From contig OX419759.1 of the NCBI GenBank assembly GCA_948567375.1, positions 50,992,593-51,056,592 of the forward strand: 64,000 nucleotides of DNA, read 5' to 3'. Shown here piece after piece: positions 1 through 64,000 of this stretch. The translations under genes were made by a program, and so were the position numbers. Numbering within the stretch: the stretch's first letter is position 1; each line of letters begins with the position of its first letter. The notes below the pieces were generated by a model, which was given only the letters and a program-made list of their open reading frames with translations, was not told the DNA's origin and did not search any database. Source of the DNA: Lunularia cruciata. Its lineage: Eukaryota; Streptophyta; Marchantiopsida; Lunulariales; Lunulariaceae.

Positions 1-3000
1 TCCTTCATGGAGGTCTTTACTTTGATGGCAAGCAAAGTGGCCCCTTGCAAGTTGAAGGCATGGGAGACTCGGGTCTGCCATGCATGCCTTTTCCTAGGGA
101 ATATTTCAAGGCCCCACTCTTCATTAACCTTAATTGCCACCCCGGCAAATTCCTGAAATCTCTCAAATATCTCGTGAGTTGCCTTCCTCAGCTTGTTTCT
201 GCTTTGCCTGCATTGCACGTAATCATCGAAATTAGCATTTGTGGCCGAGTTCGAATGCTTGATTGATTCTTTCTCCTGGGATAGAAAACTGATCTGGGTG
301 TTTGACTACTCCAAATATCACAAAGTTTTACCATCATGTTAAGCTGCTTCACTCGAGATAATGGAGGTGGCAGGTGGCTTCACTGGCCTAGAAGTAGATC
401 ATCAGGAACGTACCATGTGGTTTAGAAAAATGACTTAATCCTAATAACCTGAGTATGGTTTGTCTATACATGATAAAACTCCCTTCATCCTTTCAGTGTC
501 TATTGGAATTGTCCATAGAAAAAGTTCATTTCATAGGGATTGCAGTTGAAGCCAGTTCTCCAACCTCCTCTATAAATAACCATTATTCCCAGCAGAAAGT
601 TTACAACAAACGGTTGAAAAAATGTCTTTTTTCCCTCTTTATTCAATGTCTTAATTTACATACCGTCGAATAGTTTCTTCTTCAATTTCCTAGTTTTACC
701 AATACTTGATCTTGCTACATTGACTTTCTACCCAAATGGTTTACTGCGTCTTTCTAGAAGGTGCAACTACAGAGCGCTCACGATTTTCTCAAAACGACAG
801 CCTTTGGTGAACTTCAGACTAGCACTTACGTCTGACGAGACATTTCAAAACAAATGAGCTTATTGTTGATGACCAGAATAGCAGATTTAAGCTTGTCGTG
901 GATGATGAAGATTGAAAAACATAGAGTGATGAAGCTTATAATAGATCCGACTGGGCCTGTTAAGAAAGAAATATAAGTTCCTCATGTTCCATATCTCGAG
1001 AAGAGATATTAGCATCGATGGGGATGATAAGTAGAGCAGTAGTCCTGTGATGTGACAACTTGCTCAAATGCTTCTCGTTGTCTCCAAGTACCGTCGCAAA
1101 GGCTACACAGTGATGAAAGTGCCCAGCTGTAAGATTAGTAATCACACTAATTGAACCAGTGAATAGATGAATACATAAATTGTAAGTTATCGAAGTTCTC
1201 ATCCTACCAGTATCTGGAAACAGGAAACTACTGGATGCTGATATCTTCCCATCGTGCTCTAAGGTCCCACCAGATACACGACACCAAAGCAAATCCTCCA
1301 AAGTCTCGTGACAGGAGGAAGAGCCATTTGCACCGAACTGCCTCCAACCTTATGAACCGCCTCTTGGTGAGCTCTGCTTTTACCGTCCTTTTTGGCTCGT
1401 ATAGCACAGTAGGAAATTCCATCAACTGCAAGGCTATTCCCCGAAAATATACTCAGTCCTTCTCTTGTACATCAATGCCGTCCTTCGTGCAATCCTTGCC
1501 GGTCGCTGCGTTTGACCGAGCGCGTAAACAAGCCACTTGAATTATGGGGTATGGAGAACTTAAACCTATAAAGCGCATCGAACAGGGGAGCTGTATCAAC
1601 CATTGGAATTCACCAGCGTAACTCCTTAAGGATGTAATCTACATCACATCTTGTTCAGATACAAAGTTGGAAATGGAGGATCTGCAAAGGACGATCGGTA
1701 GTAATCGATACCATCCTACGACCAGTAGGTGGTGTCCAATCAACTTGGAGAAAAGGATCTACGAACGTGCAACCTAGTCTGTCAGAAGATGTTCACTTGC
1801 CCTTTCATATATATGTCCGGCTGAATGAAACACTATATCATACACCCTTGAGTTTCATCTAAAAAAATTAAAATCGGGGAGTGGAAACTGTACAGAAGCT
1901 AAACGGTTCCTCTGAGTTAGTAGTTCTTGTGTACTGGCTATATCCGAAACGAAAATCTGGGTATTAGGAATGAGCCCTTTTCCCATATTAAGAATGTTCC
2001 GTTCAAATTGTACATGAATCTTTACTGGTGAAATGCCGTCGTGTTTATGATATAAAATGTGCTGTATGAATGTGTTAGTCCTTGTAGAGAAGGGGTCGAG
2101 AGGCCACATAGGACAGAAGTACAAGACTAGAAGAATGCCTCTGAAGATGAATCTCAACTAAACGACAAGCCAATTCACGACATAAGGGTAACATGTTTTA
2201 ACTCTGTGCAGGAAAAGTGCATGGTTTGCTGTCTTTGCATGTAGGAAACAGAAGGCCACCGCGTGTTATAAACTACTCATGATCAAGAGCTCAAGCATTG
2301 ACTTGTTAAGATCATGGTTGCACACGAGGTCAGAGTTGGGGATGATACTAGGGGACAAACGAAACCATGGTCAACAGCAAATGCACCAAAGATGGAGAGA
2401 ATTGAGATCTCCTCCTCCCATTGTGGTGCGGTAGGTAGGTAGGTCCCGAGTGCATGCCAGTTTGCTCCCGATGTTCGGCTTTGTTTGTTCCCTTGTTTCT
2501 TATTTGTCCTAGTTCTTTCATGGTAGTTCATGCAGCTCAGGAGATCTCTATTTGCAGGAAGTTTGGAAGATTAAATCAAATTGGATGTAATCCTACCTTT
2601 GAGAAACAATCCGACAAGATTCATGTATGTGGATTTTTAAACAGCAGTACATGTATCGAAGACACGAAGATCCACGATGAGAAATTCAATTGAAAGTTGT
2701 CCTATTTACGAAGACTGTCCATTCAAACTCTATCCAAGAAGCCACTCTTGTGATACTAATTCACGGGTGAACAGATGACTAGTAATCACTGTATTGTACA
2801 GTTTCAGCAGCTGGTGTGAATACAATGCCCTTTGCACATATGGAATTGACTGAACTGATTATAAGATTGGTTCTAATTCCTGATTCCGTTGGCAAACTTT
2901 GAAGTGCTACATGAGCAGCTAGAAGGTGCGATCATACCACAGTATAGTAATCTCACCAAACTGATTAAAGCTGATGTAGATTCCAAAATATTTGTTTGTA

Positions 3001-4413
3001 GAGACATCCCAATCCAATCTCAATAAATTAAAACAGACCACTGCAAACTGAAGACTGTATGAACTGTAAGGCCCGTTTACAATACAGTTACTATAAATGT
3101 TGCAACCTTTAACTGATGGACTTGTGGCCCACATTATCGACAACTAGAAAACACCCTCTCATAGGACCACGAAGCCAAAGCTAGAATGGAAACAAAGAGT
3201 ATCCATGTCTGAAGTCAAAGTGGGGGTTAGAGAACAGATTTATTGGTCACGAGGTGACATAATCGGGTGCATGCAACCTCTTTCTACTTCATCTGCTAGT
3301 TATGATTTGGGAACGGTGGCCAAGTTCTTGCACAAGTAGACCCCCACCATCTAACAGCTTCCATATCGATAAGGAAAGCAGTTCCTAGGAAGGTCTATGA
3401 CGATCTAGCATTCTAAAGTGGGTGATGTGATAATGATCGTTCTAATCTCTATCTATCCTCCATGTAAAGAAGTACAGTTGTGATTAGAAATTTGCAATTA
3501 AGAGGAAGTTGCAATCCTGAGTGGGTTTTGGCTGATGACACCAAAACTTATCTCCGCCAGGATGGAGGCCATTTCGAGGGCTACATGAGCTTACGATGAA
3601 AAGGTGGGTACAGTAGCATCCACGTAGCTCAGCTTTATGCAATCGATTCACCATGTACCAACGATGTCTTAAGAAAAGACACACAAAACGAAGCTTGTGG
3701 TTGAGTTTCATGTAACTGGACCGGTAGCTCCTACTCTCAAAAGGGATTCATGTGAAAAAATTCATATAATATACATGTCCCTGTGTCCAATCTTCCTGAA
3801 GACCATTTTGTCAAGGAAATGTTGCAAGCTACATTATAGCCAAGCTGATCTTGAACATCTCTTCTCCGTAAGCAAGATTCTAACTTTTAAGCCATCAATG
3901 TCCTCAGTAAGGAACTAAGATCCTTCGGGTTTTACTGAGCCACCTAGAAAAATTGAGACTCTTAGATTTCCCATTCGCTTAGTCAACACACTAGTGCAAG
4001 TAACTTCTGGTAACTACGATACTTCAATTGCCCGCGTGGTGCGGCAATTTTATATTCAATTACATTGATGGTCATAATCATATATAACATTGATGCTTAA
4101 ATGTCAGGCGTGGTGTGAAGGACGGCCCTGACTGCCTCGAAGTACAAACGGGCCCATCTGTTGACGCAAGCAACTGTGTCCAGTATGGGCATACACGTAC
4201 TGTACGTTGAAATTTGGGTCTTTCAGGCCATTTGGCCTATACTTAGCTCATCATGCCAGGGTTCTCCTGTTGTGAGTCGAGAGGGGAGCCCGAGACCCTC
4301 TCTGCGAGTGCTTATCCGAAGGCGGTGGTGTGGACTCCTAGCTTGAATAGCCGGGCCACTTTGATTTGTGTACCTCAACCTCTCATTCACATCTTTCATT
4401 CAGCTCAACCAAA

Positions 4414-4499
<86 letters not shown>

Positions 4500-5870
4500 C
4501 TTGTGTGAATGAGCTACTCTCGAGCGACCTCTTGAAAATGAGACAAGGACATTAGAATGATAAAGGAAATGTGTACCCTCCTAGAATATATACTTAGTGA
4601 TTGGGTTTTCAACACCATTTTTCAATCCTTCTTGCTTGTGTAACCGGTCCAGCAACACCTCTGCATAAAATAGGATGCTATACTGTATAAGATACTTCCC
4701 TCGTTTTGTATTCACAATCAAGTAGGTACCTATATCTCTCATTTCTCGTACACTGATCTTACTAGATTTCATCAGGACTAGGGTCTACTGCGGTTAAAGA
4801 AACACATAAGTAGGTAATTATTTAGAGTTTGATGTACCGTCTGGTTTAATGAGGTGAACATAAAGTAGGCTACAAGTTGAACAATTTATGGAGTATGCAA
4901 TTTGATCTCAAATACGTCTAGGCTCATGTAAAGTCTCTTGGGTCCAACCAAATCAAGGATGAGGTTTCCTTAAAGTTGACTAATAATCATCCGATCATGG
5001 ACAGCAACGCTTAAAAAGTTCCGACGAGGGAAGACACTAACTGTGAAATCAATCTTCTGCAAATCTAAGCGATACACTTTTGATACGGAACTAAATTCTT
5101 GGTGTAGCAACAGTAGTTTGACGCGTTCTGTCCTCACAAAAATCTAAATAAATATATATGTAATAGCCGGGAATTGGTAGCTTGGAAGAGTAACTCATCA
5201 CTCAACAGGGGCAGTCTTAAGTGTGCGTGATGCTGCAGCTCCAATTGGCATGTCACATGCATATACAACACTTGAACCTATTTCGTGCGCAACCTGAATA
5301 ATGGCATGGCAAATATGATAATGTAGGAAGACCGCGCATTTAATCATAATAAAAAATGAGCTCTTACGCATCCTGTCAACCAAGACAGCTAGTTAAGGCC
5401 TTATATTCTAAACCACTGACGGTCACTGCAGCAGCAGGAGCTGGGAGATACAGTCGACTCTCTCTAGAAGTTGTTTCTCTAGTGTTTGTTTTCTCTATAT
5501 GCTACAGAGTTCTGTACTCCCGTGTCAGGTGGTAAGGAAAATCGTTAAATGATATGTTTTTTTGAGAATGCTTACCTCGAGTTAATCTGTCCCCTAAATG
5601 TTACATGTGAATATTTTCAAGAAATAAATCTCCAAAATTAATGATTATAACCACTTACAAGGACTAGAGTGCGTTCTTGACATCTCCCTTGATTGCCTTC
5701 AATGAACCATGGCTTGTCCACTTTGAACTGTACATGCATAATATATGAAGAACATGGTTAAATGTTTTCCAGCGGGAATAATATCACCCAATTAGAATTC
5801 AACCACCGCTCAAACGACTCGTTGAGGGGCAAAGTGAACGTCCAAAATAATGAACTTACTTCTTAGCAAT
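1..5870. other. No confident gene; intergenic or unrecognised
   Basis: I find no recognisable protein family on either strand. The first ~175 bases on the plus strand are open in one frame and end at a GTGAGT donor-like site near 172-177, so they could be the end of an exon whose gene lies to the left, but I do not recognise the peptide. Other open frames here are short (60-113 codons), overlap on opposite strands and lack family features. The only clear structure is the TA microsatellite listed separately. Confidence 0.5.
4420..4492. repeat. (TA)n microsatellite
   Basis: An uninterrupted alternating TA run of about 36 units. It creates a spurious open frame of alternating Tyr and Ile codons that should not be read as a gene. 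Its length is likely polymorphic and prone to assembly error. Confidence 0.97.
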
Positions 5871-6440
5871 TGAGTTGAGTAAGTTATTTATTTAGTTTTT
5901 ATAATATGACGATTGACTTGAGGTGAAAATGCAATTATTAATCTTTTTTATAACTACTTGAATTGAGTAAAATTATTTCACCATGACTTATAATATGACT
6001 GTTCATCTGAGATATAGTAGGAATAGTATAAGTACTTTTCACTGATTAGATTGAGGTAAGTTATTTAGCTTTGACTTAATAGTATGATTATTTATTGGAG
6101 GTAATATTAAGAAGACAATCTGTAATCATACTTATACTTACTAATCGGTAATTCTACTTATCCGACAATCGGTAATCCTACTTATACTTACTAATGGGAA
6201 AGGGCGACCGCGCGAAAAACACGAAGGATGGGAAGACCCCATCAAATAAAATGGTTAACTAAGCCCCATTTTACTCATTAATCGGTAATGATACTTCCCA
6301 TCCTTCGTGTTTTCTACGCGGTCGCCCTTTTTTCTATACTTATAAGTACTTCAATGAAGCAGATTTAATTATCCATGATTTAATAATATAATTATTCTCT
6401 TGAGCTGACATTGAGAAGCTTTAAAGATATAATCACATAG
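5871..6440. repeat. Degenerate ~89-bp tandem array, four units
   Basis: AT-rich units begin near 5871, 5960, 6049 and about 6340. Each has a TTGAGTTGAGTAAGTTATTT-like start, then a TAATATGA core and a TTGAGGTGA-like segment. The last two units are separated by smaller repeats (CGGTAAT..CTACTTAT, about 6125-6195) and by the inverted-repeat insertion at 6199-6330. Divergence between units is high, so the array is old. No coding capacity was seen. Confidence 0.6.
6199..6330. repeat. Short palindromic insertion: two LINE-like tails head to head
   Basis: Two arms of about 37 bp (6199-6235 and 6294-6330) are reverse complements with two or three mismatches, around a 58-bp centre. Each outer end reads GGGCGACCGCG inward, and each inner end reads GAAGGATGGGAAG. 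The same sequence occurs singly elsewhere in the window (7114, 9415, 18037, 46024, 58690), where one copy sits at the 3' end of a LINE-like remnant. It may be a small foldback or MITE-like element, or two tail fragments joined head to head. Confidence 0.75.
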
Positions 6441-6479
6441 TAAGATGATCACATAACAACCAATCTGCCCCTTCCCTGC

Positions 6480-6650
6480 AGTTTTGGAAACTTAGCCAAC
6501 TTGGAACGGCTAGACTTATCTCGTTGCCAGAAACTGCAGTCATTGCCAGAATAAATGGGGGGACTTCTTGGGCTGAAGGAATTGAGAAGGGGCAGCTGCT
6601 CAGGGCTGCAGGCAGTTCCCATCAGTTTTTGGAAACTTAGCCAACTTCAC
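6480..6650 (+). pseudogene. Leucine-rich-repeat fragment (NLR or LRR-receptor type)
   Basis: The plus strand encodes a plant LRR pattern: SFGNLANLERLDLS, then a Cys/Lys segment and LQSLP, then a second unit with GLLGLKEL and GLQAVP, then a third start. This spacing (LxxLxxLxLSxCxxLxxLP) is typical of the LRR region of plant NLR resistance proteins and some LRR proteins. The frame is broken by a TAA stop between the first and second unit and by a one-base shift in the third. The 5' edge follows a CCTGCAG acceptor-like site, so it may be a relic exon. No NB-ARC or kinase domain is nearby, so this is an isolated fragment. Confidence 0.7.
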
Positions 6651-7113
6651 ATGATTCAACATCAATTTCCAATGGACTTTCACCGTCGAGGAGTAAACTA
6701 ACCATCCAAGCAATACTTAGACTGTAAAACGGTAAAATTGAAAAATCCAAAAAGATTTCAAGATTTCTCTACTTCTTTCAACGGTTTTTTCCCTAATTGT
6801 TACCTCTTGAGTTACTCCCGAGCACTAACAATTAGAGAGAGAGTCGACTGCCCTTGCATCGTAATCTGCCTGCTTGTACTATTTCGATCTTCAAGTGACT
6901 GGCCATCAATAATGGCGAAAAAGAACCTCGTTTTATTTCGCTTGACGTGAGTTCCCACCCTTTCCCAAGTGCATTATACAATACCCCCGTCAATGTACAT
7001 CTGCGTACATGACTCTCTTTAATTTCTAGACACGAAAAAATCAATATTTATCTTTATTTTTGAATGCTCATCGATTTGGGCGATCAGGGAAATTTAACAC
7101 CATGATGATTTAC

Positions 7114-7172
7114 CTTGTACGGTTTGAATGGTCTTCCCATCCTTCATGTGTTCTACGTGATAGCCTTTTTCT
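7114..7172 (+). repeat. LINE-like 3' tail fragment, copy 2
   Basis: Contains TTGTACGG, then GGTCTTCCCATCCTTCAT, then a TTCTACG..TAGCCTTTTT end. This matches, in sense orientation, the 3' tail seen after the LINE-like remnant at 9415-9712 and at 18037-18150. It carries the ACGTGATAGCC variant of the usual ACGCGGTCGCC end. Only about 60 bp are recognisable, as expected for a strongly 5'-truncated copy. Confidence 0.7.
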
Positions 7173-7511
7173 CCTTTACCTGGCAATGTGGAACGATCGG
7201 TGCTGGATGTTGCATGAAGGTGATCATGCGGAACAACATACACTATTCTCTACGGTAATTCGATTATGATATTTCACCTGAGGATATGGATACTTTATGG
7301 CTACTTTACTGATATGTGCTGGCGAATCTATAGTCTGTGATCTTTTCTACTATGGGATTAAGCAAGTAGCGTACACCTCCAAGTTCACGACATAAGAAGA
7401 TTTGACGCTTCAAGCTATCGGCGCGTTAAAAAGATGAGAGCAAAGGTTGTTACAGACACGAAATATACATTCGCTAGGAGAGTTGCTCGGATCATTAATT
7501 TTGGAAACGAA

Positions 7512-7556
7512 TGCACCTTCCTTTTGCATTGATGCACCTTGCAAAAGGAAAGTGCA
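7512..7556. repeat. 17-bp inverted repeat (hairpin)
   Basis: Arms 7512-7528 and 7540-7556 are reverse complements with one mismatch (TGCACCTTCCTTTTGCA against its complement), around an 11-bp loop. No poly-T run typical of a bacterial-style terminator is expected or seen. Function unknown. Confidence 0.8.
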
Positions 7557-7559
7557 TCA

Positions 7560-9414
7560 ATGAATGAATGTGACTCTACATGATACATGTCTCTAGATTC
7601 TCACTTGGGGAGGCACTCGAGGGGAGATGGGAGACACTCCAGTTTAACTCTAGGTTTCTCTGATCAATTTATTTTTACAGAGTTTAAAACCATGATTCAA
7701 TTATGATTCAATTTATTAATAATTACCACCATGATTAAATATTATTCAATTTATTATTATGATTGAATTTGGATCTCCCATATCTAAATTTCATAGTGCT
7801 TCAGGACCAATGCGCATTTGATTCTCCTTTTAGGATGCTCTGGGCATACACTTTCTACAATGTGTATTGTGTAGTATGTAGAGAACATACTTTGGGTCCA
7901 TGATGTAGTTCACTATATTGTGATTTAGATCTTCTGGGCTACACAAGCCCGTGTTCATATTGAGTGATACTTGGATTTACCAGGACCTTCTATCCATTAG
8001 GTAGGAACAAATATTGTTGCTTTCATGGATGTTAGTCAGACATTGCAAGATGTGGTGGTGGCAAACCCCAACGAGAAGAGACATTGGCACGGGCAAGTGT
8101 ATAAGCAGGAGCAACAACAACCATTGCCTCTAGGGGCAACTTCGCACCATGGCTCTCCTTGGATACCTTTGTCCCTATGGTGATAGAGATTTTTGGGTGG
8201 CTACATCACCACTTTGATGGTCTCTTCAAGGGTGCAACACGAGGTTCTTTACAAAGGATAGGGGCATGGGTTGTCTCCCCAACCATGCTCACGTCATACT
8301 AAAGACACCACATATCAACTACTTTACAACATGTTTAGACTTTGGTTCTTCAGTAATGAGCAGCTGCAATAGGTACGCCTATCATTGCAAGGGTCTTCCC
8401 TCTCACTTACCAAACATATCATTGGAGAACCTCTACCACATCATTCAAAAATAGTCTAGTGTCGAGTACCCTCTTCTGACCTTCTTTGGTGCTTGTTCTT
8501 ACTATGCTTTCCCATCGTCCAGTTAGGCATTGTTTTGGTTTCTTTCTTTGTCACTTGGGACTGTTTTTCCTCGCACCCTTTTTCTTTCTCTGCATTTGCT
8601 TGTGCCTTGTACTTCTTTCCCATTCCTTCAGGTACTATATTTCTATATATGTATACCTGCATCAAATATATGTTGTTCCCTATATGCTATATCATCTATA
8701 TCTTTTTATTATATATAAATATATGTAGTAGAGATGACACAAACTTTATTATTTTTTCTTTATTTGGATTGACAAAGATGCTCAAATTTCAGCATCTCCT
8801 AGAATTAAGTTCCACTTCAGCTCCATGCCAGATTCTAGGCTCTAGTCACCCACTGACCACCCCTTTTTCTTGTCATATTCCTTGTTGCCTCTCCGGTGCA
8901 AAGGCAGGGGATGCCCTAATACTCGCTTCTTCTCTCCTCCACATTGTTCTTTTCATTTAACAGGAGAAATAACCTTCTGGTCAAATAATCTGCAACTCCA
9001 CGTTACTGTATCTGTAAAAGAAGCCGTTATCTGCACTCACCTTAAAGTTCGTTTTTAAATTAGAGTACTGGTTTGGTCTTGTCTTCTCTGATTCTATGGT
9101 TTAAGAGCATTCTTGTGCATTCTTCTATGTCTTTGAGAGTTCAAGTAGCTCATGAACAAGTAAAGGCTGGTACGCAAATCTGTTAAGCTATTTGCAATAT
9201 TCACTTACTTGATGGTAACTTCCTCGTATGTATCTTACCGTGGCATTATCTTCCGCTCCTGGTTTAAGCGGTTTGCAGGTCCTTTTCTAATATTTTAGTG
9301 CTGTTCAAACTGCAACATCGCTGCGGTGTGCAGCCGTTATTAGAAGTCAGAAAGTGGCAACGACAGTCAAACATGGAGGCATGGTGCATTGAAGAGATGT
9401 TAGAAATAAGAGAT
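7560..9414. other. No confident gene
   Basis: AT-rich to mixed sequence with overlapping short open frames near 8266-8960. Those frames are rich in Phe, Leu, Ser and Tyr from T-rich DNA, overlap in several frames and show no family motif, so I do not call a gene. Confidence 0.5.
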
Positions 9415-9712
9415 AAAGGCGACCACGTAGGAAAAAATGAAGGATGGGAAGACCCCATCAATCAAGCCGGACAAGGGAGAGACATAAAATGTAACATGAG
9501 ACTAAACCCCAACAGAGTCTATATGAGAAATCTGCTCTACTGCATGTAAGATATCCAAGCTATGCAAGTCGTACGGTCTACACACAACTGGAGCATCCGA
9601 AGAAACATCACCTAATGTGATTGCTCTCCTGTGGATTGCACCAACCACTGCACTCTATAGAGCAATGGACACACGCTGTCTAAAATATGCTACAAAGTAT
9701 GAGAGTGAAAGT
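9415..9712 (-). pseudogene. 3' end and tail of the interrupted LINE-like element
   Basis: This is the distal part of the reverse-transcriptase-like remnant at 15331-16330, separated from it by the chromovirus. Reading across the GGTAC duplication on the minus strand, the peptide resumes as PLSLSYFVAYFRQRVSIAL (near 9658-9715), followed by broken coding sequence containing a DVSSDAPVV-like stretch in a shifted frame. The end is a short noncoding tail, GATGGGGTCTTCCCATCC then TACGTGGTCGCCTTT, at about 9415-9455. That tail recurs elsewhere in the window and is my reason for treating it as the LINE 3' end. Stops and frameshifts show it is dead. Confidence 0.65.
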
Positions 9713-9717
9713 GGTAC
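9713..9717. repeat. Target-site duplication GGTAC (left)
   Basis: GGTAC lies immediately outside the LTR at 9718 and matches 15331-15335 exactly. Five base pairs is the usual duplication for Ty3/gypsy integrase. Confidence 0.95.
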
Positions 9718-10142
9718 TGTAAAAGACCGAAACCGAGGAGAGAAATATGAGAATGGAAACTCACATTGGGACACTTGAATGAGGGAAAACTCCGAATGCC
9801 TAGCATGAGCTTTGGCTTTGGTATTTATAGGTAGCATACAAGGCCCTTGAGAAGCTTCTCAAGAAGTTTTCTCAAGCCGCTTTCTTAGAGTGCAAGCCAA
9901 GTTAACTAGAAAGCTTCTCAAGAAGCTTCCTTCTAGAAGTTACCTACTTGGCGTGCAAGCTAAGCTAGTTGGAAGCTTCTAGAAGCTTCCTTCTAGAGGC
10001 TACTTACTTAAGGTGCAAGCTAAGCTAACCGGGAAGCTTCCAAGAAGCTTCCTAGATACTTCCGGAATATTCTAGGCTAATTTGTCTTATGTGCTACTTC
10101 GTGAGCCTGACTGACTTCGTCACTAAACTCCATATTGTTACA
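9718..10142 (-). repeat. 3' LTR of the chromovirus (element 1)
   Basis: A 425-bp LTR that reads TGTAACAATATGG at its start and GGTCTTTTACA at its end on the minus strand, so it has intact TG...CA termini. It carries GAAGCTTC-type heat-shock-element modules across 9851-10072 and a TATAAATA box at 9822-9829. R-U5 appears short (about 75-100 bp). It pairs with 14905-15330. Confidence 0.96.
9851..10072 (-). promoter_or_regulatory. Heat-shock-element cluster in the 3' LTR U3
   Basis: Heat-shock factors bind inverted nGAAn units; three contiguous units make a strong site. This U3 has GAAGCTTC at 9851-9858, 9922-9929, 10033-10040 and 10044-10051. It has a four-unit perfect site, GAAGCTTCTAGAAGCTTC, at 9972-9989 and a three-unit site, TTCCGGAATATTC, at 10060-10072. 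All lie upstream of the TATA box at 9822-9829 in the transcribed (minus) direction. The binding role is inferred from the motif; the motifs themselves are directly visible. Confidence 0.75.
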
Positions 10143-10390
10143 TATTCCCCTGCCGCTAGTTGGTGACGTCCTCGTTGCCAGTGAAGCTTCAAATTCCTGG
10201 ATGGCCGTCTGTGTATTGTGGAGGTGAGAAAGAGGTTCCCAGGTGGCATCATGAAGGGGATACCCTTTCCAAAGGACCTTGTACTCCGTATGTTGGCGAC
10301 GGCTCGTTGACATTGGCAACGTGCAAGGATACGATCAACTTCGCACTCCTCATGGTCATTGATAGGGATAGGAAGAGGGGTTAGGAACAA
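10094..10390 (-). pseudogene. Chromodomain at the end of pol (element 1)
   Basis: The minus strand encodes TEYKVLWKGYPLHDATWEP followed by a short helix-like region (QEFEASLA). This is the chromodomain signature (hydrophobic-Y-V-K-W-x-G-aromatic-W-E-P) carried at the integrase C terminus of chromoviruses, where it is thought to direct integration to particular chromatin. It is in a different frame from the upstream integrase, and its first half ([16 protein letters not shown]) is in yet another frame, so at least two indels have broken it. Confidence 0.9.
10143..10151 (-). other. Polypurine tract (plus-strand primer site)
   Basis: AGGGGAATA on the minus strand directly abuts the 3' LTR, the expected site for priming second-strand synthesis. 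The same position in the copy at 60614 reads GGGAGAATA. Confidence 0.85.
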
Positions 10391-10594
10391 AGGGTTTCAA
10401 CTTGGAAACATGAAAGACAGGATGGATATGCATGTGACAAGGCAAGGCAAGACGATAAGCAACAGGAGAGACAATTTGGGTGATATCAAAGGGTCCTATC
10501 CAATTAGGGGCAAGTTTACGAACTTGGGTATCAAGTGGGAGAGGAGGTTACTAGAGGAGAGCATGACTTTATCACCGACTTCAAAGGTGAGATC

Positions 10595-13500
10595 TCAACG
10601 ATGGTGGTCCGCATATTTTTTTTGGCAATTCTGAGCAACAAGGAGGTGAGACTTGGCTTGTTGGAGAGATTGGGATATAGTGGTCAAGAATGTGGAAGTA
10701 TGAGGAACTTGAGATGGAGGGGGAGCAAGATGAGAATCTGGAACAAGCGGATCTTGGCCAAAATTGAGAAAGAAAGGAGAGAATCCGGTGCTTGCCTGTT
10801 TGGAATTATTGTAGGCAAATTTGGCAGCGGCAAGACATTCATCCCAATTGGTATGGTGGACATTGACAAAGGCACGCAACATATCCTCTAATGTACGATT
10901 TGCACGTTTGGTTTGTCCATCAGTTTGAGGATGATAGGCCGTGGACAAAGCAAGCTTGGTGCCGAGTATCTGAAAGAGTGCTTGCCAAAACTTCCCGATA
11001 AAGTGAGGATCACGGTCCGAGATGAGTACGCGTGGCATTCCATGATGCTTGAAGATATTGTCAAAGTAGATTTGTGCTAAGGTGGGAGCATCCACGGTAT
11101 CACAGGTTGGTGCCAAGTGGATTTGCTTACTAAGCTTATCCACAAACACCACGATGGCGGTGTGTCCTTGTTTTGTCTTTGGCAAGGATGTGAAGAGATC
11201 CAAGCTCACATGCTCCCAACGAGCTGATGGAACGGTAAGCGGTTGAAGGAGTCCACCCGGCTTCTAGTTGTTGGCCTTGTTACGTTGGCAACTCTCACAC
11301 GATTGGACAAATTCTCAAACATCCTGTGTCATGTTAGGCCACCATCATTGACGTTGGAGGGTACCTAAGGTCTTGTCCACACCCATGTGAACAGCGATGG
11401 GTAAATCATGGGCTTCTTGAAGGTGCACAAGTCGAAGATCACCTTTGGCTGGAACATAGATCTGGTCCGTATGGAATAGAAGGCCTTCCTTGAAGGAGAA
11501 GGTGTTGTACTCCTTGTCACCTGTTGTTAGCCGACCATGTACCATTTGGAAGAAGGAATCTTGCCATAGAGCTAACCGAAACTCGTTATGAATCTTGGGA
11601 TCAATTGACACCGTCGTAATTGTTGCCGCAATGAGAGGAAGAGACTTCAAATCAGGTCGTCGTGATAGAACATCAGGGATGACATGGAACCAACCTGGTT
11701 TGTACTCAAGTTTGATGTCAAACAATTGGAGTTGCTCTTCCCATCGATGATGTCGACTCTTCATGTGCTCTAGGTGTAAGGTCTGCAACAATGACTTGTG
11801 ATCAATTCGCATGATCACTTGTTTCTCCAAGAGATAATGCCTCCGTACCTTGGTGGCATACACCATTGCAAGTTGTTCCCAATCTCGAGCAGAGTAATTT
11901 CTTTCAGCTATATTTAGTTGGCAAGACACAAAGGCAATAGGATGTAGTCCATCTGGAAATTCTTGTTGCAACACAATTCCAATTGCAAAGTTAGAAGCAT
12001 CAAAATCAACCACACAAGGTAGTTGAGGATCATATGGTTGAAGAATGGGTCTTGAAGACACCATATGCTTTAACTTCTGGAATGCTTCTTCATGCTTGGT
12101 GGTCCATTGGAAGCTCGAGTTCTTTCCCAAGAGGTCAGTCAATGGTGCAGCTACCTGAGCATAATAGTGGATGAACCGTCGGTAAAAACTGGCCAATCTA
12201 TTGAATGCTCGTACTTTGGTAGCATCCTTTGGGGTAGGCCAATCAGTAATGGCCTTGATCTTCTCTTCTTCTATCTTGATCTCCTCTGATGAGATCTTAT
12301 GACCCAAGAAGGTAACCTTCTTCTACCAAAAAGCACACTTTGACTTCTTGCAGTAAAATCTCCACTGTCGTAGTCGTCTTAGGACTTCTCACACATGATT
12401 CTTGTGTTCTGCCTCTGTCCTACTATAGATTAAGATATCATCTAAGAACACTACCACGGAATGATCCAATAGTCCTTCCAACACCCGATGCATCTGATCC
12501 ATGAAGACTGCTGGAGCATTAGTGAGTCCGAAAGGTAGAATTCTCCACTCAAAATGTCCATACCTTGTGTGAAAGGTAATCTTTTGCACGTCCTCTCCTT
12601 CAATAGGAATTTGCCAATAGCCGCTACAAAGATCTAGCTTGGAAAAGTAACATACTCCACTTAATTGACCAAGCAGGTCATCGATCCAAGGCAAGGAATA
12701 TGCATTCTTCACGGTTTGCTTATTGAGCCCACGGTAATCAATACAGAAACGAAGTCCTCCATCCTTCTTTAGAATAAATAGTACCGGTGCTCCACACGGA
12801 GAGGTACTATGTCGTATGAAATCCTTCTCCAACAACTCTGTAAGTGTTGTTTGCAACTCCTCCAACTCCTTTGGTGGGAGCCGATAGATTGGTCTACTCA
12901 CTAGAGTACTCCTTGGCAATAACTCGATCTTGAAGGGCATACCTTGATCAGAGGGTAATCCCTTTGGCAGATCATCCGGAAACACATATGCAAACTCCTA
13001 AACTATCCAATCAACCGTTGCTTGATGCGGCACCTGGCCCTCCTCAGATTGTTCTTGTGCAATCGGCTTGATCTACACCACGAATACAGACTTATCTTCC
13101 TCCAAAGCTTGCTCTATGGCTGCTTCATTAACAAACTTCCCTTCTAGGGACTCATCTCTCTTCCAAGCTTGCTCCATGGTTGCCTTCTTGGCAAACTTCC
13201 CATCTTGGGACTCATCTCCCTTCCAGATTTGCTCTATGGCTACCTTCTCAACAAACTTCCCATTTTGGGATTGACTATTCTTAGGTGTCTTACTCAGAGG
13301 TGTCAGACAACCTAATCGGAAATTCCTACCTTGGTGTTGTACTTGAATTTGAAGTCGGGTCCAATCGAATTGAACCTTATGACGTTCAAGCCAAGGTAGA
13401 CCCAGAATGATATCATAGTGTAGAGGTGCCACTACAAACCTCATACACTCCAAATACTCCTTCCCAATCTTGAAGGTAACAGGATGTAAGGTGCGGAATG

Positions 13501-13708
13501 CAGAACTTTTTCTACCATCCGCCATCATCAAACTACTTCCAATCACTGGCTTGATAGGAATATCCAATTCCTTTGCTACTTGCATAGATATGCAATTCTC
13601 TGAACTTCTAGAATCAACCAAAATCCTACAACCCCGATTAGATATCATACCTTGCAAGTGAAGCAAACTTGCATAGGTCGAGCCTTCAATCCCATTGGAA
13701 CTAATCAA
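10595..13708 (-). pseudogene. pol: protease, reverse transcriptase, RNase H, integrase (element 1)
   Basis: One reading frame spans the region but is interrupted by several stop codons (for example near 13073, 12387 and 11345). In order on the minus strand: an aspartic protease with LVDSRSS where D-S/T-G is expected (Gly to Arg, so probably inactive) and LGLPWL downstream; reverse transcriptase with [18 protein letters not shown] and VFLDDIL (12389-12985); RNase H with the hallmark region VDFDASNFAIG and a C-terminal DVLSRRPD (11345-12307); an integrase zinc finger in which a C-x2-C survives next to a stop; and an integrase core with SLDLFTSLP, DRDPHF and YHPQTDGQT (10595-11209). Motif order and sequences are those of plant Ty3/gypsy chromoviruses. 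The copy is nonfunctional through stops, although all domains remain recognisable. Confidence 0.94.
13075..13275 (-). repeat. Three 60-bp in-frame repeats between protease and RT
   Basis: Three imperfect 20-residue repeats follow the protease. Each has a GKF(V/A)-(E/K/N)(K/E)A-x-(I/M)EQ core and a D/E-rich end (KGDES, KRDES, EEDKS). The repeats are in frame and lie in the linker between protease and reverse transcriptase, a part of pol that usually tolerates length change. Most likely a local tandem expansion. Confidence 0.85.
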
Positions 13709-13734
13709 GCTCCCAATAGGCGGCTCGAAATCTC

Positions 13735-14633
13735 CTACTGGGATTCTTCATTTCCCTGATCATTCTGTTCCACAAACTCCATCTGGGCAACTTGTCGAGG
13801 TTGCACATTCCTAAGTGAGCATTCAGCAATGTGATGTCCAACTTGGAAACAATAAAAGCAACCTCCATTTTGTCGTGATCTTTCTCTATCTATTGTGCCA
13901 AGTGGTCTTGGTTGGATAGCATCACTCTCCATTGGTACCGGTTCTTCCACTCGTGGTACTGGTAGGTTTTGTGTAGGTCGAGGTCGAGACCAAGTTGTCG
14001 CAACTAACGAATCAAAACGCTCAGCCAATTGCATGGCTTCTTCTACGTTCTGTGGCTCTTGCATGGTCACCTCCAATCTGGTTTATGACTTCAATCCTTG
14101 CACAAATCGATCCAGAACTTCACCTTCTTGGATATCTGGAATTTGCATGATGATATTCTAAAATTGTGTGATGTAGCTTCTCATTGAGCCAATCTGCCTC
14201 AACTCCGCCAATTTATCTCGTGCAGCTCGGGTGGCATTTATAGTTTGAAATCGACCAAGTATTGCATCCTTGAATTCTGCCCATGTCAAAATCGGTGTAA
14301 CAATTTGTGGTTCAGCTCTTTCTACTCGGAATCGCCACCAAAGTTTTGCCACGCCATCCAACTAGCTAGAAGCCAAGAGAATTTGTTTCCACTCATCTTG
14401 AAGATTGGTGGCTTCAAAGTAACGTTCACAGTCAAACACAAAATTCTCCACTGTGCTTGGAAGATTCTTGCCTTCAAACACCTTGGGTTCAGAAATCAAA
14501 TGCGATCTTCTCCATCTCGAACTGGCGCTCTGTCTATCTATTCTTGTCGTTGCTGGTCTCGTTCATCCAACAATCGAGTAAGATGCTCAATTTGTTGTTG
14601 CATTGCAAGGATAACATCCGGTATTGCCGCCAT
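13735..14633 (-). pseudogene. gag polyprotein (element 1)
   Basis: The minus strand starts at an ATG at 14631-14633 with AAIPDVILAMQQQIEHLTRL, a coiled-coil-like N terminus typical of plant gypsy gag. The capsid-like core follows at 14158-14361 (GVAKLWWRF, WAEFKDAILGRF), then the nucleocapsid zinc knuckle CFYCFQVGHHIAEC (CCHC, C-x2-C-x4-H-x4-C) within 13735-14076. At least one frameshift separates the start from the core, and two or more stops break the core from the knuckle. The product would package element RNA into virus-like particles if intact; this copy cannot make it. Confidence 0.9.
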
Positions 14634-14891
14634 CACTACCACTCTATTCCACTACCCTCAATTTATCTAGTTGATTAACACATAGATACAACACGTCCAC
14701 TATTCTCCATAAGTTACAACTGGAAGTATCAAGGGTTCTTCTGACACGGTGATCATATGTAGAAAATCTTGCCCAAAGCATGAGGTGATGAATTGTGTGA
14801 AACGATGCTTTGGTAATATCTGGACATGAAAGTCCCAATGGTTTGGCAGAAGTGGATTTGGTGGTCCATAAATTCCATCCATCCCATTCCT

Positions 14892-14903
14892 GCTCTGATA
14901 CCA
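14892..14903 (-). other. Primer-binding site for initiator tRNA-Met
   Basis: TGGTATCAGAGC on the minus strand lies one base inside the 5' LTR and matches the complement of the plant initiator tRNA-Met 3' end, the usual primer for plant Ty3/gypsy reverse transcription. The position fixes the inner edge of the 5' LTR and the element's orientation. Confidence 0.96.
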
Positions 14904-15008
14904 ATGTAAAAGACCGAATCCGAGGAGAGAAATAGGAGAATGGAAACTCACATTGGGACACTCGAATGAGGGAAAACTCCAAATGCCTAGCATGAGCTTT
15001 GGCTTTGG

Positions 15009-15016
15009 TATTTATA
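15009..15016 (-). promoter_or_regulatory. TATA box of the 5' LTR
   Basis: TATAAATA on the minus strand, a perfect plant TATA box, about 20-30 bp downstream of the nearest GAAGCTTC module and about 100 bp before the LTR end. Transcription would be expected to begin near 14975-14985. Confidence 0.8.
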
Positions 15017-15040
15017 AGTAGCATACAAGGCCCTTGAGAA

Positions 15041-15240
15041 GCTTCTCAAGAAGCTTCCTCAAGCCGCTTTCTTAGAGTGCAAGCCAAGTTAACTAGAAAG
15101 CTTCTCAAGAAGCTTCCTTCTAGAAGCCGCCTACTTGGCGTGCAAGCTAAGCTAGTTGGAAGCTTCTAGAAGCTTCATTCTAGAAGCTACTTACTTAAGG
15201 TGCAAGCTAAGCTAACCGGGAAGCTTCCCAAGAAGCTTCC
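15041..15240 (-). promoter_or_regulatory. Heat-shock-element cluster in the 5' LTR U3
   Basis: The U3 half repeats GAAGCTTC-type inverted GAA/TTC units, with a perfect four-unit site, GAAGCTTCTAGAAGCTTC, at 15159-15176 followed by TTCTAGAAGC. In plants such arrays are bound by heat-shock transcription factors, and the copia element ONSEN of Arabidopsis is the known precedent for an LTR driven this way. The function here is inferred. Confidence 0.75.
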
Positions 15241-15330
15241 TAGATACTTCGGAAATATTCTAGGCTAATTTGTCTTATGTGTTACTTCGTGAGCCTTACT
15301 GACTTCGTCGCTAAACTCCATATTGTTATA

Positions 15331-15335
15331 GGTAC
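15331..15335. repeat. Target-site duplication GGTAC (right)
   Basis: An exact copy of 9713-9717 directly outside the 5' LTR. It restores the reading frame of the interrupted LINE-like remnant when the chromovirus is mentally removed. Confidence 0.95.
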
Positions 15336-16330
15336 CCCTTGACGCCTAACATGATAAGCTCTCGCGCACTCCTTGACAAATGTGTCAAATGCGTGTCCAT
15401 TGTTCCATATAACTCCAAGGCTAGAGACAAAGAGGTGACCTCGCTGCATGCCTCTATACTTGGAGACCTTGCGACTTGCTGCTGCACTCGCCGCCCATCC
15501 AAGGGGATGGGTAATCACTCCCTCCAAAACTGTATCCCACGTAGGGTTCATAACCACAACATCTGCTACTATCACCTGATCATCTCGGACCAAGTATAAG
15601 TCTACCCTGACACGTGTTGTCTGCAAAGCATACGAACGCTCCCTCCAAGCCTAATATCCACTCTCTCGTGCCATAACAAACACTATGTCCCTAATGGCAT
15701 CATGGGTAGCTATCCTCTGTCCTCCAAAAGGACATCGTGTCATGTGGACCTGTGGTGCATCTAGTGTAGAACTACACTCACAAGTGAGTAATGAAGATGC
15801 AGATGGGTGGACCAAACCTAGACAAAACCCCATCGCTATAGAGAAAGTAGCTAGTGCGAGTTGGAATGCCCTAATGCACGATCGAGCTAAGATCCAAGAG
15901 CCTGCACCCTTGCCGGATCAAGAGCAAAGATGTGCTCTAGTAGCCTGAGGAATGGACGAGTGGACTAAGAGAGAATGTAGCGTATGCTCACATTGTCGCT
16001 CCATCAAGGAAGACTGTAAATCTCTAGTCCAATCTGACGATAGTGAAGCAAAAGGTGGAAAATCCTCTCGTGCTCATGGAGATAGACTATCTCTCGTCTG
16101 CCGCAATAACACCTGAAGAGAAAAGGTCCCTCCACCTCTGTCACATAAGTCTCCAAAACCGGTCTATCAACAACCGCAAAACAAGATGAAAGTAGGGGTG
16201 CCGAGAGAGCACAACTACCCAAAAACGCTAGAGGCGTCGTCTCCTCTATAAATAGCAAGCTAACCACACCACATGAGATTGGCAGAGCCGTCTGTCTACG
16301 TGCCAAATCACACACTCAAAAGTCACATAT
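15331..16330 (-). pseudogene. LINE-like reverse transcriptase C-terminal part, interrupted
   Basis: The minus strand encodes, in order, a post-RT segment (LARRQTALPIS, then TTPLAFLGSCAL, 16004-16330), a degraded stretch (LEHIFALDPARVQALGS, about 15890-15950), a Cys/His cluster CEC...QVHMTRCPFGGQRIATHD (15690-15790), then after one in-frame stop TTRVRVDLYLVRDD...VADVVVMNPT and RKVSKYRGM (15400-15626). The first segments resemble the region after the RT domain of non-LTR elements. The C-x-C...H-x3-C cluster followed by R-V-D...D...K resembles the restriction-like endonuclease of R2- or Dualen-type LINEs rather than the usual L1/RTE plan. The family call is an inference. It is a pseudogene, split by the chromovirus; the rest is at 9415-9712. 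Confidence 0.65.
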
Positions 16331-16620
16331 TCAAGAGTCACTAGTCCAATAATATCACCAAAGATTCATATAATCCTCCTATCAAATGCTCTCATACGTG
16401 ATAAGAAGGACCGTGAGGGGGAACTATACGGTTGAGGTAAGATGGTCGCCCAACAATACTGGCAGAAAATATACCAAATACCACCTAAGGTTCTCCTAGT
16501 AATGGAAGGTCATACACATGGAGAGAGGGGAGTCCACACAAGAACAGTAGGAGATAGATGAGAGTTCAAGTCCCACTAAATGTCAAATGCACTTAGACTT
16601 GTGCACATCTGATGGGACTT

Positions 16621-16738
16621 GACTCGAAGGTACATGCGTTTGTGTTTCTCGTTCATTGGTTTTTACCTGTTACTGTTGATTCGAAGGTACATGCGTTTGT
16701 GTTTCTGGTTCATTGTTTTTTACCTGTTACTGTTGATG
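16621..16738. repeat. 57-bp tandem duplication
   Basis: Two units starting at 16624 and 16681 share TCGAAGGTACATGCGTTTG and the following T-rich sequence with three or four differences. The period is a multiple of three, so both copies stay open in the same frame, but no family is recognised and I do not call a gene. Confidence 0.9.
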
Positions 16739-16739
16739 G

Positions 16740-19700
16740 ATGCAACCACCATGAATGGAAAATTAATTCGTCCGAATCTCGAAAAGCAGAAGCGATATCG
16801 ACGTGGTCAGGGTCTGCAATTCTGAATTCGCCTCACATACAGTGGACATATAACTCAGGATAGAACTGAGAGTTATCCGGTTGTGACGGAATGACAAAAA
16901 TTGTTTCGATTGCCCGCAGATTGCGTATTGCAATTGACTGGTTCTTCGTATTTGATTAAGTTTTTGTCTTCTGGCAGCTCTTCCCGTTTCTATTTATTCC
17001 AAAATACTTCCCAAGATAGGTGAATGAATGATAAAATAGATATTATTACCCGTAGGTTGCGTGCGGCAATTGACTTATTTGAGTGCCTGCTTATGTTCTT
17101 GTGTCCTGATAATTCTCCCCTCTTTATTCAACAGACTGAATGTCGATATCATTGGTAGTCGAATTTCGCATTTCCAGAGATGGTTCCATGATGGAAATAT
17201 CGTCTCGCAGACATATTGCCAAACTGTAGAAGTTTACGTACGTTTAACTTTCTCATGTTATTTGTAGCTTCGAGAAGTGTATGTTTCCGAATTACCATCC
17301 AATCTATGTTCCACATAAGTTACTGTAATGGATAAAGAGTCAGAATCTGACAATTCAATCTGCATCTGTATGTCAAGCACATACAATAGTCGAGACCCTA
17401 TTACGAAGAAGCAACTTTGTCAGTCATACTGTAGAAGTACTTGAAAAAACATTCATATGTCAGTTGGTGTGTGATGATCTTGTAGCTTGAACTTCTACTC
17501 TAGTGAAACTCAACACTGGCAAGAACAAACTAGACTGTCGATTTTTGCCTGTAGGATCTTTGGTCCATCACATCCACAGTAGATAGCTTTTCCATCGTTA
17601 TCATGAGGCAAATTTAAATGTAGCATAGCACCTATGCGTCAAGAAGGCCGCAGTGTGGGCATCCACATACGAGTTTATCTGGATTAGGTCCTTGAATGCA
17701 CCGTCTATTAGTGAATCGTGGGATTTTCAATCTACACTAGAAGAGAAGATTTCGGTGAAGAACGATGAATAAATGTGAAAATACACTTGTCGTTCTGCAA
17801 AGATAGACTTGCACAGAAAATCTTCCATCACTTCCTTCCTCTCGTCCAAAAGCCATTACTATCATGTACGCATAAGCTATGCTGGAAAACATTTTATCCA
17901 ACTAAAGAACCCAATTGGCGAGTTTCTGGAGTAACATTTGTGAATGACTTTCCCATCGTTTGACTATACTTCATGCCTCTTATGTCTGCTTATGAGTGTC
18001 GTTTCCGTGCCACCTCTAACATTCTTCCTTATGAGGCAAAAAGGCGACCGCTTAGGAAAAATGAAGGATGGGAAGACCCCATCAAGCCGTACAAGGGAGA
18101 GACTAAAAAAGGTAACATGGGGCTAAGCCCCTTATGAAGGAGGTTACATGTGAAGCGATAGAAACGAGGAAAGTAACTCAAATTCATCCGAACTCCGAAT
18201 GAAGGAGTTTAAGAAGGTAAATAACTAATCCAACATACGATACGAAAAGGATCATCAAGTGTAGTGAGACTCGAAAGCTTTTTCAACATTTGACACTAGG
18301 AACGTCAACGAGGTATGAAAGCTTTCAATTAATACACTTCTCCTTCTACACAATCAGGGGCCATTTGTATATTTAACATCGGTTCCCCGAGCACTGAAGC
18401 TCACCGGGGAACATATTAATTTATTTGCTCTCTCCAGATCAGATCATGTGCTCCACACTGACTCCACAACCGCCCAGGAAGATCTTCCCTCAGAGAACAT
18501 TGGACACCTGCAATATATGATTGCAAACAGCAGGGACAGAAAAATTAAGTTTCGGTGCAAGTTGACAAGCAGTCCCACAATTGGAACACGTCAAACGACA
18601 CTAAGAAGAAAGCCATACGGTACGGTTGAATTTGCTAATCAACTTCATCTATTGAATCTAAGCTTTGACCTTTACGTAAACTAATCACACACCAGATTCA
18701 CCTAATCACTAAATAAGCAGTAGCTTGGTGGCGAGTAAATGACCAATTTGCATTCTAGTTCTAACAGAACAGCACCGTCACAATCAGCTCCATCACTTCA
18801 TCACACTTTGTTGTGATCCATCACTTGAAAGGATCGACAAATTTCAAGTTGCACCCACTGATGCGCTGACAAACATCCACTGAGACGGAACCATGAATCT
18901 ACACACAATACAAACCTGACAAGAATATGCTGCGAGAAGAATTTATAGAGGTAAAAAGCGTTTTGTCTTCGAATCCTCATTGATCTCACTGCATGGACCT
19001 GTGTTCCAATAAAGTCCAGACGAAGGTTGCGATATTTTCAAGTTAGAATCTGCAGGTGTAACCGTCGATCGGATCTCCATCCCTGGTATATTCAGTCATG
19101 CTGGTGACATGCACTACCGAGTACAGTCTTTAACTTGGACTTGGACTATGACCCTACAGGTCCGCTCTTTAAAGTTCTGATACCTTACTGGTTTTGAGAT
19201 GACCGGGTTGTGGAAGGAGTAGAAACCGGTTTGGTTCCAAACTACTGTAGGTGTTAGCTTTTTCCTGCAGCAGCGGATCGGGGTCTTAGTCATTATTTGT
19301 AATTATGTACCAGAGTTAAGAAACTTTTAAACATCTAAGTAATAGATATGTATTGAAATGAAGTTATGAAGTACTCAATTGACGACAAGAGATATTTCAA
19401 GGTGGTGTGAAGATGACCAGGAAGAGGGCATACCGGGGAATCCGATATTGCCCAAAACTATGTCGTTGATTTATCCTACAGCAGGCCGAGCGCGTCGCTC
19501 TCAACAAGAAAATGATCGTTAGTTAATAGATACAGTACTGAGTTGAGGTTATGCAATCGTTAATGGAAGGGAAGAAGAAGGATATTAAGTCCTTTAGTGG
19601 TTTTGAAAACCCGCAATTTCTCCAGACTAGGTGGTACAAGGTAATCTTCAACGGTAACTCTCTCGATTCGCTACAAGGAGGCCCACTGTAAGTACTTTTT

Positions 19701-20200
19701 CTGCTGTTTGCAGTTATGTGGAGAGTGGTTTCTGCTTTCTAGTCGAAGCAACTGTAGTGGTTCTGAGATGACCGGGTCGGGCAAGGAGGAGAACCGGGTT
19801 TTATGCTCCGTGAATCTGTAAGATGCAAACTCTGTTACTGGTCAGGGGAGGGTCTTGTAAGAAAAACTGTTACTCTACGGTCCTTGAACTTGGGAAAACC
19901 ATTTATTCCCCTCACGTTAGTCGAGACTATCCGGTAAAGGCTACAGGGAGAAGCCGGGAGGAGATGGATCCTCCAGTTTGTCCTGGAATACTATACTGGC
20001 AAATGGCAAATGACAAATGATTTACGGAAGAGGCGCCCCAAGTTTGGGCCCAAAGTGGCAGGGATCTGGTGAAGTTGCCAACTTTGGGGGAATAGTAGGC
20101 GGAGCAGCCCAACCCTGTCCCGCCTCCGAGTGGAGAAGGGGTTCACTGTAGTTTGGGGAGAAGTGCTCACCAGATCTAGCAGCGAGGTGACAAAGGGGAT
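16740..20200. other. No confident gene
   Basis: Unrecognised intergenic sequence with only short open frames. It contains one LINE-like tail fragment (18037-18150) and a diverged dispersed pair at about 19190-19233 and 19757-19800, both carrying GAGATGACCGGGT and a following GGA-GGAG-rich stretch. Confidence 0.5.
18037..18150 (-). repeat. LINE-like 3' tail fragment, copy 4
   Basis: On the minus strand this ends ...GGGGTCTTCCCATCCTTCAT, TTTTCC, TAAGCGGTCGCCTTTTT. Upstream of that it carries TCTCTCCCTTGTACGGCTTG and a block containing GGGGCTTAGCCCCATGTTACC. It aligns with 9415-9510 for about 100 bp, the longest shared tail in the window. A 5'-truncated copy. Confidence 0.75.
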
Positions 20201-22334
20201 AAGAAGGGCGTGGCGACCATTCCTATTTTTGCACTAATTCTTTCTTTCTTTGATCGGTTAAAGGCTGAGAGTGAATCTGGTCTGGTCTATAGTAGAGAGA
20301 GTTTCTTCGTCTTCTTTTCCTTCTTCGTGTGGTCCGATCGTCGTTCTCAGTTCCATTTCTAGTCCTCGTCCATGGGAGTTTATTCGACCTCAATTGGGCT
20401 GGATTCGATTGTAGGTTGATTAGTGTTGCGTTTCATTCGTCGCCTAGTTGCTGTTACCTTTTTGCAACTCGAGAAAGCTTTTCCTCCTTTGCTGGCTTTC
20501 ATTCACCGTTTTACACACACAAGGACAAGCATGGAGGCGTGAGACTGAACGCCCAGGGGTCGTTTTCCTTTCTTATCTGCTGTTGCTTTTTCCTGCAACA
20601 TCACAAGAACCAAACCATTCATCATTCGTTGAAGATAGAGACCAACTCGAACGCATGGCACAGATATCGAGGGGATGCAAGCAAGATTCGTTGATAGTAT
20701 GCTCCACAAGCTTTTGCGGGGAAGATTTTACTGAAGAAGTCCAGTTGAGTTGAAAACCCCAAGGAACGGTAGGCGACGGAAGGAGGGGGTAAAGTACTAC
20801 TTCATCATCAACTTGTGCTGCTAGGCCTACAAGGGAGAAAGGTGAAAGGGTTCTGGGAACTGGGAAGATTTGACGAGACAGTGGATAGTCATTATACAAA
20901 CCGTAGGGAGGGAGGGAGCACGGAGTGCTGCTGATTACGAACTCAGTAAGTTTGTGCTTTGCTTTGGTTTCCTTTAAGGGGAGCGAGAGATCCATTTCTA
21001 CGGCGGTTGCTCACCCGCCATCTTCCCACTCGGTGGCGCCCCTCCTCTCCTCGCCTCCGCCCCGCCTCTGTCGCACGGGGAAGAGTCCTCTCTACTCTGG
21101 TTGCGCTCTGCTGCTTCGTTTGGTGAAAGTGCTCTGGTCCTGCGGGTCTAGGGCTCGGTGGCATGAGGCACTCCGTCTCGTGTCTACTCCGATTTGCATG
21201 CGCACCGCGCCATATGCCATCTCGCTGCTGTGAGTCCTCCTCGGGTCGTTGGACTCGACGTCCGATTCTGTGATTGATTGATCTCTGAATTTGGTTCCGC
21301 TGCTGATCAAAAGGGCGGAGGAGGTCGCTACAAGGAGGCAGGAAGGGTATGCTCCGTGGAAAGGCGAAGCGGGGTATGGAATTGGATAGGAGGTGTGACA
21401 AGCAATGCAATATACAACTGTCAACTGGAACTGCCTGATGTTGGATTATCTGCTTGTTAATTGATGATCGGCGTGCGTCGAAGTTGAGTTTTATACGTGG
21501 TGTGATTTGTCCGGTTGGACTACTTGAGCGAGGCGGAGGTTCGAAAAATTTCCACAACGTCAATTGTGGATTAATTGAAGGGAAGGGGACGATAACGTCT
21601 GCCAGGCACCGGCGGTGTGATTGGTAAGAGCAACTGATTGATAGAACGAGCTGGTAACCTTAGTGTCACGTGGTGTTTCTGAATTGTGAAGAGGACACCT
21701 GAGTATAATGTGTTGTACATGTGGATGTGAGGAAGAAGGAAAAGAAAGGGAAACAGAGAAAAGCTGTCATAGCGGAGGTTCCAGCGGGCAGCGGCCGCAG
21801 AGGTGAAGATAATCTAGCGATCTTGATCCTTTCAAACTATAACAGGAAGGTTACCGATTGAGCGACTTCAATGCAAGTCATGTGGTGATTCGAAATTGAA
21901 TGTTGCTGGAGCGATCGGTCTAGAATTGAAACGAGAAAGTGTACAGTTTGCCGAGATTGAGGAGAATCGGGAAGAAAATGATGTCAAGGAGGGAAAGTAT
22001 CGACAGAGACAGCGGTGAAGAGGTTTTAGGACTAGGCCAAGGTCTTTTGTTTACTGAAAAAAAGTTATCTTACCCTGTACAATTGGTGGCTGCAATCGTC
22101 CCAGCCTTCCTATGACTTCCCGAAGATCCTTTACTTTGTTGAATTGATACAGGTAGCATAACCGCATTGCTCTTGTCCACGAATACTTGAGACATAATTT
22201 TTGAACATTCGACCACTGAAGATTCATTTGGCGAGTTAGGGACTTGGAGTTTGGCAGACCTCCTGAGATTGCGGAAAGTCCTACCGATACAGAATATTAG
22301 GAATTACACTATAGACGCCATGATACTCTTGACT
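20200..22334 (+). other. Probable promoter and leader region of the AIRP2-type gene
   Basis: This stretch includes a pyrimidine- and GC-rich block (about 20940-21240) unlike the AT-rich surroundings. A good donor-like GTGAGT at about 21229 follows the GC-rich block, and TACAG acceptor-like sequence lies near 22150, so a spliced 5' leader is possible. Open frames on the minus strand here, up to 206 codons, are rich in Arg, Ser and Pro and show no domain. I treat them as by-products of GC-rich noncoding DNA. No TATA box position can be fixed without transcript data. Confidence 0.4.
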
Positions 22335-24333
22335 ATGGGCCAAGGAAAGTCATTCAAGGAGTCTTTAAAGGCGCTGGAGGCTGACATCCAACATGCAAAT
22401 ACGTTGTGAGTATCGTCGCCCGATTTTCATGTTCTACAATTTCACCTGTATCCAGTCGTTGTAGACTCATGTATTCTAGTAATTTAGGAGGAGGTAAGAG
22501 GGAGCCTCTGATAGGTCTCGAGGAACTGTCTCTGAGACGGTCCATATACCCCTTGGGATGACTTGGTGCGCAGCGTGTGGAGTCCGGCGGAAATTGTTTG
22601 CCAAGACGTTAGGCGTGACATCTGTGATTAGAACATGGCGGAACTCAACTCTACCATTTTCTGCAGTTTTGGTCGCGATGTCCGCGAGCCTCTCATGTTC
22701 ACACTTCCAAAAGGCATGAAGATGTGACGACGTTGCCTCTGGTTTTCGCTCTGACTTCGTCTTTGGCTGCATCCACACAGGGCGTCGGAATTTCCCAGGG
22801 ATTATGACGGTGCTTGCCTTCAAATGAGACTTTCCTACAGCCCTGCTGCGCATTTCCTGTTGTTTCTAGTTCGATGGACAGATTGTAGCCTTGCTGGTGC
22901 GTTGGGACTTCTGCGTATTCTTATCTACAAGGTGTGCTGCATACCTTGTCACATCCTCGGATTCCCCTCTTGAATGATGTTAGTGCAGCTTTATGTCCAT
23001 CGCACAAATTGCTTTGCACCTAAGCTGAGAGTGGGAGAGAGAAAGAGGACGAGACACATAAGGTGGTTCTAAGTGGATTTGCAAAAACAGCGGGCTCCCT
23101 ATGATGATGCGCAGGTGTACATGGACGGGACCACAACTATGTCGACGCATGAGAGGAAGGCCAGCCTACGGGAGTTCTATGGTACGTTGCTTACGTTACA
23201 CATTTTCACCAATGATAAACATGGAGTCGGGAGGAGTTCTCCTGCATATAAGGTCGATGTCACGCAGTAGAACATAAAATTACCAAAGATGAACGGAATT
23301 CGACATATCAATTTGCAATTGCAAGACCCAGATTTTTAGAAGAGAAGGAAATTATGCATATTCGGGATTTACGCCAACTGCCTCATTAACGGTTTCTACA
23401 CTGCCCAATTTTGAGGATGAGCGTCGATTCATATTTCTGGTTGTCCTTTTCGCTTTGCATCGGAACCCAGCACACCCATCTGATTTACGATTTTCTGGTT
23501 CCCTTGCCCATGCCCCAGCCTACATCTACCCTTCCTTGCAGCAATTACAAGGCGGTATCACCGAAGTTGAAGACATAAAACAGAAGGCACTGTGCTTGGA
23601 ACGGTACAAGAAGAAGTCAGATGACGAGAGGGGACATATGTCTGACCTCGACTTGGAAAGGGAGCAAGAATGTGGTATCTGCATGGAGACCAATAACAAA
23701 ATTGCTCTGCCTGACTGCAATCACGCTATGTGCATCAATTGTTACAGAGAATGGTGGGTGATTTTTCTTCATAAACAGACCTGCCTCGATTATCCGAACT
23801 TTCACATGTAGTTTGGAATATCACATGTGCCACTTCTTCGGTCTACATTTTCGATGTGTAATTTATCAGTCGAACGTTGTGAGGTCGTAACTATGCGTCA
23901 TTGCGGGAGCAGCGAAATGCTGTTGGAAGTACTCCGGATTTCGGAGAAGTAACGGGGTCGTTTTTGAGGCGTAGTTTCATGCGTGTATGACCACCAAAAC
24001 CTGATAGCGTCAAACGAGCACCTCTTTCCATTACAAGTAATCAGGATGTACAAGTGGTCCCTTTCGGTTTAATTGCCAAGCGATTTCATCGGATTCACCG
24101 AAATGGTTTTCTCTGTTTGCAGGCATGCACGGTCGCAATCATGCCCGTTCTGCAGAGACAGTTTGAAGCGTGTGAACTCACGAGATTTATGGATCTTCAC
24201 GGATAGCGGGGACGTGCAGGACATGGTCACATTAGCTAGGGATAACCTGCAACGACTCTTCATGTACATTGATAAATTGCCTCTTTTGGTCTCAGAGAGC
24301 GTATTCGCTGTTTACGACGCTCATATCAAGTGA
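22335..24333 (+). CDS. AIRP2: RING-type E3 ubiquitin ligase, AIRP2 family
   Basis: A complete five-exon gene encoding 244 residues, close to the ~242 of Arabidopsis AIRP2. Exons are 22335-22405, 22781-22931, 23115-23181, 23519-23753 and 24123-24333, all with GT-AG introns of 183-375 bp. The N terminus (KSFKESLKALEADIQHANTL), the middle (FLLFLVRWTDC, AGALGLLRILIYK) and the tail (RLFMYIDKLPLLV) match this family. The RING finger is C3HC4 with ligands C148, C151, C163, H165, C168, C171, C182 and C185. It should transfer ubiquitin from an E2 to target proteins in the cytosol; AIRP2 acts positively in abscisic-acid and drought signalling. No frame break was seen. An in-frame ATG five codons upstream (22320) is possible, but the chosen start fits the family. 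The joined exons are an inference from splice signals and homology. Confidence 0.93.
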
Positions 24334-27300
24334 GACCCTACCCCAGCCCCTTCCAAACCATTGCTTGGAGAAGAAATACCTGCCAACCATCCACTGTCCC
24401 ATTGAGAATTTCCGATGATGTGGGAGTGATCTTGAGAAACCTAGATACGGCTGGGTTCATCCTTTGGGACATGTCTTCTCCCAATCCCTAACTTCACGTC
24501 CATGTCAATAATTCATTTGTTGGGATGCCTAATGAGAGAATGGTCAATCCAGAATGTGCCTTAGGTTCTCCCTAAATTATCAGGGGCTGGTCAGACAATG
24601 TATATACTTAAGTTATCTGAGTGACCGTGGCGGGGGAAGTTAGAAGCAAAGCAGCGGAGGCTCCATTTACAAATTAATGGAAGTACCCTAGGACTTTGTG
24701 GGCTTAACTCCAATTTTTATGGAAAGCCCCAGAAGCCTCCTACGCTTTACTTTGTGCTCTCTCTCTGTCTCTCTCCCTCTCTTTAAGAAACTTCCACTAA
24801 TTGGAACGCCAGCCTGTGTCCGAGTCTTCGTCCCCACACTGGAAGGACGAAGTTGAGACACGCTCTTTTTGACTGCGTTTTCTACTCGGGGCTGCGTTGT
24901 TTCATGCATGACAAGCGCTGGAGGATGATTATCCCCATCAAGATTCATGCATATCGGCTTTTTATTGTTTTACGAAAGCTACAGTCCCCTAAATCCAACC
25001 CCCTAACAGCACCTGATACCAGTGCTCTTTTGAGCTGCTTGCAGCGATATGAACCGATTGCTCTCTCAAGAGAACGAGTTCACAACATTCTTAAGCTGTT
25101 GTAATCTGGCCTTCCGAGTGCTTCATATCTGTATAGCTCTTTCGGTCGTAAGATGTAAGAATGTATGATGACCTACTGTATAATGTGACAAGTCTCACGT
25201 GCCATTATCTTTTGGAGGGATTGTCTGAGGTTTACTTTGTATGATTACTTCGAAAGGACTGCCCCGGGATTCTTCCTTTTGCCGTTCCATACAGACGAGC
25301 TCATTGCTGATTCACTTTCTGTCTGAAAGCCATGTCTGAAGTCAAAGTCAATCTTTTGCAGATCCGGTTCGCTTAAGGTCTTCGGTTGTCATTCGGATTA
25401 CCGAGTGCTATACAAGGCTTAAACTGTGCAAAGCTCCTTCCAGCGTTTCAAGATGGATGGTTGATTTTGGTATTAATTGTCAGCAGTTGTTTTATTCTTT
25501 TGTTAGTTTCCTCTATTCTTGCACCCACATCAGATTTAAAGTTCTGCCAATCTTGTCAGACGTACTGTGCCTGCAAATCCCTCAAGATAGGGATCTGATC
25601 AATCGTGAGTTGTTGAATCGTACTACCCTGCACTGTATTTACAGATTACTGTCCGTCACTTCACTTCCTTTTATCAAAGTTTCTCTCTCTGGAGTTATTA
25701 ACGCTTTTGAATGGCAAATTCACTTGAGAGTCCAGTTAATTTACATTACTTTTACTCTTGGACCGTTGATTTGTGTTGGACTTTATTGGGTCTGCATACG
25801 TGCAGCCCATGCCGCTCATTCTATTGTAAGCATTGATGTCGAAAATCGGTATTGCAAGTAATCCTGTCGTCAGCAAGTAAATCCCCAGCTGGTCACAGCC
25901 CCACTCAGAAGCCTACATTTCCTGAGCTAGCTGACGTCATGTTCGCACGGGTGTTCTTCCGATGACCTCCTTGCAGTACAGGATTGAATTGGAGTTGTAC
26001 TCTACGCATCTCCAGGAGGCAGTTTTACATTTAAACTGTAGGTGCTGAGTCGCTAACGGAACTGGACTTTGTTGAGTGTTCTCTCTAGGAGCACAACATG
26101 TGTTGCAAGTACACATGGTAACGCGTGCTATTGCAAATAGAAGTTGTACTCTACGCATCTCCAGGAGGAAGTTTTATGTTTAACTGTTGGTGCTGACTCG
26201 CTATCGAAATTGGACTTTGTTAGTGTTCTCTCAAGGAGCACCAACATGTGTTATGCAAGTGCACATGGGAACGAGTGCTATTGCCTTGCACCCTGGTCGC
26301 AGGTCATCTTACGCAGCAATCCGATCGGATGTAGGCCTGGCTCGGTGATGTTATATCTGCCTTTGATTATTGATAAATTTATAGTCGTCTGACATGCATA
26401 TACATGGTTTGAACATTGATAAAAATCTGATTAGCGCGTTGCTGTACAGGGTTGTGAAATAAGTTTTGGTCAGCTACAATGCAAATCATTCTATGTATCA
26501 GTGTTCAATTTTGAGAGGAAGACCGACTGAACGTCCGTGGTAAAGCAGAACCGGAAACAAGAAAGAGAAAAGTATTCATGGTTGTAGATTGGCCGAGGTA
26601 AGCAAGCTTTCATAACTAGGTCTGAAGTATCTTCACATTCACTTGAAGGAAAGAAATGGTAACAGCGTATTCTTCCACTCCATGGCTACAGATGTTGCAA
26701 CCACTGTAGTCCCCAGCATGTGCGTACGCTACCCATGAGTCACACTTGCTCTCTAGCGGGGCCAGCCGTGGTCAACAATTCAAAAGTGGGAATAACCTGA
26801 GATCACAACGCTGGCGGTCATCCGTGGTCCCTCGTTCATCACATACTTTCCCCGATGAACGTATTTCATCGTTCCATCGGAGCACGGCGTCAAACATATA
26901 CTCGCGATCTTTGCTTTTGAGCGTTTTGACCATCTCATTCCTACCCAAGCTAACTGATGTCTGATATTGGATAGCATTGAATAGCCAATTGTACTGTTTG
27001 GCCATCCAGTCCACCGCCGCTTTTTCGGAGAGCTTTATGATATGCAGAGTACTACGGCTTTTCCTGATAGAAAACTGCCGGCTGTACTTCATCCTTACTA
27101 GCTATGAATTTCCTACTTGGGGCACCCCGTTGAGCCACCCAAATTTGGCACGTTCTCTTCAGGCCAAAGTTGGTGAGCATTTTCTATAATTACTTATAAT
27201 GAAGAGAATGTACTCAGAAAAGATAAGCTTGGCGTGGGGCCGAACCACCTACTTGTACTCATCTTCATGATAGTCTGAGATCTGCAGTTTCTGTTTTTGA

Positions 27301-28500
27301 TTCCTTCAGAGGCGTCTTTTTCCTTTTCCTCCATTTCCACTCAAAGATGTTCCAGACACTTCGAGTGGACAGCACAGTACACCTCACGCAAACGCAGCCG
27401 AGATATGGACTGGGATGTCGGGATGAAACTTTCAATCAGGATCCACTTGGATTTATTGAGCTACAGGTGAGAATTCCGGGATCCGCTTCCAGGCACAAGT
27501 GTGCAATCCAAGTTAGAATCATATCCTATACTCTGAACTTTCAGAAGCAACCGGAAGGGACAGATTGGTCACAACAGACTGCATACTCTGAATGTGATAG
27601 AGGTCATAATTCACAATTCTCACCCTTCCTGACATCTTAGAAGCCAAGTATGAAGGTTCTGCTTCAGACTTTACAGAACGGAATGCAATCTCATCTGTCA
27701 TTGTTCATACAACACACAGATACTTATCACACTACTTGATTATGTAGCATTCTCAATCATCTTGAACATGGAACCAAACCATAGATTCGACAGCGCGGAT
27801 CCATTTCTGCTCTTTCGATGTTTGTGGAAGAACGTGACTTCACCTTAGTACTATGCATACAAACTCATGGTGATGCCAAACATCGCTCATCTTCAGTACG
27901 GTTATCAATTTAGAGCTACTTAAGAATAAGGAATATCTCACAGAGTCCGAAGCATCGAATTGCCAAGCAAAATTCTGATAAAAAATATCACCTTCAAATT
28001 TGAACTGAATTAATTACAGTTCAATCAACTCAACCTGATCTAGTGCAATGCTTCTGTTTGGATGGAATCTCCATCAATCAATCTAGCCAAAATTTCTCGA
28101 TCTATTAAAATCTAAGTGGAAAGAATCTGTTAGTCTCGAGGAAACACCTTAAGAGAAGAAAATTAGCGACCTCGATCATAATACTGAATCTTGTCTTCTA
28201 AGCTATGACTTTATTGTATTGATCTTGTCATGTAAAGTATGAATTCACCATTCCGAATGGACATGTGTTCGTAATGGATAATGGATATAATGGATATAAA
28301 CTCACACTCAATCACGTAATATCTTGGCCTTACTAAAGTGGTTTATTGATTGCTGAAAGAAAGAACGTTTAGAACGCTCTTACCGCTTTAGGGTGTTCGT
28401 TAGATCGCTGGAGGTATTTGAATCTATATGTTTTCTATCCGGGATTGAGTTGTGTATACATGTTCATACTTGTCTGCCTTCGATGATTTCAAGAAAAATA
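24334..28500. other. AIRP2 3' flank, then no confident gene
   Basis: The first few hundred bases are probably 3' untranslated sequence. A CT-rich run lies near 24750-24785. Later open frames (for example 25457-25861 plus and 26772-27092 minus) overlap others and show no domain. The only clear structure is the 149-bp tandem pair at 25993-26284. Confidence 0.45.
25993..26284. repeat. 149-bp tandem duplication
   Basis: Copies at 25993-26141 and 26142-26284 both begin AGTTGTACTCTACGCATCTC and contain GGACTTTGTT, GTTCTCTC and GGAGCAC blocks in the same order, with scattered substitutions and small indels. Neither copy is open throughout in a common frame, so it is probably noncoding. Confidence 0.9.
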
Positions 28501-31500
28501 TATTAAATTTCTTATAATCGTATTTAAATAATTGATTGATTTATGAGGTTCTTGATTTTGATTTTATGAAATCTAAATTATATATAATTAATATGTGTAT
28601 ATGATAATTATATGAAGACAATATATCCGTGTATTTTATTCCCAAGAATAGATATATTTAAAAGGTAATGATAAATGGTAAAAACAGATGATCACCTCTA
28701 AAATAAAGCTACAGTATTAAAGTCTTATTTTAATGTGATTATATCTTTTACTAGTAATTTATAGAATATAAGATAAAGGATATATTCCTTCAAATTTTAA
28801 GACATTAAATATAAAATGGCCTGCTGGGCTTTAGCTCTATCCTTGTAAGGGCAAAGGGAAGAGGACAAAAAGCTGTTACCTTCTCCAATCTAATAACTTT
28901 ACTTACCAAACCTAGAAGAATGCAATATCCATTCTTATTTGCATATAATTTAATTAAAGTTTCTCTCTATAGTCTTCTTGATAGGAATATATTATACCTG
29001 ATAAAAATGTAATATATCTAATAAGGTATAGACATAGTAAGAGTCCCTTCCACTAATAAATTACATACAACTAAATAAACACTTTCACATTAGGAAAAAT
29101 AATAATATCTTTGTAATATAGTTTAAACTCATAATCAATAATTTGATTATAGAAGTAGTTGCAGGGACCTACCTTCATGCTAATAGTACCAAAAAAATTT
29201 CCAATTCTCATAGAGTAATGAGAGTTCAAAAAACTATTAAGCCTAGAACATGAGATTATGCCATTTGTCATTGATCTAGAAGGTGTTTAAACACACAGGA
29301 GGACCAGAAGACTACACAAGAAAAAACACCATGGCTCTTCTGCACCCACTGATCACGAGGACAAAAATTCTCATGCCGTGTAATTCTTGTGATCTTAATC
29401 TTTGTGATCTTATGATCATGATTTCTAAGCATTGATGCCCATAGGATTACATAGGATTGATAACATTTGTGAACAAAGAAATTTCAAATGACTCCATTGG
29501 CCTAGTGGGAGATCATTGGCCTGAAACATCACAAGCATGGAAGACCTTTGGCCCAAAACACCTTGGTGCATGACAAGGCTGATATCTCCATGGTTAAGTG
29601 TTCAAATGAAGTGAGCTTCAATATCTCTATTCACGAGCTTTCCATTGCAACTAAAATTGTAGCATTTGGGAGTCCATAGCAAAAGTTACAACCATAAAAA
29701 TTTATGACCATAAAGACCATACAAGCTTCTTACACTCTAATCCCTTGTACCTCCCCTCATACTTTGTCTTGTACCTTGTACCTCATACTTTGTACTTCAC
29801 ATCTCATACCTAGTACTTCATACTTGTATCTCATTATCTTGTACTTTATATCTCATACTTCATCTTTACCTTGAATTTGGACCTTATTCGTTTTGGTTGG
29901 CATTGCTTCTTGCACTTTATGCTCACGGGGATGCTTGTGACCATACTAACTCCAAGTTCCAAGAGACTTATACTAGCTTCACACAAGTAGTCATCGGGTA
30001 GAAAAAGGAGCTTGTTGAGCTCATTCAAATCTGCAAAGGTGTAGATAGTTTGTCACAAAGCTCTACCAGATTGTCCTATGATTACTAATGACTTTGATAA
30101 TGCTCACGACCCAAGCTATAGAAACCTTCATAACGAGCAACTCATTTTTTAGTTTTTTACATATCATAATTTGTTTGTACACCATAGTTCATTTTCATCT
30201 TGTAGATAAGACACTTCATACTTGTAGACCTTAGTGTAACATGAAATCCAAGTAGACCACTATATGACAAAGGAAGATATGATGTATCTGCCGAGGTGGT
30301 AGTGCTATGTCAGATGCGCCTACTTGTAGATTAGTTTAGGATAAGATAAAGAATCTTATTATTTAATTAAAAGAATTTATGGTATGTTGTAGCCATTGGA
30401 TCTCTATGGCAGTTGAGTAGGAAATGTATATACGGCTTACTGCAATCATTTGATGCTTTCTTTCCTTGCAATAAACAAGAAAATACCATCAAGACTATCA
30501 AGTTGGTGTATGTGTATGTGGCTGCTATTTGAATGAATGTATACTTACTTAGTCACTTAGTCATGAGAAATCTTGGCGTAGAGGCATAAGCATTGGAGTG
30601 AGGGAATCATTTTTGTGGAACTAGGAGGTGAACCTATAGGTGCTCTACATAGGCCAAGAACAATATTGTAATGGACTTTTATAGTCTTGGATATCGTAAA
30701 GTACCATGAAATAGAGGACTAAGTAGTTGGAATCATTCTATTCTCTTATAAATAAGTACCTACACTATGTTAGAATCATAGATGATAGAGAGATAGGACC
30801 CTTGAGAGATCTGACCCCAATTTACTTTGCACATTCCAGTCTACTATTTTGTGAGATCCTTTGAGGTCTATTTATCTTGTACAGCTTGGTGTTCATAATG
30901 GTGGTGCAAAGTGTCGATTGTAGAAGGGTTACAATGATAGTAAGCAAGAATTTGGTTGGACTAATTGGAGTGAAAGGAAATTCTAGGGCAAAGTGACCTT
31001 CATTATGAGTGCTCCATCATTCTCAAGAGTCCTCTGGACTACAATTACCACAAAAGTGATTAGTGGTTGTTTATATTTCCATAATATGCCCATAGGGGTG
31101 AGACTACATTCTTCTAGGAATGACTTCACCCAAGAGGTCAAATTCAAAACAATAGATTGTCATCATTGTGACAATTTTACCTTGTTGTTAGTCATATCCA
31201 ACTTGTATCCGTGTATGATTTACCGGTTCTTACAATGATATTACAAATTTGAATTACACCATGTTATTACAATAGTTAATATGGACCAAACTATCATAAG
31301 GAATTATTACTTTCACCCAAATTTTTTCAATCCTTGATTGGTATGGAGCACCAACCCAATGTATTGATTGTTGGAGAGGGGTATGGAAGCTATGCCATCT
31401 TTGTTGCATCATAAATTAAAATAGTAAAAAGTGAGTGGTAGTAGTAAATAGCTAAATGTACTCTATTTTCATATAACTTCTACTTATATATAAAATAAAA

Positions 31501-34017
31501 TAAAATAAAATATTTTCTAATGAGATTAAAACTAAAATTTATGATATATAGATTACTTTAGCCTCAACTAACCTAGCTAAAGTTATAGTTATGAAATGGA
31601 TAAATAATTAGTAGTAAGCACATAGATACTTCCTGAGCATCCTTTAAATTGATTTGAATCTATCCTCACTTCAAGTAGTAACCATCTTCGGGATTGTACA
31701 ATCAGTAAGAAACCAAAGTCCAAGCTCAACACCGACAAGTAGGATCCATTGAGACTCCATGTGATGCACAAAAATAAAATAGTTCATTATGTATGTAGTG
31801 TAAATATTGAAACCCATTAAAGATTTCTTGTAACTTACATAGCTAAAATTTTAGTAAAATAATTTTTGTTATATTAATAAATATATAATACATATTGAGA
31901 CTCACTTTACTAAATGAATTTTTTACATTTAACTTTAACATAAAAAAAATAATTTTATTATTGTAAACTGTAGCTATAGATATAATTCTCCTTATTTATG
32001 AAATTTAAGATAGGTTAATAATTTAATATTTTTGAATTTTTTTGGATTTTAAATGTACATTTAGGATGATGTTTTCAACAAATCAAAAGGTGAAAATAAG
32101 AAGGTAATATGAATATAGTATTATAATATTTTGTGCTTGGGTTTCCTTTATTGAATTTGAAATATGCAGATAATACATTATTATAAAAAACAAATACATA
32201 TATACCTTAATATATTGCTTGTTACATATCCATTAATTATGTTTAAAAAATTATCAAGATATTCAAACATTAAAAAAATAAAAAATAAATCACAATAGAA
32301 GATTTGATACTCCTACATTAATATAATAACGTAAATTAATTTTCCTTGAATTGTGCAACTTCTTAATGTGAATCATTCATTTATCTTCATATACTCTCAA
32401 AACTACTCTATCTAACTAACTATGGTTCTTCTTGCTCTTTGCTTTTTGTTCTTGTCTTTCATTTGTAGCTTCTTTCAAGTCCTTTCTCTCCATGTATTAT
32501 ATGGTAGGAAATTGGATTCCTATCTAATGGTGAACATTACCGTCTTAACCTTAATATTCAATACCTCAACACTAATAACCATAAGACAACAATAGATATA
32601 GGCATAGATATAGTATGTATCATCTGGATCATAGTTCTCATAAGAAAACCCGTTGGTTGACAATTACTCATAATGCAATGTCTTGCTTCTCCTTGAAAGA
32701 AAAAGTCAATCAACTCAAGATCAAGCAGAAGATCATATGTTGATCCATAGAAAAAGTAATTGGAAGGACCCTAATTATGTTGCATAAGTTCAAGAATGCC
32801 AAAAACCTTGTTTAATATGCATATTGTATTATATATCTTGTCATACAATTCTTTTGAAGACAACAAAGTGGTAGAACTATCAGAATAAAAGTTCAAGACA
32901 CAAGGCTAATAATAATGATAAGATAATACAAAAGGATTTTTAAACACATGAATTAGGAATCCATTACCGCGATACTTTAGCTTCAAGGAGTTGCTCATAA
33001 TCAACAGGAATAAAATCAACAACTTAATTAGGAATAAAATCAACATTGAAGAACTTTTCTTGATTTTTGCATAATTTAAAGTCTTTTTGCATAGTCCAAA
33101 ATTCTAAAAAGCAATTTTTGACGTTGTATCTATAATTATGGTTAGTGCTTTTTAATGAAGATCCCTACAACAATACCACTAAAATTAATTTACTTATAAG
33201 TTTCAATTTTGAGTCAACTTGATACATATAAAAAAAGAATTTATAGTTAATTTTCATTATAAAATAATTACCTATATTGACTAAGATTTTAAAATAAGAA
33301 AAAATCAAACATTGATCATAAAACTATTCTTAAAAATTGAGAAATTCATCTATATATTGCAAAATTTATATCAATAGAGCTTACCAAGTTATGCAAATCA
33401 TAATTTATACATTACTCCTCTTATCTTTTAGTCATAAATGGATTCTAAAAATAATCCCTATCAACTTCTAGTCTTGATAGTAAGACAGATTTTTACTCTC
33501 TCTATGAGTATTTCCTTTAAAACTTTCCAAAACTTACTTTTCTAAACCTTTGTGTTTATCTCTTGTTTCTATAACCTATTTCGAGGGAAAAGTACTTGTG
33601 CTTGGATTTGGCACTAAATCCCTTATAAGGAAAACCTATCAAGTCTATGTTTATATAATGATCTTCACATGAAATTTTTTTTGAAGTTATTAAAAAATTC
33701 TTTTACTTTTCATATTTATCCAAAATTAGGAATATTCATACAATGATGAAAATCTCATTAATAGCACCCATTAAGATATCCATCTTAGTGAGGCATGTTT
33801 ATGCCTCATCTACTCTCATATACAATTTAGATTTCACATCTTTACTAAATATCAATCTATATAATATTCCTAGTTGACTACTTCTTTGAGTATCTTTTAT
33901 TGTTGGAGTACCTTATTCTTCAAGTTTTCTTTTATACACATGTGACTGGAGAAACTTTTTCATATAGATGTGGTCATAAATTGGGTGTAATTGTTCATAA
34001 ATCTTACTTACTCGTTT
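28500..34017. other. AT-rich block without a recognisable gene
   Basis: A sharp switch to AT-rich DNA with long A/T runs and few open frames over 60 codons. A low-complexity stretch near 29746-29880 repeats TTGTACCT and CTCATACTT variants. A TATAAATA-like site near 30750 within a leader-like stretch hints at an old LTR, but no coding motif supports it. Probably heterochromatic, strongly decayed transposon sequence, like 42619-44800. Confidence 0.5.
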
Positions 34018-34370
34018 TAGAAAAGACCAAGGAGAGAAACAAGAGAATGGAAAATCACTTTGGAACTATGGAAAAATCCAAATGCCTAGCTTGAGTTTGG
34101 GTTTTGGTATTGATAGGAAATTTAGGTACAAGGTTCTCAAGAAGCTTCTAGTGAAGATTCCTTTTAGAAGCTGATTTTCTTAGAATGCAAGCTAATCTAG
34201 TTGCTTAGTTGGTGTATAAGTTAAGTTTGCCATCAACTTGGCATATAAGTTACTCAATCCTTGGCAGGTTCTTAAGAGCTTCTCACCAAGAAGCTTCTAG
34301 AATATTCTTATATATATATAAAAGATCTATCTCCTTTTAGCTATATTTAGCTCTTGCTAACTCCATATTC
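34018..34370 (-). repeat. 3' LTR relic of element 2
   Basis: Shares with element 1 the blocks AAAAGACC..AGGAGAGAAA, AATGCCTAGC and GAAGCTTC, and the inner end AACTCCATATT followed by a CCACCGCTAGTTCG-like polypurine region. It carries a perfect four-unit heat-shock site, GAAGCTTCTAGAATATTC, at 34290-34307. Its TATA box is mutated to TATCAATA. Confidence 0.85.
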
Positions 34371-35105
34371 CTCCACCGCTAGTTCGTGACTTCAAACTTG
34401 CATATGGTTGCTTGTGCATTTTGGAGATGAGAAATAGGCTCTCATGTGGTATTGTGATGCATATACCTTTTCCAAAGGATTTTATATTCAATTTATCATT
34501 AGCATCCAAGTTGGATGTAATGACTTGCAAGTATATAATCAACTTTGTATTCTTCATGATCATTAATAGAGGTTGGAAGAGGAGTAGAAGGTTTTGTATA
34601 AGTAATAAAGAAGATGTGTTAGGAACAAAGGGTTTTAACTCTGAGACATGGTGGATCTTTATGTGACTAAGGAGTGCAAGTTTGTAGGCAACAAGAGAAA
34701 TGATCTAAAGGTAATCAAAAGGATCTGCCCAATTGGGAGCAAGTTTGCAAACTTGGGAGTCAAGAGGGAGAAAAAAATTACTTGAGGAAAGTATAACCTT
34801 ATCACCTTTTTTGAAAAGTGATCACAATGGTGGCTATCAATATATAGTTTTTGCCAATTTTGAGCAACAAGAAGATGAGACTTGGTTTGATGTAAGGATG
34901 CATATAGTTGAGACAAGAAGGTAGAAGTATGAGTGACATGATATGGTAGTGGAGCAAGAATAAGCAAGTCTTGCACATAATTAAGGAAGAAGGGAGAGAA
35001 GAATATACTTTCATGCTTGGAATTATTGTAGGCAAACTTGACAATCAACAGATAAGTATCCCAATCAAAATTGTGAACATTAAGAAAAGCACATAACATA
35101 TTTGT
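34371..35105 (-). pseudogene. Integrase and chromodomain remnant of element 2
   Basis: The minus strand retains VKFAYNNSKHESIFFSPFFL and KSHLLVAQNWQKLY (about 34830-35060), collinear with the integrase end of element 1. More decayed segments match the chromodomain region (34380-34560). Multiple frameshifts are visible. The homology stops abruptly near 35105. Confidence 0.85.
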
Positions 35106-35766
35106 TGTACGTATATACATCACTACACAACATTCATTGCTGTCAACATCATACACTATAGAAGCACAACTCACACGTAAGTCATACACAGACTCTAAAG
35201 TGCCACAATAATCAGATTTTTTACAACACTCAAATCAACTCAACTTGAATGAGTACTTGATCTGTCACTCTATAAACTGCCAACAACTTGGCATTGATTA
35301 CAACCAAACCACACCCACTCTAGCTAAGAGAATCCAGGTGACTCTTGCCGGCCTCTATCCACCATAGCCAAGAACTCAAAGGCTCAACATCAGAGAAGTG
35401 AGCTCTCTGAAGCTGCACTTTGAAAGTATACCCCTGGACTCGAGCTAGGTTTGGAACCCTAACGGTCCCGCTGATGGCACATTTGATGGTGAAAATGGTG
35501 CAAAGTGATGATGGGCCCCACCATGAAGTCAGTTCTTGAACAAAAAATCTGACCGTCGGAAAGTAATCTATGGGAAATTGTTGAAATACCTCTAACTACT
35601 GTCACTGCAACTCTAGTGTCCGAGCAATCTAGATGTGACACTACAAATGGCATGACAATTGTCATGCGTATATATATCACTACACAACATACATTGTTGT
35701 CAACATCATACATTATAGAAGCACAACTCACACATAAGTCATACACACACTCTAAAGTGACACAAT
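35103..35766. repeat. ~100-bp direct repeat pair spaced 557 bp apart
   Basis: 35103-35209 and 35660-35766 share CATCACTACACAACAT-like sequence, GTCAACATCATACA and CTCTAAAGTG with about ten differences. The left copy begins exactly where element 2 homology ends. They could be terminal repeats of a very small retroelement (TRIM-like), or an internal duplication of the 3' LTR of the neighbouring gypsy element at 36445-41160. No primer site was recognised between them. Confidence 0.7.
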
Positions 35767-36741
35767 TGCCATTTAGATTGCGGTTAGGTCCCTCTAACTC
35801 CAAGTATGTGGTATACCCTATGATGGGCAAAGATCAGAAGGCTGGGTGCTATGAAGCCCCATTGTTAGTCGCCTGTCTTCAATCTATACCATATAAAGAA
35901 TGAACTAGCTAAAGGTCAAGTACATCTAGGACATAATCATTGTCCTTGAGGAACCATCATGAGGGGAGGAGTCATACATACCATATGTCATCCTCTCAAA
36001 CAACTATCACACACTAACATAGTAGTAGCTCCACTAGAAGAGCCACATAACATACACCTCAAGCTTGCATGTACAAGTGCCAAGCTTGGGTCCATAGTAC
36101 CATCAATGTTTGGGAAGAGGCATGGTGCACAATTGTGCACATGATCCTTTTAAACAACACTATCATGCCCTTCTAACACAAGGACTCCAGATGGCAAAAC
36201 CTCACACACTCTCAAGATAGTGTGGCATTTTGAAACATCAAGTGTCATCGGTGTTGTTGTAGATATACATAGTCACTTAGATGAAATTGATGGATCAAGG
36301 GTCTATAACCTCCTCTTTGAATATTACATATAATAACGTAAGGTATCCCTATGTTGAGCAATTGCCAAGTTCTCAAAGGCCATTGGCATCACTCTCCAAA
36401 AGATCTCTGCCCGTTGAGAACATGTGCTCACCCATACATCTGGATCATCCAAGTCCAAGACTATAGTAGCATCTTGATGAATGGTTGCAGGTAAATTTGG
36501 ATCTCATCCATAGAGTAGAAAGTAAGGAAAGAAGGATGCTAAGGAGGCTTTCCGGCTGAACTGATAGCCCATGGCCAACCAAGGTAATTGTAGATCCCAA
36601 TCTCCCAAGTGGCTTCTCTCTGAACCATACTTTTTGCAATCTTCTCTTCATTGTCTGACCCACTCTCTTTGCTAAGCCATCTGCCTCAAGGTGATCTCAA
36701 GATGTAATACAATGATCAATCAAAGCTTTGTCACACAAGAC

Positions 36742-37611
36742 CTAAAACTCCCCCAAGAACTCTATACCTTGATCAGTCAAAACCTCAGCTGGTGCACCAA
36801 AATGACTAAGAACTCGATCCAAGACTGAGTAAGCCGTCCCTTCACTTGACTTGTCAAAAAGTGCCACCAACTCAAGCCACTTGGAGAAGTGCTCCACCAT
36901 CACCAAAACATACCAATGATGTCTCACAATCAATGGTAAAGGTCCGGCAAAGTCCAAACTCTAGCGGTAACCCAAACCCATGATAGGTAATGAGTGTAAC
37001 CGTGGTGTAGGAGCATTGAATGATGCTTTAACTTGGTCACAAACCACACATCTGGCAACAAATTGTTGTACCTCAGTCTGCATACCGTGCCACCAATAGT
37101 GACTCTAGAGTAAGCTATATGTACGTTTTACTCCAAAATGTCCTAGCTCCTCATGAGCATGACGGACCAATTGTAGTCCTTGAGATGAAAATGGTACTAC
37201 TCTCACTCTACCATCCTCCCATACACGCAAAAGGTGTCTTCCCTCCAATCTGAACCGTATGGCTAGATGAAGAACACGATCTCTCTCCTTGGCCCCAACT
37301 ATGCTACCCACAACACCAGTGCAAAGATAGTCCATCACTAAGATGTCACCATGAATGTCTTGCTGAACTGTACCGATATCTTCACTCTCTGGATTTGTGA
37401 CCTCAATAACTCCTCTTGTACGCACTGAGAGAGATACCACCAAAGCCTCAAGAAATATAAACAGAAAGACCGATGCATGCCAACTTGGCACCATCTCCTC
37501 ATTTGTCTCACCATGCCAACGTGCTCCGGTCTGATCCTGCTGGTTGGGACATGGGTTTTTACTCAACCCATCTACATCATGGTTCACCACTCCAGGTCTG
37601 TGAACAACCAT
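36742..37611 (-). pseudogene. Integrase of the second gypsy family
   Basis: The His pair of the zinc finger (HEELGHFG) lies at the start. The catalytic core reads MDFAGPLP, then KWLELVALFDKS, then a DQG-x-EF segment containing the second Asp. The two parts are separated by stops near 37105 and 36958. This enzyme normally joins element DNA to the target. Confidence 0.85.
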
Positions 37612-38010
37612 GAAATCATACTCCTATAAAATCAGAGCCCATCGTGCAAGCTTCCTTGAAAGCTTGTCGGACTCCATCAACCACTTCAGCAGCTGATGAT
37701 CAATTATGAGAGTGAAGGGATTACCAAGTAGGTAACATCAGAAATGTGCTATTGCCCAAACTGCTACCAAGCACTCTCACTCATATGAACTATACTTTGC
37801 CTCCACTGAATTGTTGGAGCGACTAGCATAGGTGACCACAAACTCCTTTCCCTCATCATCATGTTGGGTGAGCACTGCTCCAAGCCCCAACATACTCCAA
37901 TCAATATGAACCTGAAATGGTCATCCTCTGATTGGTCTCCTCAAAATAGGAGAAGATATCAACCTCTCCTTGAGCTCTACAAAAGCTCTCTCCTACTCAT
38001 CTCCCCAAAA

Positions 38011-38784
38011 CTACTCATGTGTAAGCTTGGTCAACTTTGTCAAGGCCTTGGCAATGGCAAGAAATCCTCTAGCATAGCGGTGATAGAAGTTTTCCAACCC
38101 AAGGAATGCTTGCACTCTGCTCACATTTGTAGGCCAAGGAATATGTGCAATAGCCTCCACCTTAATCTGCTGAACACCAAGTCCTCCGAGGTAGATAGTG
38201 TGACCCAAATACTCAACCTGCTCATGGAAGAACCTACACGTCCCAGGATGTGATTTGAGTCCATGAGATCTCAACCTCTCAAACACCTCCAACAACTGTC
38301 TCTCATGCTCCTCCATAGTAGTGCTATAGACTAAAATGTCATCAATATAGCACCAAGAAAAATCCAATCTAGCTAGGATTCTATCCATGACCCTCTGGAA
38401 CTCAACAGGAGCATTCTTTAACCCAAATGGTAAGAACCTCCAATGATATAACACATCCTTGCCGTGAGGATCAATAGCCTAAAATGCTATCTTGGACTTA
38501 TCTTCCTTCTTGATCGGCAATTGATGATATCCTGCTCAAAGATCCAAAGTGCCAAAGACCTTTTCATACCCAATTGCATCAAAAATCTCCTCCAGTGTGG
38601 GCATGGCATACGGATCAGCCCTAGTTTGTTGGTTGATAGGACGGTAATCTCTACATATCCGCCTATTTGTGTAGTTGCCATGCATATCCTTCTTGGTTGG
38701 CATCATTATAGCTGATTCATACTCTCCATGTGATATCTCTACCAAACCAGCCTCAAAAAGGTCACTATTCCGGCTCTGAATCAA
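38011..38784 (-). pseudogene. Reverse transcriptase of the second gypsy family
   Basis: Contains the finger motif CRDYRPINQQT, the LPFGLKNAPVEFQRVMD stretch and the catalytic YIDDIL box (normally YVDDIL or YLDDIL), then GLKSHPGTCRFF and LGHTIY of the thumb/connection. One break separates the two halves near 38455-38536. Relatively well preserved. Confidence 0.9.
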
Positions 38785-41209
38785 TGTCCTCTCTATTTCA
38801 CTATAGTGATAAGGACGTCAGAAAACTGGTGTATCAATAGTCAACTCAATCCGTATACTAGGTCCCTTCAGAGCACCCAAATCCTTCATAATAAAGGCAA
38901 AAAACTCATGTACCTCCTCAAGAACCTCCAAACTTTCCGTCTTTCCTCTCTTGTAAGCTTGGGTCCAAGATCTGGCTCCTAAATAGCCTCTGTAACTATC
39001 ATAGGAGTGGAAGACATATTGACTGGCTGCTACACTAGGCCCTTGGGAGCAGTAGTGTCATGCTCCCGACCACTAGAGGTTCCAACCTCTATGTGAAAAA
39101 CTCCCTCCACTCTGGTTGCAAGCTCCACACATCCTCTACCGGCATCCCAAGTGGACCAAGGGTGTAATCCAAGTAGCCCACACTCACCTGGATGGACTCC
39201 AAGTAGACCACTCTCCCTAGTAGCTACTGGTTGTGTCCCAAGAATACCATGTCCACTTGGTCCATTGCCCCTAGCATGTACCTGAATCATCTTGATAGGC
39301 ATAGGGCTCACAAGTTTCTGAGTGGTGATCCCTATCAAGCGCATCCTACGCTTCTCGGCCAAACCAAGGTTCACAATCCAAGTCAAATAGTTCAGGTCCA
39401 TAGCATGACCTAACACCTTATGCATGGATGCCTCTAATACTACTAGAACAGTGGTAATACTAGTGCAAAACCCCATAACCTGCTCTCTTTCATTGGCATT
39501 GGGCTCCACTAACTATTGTAATTGTGAGTCCCAAACAAGTCTAGGTCCTCCCTCTTGAAAAGCATGAGAGCCTGGGAAACTCATAAGTGTAGGAAAAGCG
39601 GTTCTAGGCTGTCCAACTAGGTTCACCACTGCCATAGGTGACCTATCAGCCACTACCACCATCTGAGATTGATGCCCCTCATCCAAGATATCATTCAACA
39701 AGGATGTGGTCTAATTGCTAAATCCCATCATATGCATGCTGTAGAACCTCTCTGGGTAAGAGGGTTGTCCACCAAAGACAAAGACGATAAGCCCGTGATC
39801 CCACTCTAGTTGCATCAAACAATACAGCAGGTCCCATCCAAGAATGGACCTGATGTGTGCTTGCCAGCACTCTGGTACGAGAATCACCCATCAAAGGAAT
39901 ATTCTCCAAAAGGTAAGTTAGAGAAACAAATTGATGAACCTAGAGATGTCGTAGTATCCGTAATAGAACAAGGATCTTAAAGACCCAAACCTTGGCAAGC
40001 ACGTATATGTCCCTAACATGGACATCCAGAAATCACCAAGTGAATAAGCCCATGTCTCTCTAGATTGGTCACCCCCAGTAAGGAAATGTCTGTTGGTAGG
40101 GTCTTCTGGTAACCTCTAACTACTGACATCGATAATAACTTTGGGTACCGATAGGCCAAGTATGCCAGATGATGTAGAAAGACTCACCTAGTAGTCTCAT
40201 CTCTCTCCACATACAAGTATTGCTGTACTTGTATACCCGCCTGGAGGACCGCAAATAGTCCGGTGCTAATCCCACCAAACAACTCTAATAGACATACTCC
40301 CTCTATTGGATACTGCCAAGCAATGAGTGTGATATCTAGAGGTGTCAATGTAATCAACTCTGGAGGCTCATCCTCACACTCATCTCCTGGTGGTACAAAG
40401 GCTCCACTCCAAGCCTACTGCACCAACCGATCTGCATGTTGTTGCAATGCCTCCTCTGAACTCCACAATGGAACGTCCAAGGTGGATGGAACAATCCCAC
40501 TTGTACTCCAAATCCAAGTGATCTTCTCTGGTACTAGAGTATCCTCTGCATGGGCATTCCCCTCCAATAAATCACCAGGCCAAGTAACTACACCACTAAA
40601 AGTTGAAACTGATGCTGCCATGGTCCCGGACTATATGAGCCAAGACTGCCACTATTAAAGCGTACTGGTAGGCAACATACTTGTCCCTCACCAGACTGCC
40701 AACCTCGTCTACAAGAGGTTGTCTCCTCCCAATAGTCAATACTGAAACCCATGGGATACAACACTGCTCCCCAACTAGCACATCATATAACTTAGCTATT
40801 GTTGCAATAGCTTGAGCTCTCACCACCGAGCTATCAATTGGATGACCAGGCTGAACCTGGACAACAAGCTCTCCATGTGTGATGTATTGTGTTGAACCAC
40901 CACCTAGAGATGTCTGGATCTGAAATGGACACCTCTCTACATCAGTCTTCCATAACTCTATACCAACTATTGCAGCCTTCCCCAACATAAGAGGCTGCAC
41001 ACCAAAGTCTAACAAGACTCTGTGTGGTGTATAGACCTTCCCTGAAAGTCCCACCAAGCAGAATATCCCCCTCTGGTTATCCAATAAGACAACATCAGGT
41101 GTGAACCGTGCTCTCTCAAAGGCTGGTCTAGCTGGCCAGTCCTCTAGTCTAGCCGCTGCTGCCTACCATAAACCACTATCGCTGAAAGGATCCCATACCT
41201 CAATAACTT

Positions 41210-41615
41210 TCTCCTTCCCAATATCATAGCTAAAGATCCGGTAGTTATGAAGACATTCTTCAAAGTGCTTCAAGCAATCATGGTAGTAGTAGCGCTTGAG
41301 ATGTGCATGATCAAGGTGGGAGAAATCCGAAGCCTGGTGGTAGGGAATGCTTTCCAATTGTCTTTGTTCCAACCTTCAAGTTGCACGAAGTTGGTTGGCA
41401 ACTTTGGTGTACCCTTGGTTGTCAAGGATGTTGCTCATTTGAATCTTCCAAGTGAGGTAATCTTCTACATCTTTGAGAGGCTCAATGCAATAGATAGAGG
41501 ATGTATCATTGGCCATACTGACATAATTTTGGCAATATTGGTAAAGTGAGACAAGTTCAGATTTACAATGAATCTGCAATGCAAGATTGATCTTAATATT
41601 GGATTGAGCAGTCAA
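41210..41615 (-). pseudogene. Ty1/copia gag N-terminal fragment
   Basis: The minus strand reads IEPLKDVEDYLTWKIQMSNI then LDNQGYTKV, the start of copia gag (L-x-G-x-NY-x-W-K-x-M-x-x-L). A shifted frame downstream gives TTRLRISPTLIMHISSATTT, matching the next conserved gag block. One stop and one frameshift interrupt it. It abuts the gypsy protease region, so a copia element or fragment was joined here. Confidence 0.75.
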
Positions 41616-41829
41616 ATCAGAATGACAAGTGATTAACGTGGGGGCCCAAAACCTATTATCAATACATGGTCTATATCACTAAATTTGACATGAGAGAGCA
41701 GATACACACACAGTCGTTTGCGTGTAAGTTCCTTGCACCTCACTCGTACCATATCAAACTAGGGCTTCCTTATTGTTCATGTGCTCCATAATGCCTCCAC
41801 AATGACCCGCTTCACAAAATGACAAAAAA

Positions 41830-42228
41830 ACCAAACTTTATCTTCTCCTTCTTGAAACAATGCTCTCTCCATTTGCTCTTGTGATCATGATCTCACTTTT
41901 CTAACAATCAAGTAAGATGTTCAATCTATTACAACACAACAATGATAACTTTAGGCATCACCACCACGGTTACTAATCTACCAAAGTACCTTCTCACAAA
42001 TATCTAAGTTAATATATAAATGCAACATGTCCACCACTCCACAATCAAAAGGATTAACGGTTCATTGGACAAGGTGATCACATTCAAAAACATTGACCAA
42101 AGTGTGAGATGATGATTTATGTGAAATGATACTTTGGTAGTATATGGACACAAAAATCCCAATGATTTTGGGGAAATAGATTTGGTGGTCCATAGATTCC
42201 ATCCATCACAATCTTCCATTGATTCCAA
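41830..42228 (-). pseudogene. Leader and gag start of element 2
   Basis: Collinear with 14500-14904 of element 1: shared GTAAGATG.TCAAT, GGTGATCA, GATTTGGTGGTCCATA and ATTCCATCCATC blocks. The primer site is decayed, keeping only GATTCCA where GATACCA is expected. No usable reading frame remains. Confidence 0.75.
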
Positions 42229-42618
42229 TGTAAAAGACCAAGGAGAGAAATATGAAAATAGAAGATCACTTTGAAACTCTATAGATATGTGATATGTGAA
42301 ACTCCAAATGTCTAGCTTGAGCTAGGGCTTTGGTATTTGTTGGCAATTTAGATACAAGGTTTTCAAGAAGCTTCCAAGGAAAGTTTCTTCTACAAGCTTT
42401 TTTTCTTGAAGTGTAAGCTAAGCTAACCGTTTACGTGGTATGTAAGCTAAGTTGACCGTCAATTTGGATACAAGTTACACAATCCTTGGAAAGTTCCTAG
42501 AAGCTTCTCACCAAGAAGCTTTGGATGCTTCTAGAATATTCTTAGAAGTTTCTATATATGTATACTAGTTCTATCTCCTTTTAGCTATATTCAGCTCTTG
42601 CTAACTCTATATTATGAT
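42229..42618 (-). repeat. 5' LTR relic of element 2
   Basis: Begins TGTAAAAGACC at the inner edge and follows element 1's LTR with many substitutions. It retains a three-unit heat-shock site, TTCTAGAATATTC, at 42529-42541 but has lost the TATA box (TATTTGTT). The outer boundary is uncertain by a few bases. Confidence 0.85.
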
Positions 42619-44815
42619 ATAAATAAAGACTTTTATATCAATGATGAAAAAATAAAACATCTTTTACTAATAGTCAGATATATATACTTATTCACTGCTA
42701 AATTTCTCCAACATCAATATCTACATTAGTTATACTCTCAAGCAAAAAATTTCAATCTTTACTTAGTAAATATATATAATTTTTATAAAGTCTCATTGTC
42801 TTCACTTATTACAAAGTCTCTAAGAATATATGCATTTTCTCTACAAAATTCCTCTTCAAAATTACAACATAAGTAATCTGGTGTCTAAATAAAGTCTTAA
42901 TTTATTGAGATTATTTGAAATAAATAAACTCAAAGTCAAAGACTTTAATATGGATTTTTGTCTTCACATACCTTGTTTTGTAGTTTTTAAGCATATATTT
43001 CAAGATTTAATATTTTATGATTAAAACTTTTAAACAAGGTATGTGAAATATGTTCTAATTGAAAATATAAAATGTTTAAATCTTCAAAATTAAAGTAAAT
43101 ATATTTAGCTTAGCCTTATTTATTATCACAAGTGACTTATATAGAATTTTACTTCTATTATAAACCAAGCCAAATTGACCTTACAAAGACTAAGGCAAAG
43201 GTTGAGATAATCCAATTTACAATTATTTGATTTTATATTGAAATATATTTTAGTATAAATTCACTAAATAATTACTTAAAATAATAATTATTCATTGATA
43301 TTTTATATGAGCATCTTAATTTAAATAGATGAATTTAATTTGATTATTCCTGTATTAGTTGATTACAAATATCTTTAAATAACCCAAAATATTACAAGTT
43401 ACTTTAGCACTAACTATTTTCTCCTACTTGCATCAATTAATCTTCCATAAATTGAATTTTTACTTGAATTTGGTTCATCCATAATCTCTTGTTTAATCAT
43501 GAATGCATATGATACAATAACATACAATACTCTTTGCATCAATTACACTTTATACAAGATTAAGTTTTGCTTAAATTTGGTTCATCTATCATCTTCTTCT
43601 TAATCATGATTAATTATGATAGTACTCTAGGTATAATAAGGAACATATTACATAATGCTATACCAATTCTCCCACAACTCTCCTTTGTCATCTCTACTTT
43701 TTTCTCTTTTTTTTTGAATATATTATATAAGAGCTACATCCTCAAATTGAGTACTTATCCTTTCTCCTCTAATTATTGCTCATGAAAGTCCTTTTAAAGT
43801 AACTAATAAAGGCTTCTATTTGATCTATATTCCTACCCAGAAAATTTATAAGTTTCTTTATCTTAGCCTCTCGTTACCTTCTTCTCTCCATTTTAATTCC
43901 TATTGCTCTCACCTAATAGATTAGAAATATGAATCATTCCATTTGAGGATAGTCAACTATAGGTTATTAATAGGTTAAGGTTACGCCAAGATTTCTACCA
44001 CATTGTCAAACCCTAGAGTGTATATCAGTCAAACACTCACAGATACCTTATCCATTAATTAAAAGACAATCTCAATCTTTAATCTTGAGAACTCTCAATT
44101 GAAGTTAGTTTCTCCATGATGGTACCAAGATTCTACACCTAGGTTTCCAAAAATACTACTACATCATGGCCCTTTAAAAGACCTTCCAATCCATAAACCT
44201 TATTCCTTGGTTCCTAGGTTCTAGATTTCTTTACTCCTAATCTTTGTGACGAAGGTACAACATACAATCCTAAGTCAATCAAACCTCCCATTTCCACTTA
44301 ATCTCTTGTTCTTAAAGCTCAATCAATATGAATTTGCCTTATATATCTTCTCTATATATAATAAAGAACTTGGAATAACTTTTTCCTCCTGGTGGAGAAA
44401 TATTTTTAGTCCTCTTAACATTTTGTTCAAGTTCTATTCTAAATTCTCCTTTCTTCAAATCATCCACTATTATCACCTCAAGCCTTTAGAGAATATTTTA
44501 TAACCTCAACTTCCACTCTTTATGGCTTTCCGTGCTCCAAAGATGAATCTAAACACTTGGACATGCTTTTGGCTATTCTCAATTCCCCACGCATGAAGTA
44601 CTCCCAAGTAAGATAGTTGTAAATTAAAGCATTATGAGTAACTCTTCATCTCTTGTTTACATATTTGTGTAATTCCTAAACCTAAAAGTTATTAATAACT
44701 ATAGTAACTAAAAAAAAGGCAAAAAGTTTTCTACAGTCAAAAGTCTAAGTAAACTTGGGATTTGGTGGGATTACCAAAAGTTAAAAGGCTATTAACACCA
44801 AACGGATGTATAAGC
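42619..44815. other. AT-rich block without a recognisable gene
   Basis: Very AT-rich and poor in open frames, similar in composition to 28500-34017 on the other side of element 2. I see no motif of any gene or transposon protein. Confidence 0.5.
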
Positions 44816-45023
44816 TAAAATTTAAATCTAATGGGAGTGTGCAAAGGCACAAGGCAAGGCTTGAGGCTCAAGGATAGTCTCAAGTAATAGATGAGAGCTT
44901 TTATAAGACCTTAACTCATGTGGCTAAATTGATTGTTGTACATATTTCTATTTCTCCAGCTACACAATTTGGTTGGAAAATACATCAATTTTCTTAATGC
45001 AGTACTTGAGGAGGAGATATGTA

Positions 45024-45210
45024 CGATAACCTTTGGGATTTATCCAACTAAGGAGGACTTGGTCTGTAAATTGACGAAATCACTGTATGGGTTAAAAGCA
45101 AGCTCCATGTATTGATCGATACCCTTTGGGATTTATCCAACCAAGAAGGACTTGGTGTTTAAATTGACGAAATCACTCTATGGGTTAAAAGCAAGCTCCG
45201 CGTATTGATC
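45024..45210. repeat. 94-bp tandem duplication inside copia RT
   Basis: Units 45024-45117 and 45118-45210 share CTTTGGGATTTATCCAAC, AAATTGACGAAATCACT and GGGTTAAAAGCAAGCTCC with a handful of differences. 94 is not a multiple of three, so the duplication itself shifts the frame. Confidence 0.92.
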
Positions 45211-45411
45211 ATTGTATACCAAACAAGGATCATTACTTTTTTGGTGAAAGATGAATTTACACATAGTATTCCAGATCCAAATCTATGTGTGATACATAAG
45301 CAAGGGGATTGGTATTTTTAGTCCCTTATATTTATATGGATGACACTATCATCATACGCTGAGATATAAGTTGAGATATTGAAGAACACGCGGAAACTTG
45401 AAGAGTATTTT

Positions 45412-45442
45412 GAATTCAGAATTCAGAATTCAGAATTCAGAA
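45412..45442. repeat. (GAATTCA)n short tandem repeat
   Basis: About four consecutive 7-bp units within the copia relic. Not in any intact gene. Confidence 0.95.
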
Positions 45443-46023
45443 GATAACAGACTTAAGAGAAATTCGTTTTTATCTTAATACTGGGATAATCAAGAACAAT
45501 GAATTCACTATGTTCACTCAAGCCAACCAGATACGGTGGATACTTGAAACATTCAATATGAAAGAGTGTAACCAATTACCTCTCTTGAGATTTGTGGAAG
45601 ATATCTGAAAGTGGGTGAGAATAAGGAGAAGGTATCTATCTATCAGGAAACTAGAAGGGAGTTTAATATTTTTACTACTACAGGGCCTGATATTCTCCCT
45701 CGGTGAGTGTGATCAGCTAGTTTATACAAGAACCCAAGAAATCTCATTGGATGAGTGCTAAGAGGATCTTGTGGTACTTCAAAGGCACAATGAATTTAGG
45801 AATACAATGTAAAAGCATCGCAACACATGAAGCAATAGATGTGGAAGTGGAAGGGTACATCAACTCAAATTGGGCTAGAGATAGAGACACCGGAAAATTA
45901 GAGAAGCCTCAGTAGTTATACCAAATGTGAGCGATCATCAAGGCTGGAAAAGTGAACGGTCTTAAGGCTAGATATAGAGGACCTCAAGTGGACAATATAC
46001 ATATAAATAAAAGGAAGATAACA

Positions 46024-46048
46024 AGAAGGATGGGAAGACCCCATCAAT
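46024..46048 (-). repeat. LINE-like tail core, copy 5
   Basis: AGGATGGGAAGACCCCATCA is identical to the core of the copies at 6221, 9439 and 18063, but the GGCGACCGCG end is absent. The shortest copy in the window. Confidence 0.6.
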
Positions 46049-49000
46049 TATGTCGTTTCATATTTCAGTATGTTCTTCCCCGAATTTTTCAAGATGTATG
46101 TTCAGTGTGACTCCCTCCCATTGTCACCACTCCTTGCCAATTATACCTGTTATTATTCTCAGTGGGTTCCTCTTGAGACCCTTTCTGCCTGAGCTATCAA
46201 AAGACACTCCAATTAATTACTGTATGACTATTGAGGAAATGTTCTATCTTTCTGATCCTTTGTATTGAGACTTCCCGGAACTTGGTGAGTGAGTGAGCAA
46301 GGAAAGTCTCATTACGACAATGATGTCTTAATGGGAATCGTTCATAAACATGAAGGACCTTGATATTATCCCTTACCTTGAGTACCAACCCGTGTACTAC
46401 TACTTCTACTCCCATCTGCAAGGGAGATGGGCAACTCGACGAGGTGCAAAAAAGATTGGCTGGTCCAAGCAGTGATTCACTGGATCTTACTAGGATTTCG
46501 AAATGGGTTCATGCCCTGTTAAAAGCCACGGCCAAGGAGACAACGCTAACTTGTGTTACAAGAATGTGTACAGCAGCTGGTATGGAGAGGATGGAGAAGG
46601 AGTCTCAAAGCGGGACAACCAATCAGACTGCCGACTTGAAGCACACCCAGTTCAACTGTATCGTCTATGACTACTGTACACATACTGACAGAGTTGCTAA
46701 ACTCAAGGAACTGGTCGCAGGCTAGTCCTGAGTATGACTAATACCTATTGATGTTTAAAACTCAGATTATAATTTTAGGTGAATTGTAACATAACTTCAG
46801 ATTGATGTAGTTCAAGTATAACCTAAACATCAGTTCAATTATTAATTCAATCTATAGTCCACAACACCCAGGAGGTTGGTCCTCACACACTGCGTAGATT
46901 GAAAGATGATCTTATGCACAACGTTTGCTTTCTAAGTGATTGCATGCCTACCAAATCCTTCTTATCTACCCTATCTAAAGCTAGAGCTAGCTTCTCATGG
47001 ATAAATCCGTCTCCTAATCACTGGCAGAGTGTGACTTGCAATCAGGCAGGCTCGGTTCATTAGCAACTCTCGGCAGGACATGTTGACTCCTGGGTGTTGT
47101 GGACTCTAGAGTCCACAACACCCAGTGTTTGGCTGGGCATATAATCTTTGCAGTATAAATTGCCCCTTTCAGAGGTTTCTTTTCACCAAGGTCAAGTCTA
47201 ATCTTTACAATTGATCGGAGCCTCGTAACATGGAGATGGTGCCGAGCAAAATAAATCATCCGAATTCGAAGACTTTTCGTCTTAAAATTCTCAAGCGATT
47301 GCTTCGTTTGTCATATAGCGCTTGGGCATGAGAAAATGGTGAAGCAATTAGCACAACTGTCGCTGCAATTGCTAAACATTTGTAAATGTCTGAAAACACT
47401 TATTCTTCACATTTTCGTTGTATAACGACGAGTTGTCAGGATGGACGTTTTCCTCCTTTGAGACCGCAAAGATGAACTTTGTGGTCTCAAGATCAAGTGT
47501 GTAACACAGGGGTGCTAGACTGCTATATGCGAATTGCAAGAGTAAAATTGACTTAAACTGCACTCTGAACTCAAAGATTGATTGCATGGACACCAGAACA
47601 TGACTGCCACTCCTGAAGTTGTTATTCTCTCACCTCAGTTCCGCCTTTGGCATGCAATGAGGGACAGCACCCAATATCAATCCCAAACAGACACATTGTC
47701 AAGTGATGCCATGCAAAAAGAAGAAAAGAGTGCCGATATAGAACACGGGCTTGAAATTCGAAAGAAGCAGCAAAATGCTTGATTCACGAACACGTGACGA
47801 CCACCTCGGGCATTGTCAAGGAGAGGATGTCGATCCTTGTTCAACGCTGGGAAAGCCTAAACGACAATTGACACTTCTCTTGAGTAAGAACTACTGCAAT
47901 ACAAATAATCTCAACCTCACTAATTTTTGTAGGATTCAAGCTGAGCCGAGGAATCACCAGTGCAATAATTAGCATCCAGGCAGAAATATAACCAGATCGG
48001 GAGCAGAAAGCTACCTATACATTCTAGCTTGCTACACTAGCTATAATTTTAACGGTGAACTAGTTGCATACCACCAGTACCGTAATTGTGAGACTCCCAA
48101 TCTGGACGATATGACATGTCGTCAAGACATGTTTGAACCACTTGTCATTGGCAATGGGAAATGTAAGTCGTGAAAGCTTCATCAAACTTCTCCAGAAGAT
48201 TTGACGCGATGACCATGATTGTCTTGAGAAATTTGATGCTTGCGTCAGTATGTATCCTTCATATATACAGACTGGAAGCAGATTCAACACGAGATGGAAG
48301 GAGCCGGGTGATTGTTATGGATGGACGCGTGATTGTTATCTGTTTTCGACAGATACAGCTTTTCCGGTGTCTAGAAGACACTGCTAATGGAAACGCTTTT
48401 AAACCTGTGATTATCAAGTGTTAAATGCAGTTTCACCAAACATCGACTGTTGAATAACTTTTACACTCTTCATAGGAGCAACACCGGACTCTTCCGGGTG
48501 TACACACACAGTCCCCATATCTTGCACCAGACAATCCAGACATTTACAGAGGAGTATTAAAATCATACTCACATCATGTGGGTTTGCGAAACATATGATG
48601 CAGCAGCAGTTGATCTTACAGTCAGTAACTGTACCAGGAATGAATTTTCAGGGTGAGAATCTTGGCAGGTGTAGACATATCCATCGTGTGAGAGTGAAGC
48701 AATTCGCTTCCAGAACAGTGCTGTTATTCATTCACACGTGCCTTGAATAGTTCATCAACATCATCGGAAAAATATAATATTTACAAGAAGGGGGTGCGCT
48801 GTACTGTATGTATAGTCTTATTTCTTGATTTTCTGAAGGGTCGAGTGAATATATTCTACACAGGAGCGTTGCGAGCTGGGGTCCAGTCTTCATCTCAGAA
48901 TAATTCATAGAAGAAGCGTATCCCCGTCTGGGATCATCAGTTCTTCTTGCTGCTGCTGGTGCGTGTGTTTGTATCTCGAGATAAATCAAGCGAGGATCAT

Positions 49001-49050
49001 TGCAACCTGATTCAGCTTGGTTAAGCTTTCTAGGTGTGTTTCCTATCCTG
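46049..49050. other. No confident gene; contains one inverted-repeat element
   Basis: The longest open frame is 46360-46725 (plus, 121 codons), Thr- and Lys-rich, without a domain I recognise; it may be a fragment or chance. The rest has only short open frames. The terminal-repeat element at 46853-47125 is listed separately. Confidence 0.4.
46853..47125. mobile_element. Small inverted-repeat element ending in a 36-bp palindrome
   Basis: AGTCCACAACACCCAGGAG at 46856-46874 recurs inverted at 47087-47105, giving 19-bp perfect terminal repeats around about 210 bp and TA-like flanks. The right repeat is followed at once by a third, partial copy in the opposite direction, so 47090-47125 is a perfect 36-bp palindrome centred on CTCTAGAG. 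No transposase is encoded. It is probably a nonautonomous DNA transposon (MITE-like), with a second end or partial copy abutting it. Confidence 0.65.
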
Positions 49051-49520
49051 CTAGGTAAGAATAGCTTCAGATTTGGATTGCACTTCCGTCCCGAGAGTGG
49101 AGGTTATAGTCCAACCGGTGCTGGACGGCAGGTTTTGAAGTTTGGATTGTTGGAGTGTGGTTGATAGTTAGATTTTGCACCTGTTTAATGAAATCCGAAT
49201 CAAATTAGTCTGTTATATAGACCGGTGCTGGATCGGGAGAACTTTAAATTCGTCCTCGCTGCGCTTGGTGGTCTTGGAAAGCATGCTAGTGCAGTCAAGC
49301 TGACTCAATTGCGCTACTCTCAGATTTGAAACTGTTAAAATGTATTATTAGTTCGATCTAGGATTGACCTCCTTGCATTGATACGGTTGAATTTCACCCT
49401 AGACTGTGAGTGGATCCGAGATGCTGATGTAATTCGTCAATGCGTCAGACACTCCGCTGACGATTGGAGCTCCGAGTTGGTGCAGATCTGCGCGACGAAG
49501 GACAATCAGGTTCAATCAAG

Positions 49521-50024
49521 ATGTCGACTGGCGTAGCATTCGCGGGTGATGAGACCGCACCTTTCTTTGGGTTCATCGGAGCTGCCGCAGCGCTGGTGTT
49601 CTCGTGCATGGGGGCGGCGTATGGAACAGCCAAGAGCGGAGTCGGGGTCGCGAGCATGGGAGTCATGCGACCCGAGCTCGTCATGAAATCCATCGTACCG
49701 GTGGTCATGGCAGGAGTGTTGGGTATTTACGGGCTCATCATCGCCGTCATCATTTCCACCGGCATCAACCCTAAGGCCAAACCCTACTACTTATTCGACG
49801 GGTATGCGCATCTCTCGTCTGGTTTGGCTTGTGGTTTGGCAGGGCTCTCTGCCGGCATGGCGATCGGAATAGTGGGAGACGCCGGAGTCAGGGCCAACGC
49901 CCAGCAGCCTAAGCTTTTCGTCGGAATGATTCTTATTCTCATTTTCGCTGAGGCGCTTGCCCTCTACGGGCTTATCGTCGGCATCATTCTGTCATCTCGC
50001 GCCGGCCAATCCCGAGGAGATTAG
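49521..50024 (+). CDS. VHA-c: V-type proton ATPase 16-kDa proteolipid subunit c
   Basis: Encodes 167 residues, the usual length for this subunit. The c subunit forms the membrane rotor ring of the vacuolar H+-ATPase, which pumps protons into the vacuole and endomembrane compartments. Four hydrophobic helices are visible (about residues 12-34, 54-78, 93-117 and 131-157). The proton-carrying glutamate is E144 in helix 4, within [11 protein letters not shown]. The N terminus ([12 protein letters not shown]) and the [18 protein letters not shown] loop are typical of plant proteins. The start is the first ATG in the frame; the sequence upstream has no ATG. The coding region is uninterrupted, with no intron, which is unusual for plant VHA-c genes. 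A donor-like AGGTAAG near 49053 suggests a possible intron in the 5' leader. Reading frame intact; probably functional. Confidence 0.97.
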
Positions 50025-50790
50025 ACTTCCGATCGAAGCCCATGCGCTGCTTTTTCCTCATGCATAGAGAGAGTATAGAAGCCGCGACCACTCGACGGGC
50101 TTCCGGTGTACATAGCCATTTCTTTTGACGAAGTGTGTAGTGAGAAGCATACGGCGCAATCGAAGACATATAAAGGAACGATCATGATGATTCTGTATTC
50201 TGTTGATTGTGTGGTGTATTCAGCAAAGCAGAGTTTCATCATTTGAGCTTTGATGGTACAATTGTCGGGAAGACTTTTTCATTGAATTGTGTAGTTTCTA
50301 CATTGAAGCAGAGCTGCAAAGTCTCCGGTACCTTAGCCTATTGACTTTGCAACTTTTTCGCCAAATTAAAGCTTAACTGGTGAAAGGCGGTGAGTTTGAA
50401 TATGGTAGTCCTTCATAAGACGTTGTGTGCCCACCACAGCCAGAGACAATGCAGACTAAATTATATAAATATACACATAGATAGGCAGATATAGAACTTG
50501 ATACCAGGCTGGACCGATTTATTTGATCTATTTGTAGCTTAACGTTCTACAAGTGGTAATTCATAAGTTTGAAAGGGCTTGAAAGCTTGATAATCTTTAA
50601 TAACTATAATTGTATGGAGATGGCATGACCAAGTAAAATCTAAACCAGCTGTTGCTAATATAGACGTCACTAGTTGTAAAAACAGTTGACATGATAAAAA
50701 TATACACTATAATCGTCAAAAATAGACAAATACACCATGTGCAATTAACATTGCAGCTCGCCATTGTTATGATAATCTCACTTAGTCAAT
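50025..50790. other. VHA-c 3' flank
   Basis: Probable 3' untranslated sequence and intergenic DNA. No second gene is visible; open frames on the minus strand overlapping 49984-50242 are short and featureless. Confidence 0.5.
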
Positions 50791-51133
50791 AACGTTGTCC
50801 GCAAAGTCCCTAAACACACCTTAAACTCGCGTCAGTGGGTGAATATTCCGCACGTGTAACGTGGTTATTCTGCGAGTTAGACAAATCTCACATACACTCC
50901 GAAATGAGCCTCTCGTGAGTTTATGGCGGGTTTGGAGAGTAAACTCATTAGCGCGCATTAGGGGATTTCCGATCCGGAGCAAAATGATCCGCGTCGTCAG
51001 TACTTTATGATCTACTATTAAATATCATCGTTTTCCTCAAAACATCGCAGTCACGAGCTTGACGCCAATTCAATTCTCTCATTTCACTTTGCGTCACAAT
51101 TCTTCACGAGTCTGTTACTTTGCGGACAACGTT
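50791..51133. mobile_element. 343-bp terminal-inverted-repeat element (MITE-like)
   Basis: AACGTTGTCCGCAAAGT at 50791-50807 is the exact reverse complement of 51117-51133. The interior is noncoding and distinctly richer in CG than the AT-rich flanks, and includes a CACGTGTAACGTGG stretch containing an ABRE/G-box core. I could not identify a target-site duplication or superfamily. It lies 0.8 kb downstream of the VHA-c gene. Confidence 0.7.
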
Positions 51134-51592
51134 CATGTATGAGCAAGGACGACGACCCAATGCTCACAACTACAGAAAGAAAAGATCGACTCCTATGTTA
51201 GCAGCGTGCGTTTAACGGGGTAGAGAGTTTTCGTAGTTGAGCATGATGGATGGAGAGGTGTAGTTGTTTTGATGGTTCCAAATAGATACTAAATCAGATG
51301 AAACTTAATTGGGTGGATCAGGTGAACTATCGTGAATAACACTAGCGTTGTGAGCAGGTATTGGTCCTTTCCATCATCACACAATACCGAGAAACAAACG
51401 TGACCATGTCTATTTTGAGGTGATAGTGGATATTAGAAACCGGCATGGTATTTAGTTTCAAGTATAGCAATGCCAGAGAATTTCAATGACATATACAAAT
51501 AAACTATCTCTACCTTAATAAGGCAAGGATCAAGCCAAAAGACGTTAACTTGGAGCAAAATAAATTGAAGAAATCCAAGGATGCTACACACC

Positions 51593-51677
51593 CCGACCTT
51601 AGCTCAGTTGGAAGAGAGGGACAGGGACACCAACCCGACATGTCTCAAGGTCGCTGGTTCACATCCGGCGAGTCGGA
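51593..51677 (+). pseudogene. tRNA-Tyr-like relic
   Basis: The 5' half CCGACCTTAGCTCAGTTGG and the 3' half GGTCGCTGGTTC..ATCCGGC..GTCGGA match plant tRNA-Tyr. The internal A-box is intact and the B-box is nearly so (GGTTCACATCC instead of GGTTCGAATCC). The anticodon arm is damaged: no GTA anticodon and an oversized loop (GGGACACCAACCCGA), and the acceptor stem has a mismatch. It is either a tRNA pseudogene or the head of a tRNA-derived SINE; the sequence after it gives no clear SINE body. Confidence 0.75.
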
Positions 51678-54014
51678 TGAGCAGTATACGGTTTCATAAA
51701 CTCGGAAGGAAAAGGTTGTGATTTGTGATTCGAGAATTCGAACAAACGGAGGTCTGTGAATTCGTTTGTATTCTGGGTCCTCTGTTTCGCTTGGGAAGTT
51801 AAGCAAATGACGGCACAAAACTTTTCTGTCTATTTACGTATACCAAATGTGTTTACCAAATACGATACATATGTATGCCAATACTTGGGCGGCACAAAGT
51901 TTTGTATACACCTCACGTTACGATGTGTTAACCATCGACATCAGGAACGCCAGAGAATGATAAAGACGTCATCATCAAGTCTTATCTGACTGACTGTTAG
52001 TAGTGAAGAGCAAACCGGACGCTGACTGTGACCAAACTCTAAATGCAATTTGCCTCAAGTACTAAAGGTAGGAAATGGCAGTGATCCAGTGTTGTTTGCT
52101 ACCTTGATGTGTCGGCCTTTACGAAGTGTTCCATGTGACATAATCTACTGAACTAAGATGTGCCTTATAGAGTAGGCCGCTGGGTATTTCTACTCCCGTA
52201 ATGAGGTGTACCATTTTGATCCGCATAGGCAGAAAATTAAACGGTACTTTGCTAGCCCAGAATCCACCCTCTCATACAATGGACGCACGCAGTACTCAGT
52301 GTGACCTAGTCATTTGTATAGATTTCAGTGTCATCACGATTTTAAGCACAGCTCACGATTCGCCTTCTCGTCTACAAGTATAATATGCAATTTCAATGAC
52401 AGCACAGTTTCGATCTCATCCAATGCTGTAACTGATTTGGTTAGGCCATACCTGCTAAAGCACTCAGTTATACTGATCATAGTGAACATATACTCATGAT
52501 CTACACGGATCAGAAGTTTCCTGATGCTGACTTAAGTAGTAGGTCAGTCCCAGTGATTCGTGCAACGATCTCTAAAGTGCTTCCACAGTTTTAGGGCTCA
52601 CAACGATGGTTCAATCTCCCACTCACTCACTGCCCACTCTGTCATTATTGTCGACCATGTACGATCACTGAATAATGACATCATGAGTTCATAGTGATCG
52701 TTCCATAGTAGGATAGGTGCCATCGTAGGTCGTCCCGATTAACTTATATCCAGTTCCATTGGTGATGTTCCCAAAACTAAGGGCACGGCGACTTACGTTA
52801 TTCCTCTTCCCCTTTTCTCGGGGAAGAGGAACAAGGTAAGTTGGATTGACATCCACGGTACAACCTGGTGCTGAATATCCGTGGTTGAGGACTTCCTTCA
52901 AGGCAGCGGCAAGGAACTGCTCTCATCCATTAAGCTCAATAAAGTTAAGATAACCAAACAAACAGATAAAAGAGAAACAGAACCATAATACGGGTCCAAT
53001 TGCAGAAGTTGATGATTACCAGGGTAATTTGGAATGCATTCCGGTAGCAGCCCTGCCCTGTCAGGAGAGGTTACTGAAGTACAGAGAAAGTTTAAGACCA
53101 CATTGACGTGTGATTTCTAGCCCTCGTCAAATCAGTCCACACCCGTACCACTGAGTATCAACTCATTTCAATTAGCTGATACTCACATACCAGCCAGTTT
53201 GGAGCTTGAGCTTGCCACTTGCAGCTAATATTTAGAGCTGACTCGTGACGAAAAAAGACTGGCCTCGGCACATATGAATAATTTGCACGTGTAACCAGTG
53301 CCTCTACCTAAGCAATTGAAAGTAACCTTGTGAAGAAAATGCATGTTGAAGCCAATATGGCAGTAGCTTTGTCCCATAAGGGACATAGGATTACTGTTTC
53401 TCCTCCTTACATTTAGAGAAATCATCCGGTCGAAAGGGAATCCTTTTCTCACCTCTCTTCAATTAGTACTTCCTAATTAGTATCATACACTAGACTGAGC
53501 AGTTCAAGGTATAAAGTCGGATGAGCTGAGTTGGTGATGTCTAGACAAGGCTCTTTAGGTCACAAGAACACAATGTTCGCGTACCTCGACTTGGGAGATG
53601 AGGCATGCATACAGCAGGAGAGGGGTAGGAAAGGGAACAGAGAAGAGGCTAATCAAAAGAGAACTAGATGGAAAGAGTGAGAACTCATAGAAAGGGCGAG
53701 AAATAAGGACTACGTGATCCTCAAGAACATCTCCATATGTCAGCTTCCCGATGCTCTACCTCACGAGAGGTCCAACTTCTGTGAATTGAACCTTCTGGAG
53801 TGAATTTGACCACCTAAATGGCTCAATTGCAATCTACCATCCTAAAATAAAATAAACAAAAGCCGTTGTCCATTCGTCTCCAGTAACGTAGATAGAAACC
53901 TGAAGAAGAGGTATGTCTACATTTCAGACCACCATCATTTCTCGAACTGAATCGCCACGAACAAATCAAAACCTCATTTTGCCCGCATGTATTTCATACT
54001 GCAGTGACCGCCTT
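51678..54014. other. No confident gene
   Basis: Short open frames only. A 12-bp perfect hairpin lies at 52801-52831. The last few hundred bases are likely 3' untranslated sequence of the minus-strand gene ending at 54015. Confidence 0.5.
52801..52831. repeat. 12-bp perfect hairpin
   Basis: TTCCTCTTCCCC and its exact complement GGGGAAGAGGAA flank a 7-nt loop. Function unknown. Confidence 0.85.
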
Positions 54015-55745
54015 CTATGCTGCTAATAACATCTCACCACCAATAACACCACCAATAACACGAACTTCCGATTCGGTAGTTTTATCTAGATTACTCTCCT
54101 CCGTTTTCTCCTCCTCTTTGGGCAGATCCACCTTCGCTACCAGGATCTCTACCTCCGGCGTAATAGCTTCGACCTCCTGCTCCTTTTCTGGTTCCACTGC
54201 AGGGGGTTTGACTTCTATAGACCCCTCCTTAACAGGCACTGCTTCCTCTCCTCTCTCCCTCTTCTCTTTAGCCTCTTGTTGAAGCTTCAAATACTCCTGC
54301 TTCTTCGACTTTACCTCCTCCACTGATTTGGGTGCATCTCCGACAATAGTTGGAGGGGAAAGTTTCACTTTCTGAAAGGAAGTCAGCACATCCAGAGAGA
54401 GCAAAAGTCTTTCTTTTTCTTTGCTTTTAGTGGCAGGCGCTACTTTCTTTTTTCCCTTGCCTTTGGAGGTGCCCAGGAACCACCCATCTAATTCCTCGTC
54501 GTTCCTGTTCTTTTTGCTGATTACAATGTTCCCAACTCCCTTGGGTGCTACAATCTCGGTTTTCACAGGGGCTACAGCGACTCCTTCCTCCGCCACCGGG
54601 GCATGCTTCTGCAAGTAGGAGATGAGCTGGTCGCAGATGATGATCTCATCCGTGTAAGGTTCCACAAAATTTTCAAGCTCTCTCTCTTTCCGAATTTTAT
54701 CCCGCTCCTTGCGCTCCGCTTCTCTCTTCTCATAGTCTTTGCGCCTCTGCAATGTTTGCTGCTCCTTCCATTGTCGTTCTCTCTCCCAGTATTCATCTTC
54801 TTTGGCGCGAAACTCCGCTTTCAACTCCTTCACTTCATCTCTAAGAGCCTTGATCTTCTCAAAAGCCCCATTCCTCTCTTCGATCAAAGATGGAATGTCG
54901 ACGGCCTGTGATGCATCCCTCTCTCTAATTTCAGCCAATAGCCTTCTCTGTTCATCTTGTTGTGACTTCAAGCCGTTCAAAGTTTGATCCTTCTCCCTGA
55001 TCTTCTCCATGATATCTGCCCTGGAAGCTTCGTCCGCGGTAATCTGTTCCATTCTGTCGTTATAATCCCTAACGAAGTCCCTCGATTTCGTCAACTCCTT
55101 CACTTGTAGCATGAATTTCTTCTCCTCCTGAAGAGAGAGCGAGGTATGCGTCATCTTGTACTCGAGCTTCTTGATTTCCTCGTCGATCTGCTCAACACGC
55201 ACGTAAGGCAACTTCTCACGTAAAGATCTTGCATCTGCGCGCATCCTCTCTCTCATCTTGTCCGCCAGATCCAACTCCTCCCTGAGAGCCCTCTTCTCGT
55301 CCATCACAGATCGGAAAGAAGAAGTTAAGTCGCTCAACCGACTCCGGGCTTCCAAAACCTCCTGTGAAACAACATGCTTGTTCTGCTGCTTGCTGTCAAT
55401 CACACTCTTAATCTCGAAGATTCTAGCCTGCAAGCCATCCACTTCCCCAAACACCTTCGCTACTTGCTCGTCCAAATTTGCCTTCTGCGGCCTCTCCAGC
55501 CTCTTCACCCTCTGTATTCTCTGCGCCACTTCCTTCACCTCCACCTCTGGAACCACTGACTCCAGAGGCTGAATAGCGGTCTCTATCAACCCTACCATGT
55601 CTTCTGCCTGCGCTTCACAAGCCCGATTGACACCACCGCGCGCCTCAATAAGCAAAAGCCCTCCACCGCATTCATTCCCAAACAAACACTGTTCACAACT
55701 AAATGAGCTGCTCTCTACAAGACTACCACAACCACCGGACCTCAT
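54015..55745 (-). CDS. Bfr1-like coiled-coil protein
   Basis: A single uninterrupted frame of 576 residues. Residues about 70-360 are almost continuous charged coiled coil (Lys, Glu, Arg, Gln). Within it, LPYVRVEQIDEEIKKLEYKM (174-198, shown in part) and the following LQEEKKFMLQVKELTKSR resemble the conserved core of Bfr1-type proteins, as does ENFVEPYTDEIIICDQLISYL (358-378, shown in part). A Lys-rich stretch (GKGKKKVAPATKSK) and LSLDVLTSFQKVKLSPP follow, then an acidic Glu/Pro/Val-rich tail. Yeast Bfr1 is a polysome- and ER-associated RNA-binding protein tied to secretion and nuclear segregation; the plant role is not settled here. The first 49 residues are Cys/Gly/Ser-rich and look unlike the rest, so translation may begin at M50 (55598) or the leader may be spliced. 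A plant proton-pump-interactor-type coiled-coil protein is the main alternative. Confidence 0.75.
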   Translation of the reverse strand: MRSGGCGSLVESSSFSCEQCLFGNECGGGLLLIEARGGVNRACEAQAEDMVGLIETAIQPLESVVPEVEVKEVAQRIQRVKRLERPQKANLDEQVAKVFGEVDGLQARIFEIKSVIDSKQQNKHVVSQEVLEARSRLSDLTSSFRSVMDEKRALREELDLADKMRERMRADARSLREKLPYVRVEQIDEEIKKLEYKMTHTSLSLQEEKKFMLQVKELTKSRDFVRDYNDRMEQITADEASRADIMEKIREKDQTLNGLKSQQDEQRRLLAEIRERDASQAVDIPSLIEERNGAFEKIKALRDEVKELKAEFRAKEDEYWERERQWKEQQTLQRRKDYEKREAERKERDKIRKERELENFVEPYTDEIIICDQLISYLQKHAPVAEEGVAVAPVKTEIVAPKGVGNIVISKKNRNDEELDGWFLGTSKGKGKKKVAPATKSKEKERLLLSLDVLTSFQKVKLSPPTIVGDAPKSVEEVKSKKQEYLKLQQEAKEKRERGEEAVPVKEGSIEVKPPAVEPEKEQEVEAITPEVEILVAKVDLPKEEEKTEESNLDKTTESEVRVIGGVIGGEMLLAA

Positions 55746-56200
55746 TTCACAAATGACAGAACGGCATTAAACCAAACAACCCGAATCCCTCCAACTAACA
55801 CCATTCATTCATTCATTCATGATCAATAAACAGCACGCGACAGGACCGCGCCGCAAAATTCTCTCCAGAGAAAGAAATCGAGCCCCGACGAAAATCAGTA
55901 GGTTTTGAAAAGTTGTGACACGATCGTACCTTTGGCAGGACAACAGCACCACCGAACCAACAGCTGCAGCTGCCGCTCGCTGTAGTGTTGCTTCTTTCTC
56001 TCTTATTCCGACGAAGAGAAAATCTCTCTCTCTTTCTCGTTCTCGAGTCTCGAGGAAGAAGCTTGAGCAAGAGAGAGAGCGCTCCGCGCAGTTCCTTGTT
56101 CACCAAACAAACGGATGAGTTCGACTCCGTTGGTCGGCAGGTCCATCCATCCATCCATTTAAAATAATGATCCACTTAACAGTACCCTGTCGTCGCAGTC
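55746..56200 (-). promoter_or_regulatory. Probable leader and promoter of the Bfr1-like gene
   Basis: The minus strand upstream of the start is GA-rich around 56010-56080 (runs of AGAGA), a common feature of plant 5' leaders. A donor-like AAG/GTACG lies near 55930. Short tandem CATTCATTCATT (55803-55818) and CATCCATC (56143-56158) runs are present. The TATA box and start site were not resolved. Confidence 0.45.
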
Positions 56201-57753
56201 CCGTCAAACAGTCGAAGCGCTCTCCTCTGTTCCCGCTGACAATCAGCCGCCGCCTTCCGTAACCTGCTGACTGTTACACTGTAATCGTTATAGGTACCTA
56301 CACATTTGAGTCTACTATAGTTCTCTAATGCTCTTGACCTACGGGGAGGAAGTTCACCGATTCAGTCCGGTTATGTCTGTCCGACTCCGTTCGGAGAGTT
56401 TAGGGCTTTAGGAAACTCGTTTAAGATCTTTCTATATCTAGCCGTCCTTGTCTCAAATCTGACGGTTGAGACGTCTGCTACTACAGAAACATACAGCTAC
56501 AACACCGAACTCTCGTGTTACGAACATATCTCTAGATGAGGTCTATTTTGGCGGTCCTCGTTCTGACTTCATCGGGCTAGACAAGACAAAAGAACTTTAG
56601 CGGACCCTGTCATGCACGTAGAGTTCAGTGCCGCCTTGTGCGGCGCTTACCTGGTTTGCAGAAGGGAGCGGCGGCCGGTCAACCTCTTCTCTGATTTAGC
56701 TGGAATTCTGCTGTAACGACTGGGGCCAATTCTTGCTCTAATTTAGCTGAAACGGATCTGTACAGCTTGGAGAAAGTCTTCTCTGATTTGACGTGCTGGT
56801 GGGTTGGTCAAGTTGTGTCTGACGAAAGTTCAATCTTCGGCAATAGGAATTCTGTATTCAGACGAGGAGGTGCAGCATTGATTGAAGATTTAGCAGCGAT
56901 GTGTCTCTTGAGATTCGCCCCACTCGTTTGTGCTGCGGTTACAGTAGGGAAATCATATTTCCGAGATGCGAAAGCAGGAAGGGAAGAGTTGAAGGTCAGC
57001 CACCCCTCATTCTCCCCACATCAGTAGTGCGTTTCCCTTCTTTAGTGCGCCAAGATCTATGAGGACTCTGGAACCAGCCAAAAGATAGTGTCTCTCTAGT
57101 CTATGTGATCCAACAACAGCTCTTCGTGGTAATTCATGCGAATCCAAATCTTGATAACTTTGTAAAAGCTTTTTGCGGGAGTATTCTAAAAGTGGACCTT
57201 GATTTCGAAAGTTGAAATCGAGCAAACTTGAGAGAAGGTGTGCAGAAGGCTGCCACTTTGCACTGACTCGCGGAAGTATTGCACTTGTCGAAAACTTTAA
57301 GCAAACACAAATTAAGTTGCAATTGAAATTTCAGATTTTGATCTCCTAGGCTCTTCCGTTGCAGTGACCGCACTTGCAAATGATTCGTGGGGAGCCAGTC
57401 ACAAATGCTTGCCACGACTGAAAGGTCCGTCATTGATCACGTCATCGGATTCCGATATAGACAGTGGATTTAACCAGACAGTTCCTACTAGATTCTACAC
57501 GCTCATGTCAAATCATACGTCTAGTGCATGTTTCTCTGGGGTCCAGACTCCCGAGCTACCGCAGAAGACGTGATTCACAGCATGATTCTGATCGAATGAG
57601 ATAGATGGCAAGACAAGATGTTGCAACCTCATGTACGCGTGACCCACTTCGCAATGGTAGTCTGGAAACTCGCTGCGCCATGAGCGATACCTAACTTATA
57701 GATAGTCCGAAGAGGTCTACATTTTGTTTACTTACAGTACCACCAATCACCAA

Positions 57754-57783
57754 AGTAAGTTTCTGAGCTTACAGAAACTTACT
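57754..57783. repeat. 12-bp perfect hairpin
   Basis: AGTAAGTTTCTG and its complement CAGAAACTTACT enclose the 6-nt loop AGCTTA. Function unknown. Confidence 0.85.
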
Positions 57784-58689
57784 CCCTTGAGTTTAAAATG
57801 CAGTAAACTGGTAGGGTATGTACTTGTACTCGACGGCGTCGTGGGTCATGTCCTTGACAGTCCTTTGGTGGTCTAGGTCCAGTCCTATTAATCAACACCG
57901 ATTGCGCGTAGAGACAAAACTTTAATTGTCTTTTCATTTACAAGATGTCTCACTTGCGTTTATACTGTATGCACTGTTTCGGTTTAGTCCCATCAAGTCA
58001 ATGCTGTACACTACTCTGACCGCAACATGCCTCGAGATTGTCGACACCTCTTGAACTAGGCCATCTGTCAAAATTGTTCATTCTAGAGCACATGAATGCG
58101 ACCTCCGATAGCTCGAATACATGTGCAATCTATACGGGATGCATAAATTCAGCTGGAGAACACCCAATTTACAGGGAAGAAGGTGCAGGTCTGTGTCCTG
58201 CAATCACATTACCTCAGCATCCAGTGCATGTGGGGAAAGATACAGTATAGCCCTGTGACAATGTATACAACTTGAATTCATCAAGCATAGGATTCGCTCT
58301 TGATTTCAGTGCAGCCTGATGTTACTTTGGTAGTATCGTTTCCCGCTTCGCATTGTTATTACAGTACTGAATCATACAGACACATGTGTGATGAGTTAGA
58401 TACAGGCTGGAGCAGACAATCCAGACAACCTCTATACTCCAAGATCATGCCGTGATACGAGAGCATAATGTTGTGATACTTGATTCTTTGGCCTGGAAAT
58501 CCTGGTGAAATCGTACCATGCGCCAGAAAGTGTTTTCTCAATCATGGAGGGATTACAAAACCAATCAATGTGTGCACACGTGATCTTGCTAGCAGCAGGC
58601 AAAGTACGTTCCCAGAACCTTGAGATAAATGTCAATCTCCTCCATCTCAAATATCATTCGAATCCTGTAACTATTCCACAGCAAATGGA

Positions 58690-58753
58690 GGTCTTCCCAT
58701 CCTTGATGGGGTCTTCCCATCTTCTTCTTTTTTCTACGCGGTCGCCCTTTTTC
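58690..58753 (+). repeat. LINE-like 3' tail fragment, copy 6, with internal duplication
   Basis: Reads GGTCTTCCCATCCTTGATGG, then repeats GGTCTTCCCATC before ending TTCTACGCGGTCGCCCTTTTT. The GGTCTTCCCATC block is therefore duplicated in tandem. ATGGAGG precedes it and recurs just after it (58762), a possible 7-bp target duplication. It lies inside an otherwise open frame (58505-58900), which argues that frame is not a gene. Confidence 0.7.
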
Positions 58754-59777
58754 CACAACATATGGAGGAATCTGTTCTCCTCTACATTCGCAGTTGCAAC
58801 TAGATTAGTGAAAGGACTGCTTGAAAGACTGCACCAAGAGACAGACTTAGAAAGACTTGGTTACCTGTCTCTTACCTGGTATATTTCAAGATCAGGATAA
58901 TTCCGGTGTCCTTCACCTCTTAGACAGGAGAAAACTAACATCCCCGGTTTATTAAATTCACATGGCCTGTGTATATAACTGTTCCAACTTGATCTCTATA
59001 GGTAACTTACTAGTGTGAATTGATCATAGACCTCATCTCCCTTTGCATTTCTTTATTCATTTTGGTCCCAAAAAGGATGAGTGACACATTCAAGACACTC
59101 TTACAAATCATGGTACTCGAAGAGATCTCTCCAAACAGAAAGAGAGTGAGGGAGCAGCAGCTGTTCACAAAACGGTAGATCCAAACCCACTTAGGACCAA
59201 ACCAATGCAAACCGGGGACATGCATTGCCGAAGGGGACAATGATAGCCCAGAATGTACGAGATTGAATTAAGTTCCCAGTTGCCCGTCAGTTAACATACC
59301 ATATAATATCCCCGATGCCCAGTTAAGACCCTGTCGGCTATGTTTAGAACCTTAAGACGATGAACTGCACTCCTCTGGGTACTTTCCGATGGATATCATA
59401 ATTACCCTGAAAGAAATCCCAGCTGGAAGGACCTACATGCACCAAATTTGCTTCAGCCATTCCAGTTAACCACACGAGAACCGGAAAGACAAGATTCTAC
59501 TCAGCTATAGCAGTGAGAAATTGTGCTAAAGAACTCAGTGGTCCTGAACTAGATGGTGTGCGAGTAGATGGAGGAGGTGCTAGAGGTAAGCGGTGGCTGA
59601 TGGTAAGATGTTGAAGGAACTTTCTTGTTCAATTGGGTCTTTCCAGCCTCTTGGATACGAGGGAAGTCTTCACTTCCAGGAACAAAACGAACGACTCACG
59701 CTCATGACATAACGCTCTCCAGAACGCTCTTCAGAATGTATAATATCTGTGCCCAGAGATTACTCCGTTATAAGAAA

Positions 59778-59836
59778 GCAAAGACACTCAAGAAATAAGG
59801 CGCTAGACTCGCGCCTTATTTCTTGAGTGTCTTTGC
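59778..59836. repeat. Perfect 26-bp inverted repeat with 7-nt loop
   Basis: 59778-59803 is the exact reverse complement of 59811-59836 (arm starts GCAAAGACACTCAAGAAATA), with loop TAGACTC. No mismatch in 26 pairs means it arose recently or is maintained. It could be a foldback fragment, a small-RNA hairpin or a template-switch product; the arms are short and the loop tight for a typical plant miRNA precursor. Confidence 0.95.
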
Positions 59837-60171
59837 AAGGTCGTCCAAGGCATCAAGTAGCACTTCGAAAGGTTAGAAAGTTCGATTCCAGAAAAGCTCT
59901 GCCATTAAAGGTGAATTCAGCAGTAGAATGCATAAACTAATCCATCCTAAAGGTGAGAAGACTTTTACCATCTATACATACACTTAGCTAGAGCAGGTGT
60001 AGGTTCCCACAACAGGCATCAATACAGAGTAATGGAATACAGAACCCGGTGTAAACAACCCAGTTTCATACCCACACTGAACGGACCGGATCTAGCATTT
60101 GAAGGTAACAGAGTAAAATCTTCATAACTGTCAGTTACATAGAGAGGTAAGCATGCGCTTGTTTCCATACA

Positions 60172-60215
60172 GTGGTTAGTAGCATGGTGCCTTTGATGGC
60201 ACCATGCTATACCAC
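60172..60215. repeat. Imperfect hairpin
   Basis: AGCATGGTGCC and GGCACCATGCT pair perfectly around the loop TTTGAT; beyond a small bulge the stem continues with GTGGT/ACCAC. Function unknown. Confidence 0.85.
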
Positions 60216-60613
60216 TACAGAGGCATACAGGCATCAATATATTCTATATGTGTGAAGTGAGGGCAGAAGCCGTTCGTATAATCTTCACCCACCGGAGGAC
60301 AGACTCGATGCAAACTAAGAAAATGCACATCTTAGTGGAGAGGACTTGAACCAAAAATGTCATCTCAAGCATCTTAAGAAATTTTCGGCGAAAATACATT
60401 CCATAGTGTTAGTTTTAGTTAATTTCTAGTTTAGTGATTTCTCTAGTTTTTTAAGGTTTTGTTAGATTTCTCTAGAGTTTTGCTAAATATCTGTTCAGTG
60501 TAAAGTGGTACGCAACCCTAATTATAGGGTTGTGCAAAGTAACCTCCTAGGTTTTACTTAAGTGTATATAATAATGTTTTATGTATTAGTTTAAATCAAT
60601 TCTCCTACAAGTA

Positions 60614-61079
60614 TGAAAAACCAAGACCGAAGAGAAATATGATAATGGAAAATCACATTGGGATACTTGTGTGTGAGAAACTCTGAATGTCTAGCATGAG
60701 TTTTGGCTTTGATATTTATGGGGAGTATACAAGGCTCTTGAGAAGCTTCTCAAGAAAATTCTTTTAGCCATTTTCTTAGAATACAAGCCAAGTTAACATG
60801 GAAGTTTCTCAAGAAGTTTCTTTCTAGAAGTTGTATATTTGGCAAGCTAAACTAATTGGAAGCTTCTAGAAGCTATCTACTTGAGGTGCAAGCTAAGCTA
60901 ACCGTGAAGCTTCCCAAGGAGCTTCCTCCTAAAAATTACCACTTGGCATGCATGTTACCCAATACTTGGGAGTGTACCAAGTAGCTTTTTATGTACTTCT
61001 AGAATATTCTAGCTAATTTGGCATATTTTCTACTTTGTTAGCCTTTACTGACTTTGTCGCTAAACTCCATATTGTTACA
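60614..61079 (-). repeat. 3' LTR of element 3
   Basis: 466 bp; ends in TGTAACAATATGG on the minus strand like element 1. It keeps heat-shock sites at 60859-60871 (GAAGCTTCTAGAA) and 60997-61009 (TTCTAGAATATTC) and a weakened TATA region (CATAAATATC near 60711). The outer boundary is placed by alignment to element 1. Confidence 0.88.
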
Positions 61080-62900
61080 TATTCTCCCACCGCTAGTTGG
61101 TGAGTCCTCGTTGCCATTGAAGCTTCAAACTCTTGGATGGCCATTTGTGCATTTTGTAGATGAGAAAGAGGCTCCCAAGTGGTATAATGAAGGGGATACC
61201 CTTTCAAGAGGACTTTGTACTCTATATGTTCTTGATGACTTTTTTGAATTTGACAATGTGCAAGGATCCGATCAACTTCAGACTCTTTATGATCATTGAT
61301 AGGGATAGGAGGAGGAGGAGGTTGGACATAAGAGGGAAAAGAAGATGGATTAAGAACAAAGGGTTTCAATTTGGAAATATGAAAGATAGGGTGGATGTGC
61401 ATATGACAAGGCAAGGCAAGTCGATAAGCAATAGGAGAAATGATTTGGGTGACATCAAAAGGTCCCATCCAATTAGGAGCAAGTTTACAAACATGGGTAT
61501 CAAGTAGAAGGAGTATGTTACTACACAAAAGCATGACCTTATCACCAACTTGAAAGGTGAGATCATGACAACGGTGATCTGCATATTGTTTCTAACAATT
61601 TTGAGCAACAAGGAGATGAGATTTGGCTTGTTGAAGGGATTGAGATATGGTGGTCAAGAAGGTGGAAATATGAGAGACATGAGATGGAAGAGGACCAAGA
61701 AGAGATTCTGGAACAAGTGGATTTTGGCCAAAATTGAGGAAGAAAAGACAAAGTCCAGTGCTTGCCTATTTGGAATTATTGTATACAAACTCTGTAGCTA
61801 CAAGACATTCATCCCAATTGATGTGGTGAACATTGACGAAGGCACAAAACATATCTTCCAAGGTGCAATTTATATGTTCAATTTGTTTATCAATTTGAGG
61901 ATGATAGGCCATGGACAAAGCAAGCTTGGTGCCAAGTATCTAGAAGAGTGTTTGCCAAAAGTTTCCAATGAATCAAAGGTCATGATCGGAGATGACTACA
62001 CAAGGCATTCCATAATGCTTGAAGACAATGTCAAAGTAGATCTGCACCAATATTGGAGCATCCACAATATCAAAGGTTGGTGCCAAATGTATTTGCTTAC
62101 TAAGCTTATCCACAAACACCACTATTGCTATATGATCTTGCTTTATCTTGGGTAAGGATGTAATGAGATCCAAGCTCACATGTTCCCATCAAGTAGATGG
62201 AATAGAGAGTGGTTGAAGGAGTCCACTTGGTTTTTGGTTGTTGGCCTTGTTATGTTGGTAGCTCTCACATAATCAAACAAACTCTCAAACATCTCGTGTC
62301 ATGTTGGGACACCACCATTGGCATTGGAGGGTACCCAAGGTCTTGTCCACACCCATGTAACTAACAATCAGTAAGTCATGGGCTTCTTGTAGATGCACAA
62401 GTTGGAGATCACCCTTAGTTGGAACATATATTGGATACTCATGGCATAGAAGGCATTCCTTGAAGAAGAAGGTGTTGTACTTCTTGTTGCATGTTGCAAG
62501 ATGACCTTGTACCATTTTAAAGAAGGGATCTTGTTGTAGAGCTATCCTAAACTTAATTTGGACCTTGGAATCGACTAACACCATTGTAATTGCCATTATG
62601 ATGAGAGGAAGAGACTTCAAATCAGGTTGTCGTGATAGGGCATTAGGGATGACATGGAATTGATTGGGTTTGTACTCAAGTTTGATGCCAAACAATTGGA
62701 GTTGCTCCTCTCATTGATGATATCAACTCTTCATGTGTTCCAAATGTAATGATTGCAACAAGGGTTTGTGATCGGTTTGCATGATCACCTATTTTCCTAA
62801 GAGATAATGTCTCCATACCTTGGTGGCATACACAATTGTAAGCTATTCCCAATCTTGTGCAGAGTAATTCCTTTTTGTGGTGTTTAATTAGCAAGACATA
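61080..62900 (-). pseudogene. RNase H, integrase and chromodomain of element 3
   Basis: The minus strand holds chromodomain residues EYKVLLKGYPLHYTTWEP (within 61013-61534), a degraded integrase core with MSLDLITSLPKIKQDH (61973-62179), and the RNase H end and linker with FHVIPNALSRQPD (62285-62695). The zinc-finger region before the integrase is decayed. Frames change at least four times. Confidence 0.88.
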
Positions 62901-63185
62901 AAGGCCATGAGATATAACCCCTCTGGGAATTCTTGTTCCAACACAACTCCAATCGCAAAGTTGGAAGCATCTAAGTCAACCACACAAGGCAGTTGAGGAT
63001 CATATGGTTGAAGAATGGATCTTGAAGACACCATATGTTTCAACTTCTAAAATGCATCTTCATGCTTGGTGGTCCATTGAAAGCTTGAGTTTTTCTCCAA
63101 GAGGTTGTTCAATGGTGTTGCCATGTGTGCATACTAGTGGATGAACTGTCGATACAAAATTGTCAATCCATGAATGTTTGCACCT

Positions 63186-63917
63186 CTATGGCATCCTTTG
63201 GAGTAGGCCAATAATGGAATTGATTTTCTCCTCTTCCATCCTGATCCCTTCTAATGTGATCTTGTGATCCAAGAAAGTAACTTCCTTTTGCCAAAAGGCA
63301 CACTTTGACTTCTTGCAATAAAACTTCCATTTGTGTACTTTCCTTAAGACTTCTCGCACATGATGTGCATGTTTTGCCTCTATCTTGCTATAGATTAAAA
63401 TGTCATCCAACAACACCACTACATATCAATCCATCCAACACCCAATGCATCTGATCCATGAAGATTGTTGGAACATTAGTGAGCCCAAAAGGTGAAACTT
63501 TCCATTCAAAATGCCCATACCTTGTGCAAAAGGTAAATTTTTTTTCACATCCTCTCTATCAATGTGGATTTGCCAATAGCTACTGTAAAGATCCAACTTG
63601 GAGAAGTATTGTGCTCCACTCAATTGATCAAGCAAGTCATCAATTTGAGGCAAGGGATATGCATTCTTCACGGTTATCAATACAGAAACAAAGTCCTCCA
63701 TCCTTCTTTGGAACGAATAGTATTGATGCTCCCCTATATTATGTTGTATGAAATCCTTCTCCAACAACTCCATAAGTGTTGTTTGCACCTCCTCCAACTC
63801 CTTTGGTGAGAGCCAATAGATTGGTCTACTCACTAGAAGACTATTTAGCAATAACTCAATTTTGAAAGACATAGCACGATCAGAGGGTAATCCCTTTGAT
63901 AGATTATCCAAAAACAC
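63186..63917 (-). pseudogene. Reverse transcriptase of element 3
   Basis: Contains LLVSRPIYWLSPKELEEVQT, YFSKLDLYSSYWQIHID and [12 protein letters not shown] with the catalytic LDD. A short deletion removes the residues around CIDYRGLNK, and a frameshift follows the YWQI segment. Collinear with 12389-12985 of element 1. Confidence 0.9.
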
Positions 63918-64000
63918 ATCCGCAAACTCCTAAACTATTTGATTAACCATTGCTTGATGAGGAACTTGACCCTCCTCAGATTCTCCTTGTGCAATTGGCT

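Follow-up and report, generated by a model that had tools for sequence, protein, structure and literature searches.

In Lunularia cruciata, a family of Ty3/gypsy chromoviruses carries perfect heat-shock elements (HSEs) in its long terminal repeats (LTRs), upstream of a TATA box, and we put the probability at roughly 70% that heat-shock factors (HSFs) bind this U3 region and switch on transcription of the chromovirus in heat, as in ONSEN. HSF trimers bind such HSE arrays in heat-shock promoters; because the putative docking sites lie in the chromovirus's own promoter, heat would probably switch the family on. What the sequence shows is the HSEs themselves, more of them than expected by chance, located 5' of the TATA box, kept across lineages although the spacers change, and distributed over the genome along with the family.

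The window, by which we mean the whole 64-kb stretch of DNA that was analysed, contains an insertion of this family, element 1, with the following architecture:

9718..15330, minus strand: element 1, Ty3/gypsy chromovirus insertion of ~5.6 kb (LTR pair, target-site duplication, ORF pieces, Pfam domains)
9713..9717: left target-site duplication, 5-bp GGTAC
15331..15335: right target-site duplication, 5-bp GGTAC
14905..15330, minus strand: 5' LTR, 426 bp, with U3 at the high-coordinate end
9718..10142, minus strand: 3' LTR, 425 bp, K2P 0.041 versus the 5' LTR
14892..14903, minus strand: primer-binding site TGGTATCAGAGC, 1 bp off the 5' LTR end
13073..13747, minus strand: aspartyl protease piece (PF13975, 2.7e-07)
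12389..12997, minus strand: reverse transcriptase piece (PF00078, 2.2e-24)
11345..12322, minus strand: RNase H piece (PF17919, 1.2e-29)
10595..11263, minus strand: integrase core piece (PF00665, 6.2e-08)
10077..10334, minus strand: chromodomain piece (PF00385, 2.1e-11)

Since element 1 lies on the minus strand, "upstream" corresponds to higher coordinates. The Pfam domains succeed each other on that strand in the order protease, reverse transcriptase, RNase H, integrase and chromodomain, which, together with the LTRs, the primer-binding site and the 5-bp duplication, identifies element 1 as Ty3/gypsy (Metaviridae). In the Ty1/copia order the integrase precedes the reverse transcriptase, whereas here it follows reverse transcriptase and RNase H; consequently, the chromovirus is not a member of the ONSEN family. 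The PF00385 chromodomain 3' of the integrase, the hallmark of chromoviruses, is found in element 1 and also in the B element described below. We take the primer-binding site TGGTATCAGAGC to match the initiator tRNA-Met, and the short length of the element and of its LTRs suggests that it may belong to the Reina clade. The reading frame differs from one coding piece to the next, and the downstream part of the protease piece contains a direct repeat with a 60-bp offset (13089-13270, 80% alike).

Read on the element's own strand, the LTR sites of element 1 form a promoter-like U3, whose components are:

15009..15016, minus strand: TATA box TATAAATA of the 5' LTR (sequence reading)
9822..9829, minus strand: TATA box TATAAATA of the 3' LTR (sequence reading)
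15159..15176, minus strand: perfect four-unit HSE GAAGCTTCTAGAAGCTTC of the 5' LTR, 142 bp upstream of the TATA box
9972..9989, minus strand: perfect four-unit HSE GAAGCTTCTAGAAGCTTC of the 3' LTR
10060..10072, minus strand: distal perfect three-unit HSE of the 3' LTR, with a core conserved across lineages
15038..15244, minus strand: U3 tandem array, period 60 bp, 3.4 copies, with paired GAAGCTTC-type dyads

Along the element's strand the distal three-unit HSE starts at about LTR position 71 and the four-unit HSE at about position 155 (positions are ~5 higher in one alignment of A copies because its query begins outside the LTR), and the dyad repeats extend to 21 bp from the TATA box TATAAATA. 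At least three contiguous alternating nGAAn units thus lie in the LTR upstream of a TATA box, as in an ONSEN-type promoter. The distal HSE of element 1 is perfect in the 3' LTR and imperfect in the 5' LTR. Three further LTRs of the family lie in the window:

60616..61079, minus strand: 3' LTR of a B-lineage element that continues past the window end, with HSEs at 60859-60871 and 60997-61009
42229..42629, minus strand: C-lineage LTR remnant with perfect three-unit HSEs at 42362-42374 and 42529-42541
34010..34375, minus strand: C/D-lineage LTR remnant (window D copy) with a perfect four-unit HSE at 34290-34307

Repeat comparison indicates that the remnants near 42.2 and 34.0 kb are older. An earlier note, made from the sequence of this DNA, had placed HSEs at 9972-9989, 15159-15176, 34290-34307, 42529-42541, 60859-60871 and 60997-61009, all of which were verified; its list lacked two perfect three-unit HSEs, at 10060-10072 and 42362-42374. 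The description of the HSEs as lying just upstream of the TATA box is accurate for the nearest GAAGCTTC, 21 bp away, but not for the four-unit HSE, which is 142 bp away in element 1 and in other A copies. Moreover, the HSEs are indeed kept in what had been regarded as three diverged copies, but these represent two lineages: The C and D LTR queries match many of the same genomic places, which unites them and leaves B as the other lineage. The exact TATAAATA is absent from the window B copy (60616-61079) and present in 30 of 39 other B copies; no TATA-like match was found in the window C and D copies. The window B 3' LTR with its two perfect HSEs faces a long minus-strand ORF (54015-55766) about 4.8 kb away, which yielded no Pfam match at 0.01 and is a candidate for heat-driven read-through from this LTR. 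A separate ORF, for a V-ATPase c subunit, scored 315 bits against its best PDB chain, which is from a plant, and at most 186 against all others listed, in keeping with a plant host.

The tandem array allows a different account of these sites, in which the GAAGCTTC/TTCTAGAA palindromes are by-products of repeat expansion in U3 that happen to resemble an HSE and have been copied along with the transposon, with no role for HSFs. A 60-bp tandem repeat does exist in U3, and the dyads are in perfect register in one 60-bp unit alone: In the other units they are separated by a gap of 4 bp instead of 2, which puts them out of HSE register and leaves a three-unit HSE with one mismatch. We nevertheless regard this account as unlikely, as the distal three-unit HSE lies outside the array (15038-15244) as a separate site kept in A, B and C, and the counts and divergences given in the following bear on it as well.

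All 11 perfect three-unit HSEs (GAAnnTTCnnGAA) of the 64-kb window lie inside the five LTRs of this one Ty3/gypsy chromovirus family, which occupy 2,132 of 64,000 bp. The comparison with shuffled LTRs proposed in the earlier note, performed directly on the five window LTRs, bore out the excess: Dinucleotide shuffles contained on average ~0.01 perfect three-unit HSE per LTR and reached the observed count in 0, 0, 0, 1 and 0 of 1,000 cases (left and right LTR of element 1, then B, C and D LTR); the corresponding numbers for trinucleotide shuffles were 0, 4, 0, 1 and 0. Counts matched so rarely, or never, argue against accidental by-products. A further 20 loci of 10 kb, each picked for the presence of an A LTR, held 83 perfect three-unit HSEs: 82 fell into 14.5 kb of family LTR and 1 into the remaining 185 kb of DNA, for which ~2.0 are expected from base composition. 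A chance origin of the LTR HSEs is rejected by the shuffles and by this background density. The sites also have a preferred position: An exact TATA box is present in 28 of 29 A LTRs, and in these 28 the perfect HSEs (74 of 74) and the one-mismatch HSEs (216 of 216) are all located upstream of it, although 26% of the bases are downstream. Non-family direct repeats from the 20 loci and the window, candidate LTRs amounting to 7.3 kb at two loci and thus a weak test of whether any LTR has HSEs, contained no perfect and two one-mismatch HSEs.

Sampling of genomic copies, likewise proposed earlier, confirmed that the HSEs are kept. The perfect four-unit HSE occurs in 28 of 31 A LTRs of a first sample, of which 29 met the coverage rule; counted by lineage, it is present in 26/29 A, 2/39 B and 2/18 C/D LTRs. 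At least one perfect three-unit HSE was found in 29/29 A, 30/39 B and 11/18 C/D LTRs, and none in 9/39 B and 7/18 C/D LTRs; these gaps, like the rarity of the four-unit HSE outside the A lineage, weigh against the HSF reading. (Of the B lineage, 39 LTRs were fetched, 20 of them were scored in a first count, and 40 including the window copy entered the A x B divergence; of 20 C LTRs fetched, 16 met the coverage rule, and the 18 C/D LTRs include two window copies.) The reversed A, B and C/D sequences, used as a control, held no perfect HSE, and one-mismatch HSEs numbered 224, 200 and 63 versus 1, 9 and 11 after reversal. Based on these lineage counts, the distal three-unit HSE is probably ancestral, and the four-unit HSE is probably in the main a gain of the A lineage.

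We then compared lineages by net divergence, that is, the between-group minus the within-group difference. Between 33 A and 40 B copies it was 0.003 at 19 HSE core columns, 0.106 in spacers and 0.059 elsewhere, and 9 of 407 circular placements of the all-site core, the real one included, were as low. A column was treated as core when it lay in a perfect HSE in 40% or more of the copies of either lineage; HSEs lost from both do not enter this count. For the distal HSE, the alignment comprised 29 rows of A, 39 of B and 17 of C, plus the window D row, which was assigned to none of these groups. Net divergence of core, spacer and rest was 0.006, 0.304 and 0.193 for A x C (as low in 2 of 283 placements), 0.004, 0.084 and 0.156 for B x C (in 4 of 283) and 0.002, 0.236 and 0.057 for A x B (in 23 of 283, which is weak alone). 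These distal-HSE placement counts probably include the real placement, and in repeat-rich LTR alignments the motif itself can act as an anchor. That GAA/TTC cores are kept between lineages while spacers diverge supports HSF binding; it also speaks against the by-product account, as change between lineages at the distal HSE is mostly in the spacers. Within lineages, the comparison of distal-HSE core C/G with other C/G positions gave no sign of selection on each LTR copy, a result that a family of mostly silent copies would be expected to give: Variation was higher at the core in A (0.117 vs 0.069), about equal in B (0.244 vs 0.224) and lower at the core in C (0.210 vs 0.339).

The sites have spread with the family throughout the genome. 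The 566-Mb assembly contains 7,083 perfect four-unit HSEs versus 117 matches to the reversed pattern, and 37,428 three-unit matches on both strands versus 14,300 in the control, where every four-unit HSE enters the three-unit count twice. Among the first 50 four-unit matches listed, a non-random set from the first 4.4 Mb of one contig, 48 lie in family LTRs: 22 have the exact 9-base LTR context, and 26 of the 28 others fall inside family-LTR alignments. When up to 3 mismatches are allowed, a 27-base pattern taken from the LTR context has 13,880 matches in the assembly versus 19 in the control. The 7,083 sites are copies of few ancestral sites and as such non-independent as evidence for function; this dominance of the genome-wide counts by copying of one sequence is compatible with the by-product account, too. 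It is conceivable, though doubtful, that nearly every strong (four-unit) HSE of the host stems from this single heat-driven plant chromovirus family with its thousands of LTRs.

According to the mechanism we favour, HSF-mediated activation in heat, the U3 promoter of a high-copy plant Ty3/gypsy chromovirus would be built from HSEs. Host HSFs, trimeric once activated by heat, would occupy the distal three-unit HSE, the weaker dyad repeats and, in the A lineage, the four-unit HSE. Transcription by RNA polymerase II would then start from the TATA box, which lies ~20 to 230 bp downstream of these sites, so that genomic RNA of the chromovirus would be made in heat. Copying in heat-stressed cells would then favour lineages that retained or strengthened their HSEs. 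HSF binding, heat induction and heat-driven expansion of the family are what we infer from the DNA sequence.

HSFs might also bind the sites in response mainly to a signal other than heat that acts through HSFs, such as proteotoxic or oxidative stress, drought or a developmental cue. Plant HSFs respond to other stresses besides heat. One study reports HSF and/or S1Fa-like motifs in Gypsy elements near Arabidopsis genes upregulated by proteotoxic stress (PMC8725346), which fits such a cue, whereas the four-unit class is described for Brassicaceae copia elements as the strongest for heat (PMC5059998, excerpt). The sites seen here are compatible with any of these cues; we regard a main inducer other than heat as quite improbable.

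Alternatively, the HSEs may once have been functional in a family that is now fully silenced by DNA methylation and yields no transcripts in heat. The median CpG observed/expected ratio of the LTRs, 0.37 vs 0.51 inside element 1 and 0.58 in the window, fits long methylation, and the coding pieces of element 1 in their different frames are in line with silencing. Against this, three presumed same-strand A LTR pairs have K2P values of 0.007, 0.012 and 0.036, so some insertions are fairly recent, and complete silencing seems very improbable to us. Plant DNA accumulates about 1.3e-8 substitutions per site per year, a rate uncalibrated for L. cruciata; as K2P was taken with this rate, the A pairs and element 1 (K2P 0.007-0.041) date to about 0.3 to 1.6 million years. 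A further "LTR pair", L022, was dropped from dating since it joins opposite strands.

The comparison with known systems draws on those parts of the cited sources that were available. For ONSEN/ATCOPIA78, recombinant HSFA2 binds the LTR in EMSA and activation is severely reduced in the hsfa2 mutant (PMC3907296). Its LTR resembles that of the chromovirus: It has a cluster of four nGAAn units, termed 4P, next to a gap-type site that is weaker, and 4P is described as a duplicated proto-site (PMC5059998), comparable to the four-unit gain in the A lineage. In contrast, ONSEN is a Ty1/copia element with eight full-length copies in A. thaliana (PMC5059998), whereas the chromovirus family is Ty3/gypsy, has a chromodomain and comprises thousands of LTRs; two ONSEN LTRs are without CG and CHG sites (PMC3907296), whereas the chromovirus LTRs keep some CpG; and heat induction is demonstrated for ONSEN and predicted for the chromovirus. 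Multi-unit HSEs are likewise present in the LTR retrotransposons TERESTRA/Alesia.FAM.7 and COPIA37 of Brassicaceae, where several of them arose in just one lineage (PMC5059998; PMC10881000), but these elements are Ty1/copia, and the available text describes no 60-bp HSE-bearing tandem repeat.

Calling the family a Ty3/gypsy counterpart of ONSEN, as the earlier note did, is fair as an analogy, but HSE-bearing and heat-induced Ty3/gypsy elements have precedents. TCN3 of Cryptococcus is a Ty3/gypsy element whose LTR contains two putative HSEs and whose mobility is raised at 37 °C, and TCN12 has a putative HSE; they differ in their fungal host and few HSEs, with a role of HSF suggested (PMC12810828, excerpts). 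In moso bamboo, the Ty3/gypsy elements PHRE1 (4,980 bp) and PHRE2 (5,515 bp) are reported to be heat-activated, but TCP, DOF and GATA factors are named at their LTRs, and the term HSE is absent from the main text as available (PMC8656106). Heat-induced Ty3/gypsy elements of pine and Cryptomeria appear as rows in a review table (PMC9780303). The chromovirus family is therefore, on these partial sources, neither the first Ty3/gypsy with HSEs in its LTR (TCN3) nor the first heat-induced Ty3/gypsy of plants (PHRE1/2, pine, Cryptomeria). Among the matches listed, the nearest precedent is a de novo motif search that detected HSF and/or S1Fa-like motifs in Gypsy elements close to stress genes of Arabidopsis (PMC8725346); Gypsy elements are also over-represented among heat-responsive elements in Arabidopsis (PMC5059998), but the accessible portions describe no HSE array in a chromovirus U3. 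HSE arrays in a plant Ty3/gypsy LTR were not found among the matches listed from the open-licence literature, nor were HSEs in Reina chromoviruses, and the portions searched described no plant chromovirus that has a tandem HSE array and at the same time accounts for most of the strong HSEs in its genome. One transposon class supplying most genomic HSEs is known from the Helitrons of Caenorhabditis (61.4%; PMC6927752, excerpt); these are animal DNA transposons, whereas the chromovirus family holds 48 of the first 50 four-unit matches listed, and in its own promoter.

If the family is heat-driven and the source of nearly all strong HSEs, a reading that we called doubtful above, each heat episode would mobilise it, and the HSF-binding landscape of the host would be largely transposon-made, diluting HSF or rewiring the heat responses of nearby genes. 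In the excerpts compared, plant retrotransposons with HSF control proven by binding and mutants are Ty1/copia (ONSEN); a chromovirus with an ONSEN-like switch in thousands of LTRs would mean that the heat-shock pathway was captured by another superfamily. It would then be testable whether heat drove plant genome growth and whether the thousands of transposon sites titrate HSF or rewire its action.

Several further sites deserve mention. The four-unit HSEs sampled outside the family include L088 (G000:C1:359490-360107), a five-unit HSE with three overlapping three-unit matches that is possibly a host heat-shock promoter. In a search for a host heat-shock gene by intron-free ORF reading, the 5 kb surrounding L088 contained no ORF of at least 90 aa and the other such site, L089, had two short ORFs nearby, so that neither serves as a positive control. 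Within the family, one LTR (L104, G000:C1:2481204-2481821) has two three-unit HSEs 1 bp apart (2481490 and 2481504), which suggests further array growth in some copies. The assembly contains at least two matches to the HSF DNA-binding domain, a small number that weighs against the HSF reading but is a lower bound since the search ignores introns; the match with stops in the surrounding frame, at G000:C14:50658-51116 on another contig, is full-length and runs in one frame without an intron.
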